Positions 1 to 24,488 are shown, numbered from the stretch's first letter. The stretch is DNA of 24,488 nucleotides from a virus (IMGVR_UViG_3300027833_000210:1-24488), one strand, 5' to 3'. Made by a program: numbers and translations. Notes: generated from the sequence alone by a model not told the origin.

Positions 1-3000
1 ACGTTATTAGAAATGATTACGGTAAATTTGTATTAGGAAAATCATCACAGCCTACAGAGCTAGTTAGTTCAGGAAGTTTAACAATTAACAGCAATACTGC
101 ATGGCACGCAGGAAACGACGGCTCTGGTTCTGGTCTAGATGCTGATACTGTTGATGGTATTCACGCAGGTAGTTTCCTGCGCTCTGATGCTAATGACACA
201 AAAACAGGTGACTTTAACCAGACTAGCGGGTCTTTTATAGCCAGCGGTTTTTCTACGTCTAATCTTAATTCTGCTTGGCAAGCAGCGGGTACAAGTAAGG
301 CTGCTGGAATAGCACCGTTTCGCTACCAAAATTCTGCTACTAATAAACCTGAAAGCGGGGACAACGCCCACTGGGGCTTAAACATATATGCTCATTCCGG
401 CAGCGGGGGCGCCTACCCTTACGGGCACCAACTTACAGCTGCTTCTAGCGGCAACATTTGGCAAAGGTGGGTTGCCAATGGCGGCTTTGGTGCTTGGAAA
501 AAGTTTTGGGATAGCGGCAACGATGGCTCAGGCTCCGGTCTAGACGCTGATTTACTTGATGGACAACAGGGTTCACATTACTTAGCGTGGGCTAATGTTA
601 CGGGTAAGCCAACAATCCCAACCAACAATAACCAATTAACAAATGGTGCTGGTTATACAACCTATACAGCTAACCAAGCACTTAGTACTACTAATTCACC
701 AACCTTTGCTAATTTAAATACCACTAATACAGGTTATGTTGGTATAGGAGATGACGTTAGGTTAAAAGATGTTTCCCAGGCAAATACTGCTGGTGTAGTA
801 GGTCAACAAAATACTGATAGAGGGTACTTAACCTTTGGTAATAATGGTACTCAGCTTGGTAGGATTACGACAGGAGCTTTAACCTGGGGCGGCAATCAGC
901 TCTGGCACGCTGGCAACGATGGCTCTGGCTCTGGATTAGATGCAGATCTACTTGATGGACAACAAGGTTCTTATTACTACAGTTCAGCTAACCCACCACC
1001 TACCTACTCTAAGTATTTACGAAGTGATACTTCGGATTCAGTAGCTGCCGGAGTAACCTATACCTGGGCTGCCACAGATACTACCGGAATTATACTTCCA
1101 AGAGCATCAGGAAGTCAGGAAGCTATTCATTTAGGTGGCTGGTCTACCGCTAACAGTACTGGTATTTCTCGAATAAGAACCTCATCAAACCTGCATATAG
1201 ATAGCCCTTCAAACGGCTCAATCTACCTTAATAATTACAATCAAAGTAAGTCTGTTTACATGCAAGGCGGTAATAAAGCATGGCACGCAGGTAACGATGG
1301 TTCTGGCTCTGGCTTAGACGCTGATCTGTTAGATGGACAGCACGGTTCATATTATTACGCTGCTAGTAATCCTAGTGGTTATACTACGTATACAGCAAAC
1401 CAATCTCTCAATACTACTAATTCACCTACGTTTGCAAATCTAAATACTACTAATACAGGTTATGTTGGTGTAGGTGATGATATTAGAATTAAAGATGTTA
1501 GTGTGGCAAATACTGCAGGTATTGTAGGTCAACAGAATAACGATAGAGGCTATTTAACGTTTGGTAATAATACTACACAATTAGGTAGAATTGGAACAGG
1601 AGCTTTAACGTGGGGTGGAAACACAATATGGCACTCCGGTAACGATGGCGCAGGTTCTGGCTTAGATGCAGATACTATAGACGGCTATAGTAGAGTTAAT
1701 CATTTTGGAGTAGGAGAAAAGATTGACATCTCTGTTGGAGGAGATGCTGACACTTGGTACCCTGTTGTAATCAGTGGTGGCGGTGGTGCAGAAGTTTCTA
1801 ATTTTCAAATTTACAGAGCCTATTCTGAAACTGCTCCGTCAACATGGAATACTTCTACTCACTTTGGTGGACTATCATTTAAATATAGTATTGTTGGTTC
1901 GAGTGGTTGGGGAGGTTATCCTACTTCAATTCGTGTACAAGAGTTTGGAGAAATCTATAGCAGAATATTAGGTGGTATTGCGTTTACAGCACATACAATG
2001 AAACACGTTGTATGGCTTAGAGGTGGAACGGCAAATTATCATATATATTCTGATTCAGACATTTCTGTTCAGGTAAATGACAGTACATCAGCCTCAAACT
2101 ATGTATCTGCTTCACCACACAAATGGTATTCATATGACCATTCAAACGCTGCTTATGATGTTACTGTTTCAGAAAGAACATCAGCACAAGCTAATACCGG
2201 CGTTGCGAACGAAGTATATATTAATATGCCAATATCATATAACAGTGCTGGAACACCTGCTGTATACGGAATTGCTACAAGTGCGTATAATCATAAATTC
2301 TGGAATAGTTCAAACGACGGTTCAGGCTCAGGATTAGATGCTGACTTACTTGATGGACAGCAGGGTTCTTACTATGCTCCTGCTTCTCACAACCATAGTG
2401 GTGTTTACTTACCTATAAGTGGTAAGGCTGCTGACTCTGAGTTACTGGATGGTATTAATAGTTCTTCATTCCTAAGATCTGATGTAGCTGACGAAATATC
2501 GACGGCTAATGGCCCTACGCTGGTAGTAAGAAAATCAGGATCAGCCCCAGGAAATAATGTTACATTCAAAGCTGTAAATACCTACGGAAACCATTCTTGG
2601 GGTATTGTTGGAGAGATGAGAGTTGATGGCAATAGCGGTACTGATAGACCCTCAATGTTATTCTCTCACGGCAATAACACAAATACATGGACAGTTGGAT
2701 TTGGTTACAACGATGACAATTTCCGTATAAACCAAGATCACGGATACCATAATAGTGGCTGGGGAACTACGCGGTTTAGTGCTGACCGCTCTGGAAACTT
2801 GTTCGCAGGAGCCATAAACTCCAACAAGATTTGGCACGCAGGAAACGACGGCTCTGGTTCTGGTCTAGATGCAGATTTATTAGATGGATATAATGCAGAA
2901 GAAGGTGCAGTAAATAATAGTATTGTAAAAAGAGATGGTACGGCTTCGATTAAGGCTTATGGTTTATCACTACTGAGAGCAAGTACCGCTCGAACCGGAA

Positions 3001-4448
3001 TTACTTGGTATAACGAAGCTTATTATAATTGGCAAGATTATATGGCTTCTGCCGGGGCTACTGGTTGCGGCCCTAACGGTAATTTAACTGCACCCACGGG
3101 TCTTGCAGGTGTAACATCTTGGGCATTACGTTCAAGAATGGAAGGCGTAGCTTCTTATGGGTGGAACTGGGAAACTGGTGCTGGTGGTGGTGGTGGAGCA
3201 ACTGCAACATCAAAAATGTCACTAAACGCTACTACAGGTAATTTGCAGATAGTAGGTAGTTTTACGTCTCCTCAGGTTACGGTTGCTGCTAGTAGTTCAA
3301 CAACTAAATCGCTGACAGTAACCAGCACGCATTCAACCAATGCCGCGACTATAGTTGTTGGTAACACCGTAACAGATCAGACGCTAGTTGATGGTAATAC
3401 TCGGCCAATGGTGGTTATTGACGGAAAGTACCCAGTTTTAAACTTAAATCATACTGTTACAAGCAACTCCAACCACGGCCCGACTATTCAGTTTACTTAT
3501 GATGGACTAACAACTGGAGGTTCGACAGGCCGTCAAGTAGTTATTGGAACAGATGGACAGGGTCAACGAATTGATTTTGGGTTTTCAGGTGGAGCATCTG
3601 GAGCTAATAGCGACAAAAACCCACATAACGGTATCTCGGGATACTCTGGTGTAACACCGATGCGTGTGTTTCCAAATGGCGTACTTATTGGTAGTACTGG
3701 TGCTTATCCTAATGAGATAACTAGCGCGAGTCGTGCTCTTGATGTTAGGGGCGATATTGTCGCTTCTGGTCGTGTGTACATAGAGGGCAGCACTACTAAC
3801 TATTTATCGCAAGGTCCATATGCTGCTACTAACCTAGCTATTAACGCAGCTGGCACAGTCTTTTTCTATGCTGGCACTACTAATACCGCCTTCATTAGCG
3901 CAAGCACTGCAACTATTTATAGTCAGATTGTTGCGGATAAGTCGTCGGCTACTACAAGTGATGCCGCAGCTACAATAATATCTAAGGGAACTGTAGATAC
4001 GACCACAGGCTACCAGCCGCAGAACTGGCACATGACGTTCCAAGATGGTGGCGGTACTGTACGAGGTAAAATCACTAGCAGTCACTACTCTACGCAATAC
4101 TCGACTAGCTCTGACTATCGACTTAAGGAAGACATTCAGCCGATAGCCAATGCAACCGCACGCTTATTAGCTATTGAGGCCGTTAACTTTAGATGGATTG
4201 ACGGACAGCAGCGCAGCGATGGTTTTATAGCTCACGAACTACAAGAGCATTTACCAGAAGCTGTTACGGGTGAGAAGGATGCAACCACTGAGGTTACAGA
4301 AACAGTCGTTGCAGAAGATGGCACAGAAACCGAAGTAACAACAACAGTTCCAGAGATGCAAGGCATCGACCAAAGCAAACTAGTACCACTATTAGTAAAA
4401 ACAATTCAAGAGCTCGAAGCTCGAATAACCGCGTTAGAAAACGCATAG
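1..4448 (+). CDS. Tail fibre protein with C-terminal S74 chaperone domain (5'-partial)
   Basis: The frame is open from base 3 to the stop at 4446-4448, about 1481 residues. The ATG at 1260 is internal: upstream sequence in the same frame carries the same repeats, so the true start lies outside the window. Seven copies of a linker like WHAGNDGSGSGLDADLLDG (W codons at 102, 507, 903, 1281, 1629, 2301, 2832) separate fibre domains. A distinct domain at about 1690-2300 (GGDADTWYPVV, then SYSETAPSTWN-like and VVWLRGG motifs) resembles known phage fibre modules. The C-terminus (from about 4100) has SSDYRLKEDI and GFIAHELQEHLPEAV, typical of the S74/endosialidase intramolecular chaperone. That domain trimerises the fibre and then self-cleaves next to the Ser of SDYRLK (Ser codon 4110, Lys codon 4125). 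A final coiled-coil segment (LLVKTIQELEARITALE) follows. Role: receptor-binding side or tip fibre. Receptor specificity cannot be inferred. Confidence 0.92.
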   Translation, partial: VIRNDYGKFVLGKSSQPTELVSSGSLTINSNTAWHAGNDGSGSGLDADTVDGIHAGSFLRSDANDTKTGDFNQTSGSFIASGFSTSNLNSAWQAAGTSKAAGIAPFRYQNSATNKPESGDNAHWGLNIYAHSGSGGAYPYGHQLTAASSGNIWQRWVANGGFGAWKKFWDSGNDGSGSGLDADLLDGQQGSHYLAWANVTGKPTIPTNNNQLTNGAGYTTYTANQALSTTNSPTFANLNTTNTGYVGIGDDVRLKDVSQANTAGVVGQQNTDRGYLTFGNNGTQLGRITTGALTWGGNQLWHAGNDGSGSGLDADLLDGQQGSYYYSSANPPPTYSKYLRSDTSDSVAAGVTYTWAATDTTGIILPRASGSQEAIHLGGWSTANSTGISRIRTSSNLHIDSPSNGSIYLNNYNQSKSVYMQGGNKAWHAGNDGSGSGLDADLLDGQHGSYYYAASNPSGYTTYTANQSLNTTNSPTFANLNTTNTGYVGVGDDIRIKDVSVANTAGIVGQQNNDRGYLTFGNNTTQLGRIGTGALTWGGNTIWHSGNDGAGSGLDADTIDGYSRVNHFGVGEKIDISVGGDADTWYPVVISGGGGAEVSNFQIYRAYSETAPSTWNTSTHFGGLSFKYSIVGSSGWGGYPTSIRVQEFGEIYSRILGGIAFTAHTMKHVVWLRGGTANYHIYSDSDISVQVNDSTSASNYVSASPHKWYSYDHSNAAYDVTVSERTSAQANTGVANEVYINMPISYNSAGTPAVYGIATSAYNHKFWNSSNDGSGSGLDADLLDGQQGSYYAPASHNHSGVYLPISGKAADSELLDGINSSSFLRSDVADEISTANGPTLVVRKSGSAPGNNVTFKAVNTYGNHSWGIVGEMRVDGNSGTDRPSMLFSHGNNTNTWTVGFGYNDDNFRINQDHGYHNSGWGTTRFSADRSGNLFAGAINSNKIWHAGNDGSGSGLDADLLDGYNAEEGAVNNSIVKRDGTASIKAYGLSLLRASTARTGITWYNEAYYNWQDYMASAGATGCGPNGNLTAPTGLAGVTSWALRSRMEGVASYGWNWETGAGGGGGATATSKMSLNATTGNLQIVGSFTSPQVTVAASSSTTKSLTVTSTHSTNAATIVVGNTVTDQTLVDGNTRPMVVIDGKYPVLNLNHTVTSNSNHGPTIQFTYDGLTTGGSTGRQVVIGTDGQGQRIDFGFSGGASGANSDKNPHNGISGYSGVTPMRVFPNGVLIGSTGAYPNEITSASRALDVRGDIVASGRVYIEGSTTNYLSQGPYAATNLAINAAGTVFFYAGTTNTAFISASTATIYSQIVADKSSATTSDAAATIISKGTVDTTTGYQPQNWHMTFQDGGGTVRGKITSSHYSTQYSTSSDYRLKEDIQPIANATARLLAIEAVNFRWIDGQQRSDGFIAHELQEHLPEAVTGEKDATTEVTETVVAEDGTETEVTTTVPEMQGIDQSKLVPLLVKTIQELEARITALENA
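102..142 (+). repeat. 41-nt exact repeat, copy 1
   Basis: The first 41 bases of the linker copy at 102 are identical to 2832-2872. The five intervening linker copies all differ at synonymous sites. Confidence 0.9.
651..959 (+). repeat. Fibre domain duplication, copy A
   Basis: This 103-codon unit runs from GYTTYTANQ to the DADLLDG linker. It aligns without gaps to 1377-1685, at an exact 726-nt offset. By hand count 87 of 103 residues are identical, and about 31 of those identical residues use different codons. Confidence 0.88.
1377..1685 (+). repeat. Fibre domain duplication, copy B
   Basis: Second copy of the 103-codon unit at 651-959 with no indels. Differences are mostly conservative (I/V, L/I, S/N) or synonymous. 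Confidence 0.88.
2832..2872 (+). repeat. 41-nt exact repeat, copy 2
   Basis: Identical to 102-142 and 2730 nt away in the same reading frame. It marks the linker before the domain starting DLLDGYNAEEG. Confidence 0.9.
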
Positions 4449-4453
4449 AAATC

Positions 4454-4477
4454 AAAGGAGAAATAAAATGGCAGTAA
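4454..4477 (+). repeat. 24-nt duplicated translation-start leader, copy 1
   Basis: Contains a strong Shine-Dalgarno (AAAGGAG), an AT-rich spacer, and the start plus first codons (ATG GCA GTA) of the 91-aa gene. It is identical to 4742-4765. Confidence 0.9.
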
Positions 4478-4743
4478 CATACGAACTATTAGAAGAATTT
4501 ACAGGGACTCGAGCAAGCGAAACGCCCGATCCGGATAACGAAGGAGAAACTATAACTACAACTGTTGATGTTACAGATATTCAGGTGAGATTTACCTGTT
4601 CAGACACTAGTTGTACTCACGAAAGAAGTGTAAATGTCTGCTATGACGCAGAGGGTGCTTATGATGCGGCAGCCACTGCAATACGTATAGGAGAAGTCGG
4701 GTCAGGTGTTGCCCACAAGCTCGCCGTAGGCGTAATATCTTAA
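4468..4743 (+). CDS. Small protein of unknown function downstream of tail fibre (91 aa)
   Basis: I do not recognise a named family. The ATG follows AAAGGAG at good spacing, 19 nt after the fibre stop. The protein is acidic, with no signal peptide or membrane segment. It has three Cys (residues 44, 49, 58) in a central stretch (VRFTCSDTSCTHERSVNVCY) and an Ala-rich part around 63-72. Its position directly behind the fibre gene, and the start leader shared with the next gene, suggest a virion or fibre accessory (small structural protein or fibre chaperone). That role is inferred from context only. Confidence 0.75.
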   Translation: MAVTYELLEEFTGTRASETPDPDNEGETITTTVDVTDIQVRFTCSDTSCTHERSVNVCYDAEGAYDAAATAIRIGEVGSGVAHKLAVGVIS

Positions 4744-4765
4744 AGGAGAAATAAAATGGCAGTAA
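4742..4765 (+). repeat. 24-nt duplicated translation-start leader, copy 2
   Basis: Exact copy of 4454-4477. It overlaps the TAA stop of the 91-aa gene (4741-4743) and supplies the Shine-Dalgarno and first codons of the 109-aa gene. Confidence 0.9.
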
Positions 4766-5085
4766 TATGGGCTATCAGCGAATTAGAAAGAGAAACAAGT
4801 AATAATGGTGTTACCACAGCGCACTGGCGTGCGAGCGACGAAGAGATCGTGGGTGTCGGCGACGACGCAGTAACCCACTATGGATCTAGCTATGGGTCTA
4901 CAAGTTTTACTCCTGACTCTACAGCGGAGGGTTTTACACCTTTTGCAGATCTTACAGAATCAGGAGTAATTGTTTGGGTAAAAGCAGCTCTAGGTGCAGA
5001 GGAGTTAGTAGTCATTGAGGAAGGAATTGCAGCTCAAATTGCAGACTCAAAAGTTCCTGCAAGTGCGGCGGGAGTTCCTTGGTAG
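4756..5085 (+). CDS. Small phage protein ending in GVPW, DUF7936-like (109 aa)
   Basis: The ATG has a strong AAAGGAG Shine-Dalgarno and starts 12 nt after the previous stop. The layout resembles, from memory, a family of small marine-phage proteins of unknown function that lie near tail genes. It has an N-terminal tryptophan segment (MAVIWAISEL), a W24-containing strand, then STSFTPD (49-54), GFTPFADLTE (59-68), VIVWVKAALG (71-80), a helix with IEEGIAAQIADSK and a terminal PW dipeptide. No enzyme motif is visible. It is the last gene of the + strand block, followed by a terminator, so it is probably expressed with the virion genes. The family match is uncertain. Confidence 0.78.
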   Translation: MAVIWAISELERETSNNGVTTAHWRASDEEIVGVGDDAVTHYGSSYGSTSFTPDSTAEGFTPFADLTESGVIVWVKAALGAEELVVIEEGIAAQIADSKVPASAAGVPW

Positions 5086-5101
5086 CTTTTTTCAAGGCAA
5101 T

Positions 5102-5129
5102 AAAAAAGGGACTTTACAGTCCCTTTTTT
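5102..5129. terminator. Bidirectional rho-independent terminator between convergent blocks
   Basis: A perfect 12-bp stem (AAAAAAGGGACT / AGTCCCTTTTTT) closes a 4-nt TTAC loop, with a T-run on the 3' side of either strand. It lies 16 nt after the 109-aa gene stop and 14 nt beyond the stop of the convergent 82-aa gene, so it can end both transcripts. Confidence 0.93.
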
Positions 5130-5143
5130 AGTTTTACTACTCT

Positions 5144-5392
5144 TTAAACTAGGTCACCCTCAACAGGTGCTTCAGTTGGAGCTGGATTCTCCAACTCCTC
5201 CTGTAACAAGCCTGTAAAGCCTGTAATACCTACTTGAATCTGATCGAGACGAGCACGGCTCTGGTTTGCTTGAGCTTGCATGTCCTGTACTTGTGACACT
5301 AAGTACTTGGCTTTCTCAGAGAGATCTTCTACTTTATACTCTTTATCGTTCAAAGAGATGGTTTGTACTTCGTTTTCAGTTACTTCAGTCAT
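5144..5392 (-). CDS. Small acidic protein, DUF6447-like (82 aa)
   Basis: The ATG is preceded by AAAGGA (about 8 nt spacing), 14 nt after the RNR stop. It is the last gene of the replication block before the shared terminator. The N-terminal half has ISLNDKEYKVEDLSEKAK (residues 12-29), which matches from memory the (I/V)xLxGKEYxVEDLSxEAK pattern of small phage DUF6447 proteins. A helical Gln-rich segment (about 30-68) and an acidic Pro-containing tail follow. Function is unknown. The helix could support coiled-coil self-association. Confidence 0.8.
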   Translation of the reverse strand: MTEVTENEVQTISLNDKEYKVEDLSEKAKYLVSQVQDMQAQANQSRARLDQIQVGITGFTGLLQEELENPAPTEAPVEGDLV

Positions 5393-5406
5393 TATAATAT
5401 CCTTTA

Positions 5407-7287
5407 TTATAGTATGTCACAGCCGCCGCCAACGCAGGCAAGCTCTTGTGATCCGGTTGTGTTATCTTCTTTTTCAAACTGGGCTAAATCTTCCCACTTC
5501 ACTTCTTGTGGCATTGCTGCCAACAATTCTTCGTACTTCTCCGCAGTAATATCTTCATATGGAGCTTGCTGATAAACGTGATCGCTTGTTGGAAGTAAAC
5601 TAATTCCAGAACATAGATCAAAATTATCCCAAATCCACTGAGCTACCTGCAAGTACTCACTGTCTGTATAGTATACAGTTACACTTGGCTTATGTTCACA
5701 CCAGTGATTCTGATACGCTTTCCAAAGAGCCAACTGTTCCATAGCCCCTACTTCTTTCACACATGTACTAGACTCTGGCGCTTTAACCGGGAAGCTAAAG
5801 ACTACAGAAGAGGGCGACATTACATCGTTTTCTACTGGGAATCCTGCTTGCTCCATATAGAGTGCAAGTGGATCTTTTTTGTCTGAACGTACACGGCGAA
5901 TGTAATGCTTGCTGAAACGAGGATGAATACCGGAAGCACTATCAACAAGCTGAGAAACAGTACCACTTGGCTTGACGCATGTAATAGCGACAGACTGGTT
6001 AACACCAATTCTTTCAGCCCATTCCTTATTTGTTGCAATACTAACATCTCTCATTTCCTCTAACCAACCGGCTAGTTCAGTATTATTAGGATCTCCGAGT
6101 ACTGCGTGATCCATAATACCTGTTAAACTTACGCCCAATAGTGCTTCTTCTTCAGTGTTACGCTTCCAGCGCACCCGCAGATACCTAAAGTCTGTTAGAC
6201 TCGATTGCAAAGTACCAATAATAGTAGCTTTACGAACTTTTTCTAACAAGGTTTCAAGAGTATCTTCTGCTCGTACTACTACTTCTGATAAGTTACAGAA
6301 CTCATTACTACGGAGAATAATCTCAGAGCAAGGGTTAGTACCAAAATCATGTGTAGCATCTCTACGACCGTTGCGAGCTGCAATCTTTTGAGCAGCTACG
6401 CGACTAAAGAGACCACGTTCACCTGCTTTAGACTCATACAAGTTTTTCATCTCGTTAAGGTATGCTTCGAAGTCTGGCTTCTCAGTATATGCTACAGAGT
6501 TGTTTGCTAGACGACGCTGACCTTGATCAACCCACCACTGTCCTGATTTAGCTTTAGACATACGCTGATCAGAAAGATTTGACAGACTGATAAGAGCAGA
6601 ACGACGTACACCGCCTACTACTACAATATCTGCAATCTTACATACAACATCGTGGCACTCAATACTTGTTAGCTTACGACCCGCCGCTTTTTGAAATACA
6701 CCAGTACAAAACTGGAATAAGTCAACCAAAGGCTCAGGTCCCGATGCACGACCACCAAAAGTTTTTAGTCTTGCACCTGCTGGACGTACTCGGCTCATGT
6801 CCCACTCGGGTAGTTTACCTGCATAAAGCATGGCAATCAACTCACGAAAGGCACTCGCCCATCCTAGCTTACTATCACTTACTACAATAGTAGAGCTTGT
6901 TTTGTGGAAAGTTTCGGCTACTTCTGGTAGTTTATTAATAAAATTACGTTCTACACTGAAACCTACTCCTGTTCCACACATCAACACATACATAAGCTCG
7001 TCAAAAGCTCGTGGATGGTCAATATGCAAATAACTACAGTTAAAACCTGCTACGTTATCACGCTTGAGGGCTTCGCCTGCTGTCATCATACATCTCATAG
7101 AGGGCATAACTTCCATAGCGTGAATAGCATTATAAATCTCTTCACCGCTCTCGCTATCTAGTTGCTCTCTTTCTTTAAAGAAGTCTACATACCTGTGGCA
7201 AGTCTCTTCCCAGGTCTCTCTACGACCTTCGTCCTCTAGCCAGCGTGCATACCTACTCTTGTGTATAAAACTTTGATACTGATCCAT
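5407..7287 (-). CDS. nrdJ: Class II (adenosylcobalamin-dependent) ribonucleotide reductase, monomeric type
   Basis: Reduces ribonucleotides to deoxyribonucleotides for phage DNA synthesis. The start MDQYQSFIHKSRYARW and the NCSYLHI (Cys84), GTNPCSEI (Asn318, Cys320, Glu322) and FCNLSEV (Cys331) motifs fit the catalytic set. Cys320 would be the thiyl-radical cysteine and Cys84/Cys331 the disulfide pair. The C-terminal CVGGGC (Cys618, Cys623) is the shuttle pair. The pattern resembles the monomeric Lactobacillus-type RTPR. There is no N-terminal ATP cone and no radical-tyrosine partner gene nearby, so cobalamin dependence is the best reading. At 626 residues it is about 110 shorter than the Lactobacillus enzyme. 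The ATG overlaps the FEN stop by 1 nt (TAATG), indicating coupling. Substrate level (NDP or NTP) cannot be read with certainty. Confidence 0.93.
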   Translation of the reverse strand: MDQYQSFIHKSRYARWLEDEGRRETWEETCHRYVDFFKEREQLDSESGEEIYNAIHAMEVMPSMRCMMTAGEALKRDNVAGFNCSYLHIDHPRAFDELMYVLMCGTGVGFSVERNFINKLPEVAETFHKTSSTIVVSDSKLGWASAFRELIAMLYAGKLPEWDMSRVRPAGARLKTFGGRASGPEPLVDLFQFCTGVFQKAAGRKLTSIECHDVVCKIADIVVVGGVRRSALISLSNLSDQRMSKAKSGQWWVDQGQRRLANNSVAYTEKPDFEAYLNEMKNLYESKAGERGLFSRVAAQKIAARNGRRDATHDFGTNPCSEIILRSNEFCNLSEVVVRAEDTLETLLEKVRKATIIGTLQSSLTDFRYLRVRWKRNTEEEALLGVSLTGIMDHAVLGDPNNTELAGWLEEMRDVSIATNKEWAERIGVNQSVAITCVKPSGTVSQLVDSASGIHPRFSKHYIRRVRSDKKDPLALYMEQAGFPVENDVMSPSSVVFSFPVKAPESSTCVKEVGAMEQLALWKAYQNHWCEHKPSVTVYYTDSEYLQVAQWIWDNFDLCSGISLLPTSDHVYQQAPYEDITAEKYEELLAAMPQEVKWEDLAQFEKEDNTTGSQELACVGGGCDIL

Positions 7288-8117
7288 TAAATCATTTTCC
7301 TTTGTATTTCGGATATGTTATCCGTGCCTATCGCGTCATCGCAATATGTAATTAAGTCCATTAACTCATAATTTTTTAGTAATACTTCAGCATTTGCGTT
7401 TAGCTCTTGTATGTACTTATACTTACCGTCTAATGGTATGTTGTCATATATAGTCATTGCATCGCCGTATTCTTTTATGAGCTGCTCTGCTCTCTTCGGG
7501 CCAATACCGTTAATACCTGGAACATTATCACCTTTATCTCCTGTGAGACACTTGAAGGAAATATACTCTTCAGGTGTAACACCGTAGTGCTCGCTCCAGT
7601 TATTTATAGTAACTTCTTTTCGAGTAACGTAAGAAAATCTACTTACACCGTCTTGGATCAATAAGTCCCAATCTCGGTCACTTGACAGTAGCCAAATGTT
7701 TTCTAAACCATACTGCTTTTTATCTTTTACAAGGTGGGCAGCAAGATCATCTGCCTCTACACCCTGGTATCTAAGTACTGTATAGCTCTCTGCTAGTAGT
7801 TCTAGAGTCTCTTCATACTCGTCGAAGAAGTCTATAAATGCTTGCTTTTCTTCGTCTGTTTGTGTAGCATACTTATCTTTTCGGTTCTGTTTGTACTCTG
7901 GCAATAACTCTTTACGGTAGCTTGATGAGCCCCAGTCTGCGGTAATAATAATTCTACCGCACTTGTAAGAGTTTGCTAAAGACTTAACTGTTTCTACATA
8001 CTGCTCTCGAAAATCTGTTCTGCCTTGGTGTTTCCAACGAAAAGCTAAGTTTAGTGCATCTACAATTAGAACAGTAGTATCTTTACCGCCAATTGCTTCA
8101 TTAAAATTAAAAGCCAC
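7287..8117 (-). CDS. 5'-3' exonuclease / flap endonuclease (T5 D15-like FEN)
   Basis: Structure-specific 5' nuclease that would remove RNA primers and flaps during replication. Visible features are Asp20 in LIVDALNLAF, YKQNRK (75-80, helical arch base), EADD (121-124), SSDRDWD (145-151) and GDKGDNVPG (193-201). Together these carry the acidic residues of the two-metal site. The helix-hairpin-helix GINGIGPKRAEQL (201-213) follows. Its 276 residues match phage FENs, which are slightly smaller than T5 D15. It overlaps the upstream nuclease gene by 11 nt and the RNR start by 1 nt. Polymerase, ligase and FEN in one window would complete Okazaki fragment processing. Confidence 0.95.
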   Translation of the reverse strand: MAFNFNEAIGGKDTTVLIVDALNLAFRWKHQGRTDFREQYVETVKSLANSYKCGRIIITADWGSSSYRKELLPEYKQNRKDKYATQTDEEKQAFIDFFDEYEETLELLAESYTVLRYQGVEADDLAAHLVKDKKQYGLENIWLLSSDRDWDLLIQDGVSRFSYVTRKEVTINNWSEHYGVTPEEYISFKCLTGDKGDNVPGINGIGPKRAEQLIKEYGDAMTIYDNIPLDGKYKYIQELNANAEVLLKNYELMDLITYCDDAIGTDNISEIQRKMI

Positions 8118-8553
8118 CTATCCACTCCGTCTTTTCAGATGCCAACCAAATATCCATTAATAGTACATAACAATTTAAAAACCGTATATACAGATACTCA
8201 TCTGTGTTTTCTGGCTTATTCTCTGTTACTACAAATACCTTTGATCGGTCATATTTAAAAAATAGCATTGGCTTTTGATCGCCACCCGCTGCTTGTACTA
8301 CAACTTTCTTCCACCATCTGATAATATTATTTGTCTTTGGTTGTGTAAATATTTTATCAGTTAATGGAGAGTCTTTGTAGTTCTTTACCTCTATACAATA
8401 ATGATTTCTCTGATTAGGGACATATAAGTCCCCTTTCAGGTATTCAAGAGCACCCGAGGCAGGTACTCTCTCAAACTTCAGTCCGGTCGCTTCTCTCAGC
8501 ATGTCCCTTACTAGGTACTCGCCTCTCGCTCCCTTTGCTCTCGAATCTACCAT
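8107..8553 (-). CDS. PD-(D/E)XK nuclease, Holliday-junction-resolvase-like
   Basis: A 148-residue single-domain nuclease. The N-terminal RAKGARGEYLVRDML supplies Glu12, followed by FERVPASG, KGDLYVP (Asp42) and CIEVKNYK (Glu55-x-Lys57). This is the E...D...ExK arrangement of Hjc/VRR-type PD-(D/E)XK enzymes. The likely role is resolving recombination or replication junctions, since the gene lies between SbcC and FEN. Restriction-like or other branched-DNA nuclease activity is also possible. The ATG follows GAGGAAGAAG. Its first 83 nt overlap a small ORF in another frame. Confidence 0.85.
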   Translation of the reverse strand: MVDSRAKGARGEYLVRDMLREATGLKFERVPASGALEYLKGDLYVPNQRNHYCIEVKNYKDSPLTDKIFTQPKTNNIIRWWKKVVVQAAGGDQKPMLFFKYDRSKVFVVTENKPENTDEYLYIRFLNCYVLLMDIWLASEKTEWIGGF

Positions 8554-8644
8554 CTTCTTCCTCTACTTCCGTTTCCGGCTCCACACTTAGTTCTTCTCTG
8601 GCTTTGATATGTCTCCACCACATTCTTCTGCGACCTGCACTCAT
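8471..8644 (-). CDS. Possible small charged protein (57 aa) between SbcC and the nuclease
   Basis: An ATG at 8644 follows GGAG with 5-nt spacing, 2 nt after the SbcC stop. It opens 57 codons starting MSAGRRRMWWRHIKAREE and ending RSDRTEV. The protein is very charged: a basic start, an acidic centre (EVEEEDG) and a basic tail. It fills the otherwise empty 93 nt before the nuclease gene and then overlaps it by 83 nt. The strong start signal supports translation, perhaps to keep ribosomes moving to the next Shine-Dalgarno. No family is recognised. The overlap means it could be non-functional. Confidence 0.5.
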   Translation of the reverse strand: MSAGRRRMWWRHIKAREELSVEPETEVEEEDGRFESKGSERRVPSKGHAERSDRTEV

Positions 8645-8646
8645 TA

Positions 8647-10440
8647 CTACTCCAATACGCTGATGTTGCCATCCTTAACTACCTCGATCTTCTCTAGGAG
8701 AGGGTGAGACCAACCATGTGATACTATGTAAGTATTTAAGTCTTCTCTCAGTAGAACCTCTACTAGCTTCTCTCTGCCTTGGTCATCGAGTACGTTAGTA
8801 ACTTCGTCTAAGAACAATATATTGATTTTAGACTTTGAAATACTACTCATTAGCTTTCTAATTGCTATCAAAGTAGCTGTATTTACTCTTGCAAGCTCAC
8901 CAGAAGAAAGAGCTAGAATGTCTACTACGTTACCGTTATCAGTGATCTCTACATTAAGTTTATCATTTGAAACAACAAACTCCAGAGTGAAGCGGCCATC
9001 AGAGAGCTCAGCTAAGTACTCGTTCGCCATTTCTTCTAGTTCACCTACTAGGTTTTCGATCTTATATGCTAACAATCCGTTCGTACTAAACGACTTCTTT
9101 AACACTGTAAGATTAGACTCTAACTTACTATTTTCTTCTAATTTGGAGCTATATTCTTCAAATTGAAATATAAACTCATCTGTCTGTTCTTGAATTACTT
9201 GTATACGAGTATTTAACCTTGTACGTCTTTCATTCTCTGCCGCATTTTCTTCCAACTGTTTCTTTGAGGCGCGTAATCTGTCTTGTACAGCAAACAGCTC
9301 GCTTTCCAACTCTGCCTGATCCAAGATAGTAGCAGGAAGTTCCTTTGAGAAAGAGCGTAGTAAATCTTCCCAATCCTTTCGAGCTTTATTATTACGCTCA
9401 AATTCCAGATTGTTTGCTTTAATTCTCTTAATCTCAGGGCCAATCACCATAGCTTTAGCGTGAGCAGTATCTTTCTTAGCTCGCTCTACTTCAATCATTG
9501 CCTTCTCTTCAGAAACATCAATAGATTGCTTACAAGTAGGGCACTCATCAGAAATTCGTTCTAATTTATCCAAAGTTCGTTGAGCACCCGCAGCGACTGC
9601 TTGTAAAGAACCTAACTCTGACTGTAATTCGTCATAGGATTCATACTGTGTAATAGTAGAACTCTGGATAGCGCCAATATCTATCTTGTCGAGCATCTTC
9701 TTATACTGATTATTGGTAGAGATTTTTTTATTTTTTTCGGAGATATTTTCAATCTCTATCGTTAAAGAACTTAAAGTCTTCTGATCTTCCGATGTATCAA
9801 TTTGTAAATCCAACATGGGTAGTATGTTGGTATCACTTAATTTATTATCTTCTAACCACTTTTCAACTGTTGCAAGTTTCCCTGCTATCGTAGAAGATAC
9901 TGATGCTACCTCTCTAGAGGCGCTCTTAAATACTTCAAACAGTTCAACGTACTTTTCTAGGTGCAATAGATCAATAAGAAACTTCTTACGATTTGCATCA
10001 GTAGCGGTTAAGAACTGTAAGCTCGCATTAGTATTCTGGTATACTAACTGCGAAAAGGTTTTAAAGTCTACTCCAAGAACTTCCTGCAAAGTCTTATAGG
10101 TATTAGTAGCCGTATGGCTAGAGATATCAGTACCATTCTTTTCGAGTTTTACTTTAATATTTGTTTTACGATTAACTGTAATTGCGTACCTGTCTGCATC
10201 TTTAGTAAAAGACAGGTAGATATTGTATCCGTCATTGATATAACGATTAGGTATGTCTGCTTTTTTAATACCTTTAGAGTTTTTGTTATACAGAGCTTCT
10301 TCAATGATTAACGGTATGGAGGACTTCCCCATACCGTTAGTACCAAGGATTTGTGTAACAGTATTATCATCTAATTGTAATTCATTACCAGAGCCATAAC
10401 TAAAGCAGTTATCCCATTTCAACGTTTGTAGTGTAATCAT
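8647..10440 (-). CDS. SbcC/Rad50-like recombination nuclease ATPase subunit (T4 gp46, T5 D13 type)
   Basis: ABC-type SMC-like ATPase that partners the SbcD nuclease encoded just upstream to process DNA ends for recombination-dependent replication. In order: Walker A GTNGMGKSS (33-41), a Q-loop region near 131-137, a first coiled-coil arm, the zinc-hook CPTC (300-303), a second coiled-coil arm (about 310-450), signature LSSGE (511-515), Walker B ILFLDEV (541-547) and an H-loop His575 in YIVSHGWS. The length of 597 aa is usual for phage forms with short arms. The ATG overlaps the SbcD 3' end by 32 nt, which supports balanced synthesis of the two subunits. Confidence 0.96.
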   Translation of the reverse strand: MITLQTLKWDNCFSYGSGNELQLDDNTVTQILGTNGMGKSSIPLIIEEALYNKNSKGIKKADIPNRYINDGYNIYLSFTKDADRYAITVNRKTNIKVKLEKNGTDISSHTATNTYKTLQEVLGVDFKTFSQLVYQNTNASLQFLTATDANRKKFLIDLLHLEKYVELFEVFKSASREVASVSSTIAGKLATVEKWLEDNKLSDTNILPMLDLQIDTSEDQKTLSSLTIEIENISEKNKKISTNNQYKKMLDKIDIGAIQSSTITQYESYDELQSELGSLQAVAAGAQRTLDKLERISDECPTCKQSIDVSEEKAMIEVERAKKDTAHAKAMVIGPEIKRIKANNLEFERNNKARKDWEDLLRSFSKELPATILDQAELESELFAVQDRLRASKKQLEENAAENERRTRLNTRIQVIQEQTDEFIFQFEEYSSKLEENSKLESNLTVLKKSFSTNGLLAYKIENLVGELEEMANEYLAELSDGRFTLEFVVSNDKLNVEITDNGNVVDILALSSGELARVNTATLIAIRKLMSSISKSKINILFLDEVTNVLDDQGREKLVEVLLREDLNTYIVSHGWSHPLLEKIEVVKDGNISVLE

Positions 10441-11368
10441 TGTATGTTCCTATGATGTCTGGTATTTTATCGGTATTGATTTCAAGTATGTAGGTTAAGT
10501 ACTCTGCTAACTCGTCCTGGACTGACATATCTTTGTCCATTATTAGTGATGCTTCTGACTTTCGTACTACTACTTTCTTATCTAGCAGCTCTGAGTTCTT
10601 TACGTTTGCTAGATCTTGTATGTCGCCTTCTACTTCGTATATCGTGTGATCAAAATCAGTAGGTAACATATCAGCTTCGTCTGTTACTGTTTTTCTTATA
10701 AGCTGTGGTAAGTTGAACTCTTCCCACATCCAGCTCCAGTCTCTTTCATTGATTAGCAAATATCCAGTCTTTACCCTATTTCTATGAAAGGATGTAGTCA
10801 TAGGACTACCTGGATATATAATATTTCTTTGTGTATTGCTGTGAGAGTGCAAGTCTCCTGCAAACACAACAGGGAAGTCTTCAAATAAGTCTAAGTCAAC
10901 TTCCGGTTTTACGTGCGGTGGTATCTCTCCTCGAACGTGGGTGAACAGAGGCTGCGTCGTATCAAAGTGATCAATGCTACCTTTCTTGTGCAAATCTGCG
11001 TAAGGCAATATGCCATAACCTAAATCTGCGTCAACATATGATATATCTACTACGTTGATCAAAGGATTAATATCTCTAGAAACCTGCTTTAGCTGTGTAA
11101 AGAATGTCTTATTCTTCTTAGTCGCTTCATGGTTTCCGTCATAGATAATTGTTGGAATCTTTACTCCACGAATAAACCTGAAGTAAAGCTCTAACTCTTC
11201 CATATTCGGAAGACGATCAAAGAGATCGCCTCCGATTATGTGCATATCACAGTCTTTTTCTAGTGCGTACACTTGGTCAAAGAACATTTGATAACGGTTT
11301 GTAGCCCACTTAACTGGGACATTCTTCTGTCCCAGTTTGATGTGCCAGTCAGCCGTGAATAATATCAT
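10409..11368 (-). CDS. SbcD/Mre11-like nuclease subunit (T4 gp47, T5 D12 type)
   Basis: Calcineurin-like metallophosphoesterase, the nuclease half of the SbcCD complex. The metal-binding blocks are DWH (Asp7, His9), GGDLFDR (Asp48), GNHE (Asn79-His80-Glu81), FTH (His144) and GDLHSHS (171-177). They come in the standard order. At 319 residues it has a capping region and a C-terminal SbcC-binding part (about 230-319). The start overlaps the SSB stop by 4 nt (ATGA). Substrates are DNA ends and hairpins, by family knowledge. Confidence 0.96.
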   Translation of the reverse strand: MILFTADWHIKLGQKNVPVKWATNRYQMFFDQVYALEKDCDMHIIGGDLFDRLPNMEELELYFRFIRGVKIPTIIYDGNHEATKKNKTFFTQLKQVSRDINPLINVVDISYVDADLGYGILPYADLHKKGSIDHFDTTQPLFTHVRGEIPPHVKPEVDLDLFEDFPVVFAGDLHSHSNTQRNIIYPGSPMTTSFHRNRVKTGYLLINERDWSWMWEEFNLPQLIRKTVTDEADMLPTDFDHTIYEVEGDIQDLANVKNSELLDKKVVVRKSEASLIMDKDMSVQDELAEYLTYILEINTDKIPDIIGTYNDYTTNVEMG

Positions 11369-11997
11369 CCTACGTTGAACTCAGCATCAAGTGCTTCGTC
11401 ATCAGTCTCGTTGCCGTGGTTACGAACACGATCTAACAGCTCTTTCTGAGCGTCAGCAGTTGGACGAGGCATAACGTCATCCATAGACTTCAGGTCAGCA
11501 ATAGAAGCCAGCTCAGTCTCTGTAAGAGCACGAGGCTTGCACTTCAGTGCTTGTAGTTGATATTCTACGTTGTAAGGTAACGGGCCAGTCTTAACACGCT
11601 TGAAGGAAATATCCCAACCAGTGTTAACATCAGTAGGGTCGCCTAAGTCTTCTGCAGCAGTAATAATTTGCTCCCACAGCTTCTTCTTAAGATTTGCTAC
11701 TTTGACTTTGCCATCGCTTGGGTCAATTACTTGACAAGCGTAGCTCCAGCCACATTTAAGATCAGGATAGTACTCGCGTACCCAGTCTTGCTCTTTGTTA
11801 TTGAATCGCTCAGAGTTTCTATCAAAAGATAGACACTCCATAGGAATGTTTTTGTCGTTCTCACCGCTGATCCAGTATACATAACGTGCAAGAATGTCGC
11901 CAACTACGCGCATTTTGTTGTCACCGTCTTTGTACTGAAAGGTTGAGATTGAGGATTTTTGGGCTCCGCCCGTTTGCTTATTGAATGATAATGCCAT
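11365..11997 (-). CDS. gp32-like single-stranded DNA-binding protein
   Basis: The 210-residue layout matches phage gp32-type SSBs: a short basic/polar N-terminus (MALSFNKQTGG), then an OB-like core with FQYKDGDNKMRVV, YVYWISG and ECLSFDR, and aromatic/basic strands through KKKLWEQI (104-111), TGWDISFKR (126-134) and YNVEYQLQALK (142-152). An acidic tail (TDDEALDAEF, 198-207), the usual partner-binding tip, closes it. No clear zinc site like that of T4 gp32 is visible. It would coat ssDNA for the replisome and SbcCD. It overlaps the upstream gene by 1 nt (TAATG) and SbcD by 4 nt. I infer the family from layout and motifs, not from an alignment. Confidence 0.82.
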   Translation of the reverse strand: MALSFNKQTGGAQKSSISTFQYKDGDNKMRVVGDILARYVYWISGENDKNIPMECLSFDRNSERFNNKEQDWVREYYPDLKCGWSYACQVIDPSDGKVKVANLKKKLWEQIITAAEDLGDPTDVNTGWDISFKRVKTGPLPYNVEYQLQALKCKPRALTETELASIADLKSMDDVMPRPTADAQKELLDRVRNHGNETDDEALDAEFNVG

Positions 11998-12398
11998 TAG
12001 TGTATAGTCTCCAGTGTGACTTCTTCATAGATCAACGTTATTTCGTCTTCTAGTACTATGAGTAGCCTGTTGTCGTTAATTTCGTCAAGAGGCACAGGAC
12101 AATGTAGTGCGTCTAACGTAGTTTTGTTTGTGGCTATATATTCCGCCGTACTTCGTAGAGAAGCCAAAGCATAGTAAATAGCTAGTTCTTTTTGTGTATA
12201 CTTATATGCATGGTACAGTAAGAAATCTCCGTGGAGGAGAAAGCTATCGCCTGCAAAGTTTTTACTAGAATATTTATAAATAGGGTCAAACTTGTTGCGC
12301 GGTACTTGTTGCTTTATTAGCATTTCCATTATCGTGGTGCAAGTCGCAATATTACCGTTTGCCGTATCAAAAACCTTCTTCCAATCAAATAAGAGCAT
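11997..12398 (-). CDS. Conserved phage protein of unknown function next to SSB (133 aa)
   Basis: The frame can be read back to a TTG at 12428, but that TTG is the -35 of a consensus promoter and lies upstream of transcription. The ATG at 12398 (MLLFDWKKVFD) is the best protein start, yet it directly follows the -10 box and has no Shine-Dalgarno. The protein looks globular and soluble: a Trp/Phe-rich N-terminus, a basic middle (QQVPRNKFDPIYKYSSKNF), a helical Tyr/Ala-rich part (about 60-90) and an acidic C-terminal half. There are no catalytic motifs I know. Its place directly before SSB and SbcD suggests a replication or recombination accessory, by context only. Confidence 0.72.
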   Translation of the reverse strand: MLLFDWKKVFDTANGNIATCTTIMEMLIKQQVPRNKFDPIYKYSSKNFAGDSFLLHGDFLLYHAYKYTQKELAIYYALASLRSTAEYIATNKTTLDALHCPVPLDEINDNRLLIVLEDEITLIYEEVTLETIH

Positions 12399-12399
12399 A

Positions 12400-12428
12400 A
12401 TTATACTGTATTTTAACCAAGTTGTCAA
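12400..12428 (-). promoter_or_regulatory. Sigma70 promoter P1 (TTGACA-17-TATAAT)
   Basis: The -35 TTGACA (12423-12428) and -10 TATAAT (12400-12405) are both perfect consensus with a 17-nt spacer. An A/T-rich tract upstream (TTTAAAAAAATAATTC) may act as an UP element and begins at the stop of the SF2 helicase gene. It should drive the SSB-SbcDC-FEN-RNR operon from about 12393, which lies inside the downstream reading frame. Confidence 0.88.
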
Positions 12429-12439
12429 GAATTATTTTT

Positions 12440-13723
12440 TTAAAGGTACTTCATTTCCCAACCCTGCTTCATATAGAACCCAACACGATTGGAGGCTTGT
12501 TTTCGAGCCGTATTTCCCCTCAAGTGTATATCTATTATAACAGGATCTATCTTACCTTCCTTTTTGCGAATCACTCGTCCCACAAGCTGCGTGAGTAGTG
12601 GCTCATTGTTCACAGGTGTACCAAGTATTAAGCAGCTTAGTGTGTCAACTGATATACCCTCGGAGAAAATTGCCTGCGTTCCGTAGAGAACATTTGCGTC
12701 CCCGTAGAGAACTTCATCTACTAGTGTCTCTCTGTCTTCGTGAGAAACATCTCCTGTCACACATACTGCTCTGTCTCCGGTAAGCTCCGCACAGGCTTTG
12801 AGAAAACTTACCCTGTCACTTACTACTAGAACTTTATGCCCTCTTGCGGCGTAGGCCGCAGCCAGCATTGCTACTGTATGTCTGTATTCTTCATCATTCG
12901 AGAGCGCAGTAACTCTGTTTGCCCAAGGTGTCTTAGCACCATCCATAAAACGTATCTCTGACGGTACAATGTGTACTGTAGGGGTCATATAGTTTTCTTT
13001 GGGTGGTTTAAAAAGAGTATTACCAAAGTAATCTCTGAATACAACGTGTTTACCATCCTTTCTTTCTATAGTTCCCGATAGCCCTATCTTATATCTACAG
13101 TAGTTTGTATCTAAAATTTTACTAAAAGTCGGACTACTAACATGGTGCATCTCATCTAGGATGATGGTACCGAACTCTTTACGAATCTTGTCTATATTTC
13201 GGTATAAGCTCTGAGTATTCCCAATGACGATAGGAGAATCAAGTTCAAACTTACCACTACCAATGATTCCGGCCGTAATTCCAAATACTTTTTCCACTTC
13301 TTTAGCCCACTGATTACGCAAAGCTACAGTATGGGTAACAACAAGTGTTTTTTGACCTAATTTACCTGCGATTGCAAGACCTGTAAAAGTCTTTCCCCAA
13401 CTGACCCATGCGTTGATTATAGCGTTGTCTTCGATTGCGTCATATACGTCTTGCTGGCTCTTTCGTAGCTCAAACTTAAACTCAGGAAAGTCCACAGGCT
13501 TATTAATCCGCCGATCAACAATTTCATAGTGCTCAGGGATCAAATCCGTGCGCCCTATAGGTAAGGATACGAGGCCATTACGAATAATGCCCATATTCTT
13601 AATCATTTCTGGCGGATCTAATGGATTGTGCGTAGGAATAGCATAGGTAAGTTCTTTGTCGATCTTATCCTGCAACTCGGCGGTGCAATCCATGTAAATT
13701 CTGTGGCTTATAACTGCTTTCAT
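12440..13723 (-). CDS. SF2 DNA helicase (T5 D10 / UvsW-like)
   Basis: ATP-dependent DNA helicase or translocase, likely for branch migration or replication restart. Two RecA-like domains are visible. Domain 1 has a Q-like RKSQQ (87-91), the motif I segment VSWGKT (107-112), TLVVTHTVALRNQW (motif Ia), DEMHH (190-194, motif II) and GLSGT (214-218, motif III). Domain 2 has KVLVVSDR (297-304), GTQAIFSEGISV (348-359, motif V) and QLVGRVIRKK (379-388, motif VI). Motif I is non-standard: the first Gly of GxxxxGKT is Ala105 and bulky Trp106/Trp109 flank the loop. Its ATG overlaps the PhoH stop (ATGA). The length of 427 aa is typical for phage members. Confidence 0.93.
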   Translation of the reverse strand: MKAVISHRIYMDCTAELQDKIDKELTYAIPTHNPLDPPEMIKNMGIIRNGLVSLPIGRTDLIPEHYEIVDRRINKPVDFPEFKFELRKSQQDVYDAIEDNAIINAWVSWGKTFTGLAIAGKLGQKTLVVTHTVALRNQWAKEVEKVFGITAGIIGSGKFELDSPIVIGNTQSLYRNIDKIRKEFGTIILDEMHHVSSPTFSKILDTNYCRYKIGLSGTIERKDGKHVVFRDYFGNTLFKPPKENYMTPTVHIVPSEIRFMDGAKTPWANRVTALSNDEEYRHTVAMLAAAYAARGHKVLVVSDRVSFLKACAELTGDRAVCVTGDVSHEDRETLVDEVLYGDANVLYGTQAIFSEGISVDTLSCLILGTPVNNEPLLTQLVGRVIRKKEGKIDPVIIDIHLRGNTARKQASNRVGFYMKQGWEMKYL

Positions 13724-14379
13724 AGTTCTAGTTCATTCTTAGCAATAATGTAGGACTTAACAAAGTCGGATCTAACGATATCTTCCACTTCGAACTCAAT
13801 AAAGGTAAATACATCCATACGCTTCAACACTCTAATAAAGTCTTTTAAGCCGTTACCTTTTAAGTCAGCCTGTCTAAAGTCTCCACAGAACATAACTCTA
13901 CAATTCTCGCCCATTCGGGTAATAATTGAGTCTAGTTCGTGAAAAGACATATTCTGGCACTCATCAATAAGAATAATAGCATCTCTAAGAGTAATTCCGC
14001 GAATAAAAGAAGTAGTCATAAACTCTACTAAGTTTTTCTGTTTTAGTATTTCGTAGGCATCGCCTCTACCGAACAGATCATTAGCAATATCTTTATAAGG
14101 TTCTTCATAAACAGACGCTTTTTCTTTGTCTGTCCCCGGCAAAAAGCCGATATCTCTAGTAGGTACTGCGCTTCGTATAATTACAAGCTTTTGATAGTCT
14201 CCTTTCGCCATATCATCAAATGCTAGATAGGACGAGATGAAGGTTTTTCCTGTTCCTGCTAATCCGTGCAGTACAAGATGCTTATTAGACTCAAATGCTT
14301 TGAGCTGGTTTCTTGTTAAAGGTTCTATTTCTCTCAGGTCAAAATTAACCCCTGATAAAGTTTTTCTTTTCTTAGCCAT
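13720..14379 (-). CDS. phoH: PhoH-like P-loop ATPase
   Basis: RecA-fold ATPase related to the C-terminal domain of bacterial PhoH and frequent in marine phages. Features are NQLKAFES (24-31), Walker A GLAGTGKT (39-46), the IIRSAVPTRDIGFLPG block (67-82), Walker B IILIDECQN (135-143), sensor GDFRQ (166-170) and an Arg-finger-like DIVRS (200-204). At 219 residues it lacks the N-terminal PIN domain of PhoH2 types. The biochemical role is unsettled for the family; RNA or DNA helicase-like functions and phosphate stress have been proposed. Its place between polymerase and helicase suggests a nucleic-acid role here. The start lies 3 nt after the previous stop with only a weak Shine-Dalgarno, so translation probably depends on coupling. 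Confidence 0.93.
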   Translation of the reverse strand: MAKKRKTLSGVNFDLREIEPLTRNQLKAFESNKHLVLHGLAGTGKTFISSYLAFDDMAKGDYQKLVIIRSAVPTRDIGFLPGTDKEKASVYEEPYKDIANDLFGRGDAYEILKQKNLVEFMTTSFIRGITLRDAIILIDECQNMSFHELDSIITRMGENCRVMFCGDFRQADLKGNGLKDFIRVLKRMDVFTFIEFEVEDIVRSDFVKSYIIAKNELEL

Positions 14380-14382
14380 ATA

Positions 14383-14880
14383 TTATACTTTCTTTCTGGT
14401 ATCTTTGAGTTTCGTCTCCGAATACTCGTAAAGCACCCACGGTAATCCATGTAAGTGCAGAACCCCAGCCCAAGTATATCCATCCTCGGGTGGGCGTGGC
14501 ACGGTAAAAGGGCTGTTGTGACCTTTTATCCATATTAGTGAGGCAGAATCTTTTTGCTCCACTCTTTTAATTTTTAAGTATCTCAATTGTGCAAATCGAG
14601 TCTTTTCGTACATAAAAGGACTACCTGTATTATCTATAAAATGTCTGGTACTCTGTTTTAGTATCCCATTGTACGAAGAGATCATTCTTTTTAAAGGAAA
14701 AAGGTCTTTATGAGGTGTCTGCATACGCCTTGCCCCTAAAGTTTTTCCTTCTTGATTTTTATCATCTACTACTTGATCTTCAAGCAAAAGTAAACCATCC
14801 TGTATCTCCCAGAGACCCGAAGGTAATAAGAATACAGGAAAGTTTACAAGTTTTCGAATATTACGATATGTGATCGCCAT
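14383..14880 (-). CDS. Conserved phage protein of unknown function in the replisome operon (165 aa)
   Basis: The frame opens at 14934, but ATG 14880 (MAITYRNIRKLVNFPVF) is the more natural start: it sits near the polymerase stop (20-nt overlap) with a GAG upstream. The protein is basic and mixed alpha/beta, with patches FLLPSGLWEI (17-26), LGARRMQTPH (48-57), FIDNTGSPF (81-89), YLKIKRVEQ (101-109), TVPRPPEDGYTWAGVL (126-141) and LPWVLYEY (146-153). No metal-binding or nucleotide motif is evident. Conservation-like aromatic/Gly blocks and the location between polymerase and PhoH suggest a replication accessory, without evidence for a specific role. Confidence 0.78.
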   Translation of the reverse strand: MAITYRNIRKLVNFPVFLLPSGLWEIQDGLLLLEDQVVDDKNQEGKTLGARRMQTPHKDLFPLKRMISSYNGILKQSTRHFIDNTGSPFMYEKTRFAQLRYLKIKRVEQKDSASLIWIKGHNSPFTVPRPPEDGYTWAGVLHLHGLPWVLYEYSETKLKDTRKKV

Positions 14881-17140
14881 ACATTTTCTCGAACTTTCCG
14901 CCTGAATAGTCTTGGTGAATAATCTCAAAGTCACAGCCTACTGGAGTACCTGGTATAGATAAACCTCTATCCATCTGTACGTACTCTGCAAGTTTAACCA
15001 TGTACTCATCTACTTCATCGTCTGGTACTTCTGCTAAGATAGAATCGTGTACGAGGGCAAAGATACGAGCTTTCTTGCCCTTTGCTTTTATCCACGAGTT
15101 CATGTCGATAGCTCCTAAGAGGTTAATATCAGAAGCAGCAGACTGCACCAGAAAATTAAGACCAGACCTAACGCTATGGCTCTGGATGCCTTTGTCTGTC
15201 GATGCGACATTTGGTAATCTCCTTTTTCTACCGAAGTAGCTGTAAATAAAGCCATTTTGCATAATGAACTTCTTGTTTTCTTCAATCCACGCTTTTAGCC
15301 TGTGGAACTCTTTAAAATAGTCATCAATTACCTCTTGAGCATCTTGCTTAGAGAAAGGCTTACCACTATCTTTTGTAACTTGTTCACTAATCTTATTTGC
15401 ACCGGCACCATACATAATACCAAAGGTTACAGCCTTAGCAGCCTGTCTTTGCATGCTATATAGTTCTGCCACTTCACTAACATCACAAGGTAGCTTAAAT
15501 ACTTTGTGTGCGATAGCTGAGTGAAAGTTACCTCCAGACTTAAACACGTCCATTAGAGCTATATCTTTTGCAAGAATTGCTGCAACATATACTTCTGCAG
15601 TTGTTAAATCCATTGCAACAATTTTGTGTCCTGGTGCCGCTTTGATACAACCTTTTACAATGGGATTATCTCTAGGCAATTGCTGCATATTGAGTTTACC
15701 ACTAGAACTGAGACGGCCAGAAGTTGTACCGTGAAGATTGAAACCAGTACGTAGTCGAGAATCCCTATCCAGCTGAGGAAAGATTTTGTCCAGATAAGTA
15801 TTCTTAATCTTGGATTTTTGTCTAATGGCAAGAATGAGGGCAGGGACGTCGGATTGGCTTGCCAATTCTCCAAGAACTTCCGCATCTGTGCTGTTTGCAC
15901 CTGTACCTGTTTTCTTTCCAGTAGGATTAAGACCAATGAAATCAAACAATAAGCTGCGAAGCTGAACAGTACTGTTAGGATTAAAATCTTTTCCATTAAT
16001 TTCCTCAAATTTGCTAATAGCAGGGTGCTTATACAGCTCTACTACTGCCTCATCAATCTGCTCTTGCATGAGAGACTGACCTTTCAACAGACGTTGCTTA
16101 TCAAAAGGCACGCCGTTGTCTTGAATGTCTGTTAGAAAACGACAACCAGGAATAAGGATATTATCGTATACTTTTTTAAGACGTTTGTTCTGTTTAATCT
16201 TTACAAACTTCTCGTAAAGTAGGAATGTTACTGCAGCATCCATGCCTGCATAGAGTTTCATGATATCAAAAGGAATATCACCCCAGTTGAAGTCATTTTT
16301 AAGAATGCCGTGTTCCTTACGGTACTGAGCCATCCAATCATACATACCTTTCTCATAATCGCCATAGATTGTATACTTCATAGCTAAAGACTTCAATCCA
16401 TGAGTACCGGGGTTCTCATCAATCAAATAATGCAATAACATAGTATCTTCAAAGCGTGGAAAGCTAAAGTTGAAATGGTACTCAAAGAATGCCATATCGA
16501 ACTTAGCATTATGGAATACTACTATCTTTTTATCAAATAGTTCTTGTAACAGTGCTTCTGTTGTTTCGTCAAAGCACTCTGTATCTATGTATGCTCCACG
16601 ATCAGCTTCGTAAGACAAGCTAATGCCAAGCATATGCCCATCACGTGGATATAGTCCCGTTGTTTCCGAGTCCAGACCAACATAATCAAGAGGGGCAGAA
16701 ATAGCAGCGCGTATGAAATCATTGCACTCCTCCGTATCTTGTATGCCCCAAGCATTGTACTCAGTAATTATTGTATCTTGTTTGTTTCCAGTAATGTACT
16801 CAGTAATGCTCTGCTTAGAGTCATCCCAAGTACGTTGTGCTTCTGGTTTAAATGCAAGCATGGCAGGGTTAATGACAGGTAAGTATTTCTCTTCTACTTT
16901 CTTACCAGAATATTCGGTGACTGAGTTGAGAGGCGTGAAGTATTTAAGTGCATCACTACCTACGAGAATAATCCAGTCATATGCGTCAATATCAATCTCG
17001 ATATCGCAGTCTCGTTTTAGTACTTTTTTAAGGTTCGGGTCAGAGCAGAGCTGATATTGATCAAACTCGAACTCATCGTCAAACTCTTTCTTATAATTTG
17101 TCCTACTTGGTTTAGTTTCTACTAATGCAACTTTAGGCAT
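14861..17140 (-). CDS. Family A DNA polymerase with 3'-5' exonuclease
   Basis: Replicative polymerase of 759 residues. The N-terminal 130 residues precede the exonuclease and contain a Rossmann-like WIILVGSDALKYF (56-68) and LPVINPAMLAF (87-97). The exonuclease has Exo I GLDSETTG (155-162), Exo II FHNAKFD (209-215) and Exo III YAGMDAAVT (297-305). The polymerase part has SGRLSSSGKLNMQQLPR (474-490), motif A AMDLTTAEVYVA (509-520; Asp511, Glu516), motif B RQAAKAVTFGIMYG (565-578; Arg565, Lys569, Phe573, Tyr577) and motif C LVHDSILAEV (696-705). Phe573 matches E. coli Phe762. Motif C has Ser700 where most family A enzymes have Glu, and motif A lacks the usual SQIELR wording. The ATG overlaps the primase stop by 8 nt. 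Confidence 0.96.
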   Translation of the reverse strand: MPKVALVETKPSRTNYKKEFDDEFEFDQYQLCSDPNLKKVLKRDCDIEIDIDAYDWIILVGSDALKYFTPLNSVTEYSGKKVEEKYLPVINPAMLAFKPEAQRTWDDSKQSITEYITGNKQDTIITEYNAWGIQDTEECNDFIRAAISAPLDYVGLDSETTGLYPRDGHMLGISLSYEADRGAYIDTECFDETTEALLQELFDKKIVVFHNAKFDMAFFEYHFNFSFPRFEDTMLLHYLIDENPGTHGLKSLAMKYTIYGDYEKGMYDWMAQYRKEHGILKNDFNWGDIPFDIMKLYAGMDAAVTFLLYEKFVKIKQNKRLKKVYDNILIPGCRFLTDIQDNGVPFDKQRLLKGQSLMQEQIDEAVVELYKHPAISKFEEINGKDFNPNSTVQLRSLLFDFIGLNPTGKKTGTGANSTDAEVLGELASQSDVPALILAIRQKSKIKNTYLDKIFPQLDRDSRLRTGFNLHGTTSGRLSSSGKLNMQQLPRDNPIVKGCIKAAPGHKIVAMDLTTAEVYVAAILAKDIALMDVFKSGGNFHSAIAHKVFKLPCDVSEVAELYSMQRQAAKAVTFGIMYGAGANKISEQVTKDSGKPFSKQDAQEVIDDYFKEFHRLKAWIEENKKFIMQNGFIYSYFGRKRRLPNVASTDKGIQSHSVRSGLNFLVQSAASDINLLGAIDMNSWIKAKGKKARIFALVHDSILAEVPDDEVDEYMVKLAEYVQMDRGLSIPGTPVGCDFEIIHQDYSGGKFEKMYGDHIS

Positions 17141-17960
17141 ATAATTTTCTCTTTAATGTTTGTACTGATTTTAAGGGTAGTGCGCCAGGATCTGTATCCT
17201 TTAGCCCTACATTTCTTGATGTCAAGCCTACTCGCTCTACCATCTCTTTTACTTCTTTCGCAGCATCCTGCCCTGCGGTATCTCCATCGAAGAAAATTAT
17301 TACTTCCTCTACACCTTGTATCGAAAGCATTCGCAATTTATCTTCATTTATATTCTTTGTTCCAAAGGTACAAACTGCGTTAGTTAGTCCTTTATCATGT
17401 AAATTTACCATATCATATATACCTTCTACTAGGATAATGGAACCTTGTATCGGCTCTACTATAGGGTAGAGAGGTAGCTTTGCACCCGCAGGCGAGATCA
17501 TGTACTTAGGTGTGCCGCCTGTAGTGTGACGGCCATTAAAGGACACAATGCGCCCTGATATATCTCGTACAGGGAACACAATGCGACCAATATGGTCAGG
17601 GTCATGCTGTTGAAACGCTTCAAATCTTTTATAGGTCTCTGGCTTAATATCTCTCCAGTTGCCTAGATATGGTACACTACCCTTAGGAAACGACAAACCA
17701 ACCGACTCAGACCTTTTTTCTCTAATACGTTTTTTGAGTAGCTCTCGTCTTAGTTGTAATTGGTTTGCCTTTTCGCCAAAGTGTGTAAAAATGTTGCCTT
17801 TGTATCCGCAAGAAAAACAGTTGAATATACCTGTGATCTTGTCAATGCGCATACTCGGACTGCTATCTGCGTGTTCAGGATTGAGACATGTAACAATAGC
17901 ATCTGCACCTTTCGGTACAAAATATACTTGTCTTGATACTAATAGTTCTTCTACTGTCAA
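17133..17960 (-). CDS. DNA primase (zinc finger plus TOPRIM)
   Basis: Makes RNA primers for the lagging strand. The N-terminal zinc-binding region has CLNPEH (Cys25, His30) and FNCFSCGYKGN (Cys48, Cys51), the phage variant of the CHC2 finger. A middle domain has GRIVFPVRD (125-133) and FNGRH (141-145). The TOPRIM domain has IILVEGIYD (175-183; Glu179) and IIFFDGDTAGQDAA (221-234; Asp225, Asp227). The length of 275 aa means there is no fused helicase; a DnaB-like helicase is encoded separately just upstream. The start is TTG at 17960, overlapping the previous stop as TTGA, with AAGGA 9 nt upstream. No in-frame ATG lies nearer. Confidence 0.93.
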   Translation of the reverse strand: MTVEELLVSRQVYFVPKGADAIVTCLNPEHADSSPSMRIDKITGIFNCFSCGYKGNIFTHFGEKANQLQLRRELLKKRIREKRSESVGLSFPKGSVPYLGNWRDIKPETYKRFEAFQQHDPDHIGRIVFPVRDISGRIVSFNGRHTTGGTPKYMISPAGAKLPLYPIVEPIQGSIILVEGIYDMVNLHDKGLTNAVCTFGTKNINEDKLRMLSIQGVEEVIIFFDGDTAGQDAAKEVKEMVERVGLTSRNVGLKDTDPGALPLKSVQTLKRKLYA

Positions 17961-18238
17961 CGTCCAATATCCTTGATGTTTTCTTTACTGATTACTTGGT
18001 ACGCGCCCTTGTTATATGCAGGGGCTACGGTGAAGTCTGCGCCCTCAGTGTAACTGCGGTCTACAGCTTCGCAAGATCCGCCCATCTCTTGGGCAGAACT
18101 ATAATGCTTGGTGTCTCTACGATAAGTATCGGAGACTTCCATAGGTTCAAACTTAGGGGTGTATCGCTTAGACTTGGGCATCGGCTTTCGCTTCCTGCCT
18201 GAGTAAGAGTGTCGTAAACTACCGAATGTAAGTGCCAA
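17957..18238 (-). CDS. Basic protein of unknown function before primase (93 aa)
   Basis: The longer frame from a GTG at 18265 begins at the predicted transcription start of promoter P2, so it lacks a leader. The TTG at 18238 has a strong AAGGGAG 7 nt upstream and gives MALTFGSLRHSY. The N-terminal third is very basic (SGRKRKPMPKSKRYTPKF, 13-30), then polar, and the C-terminus is KENIKDIGR. There is one Cys and no known domain. It is the first gene of the operon that carries primase and polymerase and overlaps primase by 4 nt, so a nucleic-acid-binding replication accessory is plausible but unproven. Confidence 0.75.
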   Translation of the reverse strand: MALTFGSLRHSYSGRKRKPMPKSKRYTPKFEPMEVSDTYRRDTKHYSSAQEMGGSCEAVDRSYTEGADFTVAPAYNKGAYQVISKENIKDIGR

Positions 18239-18267
18239 ATTGCTTTCTCCCTTCAAAGTATCCACAT

Positions 18268-18296
18268 ATTATACGCAAGAAGAGATAAAAAGTCAA
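18268..18296 (-). promoter_or_regulatory. Sigma70 promoter P2 (TTGACT-17-TATAAT)
   Basis: The -35 TTGACT (18291-18296), 17-nt spacer and perfect -10 (18268-18273) are preceded by AAAAATATTTC. The DnaB stop (18306-18308) is 9 nt upstream of the -35. The predicted start near 18261 leaves a leader of about 22 nt with AAGGGAG before the TTG of the 93-aa gene. It should drive the primase-polymerase-PhoH-helicase operon. Confidence 0.88.
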
Positions 18297-18305
18297 GAAA
18301 TATTT

Positions 18306-19655
18306 TTAAATATCATCAATGGATTCGCCAGTTTTGTGTGAGGAATCGTCTTTCTCTTGAGGTGTCATAGCAGTTTCGGGGCCAATCTTTAGGCTATCCC
18401 AATCTACTGTAGAGGTGAACGACTTCATAGAAGCAGAGCGCATCTTTACACAATTAAATGTAATACATTCGTCTTCGTGATCCCACGTTTCTAAGGTATA
18501 AGCAGCATCTGCGGCATCGAGGATACCTTTAGCAAATCGTGCTTCACCAGTTGCGTCTGTCTGATATGGAGATACGACTGTGCAGTCATACTCTTGTGCC
18601 ATAGACTTCAATGCTTTACTTACTTCGATCTGTTCTGTCCAATCATATTGACCACCACGAGATGGAAGACTCGACCGCTTTACCTGATTAATATAGTCCA
18701 CGATAATGACACCAACATTCAGAGGTTTGACTTTTTTGTCAAGCTCGGCACGAATTTTGGAGAGAGTAAGAGAGGCATCATACACGATGTCCAGCTGTTG
18801 AGTCGGGAGGAGCTCACAGGTGTTTTTCAGTGATGTATGCAACTTATTAAAGTCACGATGCGTTCTATATTCCTTCAAGCGGTCTTGCCCATCAACATAA
18901 CGACCTGCCCACCATGCTGCGACTTTCTCCCACTCGGCAAGACTCAGGTTCTGAGTACGTAGACGAGAGAAAGGAACTTCGGTAGCAATAGAACAACATC
19001 GTTGGAGGATAGAACGGCTATCCATCTCAATAGTGAAATACATAGCCGATTTACCTGAAGCATATACTGCATTAGCAATATTAGCACATATTACAGACTT
19101 ACCAGCCCCTCGTTTACCACCGAACATAACAAGATCTCTAGGTGAGAACTGTATTTCGTAGTCGTACTCTTCATTGAGTCCCAAGGGTATATATCTGGCT
19201 AAATCTTCTTCTGGCTCAAACAGTTCAATACGTTGCATACTTTCCTGCGGATCTTCCAAATCAACCTTGTCTTCGACATCGAGTACGATTTGGTGAAGAT
19301 GATTAACAGACTCCTGCGCATTCTCAAATGCAACGGAGTTCTCTACATAATCTTCTAGTGAGTCCAGAATTTCTTTTTGAGTGTATTCGTTCTTCAGATA
19401 CTCAAGAAGCATACTAGGATCGGCATCGACCTCAATAGCTTCCACTGCGTACAGTTTTTCACGAGTAGCTGAATCACGAATCTCAAACTTTAGATCTTCA
19501 ATCGTTGGCATTTTATGGAATGCTTCGCAGTGCTTATCAATAACCTTATACAGACTATGATACTCAGCAGCAAAGTAATGCTTATGCGCCACACTCCAGG
19601 TCTGAAAGTCCTGTAGTGTAAGCACTTGCTTAATAAGCGCACTAGCAATATTCAA
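18306..19655 (-). CDS. DnaB-like replicative DNA helicase
   Basis: RecA-type hexameric helicase that would load with the separate primase. The N-terminal helical domain (about 1-130) resembles the DnaB primase-interaction region. The ATPase core has Walker A GGKRGAGKSV (179-188), the FTIEMD segment (207-212; Glu210), Walker B VIIVDYINQV (316-325), SPYQTD (362-367; Gln365) and an Arg-finger-like VKMRSAS (403-409). A charged tail (about 425-449) follows. The start is TTG at 19655, with GGGAG 7 nt upstream. At 449 residues it is a normal length. It follows the HTH-array gene, separated by a 76-nt gap that contains a UUCG hairpin. Confidence 0.94.
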   Translation of the reverse strand: MNIASALIKQVLTLQDFQTWSVAHKHYFAAEYHSLYKVIDKHCEAFHKMPTIEDLKFEIRDSATREKLYAVEAIEVDADPSMLLEYLKNEYTQKEILDSLEDYVENSVAFENAQESVNHLHQIVLDVEDKVDLEDPQESMQRIELFEPEEDLARYIPLGLNEEYDYEIQFSPRDLVMFGGKRGAGKSVICANIANAVYASGKSAMYFTIEMDSRSILQRCCSIATEVPFSRLRTQNLSLAEWEKVAAWWAGRYVDGQDRLKEYRTHRDFNKLHTSLKNTCELLPTQQLDIVYDASLTLSKIRAELDKKVKPLNVGVIIVDYINQVKRSSLPSRGGQYDWTEQIEVSKALKSMAQEYDCTVVSPYQTDATGEARFAKGILDAADAAYTLETWDHEDECITFNCVKMRSASMKSFTSTVDWDSLKIGPETAMTPQEKDDSSHKTGESIDDI

Positions 19656-19687
19656 TGAAAGTCTCCCGATTTCAAATCTAAAATGTA

Positions 19688-19711
19688 GGACAGACCCCGA
19701 AGAGCCTGCCC
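19688..19711 (-). other. UUCG-capped RNA hairpin between HTH-array gene and DnaB
   Basis: On the - strand GGGCAGGCTC pairs with GGGTCTGTCC across a TTCG loop: 10 bp, of which three are G-U. C(UUCG)G loops are unusually stable. Only a weak T-rich run (TACATTTTAG) follows, so this may be a partial terminator, attenuator or mRNA-end stabiliser that reduces DnaB relative to the upstream genes. Confidence 0.6.
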
Positions 19712-19731
19712 TTATGTGTTACTAAGAAGGA

Positions 19732-20457
19732 TTAAGCTGAGGCTTTTTCTTTCTTAGAAGCGCCATCATAGTCAGCGGCTGAAAGGCCACGACGAGTGAG
19801 CATAGTCTTAACGCCACGGGCGGTCTTACCAATTTGCTCTGCGATAGCTTCGACAGTCTGGCCACCAATATCAACGATGTCAGCCAATGGATCTTCTTTA
19901 GAAGCGCCTTTGGTAGTCTCTTGACGTGGGATAGCGTCGATGTCGCCTGAACGAAGGAGGCTAAGAGCCTTACCACGAACAGAGTTTACTGAGCGATCAA
20001 GTGCAGTAGCAATTGCTTCTACAAAAGCGCCGTCTTGTACCATAGATACAAAAGTTACTTCTTCAGCTTCAGAGTACGTGCGTACTGATTCAACTTTAGG
20101 AGCAGGCTTAACGTGACCAGTCAGTTCCATAGACAAGATCTTGCCTTGGATTGACTTAGCAGAAAAGTGACCATCTTCAAAATGACCAGCAATCTCAGCA
20201 TAAGTATACTCGCCGCTGTTGTCAGAGACAAAAGCTGCAAGGGTTGCTTCTTGTGCATCGGTAAACGCACGAGTAGCTCCGGCAGAAGCCAGCTCTACAT
20301 CATGACCCATCTTTCGCAATTTGCTAGAGATAGAACGAGTAGAGGTTTCAAGCTGATCAGCTGCTTCCGCAACAGTAGCTTGGGATACGGGGCTTTCGCC
20401 ACCGACAAATTCAGTTAGTTGAGCTGTACGCTCTTCAGTCCACTTAGGTAGTGCCAT
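19732..20457 (-). CDS. Multi-module HTH DNA-binding protein (241 aa)
   Basis: Four related segments are visible: residues 6-54 (WTEERTAQLTEFV to SISSKLRKMG), 65-116 (FTDAQEATLAAFV to SIQGKIL), 128-175 (YSEAEEVTFVSMV to SVRGKALSLLRSG) and 189-225 (DPLADIV to GVKTMLTRRG). Each ends in a putative recognition helix with the pattern S/A-x-x-S/G-V/I-x-x-K-L. This looks like an array of Myb/SANT- or winged-HTH-like modules, so sequence-dependent dsDNA binding is likely. By position (between ligase and helicase) and size it could be an analogue of T5 D5, an abundant DNA-binding regulator; that is from memory. It follows LigB by 4 nt with a GGAG Shine-Dalgarno. The tail (KKEKASA) is basic. Confidence 0.82.
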   Translation of the reverse strand: MALPKWTEERTAQLTEFVGGESPVSQATVAEAADQLETSTRSISSKLRKMGHDVELASAGATRAFTDAQEATLAAFVSDNSGEYTYAEIAGHFEDGHFSAKSIQGKILSMELTGHVKPAPKVESVRTYSEAEEVTFVSMVQDGAFVEAIATALDRSVNSVRGKALSLLRSGDIDAIPRQETTKGASKEDPLADIVDIGGQTVEAIAEQIGKTARGVKTMLTRRGLSAADYDGASKKEKASA

Positions 20458-20461
20458 TATA

Positions 20462-21217
20462 TTATTCTCCGGTAAGAATTTTAAGGTTAGTTACAATTTG
20501 AATGCCAGCATCTCTGGCCTTCTTGGTTTTTGCGGATTCAATACCGCTTTCGTTTACTAGGATTGTTACATCCTTTGTTAAACTAGATTTTACATTAAGT
20601 CCTACTGCTTCTAAAGCTGCATGAGCTTCTGCTTTAGTTTTGTAGCTTATCAACTTGCCTGTGATACACACAGTGTTGACTGATGTATTAACAGGGTTGC
20701 TCTCAGATCTTACAAACTTGAAGCTAAAAGGGAGCATACTTACTTGATAGAATTCCATCTCTAGCCACTGTAAAAGGTTGGCCGTAGATTTCTCACCGAG
20801 ACCGGCTTCGCGACATATATCGTAGTCTATTTCATCTATATCAATGCAAACTTTTGATAATTTATTCGCTGCTGTCTTCCCAATAAGAGGAATACTAAAC
20901 GCTGGTAATAGTACGTTTAGGGGCGCATCTATGGAGCGATGCAACTCATCTACTAACTTTGTTGCTAACTTCTCAGATCCGAGGGCGTTCTCTATTTCAA
21001 GTGCGTCTAGCTCATAAATCTCTTCGAGAGAGCGTATGTCTAGTTTAGCAATCGACTTAGGGCCAAGACCTTTGATCTTGAGAGTCTTTGCAAAGTGTTC
21101 GATAAGTTTTGCAACTTTCTCACCACAATGGGCGTTTCTACAATACAGAAGATGGTTGACTTCTTCTAACACCGAACTACAGCTAGGGCAGTTTGTTGGG
21201 GCTTCGATTATGGTCAT
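20462..21217 (-). CDS. ligB: NAD+-dependent DNA ligase, C-terminal subunit (zinc finger, HhH, BRCT)
   Basis: Supplies the DNA-binding half of a split NAD+ ligase. The N-terminal zinc finger has CPSC (Cys10, Cys13) and CRNAHC (Cys26, Cys31). Helix-hairpin-helix repeats follow (IKGLGPKSIAKL, 48-59; IPLIGKTAANKL around 107-118; AGLGEKSTANLLQWL around 137-151). A BRCT domain closes the protein (about 180-251: VCITGKLISYKTKAEA, then KDVTILVNE). There is no adenylation motif, which lies in the separate upstream gene. The ATG has AGAGGAA upstream. The gene has its own promoter P3, and the 241-aa HTH gene follows after 4 nt. A split ligase of this kind is known in phage T5. Confidence 0.93.
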   Translation of the reverse strand: MTIIEAPTNCPSCSSVLEEVNHLLYCRNAHCGEKVAKLIEHFAKTLKIKGLGPKSIAKLDIRSLEEIYELDALEIENALGSEKLATKLVDELHRSIDAPLNVLLPAFSIPLIGKTAANKLSKVCIDIDEIDYDICREAGLGEKSTANLLQWLEMEFYQVSMLPFSFKFVRSESNPVNTSVNTVCITGKLISYKTKAEAHAALEAVGLNVKSSLTKDVTILVNESGIESAKTKKARDAGIQIVTNLKILTGE

Positions 21218-21243
21218 CGTGATTCCTCTGAAATTGAATACGT

Positions 21244-21272
21244 ATTATACGGAGTTTTAAGGTTATTGTCAA
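21244..21272 (-). promoter_or_regulatory. Sigma70 promoter P3 (TTGACA-17-TATAAT)
   Basis: Perfect -35 (21267-21272) and -10 (21244-21249), 17-nt spacer, with AAAAAAATAGTTC upstream and CCG before the -10. It lies between ligA and ligB and gives ligB, the HTH-array gene and DnaB an independent start near 21237. Confidence 0.93.
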
Positions 21273-21296
21273 GAACTATTTTTTTCAAGGTAGCAA

Positions 21297-22226
21297 TCAA
21301 TCTAAGCGTCTCACGATGCGAGGTATGATTTCACCAGAACGTATAACTTCTACTTTACAACCTAACTCTAAATCAAGGTCGCGTATGTACTCAATATTGT
21401 GCAGTGTTGCTCGTGCCACTGTCGCTTCCCCTATAACACAAGGCTCTAGGATAGCTACTGGACTTACAACACCGCTCTTACCCAACTGCCATATAACCTC
21501 TAGCAGCGTGGTCTCCACTCCAGCAACCTGCTCTTTCAGAGCAAAGGCACCTCGTGGGTGTTTAGAAGTATGACCTAACTCATCGTACTTTTCATTTGAT
21601 TTGATACGAAATACTATACCATCCATAGGATAGTCAACTGCTTTAAAGCGAGTAACCACGTTCAAGCCAAACTTGTGCAAGATCTCAAGAGAGCAAGCAT
21701 AATTTTGTGCAAGGTGTGGGGTAGCATCATACGCAACAAATACTAAGGGGCGAGTTTTGAACTCTTCAAGACCCGAAAGTCCTTTAAGTCCGAGAGACCC
21801 CGAAGCGAAGTTACGAGAGTTAGGTATACTACTGGGAGCAACAACTTCCCCTGTAACCTGAACAAGACGTGTATCGCTAATCTGATTAGGGACTAGCTCA
21901 CGCATCTTATCAGTAATGTCACGGCCTTGAATGCCGTCCCCACGAGTGAGGGCTAGTTCAAGATTACCGTCAACATACAGAAGAGAAACTGCTGCACCAT
22001 CCAACTTAGGAGTATGCTGACACTCTTTGACATTAAGAGGAGCTTTGTCTATGTCGAAACACTTCTGCAAAGAGTACATTTGATACGTATGCGAAATCGC
22101 GTCAGTAACAGTGTAACCTACTTTGTTATAGCTATGTCGGTCTGCAAGAATATCAAATTCCGCATCAGAGATAGCAGGTGTACCTTCATAGTACAACTTA
22201 CTCATTCTGTCTAAAAAGTCCTGCAT
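21297..22226 (-). CDS. ligA: NAD+-dependent DNA ligase, catalytic subunit (adenylation plus OB fold)
   Basis: Seals nicks using NAD+. A short domain Ia is visible (LYYEGTPAISDAEFD, 11-25), followed by motif I KLDGAAVSL (Lys74 takes AMP), TRGDGIQGRDIT (94-105), motif III VTGEVVAP (124-131; Glu127), FVAYD (163-167), motif IV MDGIVFRI (201-208), motif V HPRGAFALK (223-231; Lys231) and an OB fold from VIWQLGKSG (244-252) through RATLHN (272-277) to the end. Motif IV has Arg207 where bacterial LigA has Lys. The protein stops at the end of the OB fold; the rest is ligB. The ATG has AGGAG 8 nt upstream and its own promoter P4. Confidence 0.95.
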   Translation of the reverse strand: MQDFLDRMSKLYYEGTPAISDAEFDILADRHSYNKVGYTVTDAISHTYQMYSLQKCFDIDKAPLNVKECQHTPKLDGAAVSLLYVDGNLELALTRGDGIQGRDITDKMRELVPNQISDTRLVQVTGEVVAPSSIPNSRNFASGSLGLKGLSGLEEFKTRPLVFVAYDATPHLAQNYACSLEILHKFGLNVVTRFKAVDYPMDGIVFRIKSNEKYDELGHTSKHPRGAFALKEQVAGVETTLLEVIWQLGKSGVVSPVAILEPCVIGEATVARATLHNIEYIRDLDLELGCKVEVIRSGEIIPRIVRRLD

Positions 22227-22251
22227 GGTATTCTCCTAAATAAGAAAGTAT

Positions 22252-22280
22252 ATTATACGGGACTTTAGCAAGATTGTCAA
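22252..22280 (-). promoter_or_regulatory. Sigma70 promoter P4 (TTGACA-17-TATAAT)
   Basis: Perfect -35 (22275-22280) and -10 (22252-22257), 17-nt spacer, AAATAGTTC upstream, CCCG before the -10. The stop of the PC4-like gene (22284-22286) lies 3 nt from the -35. It drives ligA from about 22245. Confidence 0.93.
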
Positions 22281-22283
22281 GAA

Positions 22284-22586
22284 CTATTTATACAGATCCT
22301 GGATAAGATCAGAGAAATGTTCTTCTATCAGGCTTTTAGATTCTGCTAGGGATAATATCTCTATTAGACCTGCAAACATCTCTCTTGAATTAGAAAGATC
22401 TAAAGGCATGGCTACTCCTTCGGGGGTAGGCTTCCACTCTTCGTCAAAGTCCATATAGTACTTTCGTAGATGCATATATTCTATACCGCGGAAAGTATTA
22501 ATGGTAAGTCTTATCTGTATTTCTTTAACTTCATCATAGTGTATAACACGAGAGTATGCTTCGGGAGCCTGGTGTAAGTCCATCAT
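22284..22586 (-). CDS. PC4-like single-stranded DNA-binding protein (100 aa)
   Basis: Residues about 21-80 match the PC4/p15 ssDNA-binding core: EIQIRLTINTFRGIEYMHLR (22-41), KYYMDFDEEWKPTPEGVAMP (42-61) and a helix EMFAGLIEILSLAES. This is the Rxx(I)-(RG)-(Y)-(LRKYY)-(D)-(KPT.EG) order seen in PC4 homologues. T5 phages are known to encode a PC4 homologue tied to recombination-dependent replication. The protein likely binds ssDNA as a dimer. The C-terminal part (81-100) is acidic/helical. The start overlaps the previous stop (ATGA). Neighbouring ligase and recombination genes fit the role. Confidence 0.85.
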   Translation of the reverse strand: MMDLHQAPEAYSRVIHYDEVKEIQIRLTINTFRGIEYMHLRKYYMDFDEEWKPTPEGVAMPLDLSNSREMFAGLIEILSLAESKSLIEEHFSDLIQDLYK

Positions 22587-22855
22587 GTTCTGCCTTCATT
22601 CTTTAAAATAGAGGCGAGAGGAACCACACTAGACACATTGGAAGGTCGTAGTAGACGGTATGAATCAGTATCCCAGCAGAAGAAAAGAAGAGTGTCATCA
22701 GTTTCCTTGGCTCTATTCTTCTTTTTCTGAATATAGGGAGTTGTGAAGTCTAAGGTACAAACATTGTACTTTAGCTTTTTGGAGTGTTCGCTACGATAAG
22801 TAATAACGGCATCCCCATATGAGCGCACTAGTTGCGCCAGCTCTTGCTTTTTCAC
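22583..22855 (-). CDS. Conserved phage protein of unknown function (90 aa)
   Basis: The frame can open at TTG 22885, but GTG 22855 has AAGGA 7 nt upstream and gives MKKQELAQLVRSYGDAV. A small alpha/beta protein with a helix (1-14) and strands VITYRS, KLKYNVCTLDFTT (27-39), DTLLFFCWDTDSYRLL (54-69) and PSNVSSVVPL (71-80). The C- and W-containing strand pair looks conserved but matches no family I can name. It is cotranslated with the PC4-like gene (ATGA overlap), so a functional link to ssDNA metabolism is possible. No consensus promoter is visible between the terminator at 22931 and this start. Confidence 0.75.
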   Translation of the reverse strand: MKKQELAQLVRSYGDAVITYRSEHSKKLKYNVCTLDFTTPYIQKKKNRAKETDDTLLFFCWDTDSYRLLRPSNVSSVVPLASILKNEGRT

Positions 22856-22930
22856 TATAGTTTCCTTCTGGTAGTAGTTTAGCAATCATTATTACTATGT
22901 ACTTACTCAGAGGTGATTTATACTGGATGC

Positions 22931-22962
22931 AAAAAAGCCCCGCTAGACGAATCTAGCAGGGC
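22931..22962 (-). terminator. Strong rho-independent terminator with UUCG loop
   Basis: On the - strand an 11-bp stem GCCCTGCTAGA / TCTAGCGGGGC with a TTCG loop is followed by TTTTTTG. It begins 11 nt after the stop of the 146-aa gene and makes that gene a monocistronic unit. Confidence 0.95.
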
Positions 22963-22973
22963 GATAGTTACTA

Positions 22974-23414
22974 CTAACCTTCGTCAGAAAGTAGGGTAGT
23001 AAAGTACTGTGCAGCTTTTCCGGTCAACTTAGAGATGATCTCTTCATCAACAGCTTTGCCAGCATCAGTGATAGCAACGGTGAGAGCTTCTTGAGCTGCT
23101 GCTTTGGAGACACGTGTGCCACCTGTAGCTGCGCCGGTAGAAGCGGCTTTTGCTGCTGGGGTTTTCTTAACGTAGACGCCAGCCTTTGTTAAAATCATGC
23201 GAACACCGTTAGGTGATTCGTCTAGTTCTTCTGCAATATCTTTTACAATCTCCATGCTAGTCTCTGGAGTAGGTGATGCTGCTTCGTATAAAGTTACTGC
23301 TTCTGCTTTCTTATCGTCGTCCCAAGCCACTTTGCGTGTCCTCTTGTTAGGGTTTTTGTTTCCTGGGCAGTCGCCCAGAGTTTTGAGTTGTTGTTCGTAG
23401 AATCTTTGTCCCAT
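22974..23414 (-). CDS. Small HTH DNA-binding protein related to the 241-aa array protein (146 aa)
   Basis: Residues about 31-83 form one module like those of the 241-aa protein: WDDDKKAEAVTLYEAA (31-46), then EIVKDIAEELDESPNGVRMIL (55-75) and TKAGVYVKK. This fits a helix-turn-helix with Ser67-Pro-Asn-Gly-Val in the recognition region. An Ala/Thr/Gly-rich linker (86-100) and a helical C-terminus (101-146) follow. An N-terminal CPGNKNPNKRTRK stretch is basic. It has its own consensus promoter P5 and a strong terminator, so high independent expression is likely. It may be a regulator or a nucleoid-like coating protein. Shine-Dalgarno GAGGA precedes the ATG. Confidence 0.82.
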   Translation of the reverse strand: MGQRFYEQQLKTLGDCPGNKNPNKRTRKVAWDDDKKAEAVTLYEAASPTPETSMEIVKDIAEELDESPNGVRMILTKAGVYVKKTPAAKAASTGAATGGTRVSKAAAQEALTVAITDAGKAVDEEIISKLTGKAAQYFTTLLSDEG

Positions 23415-23438
23415 ACATTCCTCGATTTCAGAATGGAT

Positions 23439-23468
23439 ATTATACGGGAAAAATCACCATGTTGTCAA
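23439..23468 (-). promoter_or_regulatory. Sigma70 promoter P5 (TTGACA-18-TATAAT)
   Basis: Perfect -35 (23463-23468) and -10 (23439-23444) with an 18-nt spacer, AAAAAATAATTC upstream, CCCG before the -10. The TGA stop of the HNH gene (23465-23467) lies inside the -35. It drives the 146-aa HTH gene from about 23432. Confidence 0.92.
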
Positions 23469-24226
23469 GAATTATTTTTTGGATCCTCATCTAGCACTCC
23501 TGCAGTAACTAGGGATGCCCGCCTTTCTACCCAAGCATCTGGGTGTAGAGAGGATTTGTGACCGTTTTCCTTTGCGGGAAGATAAATAAGATTGCTCATA
23601 GCATGATCGCCTCCAAGATCTAAAGGCATCCAATGATCTACCTCATAGCCTTCTGGGCAATTCCTGTAAAACTCTTGAATTGCCGATAAATCTTCTTCAA
23701 TCGTACACCCTTTTACTTTTGCTCTACGGCGAGCACTAGCCTCTCTTTTTACCTCTGGATTTTTTCTGTGGTACTCTTTTGTGTGCGCTAATTGATAGTC
23801 TTTATTGAACGTCTTTATACACATATGTTTGTACTCGGTTTCTCTTTGGGTTTTGGAACCTCTTAACACGTGAGAAAAAAGGTGCACTGGGTGAAAGCAC
23901 TCACAAGACTGACAGTAATGTACTTTAAGCACGTTATTGCAGAGCCAGGTTCTCCAAACTTTAAAGCTTGATTTTCCTAGTAACTCATTTATATTTGCTT
24001 TACCTGCGGCGCTTTCATATCCTTTGGCATTTTTCCAGCCGAGGAGCTGTCCTATCTCTGTTAGATCTTTACCATAAACCAATGCCTGTATTAGGTCCCC
24101 CCATGTGGTATTAGGTGTTCCACGTCGAGGAAAAATAATAGTCTCGGGGGAAGATATAATTTTTTTATCTATATAGTGGCTTAGAACTAAATTTGCTAAT
24201 TCTTTATCTGAGTAACTTAAATCCAT
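23465..24226 (-). CDS. HNH endonuclease with N-terminal HTH and Cys-rich region
   Basis: The C-terminal nuclease domain has GYEVDHWMPLDLGGDH (193-208; Asp197-His198), SNLIYLPAKENGHK (211-224; Asn212, Asn221, Lys224). This is the HNH metal-finger layout of phage homing-type enzymes. Upstream of it are a basic KREASARRRAKVKG segment (160-173), a Cys-rich region YCQSCECF (104-111) with Cys136, and an N-terminal HTH-like part DLTEIGQLLGWKNAKGYESA (54-73). Probably a free-standing homing nuclease or a phage-encoded DNA-cleaving factor. It may not serve replication. Its ATG overlaps the upstream stop by 1 nt, with GAGAGG before it. Confidence 0.87.
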   Translation of the reverse strand: MDLSYSDKELANLVLSHYIDKKIISSPETIIFPRRGTPNTTWGDLIQALVYGKDLTEIGQLLGWKNAKGYESAAGKANINELLGKSSFKVWRTWLCNNVLKVHYCQSCECFHPVHLFSHVLRGSKTQRETEYKHMCIKTFNKDYQLAHTKEYHRKNPEVKREASARRRAKVKGCTIEEDLSAIQEFYRNCPEGYEVDHWMPLDLGGDHAMSNLIYLPAKENGHKSSLHPDAWVERRASLVTAGVLDEDPKNNS

Positions 24227-24488
24227 TACAACCTCTCCAAATTTACGCCATACTTTTTCAGATGCTCTAGCTTTGCAAGTTCACAAGCTGGGGCATACGC
24301 GTTGAAGCCACCAGAAGTTACACTTGAGAAGAAAGTATCCTCGCTGTCAACCTTCTGTACTACATATATCTGATAGCAAGAGGCTCCGTACTTGCTCTCA
24401 TAGTCGGTATTACCCATCCCTTTTTTACTAGCTTGATACTCTTGGGTTAGTCTTTCCCCAATTCGTACTGCACTGTGGTATGTTGCAG
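24226..24488 (-). CDS. Unknown small protein, 5' end outside window
   Basis: The frame is open to the window edge (86 visible codons). ATG 24417 is possible, but its Shine-Dalgarno-like AAAAAGGG touches the ATG. The upstream part (SAVRIGERLTQEYQASKKG) reads as a normal helix, so the gene probably starts beyond 24488. Visible features are a YGASCYQIYVVQKV strand, an SGGFNAYAPACELAKLEHL helix and a short C-terminal LKKYGVNLERL. No family is recognised. It overlaps the HNH start by 1 nt. Confidence 0.65.
   Translation of the reverse strand, partial: ATYHSAVRIGERLTQEYQASKKGMGNTDYESKYGASCYQIYVVQKVDSEDTFFSSVTSGGFNAYAPACELAKLEHLKKYGVNLERL

Follow-up and report, generated by a model that had tools for sequence, protein, structure and literature searches.

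A viral DNA record of 24,488 nucleotides (IMGVR_UViG_3300027833_000210, referred to in full as the window) carries two replication-module genes whose products, of 241 and 146 amino acids, were described in a first-pass annotation as members of a family of HTH-array proteins. Both open reading frames are present as described, and they raise the questions of what these proteins are, how their HTH modules are related to one another and to those of other phage proteins, and what such an array would do on phage DNA.

Identity and Genomic Context

The minus strand of the window is a T5-type replication module (Table 1). No relative alike at the DNA level was found among phage records, and D5 proteins encoded by metagenomic viral contigs reach up to 99% identity with that of the window. 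From its sequence and gene order, the 241-aa protein is clearly the D5 orthologue of a T5-like (Demerecviridae-type) phage. PHROG 323, ‘transcriptional regulator, D5-like’, is matched along the full length of the protein (E 2.2e-42, residues 2-238). Nearly 900 phage records contain a matching D5 protein, in most cases with 45-53% identity (53% for Vibrio phage VCPH), and the D5 of T5 was recovered by a profile search in a test of D5-family membership (E 7e-97). Among 216 viral contigs, all 197 relatives with sufficient flanking sequence have ligB directly 5' of D5, and a gene for a DnaB-type helicase lies 3' in 193 of 193. The order of genes in T5 (D3, two small ORFs, ligA, ligB, D5, D6 encoding the DnaB-type helicase, primase, and polymerase) is that of the window, except that in T5 one gene for an HNH endonuclease has been inserted after D6. 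Likeness to T5 D5 (T5.118, AAS77164.1; PHROG 323) comprises full-length homology, a gene position with ligB on one side and the DnaB-type helicase on the other, and an alignment of all four modules; identity to the D5s of cultured phages is 46-53%. The D5 role that the first-pass annotation had suggested for the larger protein, with the caution that sequence alone does not show it, is borne out.

The 146-aa protein is, by sequence comparison, the D3 protein of a T5-like phage. It matches nearly 900 phage records, including ones annotated ‘D3 protein’, and in relatives D3 comes first in an order that continues with a PC4-like gene, ligA, ligB, and D5. T5 D3 (T5.113; PHROG 1725) resembles the window protein in its HTH and C-terminal domain, its place upstream of ligA, and its own promoter, but the window D3 is longer at its N-terminus by about 25 residues, and its gene is followed immediately by a UUCG terminator. 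The counterpart in Vibrio phage VCPH is a fusion protein in which an HNH endonuclease domain precedes the D3 domain. Neither D5 nor D3 had a match in an NCBIfam search, and a search across the window for a third protein with a related HTH module gave no convincing candidate. The suggestion of a phage regulatory or DNA-coating system holds in general terms, but not as something new: D5 and D3 are fresh members of families already represented in PHROGs and in the annotation of T5, and do not constitute a novel system.

Table 1. Features of the D5-D3 region of the window, with positions counted from its first nucleotide.
Feature	Position	Strand	Basis
UUCG-loop hairpin, 11 bp, without T-tract, between D5 and DnaB-type helicase gene	19687..19712	-	
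D5 orthologue, 241 aa, four HTH modules	19732..20457	-	PHROG 323; AlphaFold
M4, D5 residues 183-230, sigma-region-4-like HTH	19768..19911	-	AlphaFold helices 202-209, 213-223; Pfam Sigma70_r4_2 best stretch 196-222
M3, D5 residues 124-172, GcrA/Lrp-like HTH	19942..20088	-	AlphaFold helices 130-141, 146-152, 157-170; GcrA DNA-binding domain Z 7.2
M2, D5 residues 61-122	20092..20277	-	AlphaFold helices 67-79, 86-92, 100-109; M2-M3 E 3e-8
M1, D5 residues 1-60, homeodomain-like HTH	20278..20457	-	AlphaFold helices 8-18, 26-35, 40-49; profile similarity to other modules
ligB-like half of split NAD DNA ligase	20462..21217	-	PHROG 3498 E 2e-60; 4 nt upstream of D5
Sigma70-type promoter before ligB-D5, TTGACA-17-TATAAT	21244..21272	-	12/12 match
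D3 intrinsic terminator, 11-bp stem, UUCG loop, T6 tail	22937..22962	-	
D3 orthologue, 146 aa, one HTH and helical C-terminal domain	22974..23414	-	PHROG 1725 E 2.2e-28; AlphaFold pLDDT 78
D3 C-terminal helical domain, about residues 99-146	22977..23120	-	AlphaFold helices 104-117, 124-129, 132-143
D3 HTH module, residues 26-86	23157..23339	-	M1-D3h E 3e-9, M4-D3h E 3e-8, 0/60 shuffles
D3 promoter, TTGACA-18-TATAAT	23439..23468	-	12/12 match
Module genes: class II ribonucleotide reductase, exonuclease, SbcC/D-like pair, ssDNA-binding protein, helicase, PhoH-like protein, DNA polymerase, primase, DnaB-type helicase, split NAD ligase		-	

Modular Architecture of D5 and D3

The AlphaFold model of D5 has a mean pLDDT of 89 and a pTM of 0.39, values expected of four helical beads that are predicted to sit on flexible linkers with their mutual placement not fixed. 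The four modules (M1-M4) and the D3 HTH (D3h) were compared by HHalign with profiles built from about 158 D5 and 130 D3 sequences, with 60 column-shuffled controls for each pair and the D3 C-terminal domain as a negative control. Eight of the ten module pairs gave E-values between 3e-9 and 4e-5 (M1-M2, 2e-5; M1-M3, 4e-5; M1-M4, 8e-6; M1-D3h, 3e-9; M2-M3, 3e-8; M3-M4, 2e-5; M3-D3h, 3e-6; M4-D3h, 3e-8), with scores unmatched by any of the 60 shuffles, and the negative control showed no similarity to any module. The direct comparisons of M2 with M4 (E 0.007) and with D3h (E 0.015) were weak, so that M2 joins the set by way of M1 and M3. An independent search found three matches to the D3 HTH profile within the window D5; the D3 profile was checked for contamination by D5 fragments, and the cleaned set gave the same result. 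Profile-profile tests, column shuffles, and AlphaFold agree on the four related modules of the larger protein and the fifth in the smaller that the first-pass annotation had claimed, and neither of the outcomes it had named as contrary, a lack of predicted HTHs or of module similarity in profiles, occurred. The motif originally given, S-x-x-SV-x-x-KL, is only approximate in its literal form: the segments concerned read STRSISSKL, SAKSIQGKI, SVNSVRGKA, and TARGVKTML in D5 and SPNGVRMIL in D3, and are described by [ST]xx[SG][IV]xx[KMI][LIA].

As HTHs generally resemble one another, these E-values are to be read as showing kinship within the fold. A duplication origin is likely for the M2-M3 and M1-D3h pairs, judged on their profiles, and less certain for the others. 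With regard to origin, as distinct from function, it has to be considered whether the modules were recruited separately or share a superfamily-level likeness with no internal duplication. General Pfam HTH models do match some modules about as well as the modules match one another (Sigma70_r4_2, E 1.5e-5; HTH_23, E 0.0018), and M2 and M4 are hardly alike when compared directly, but the M2-M3 alignment (44 columns, 32% identity) and the M1-D3h alignment (53 columns) span the whole module and score above all column shuffles. Separate recruitment, or a likeness of superfamily level only, is regarded as rather improbable.

Fold Class and Conservation of the Third Helices

The best fold match of M3 was the DNA-binding domain of GcrA (Z 7.2, 3.4 A over 48 residues), with Lrp at a Z of about 7, and M1 matched homeodomains at a Z of about 6.4; rows within 1 Z are tied and middling Z values are common for small helical domains, and the comparison of the predicted model fixes fold class and not family. 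M2-M3 align with Myb repeats bead by bead, with an rmsd of about 13 A over both. Foldseek gave no match for D5 in the PDB below E 1e-3, and no convincing solved homologue was found by sequence for D5, D3, or A2. Among Pfam models, Sigma70_r4_2 matches residues 196-222 of the window D5 (E 1.5e-5; 25.0 bits against a cut-off of 25.7) and 66 of 67 D5 family members, HTH_23 matches the window D5 at E 0.0018, PF07750 (GcrA) matches 13/67 members weakly, and Myb matches 5/67 (best E 7e-4). PHROG 1687, used for the MarR comparison, matched weakly (E 0.021, residues 25-56), and the two-stranded wing is absent from M1, M2, and M3 in the AlphaFold model. Fold comparison favours tri-helical HTHs of GcrA/Lrp, homeodomain, and Myb-like type; of the other folds proposed for comparison in the first-pass annotation, sigma region 4 has a sequence match, and MarR is not favoured. 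The GcrA DNA-binding domain, Lrp/AsnC N-domains, homeodomains, and Myb R2R3 share the tri-helical fold with the D5 modules but have no full-length or family-level sequence relation to D5, which carries four modules per chain. The possibility that D5 is a sigma factor was rejected, as only a region-4-like HTH and no match to region 2 was found with Pfam.

The third helices of the four beads are the most conserved part of D5, with a mean entropy of 0.43 against 1.18 elsewhere and 24/45 invariant positions against 38/196 in the rest of the protein (Fisher p 1.5e-5), and it is here that the conserved K/R residues sit. The recognition helices differ from module to module, and each is nearly invariant across phages. 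D3 follows the same trend. Conserved basic third helices are the signature that would be expected of DNA-reading helices. With a pI of 5.1 (27 K/R against 36 D/E), the D5 protein as a whole is acidic, so that binding would rest on the recognition helices and not on bulk charge.

Kinship With the Pre-Early Protein A2

When the D3 profile was run against the complete genomes of T5 and VCPH, it picked up the pre-early protein A2. Second-step transfer of the DNA requires A2 together with A1 (T5 annotation; PMC13250531; PMC11879866). A2 (T5.006 in T5) and D3 both belong to PHROG 1725 and align over their full length in HHalign (E 2.6e-12). The A2 HTH is more weakly related to D5, through M1 (E 1.2e-5) and M3 (E 5e-5). 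These scores lie above all 40 shuffles. One related bead is thus, by profile comparison, common to three DNA-binding proteins of T5, namely D5, D3, and A2. The A2-D3 link is already implicit in PHROGs; no statement of a link between D5 and A2 or D3 was found in the literature open to search. T5 A2 is a terminal-repeat gene with pre-early expression, and a copy is absent from the window. Viral contigs searched with the A2 of VCPH gave nothing and, with that of T5, gave matches.

Promoters and Hairpins

D3 has a consensus promoter and an intrinsic terminator of its own, as the first-pass annotation had described. The promoter recurs in relatives, where 87 of 118 upstream regions score 11-12 and shuffled regions gave none, and UUCG-loop hairpins follow D3 in 36 of 120 flanks, 31 of these with a T-rich tail. 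No D5 promoter above background was found in the window or in the upstream regions of relatives. A candidate at 20484 (10/12) was discarded, its -10 hexamer overlapping the start codon and the upstream regions of relatives scoring no higher than shuffled ones. D5 is probably carried by the ligB transcript, and the window gene and that of T5 are alike in lacking a promoter of their own and in having a hairpin behind them. Promoters are annotated before ligB in T5 too.

The UUCG hairpin reported behind both genes was confirmed, that of D5 lying 20 nt outside the interval first described. Of 131 distinct D5 3' flanks from relatives, 115 contain a hairpin of at least 8 bp, compared with 11 of 154 shuffled sequences that preserved base composition only; the hairpin sequence varies, and in most relatives (79/122) it has a T-rich tail. 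T5-type phages also have a hairpin behind D5, at a place where T5's own annotation has no terminator; their stem differs from that of the window in sequence and loop. As the window hairpin lacks a T-rich tail, it may be a weak terminator, an attenuator, or a stabiliser of the mRNA end. Its conservation suggests termination or attenuation of the transcript ahead of the replicative helicase gene. No Rfam match was obtained in the hairpins or elsewhere in the window. The further proposal, that the array binds several tandem sites, found no counterpart in the window, which has no tandem or clustered repeat fit for an operator array; its most prominent direct repeats belong to the promoters, each of which occurs once.

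Proposed Function and Alternatives

D5 was reportedly purified as a double-stranded-DNA-binding protein in a study of 1979. The T5 genome record describes it as ‘DNA-binding protein; required for DNA replication and late transcription; also is involved in shutoff’. From the T5 annotation, the domain architecture, and the pattern of conservation, we infer that cooperative coating of double-stranded DNA is the most likely activity of D5, and we likewise infer the role of the linkers, the structure of the transcript, and the role of D3. On this reading D5 is a string of four small HTH domains, each tri-helical and joined to the next by a flexible linker, and the conserved basic recognition helix of each would allow one molecule to contact several DNA turns. 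The ligB-D5 transcript would supply many copies, which would probably coat phage DNA cooperatively and act as the switch by which replication is supported, early transcription is reduced, and host RNA polymerase becomes able to carry out late transcription. D3, with one HTH and a separate helical domain, would probably serve as an accessory DNA-binding protein at the D5 stage, and pre-early A2 may use a related HTH during DNA entry. We consider it probable that D5 is such a four-bead double-stranded-DNA-binding protein, combining cooperative coating with a switch for replication and late transcription, and that D3 is accessory to it. The acidity of D5 (pI 5.1) does not favour purely electrostatic coating. 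The high level of a D5 homologue in phiR2-01 virion preparations is what an abundant protein associated with DNA would lead one to expect.

The same modules could instead make D5 a sequence-specific late activator, in which the four HTHs read one extended composite site and host RNA polymerase is recruited via sigma70, as by GcrA in Caulobacter. Such a role would accord with GcrA as the best fold match of M3 and with the Pfam matches to GcrA and Sigma70_r4_2 in the D5 family, with the need for D5 in late transcription according to the T5 annotation, and with recognition helices that are module-specific yet near-invariant, as if each read its own bases. The folds matched are, however, small and common HTHs in tied rows, and a pure activator leaves the need for D5 in T5 replication unexplained; we regard this reading as unlikely. 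Much less probable still is a mainly protective or packaging protein, acting against host or phage nucleases and present in part in the virion, with indirect effects on transcription. It draws on the D5 homologue of phiR2-01, a T5-like phage whose virion preparations contain it as one of the most abundant proteins, but the same study notes that virions of T5 had not yielded D5, so that carry-over is possible (PMC8624392), and the T5 annotation gives D5 roles in transcription and replication. A broader and doubtful reading is that one amplified HTH bead runs T5-like infection, occurring singly beside a C-terminal domain, as in A2 (entry) and in D3 (early), or fourfold, as in D5 (replication and late switch), that the number of beads sets the spread along DNA, and that type IX retrons sense the bead.

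Relation to Retron Recognition and Earlier Work

A 2026 preprint (PMC13405049) describes T5 D5 itself as the trigger of a type IX retron, retron-Kva2, and as toxic alone. It gives a mass of about 26 kDa by mass photometry, hence a monomer, and an AlphaFold3 prediction in which the HTH of T5 D5 binds msDNA. Of the retron escapers described there, one is mutated in D5 and D2 and the other in D3; if the bead were sensed by type IX retrons, this could explain why mutations fall in both D5 and D3. An HTH in T5 D5 was thus already predicted, and in the passages of the preprint consulted it appears as an HTH motif, without four related modules or kinship to D3 and A2. The four-bead architecture of D5, the kinship of modules among D5, D3, and A2, and the conserved hairpin behind D5 are modest additions to knowledge. 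In T5, replication and late transcription are linked through D5, and no solved structure of this protein was found; a four-bead architecture whose module is common to D3 and A2 provides domains that can be deleted singly and bears on the recognition of D5 by retrons. In phage AKFV33, an XRE-type HTH has been predicted in D5 (PMC3326045).

Further genes and signals in the window and in related phages

The PC4-like protein occupies the gene slot held by T5.115 in T5, and in most relatives its gene lies between D3 and ligA. In Vibrio phage VCPH (L003), the fusion of D3 to an HNH endonuclease domain perhaps represents the in-frame capture of a homing endonuclease. The D3 grouping also takes in the pre-early protein A2 of T5, which has an HTH bead in common with D5; A2 is absent from the window.

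The likeness among the five promoters extends past the hexamers into the flanks, with TTC preceding TTGAC- and, in most of them, CG preceding TATAAT. The class II ribonucleotide reductase scored 328.8 bits against NCBIfam RTPR, slightly below the cut-off of 340.05 bits.

Features of the window and related phages
Feature	Position	Remarks
HNH/endonuclease VII-like protein, 253 aa	23465-24226	Upstream of D3 promoter
PC4-like protein, 100 aa	22284-22586	Matches PF02229 (E 1e-9), a coactivator domain that binds ssDNA
Adenosylcobalamin-dependent (class II) ribonucleotide reductase, 626 aa	5407-7287	Within T5-type replication module
Five near-perfect sigma70-type promoters	12428, 18296, 21272, 22280, 23468	Minus strand
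HNH endonuclease domain then D3 domain, one fused protein, 306 aa	L003:4331-5251	Vibrio phage VCPH
A2	L322:3727-4134 (T5 A2); AP014889 116009-116455
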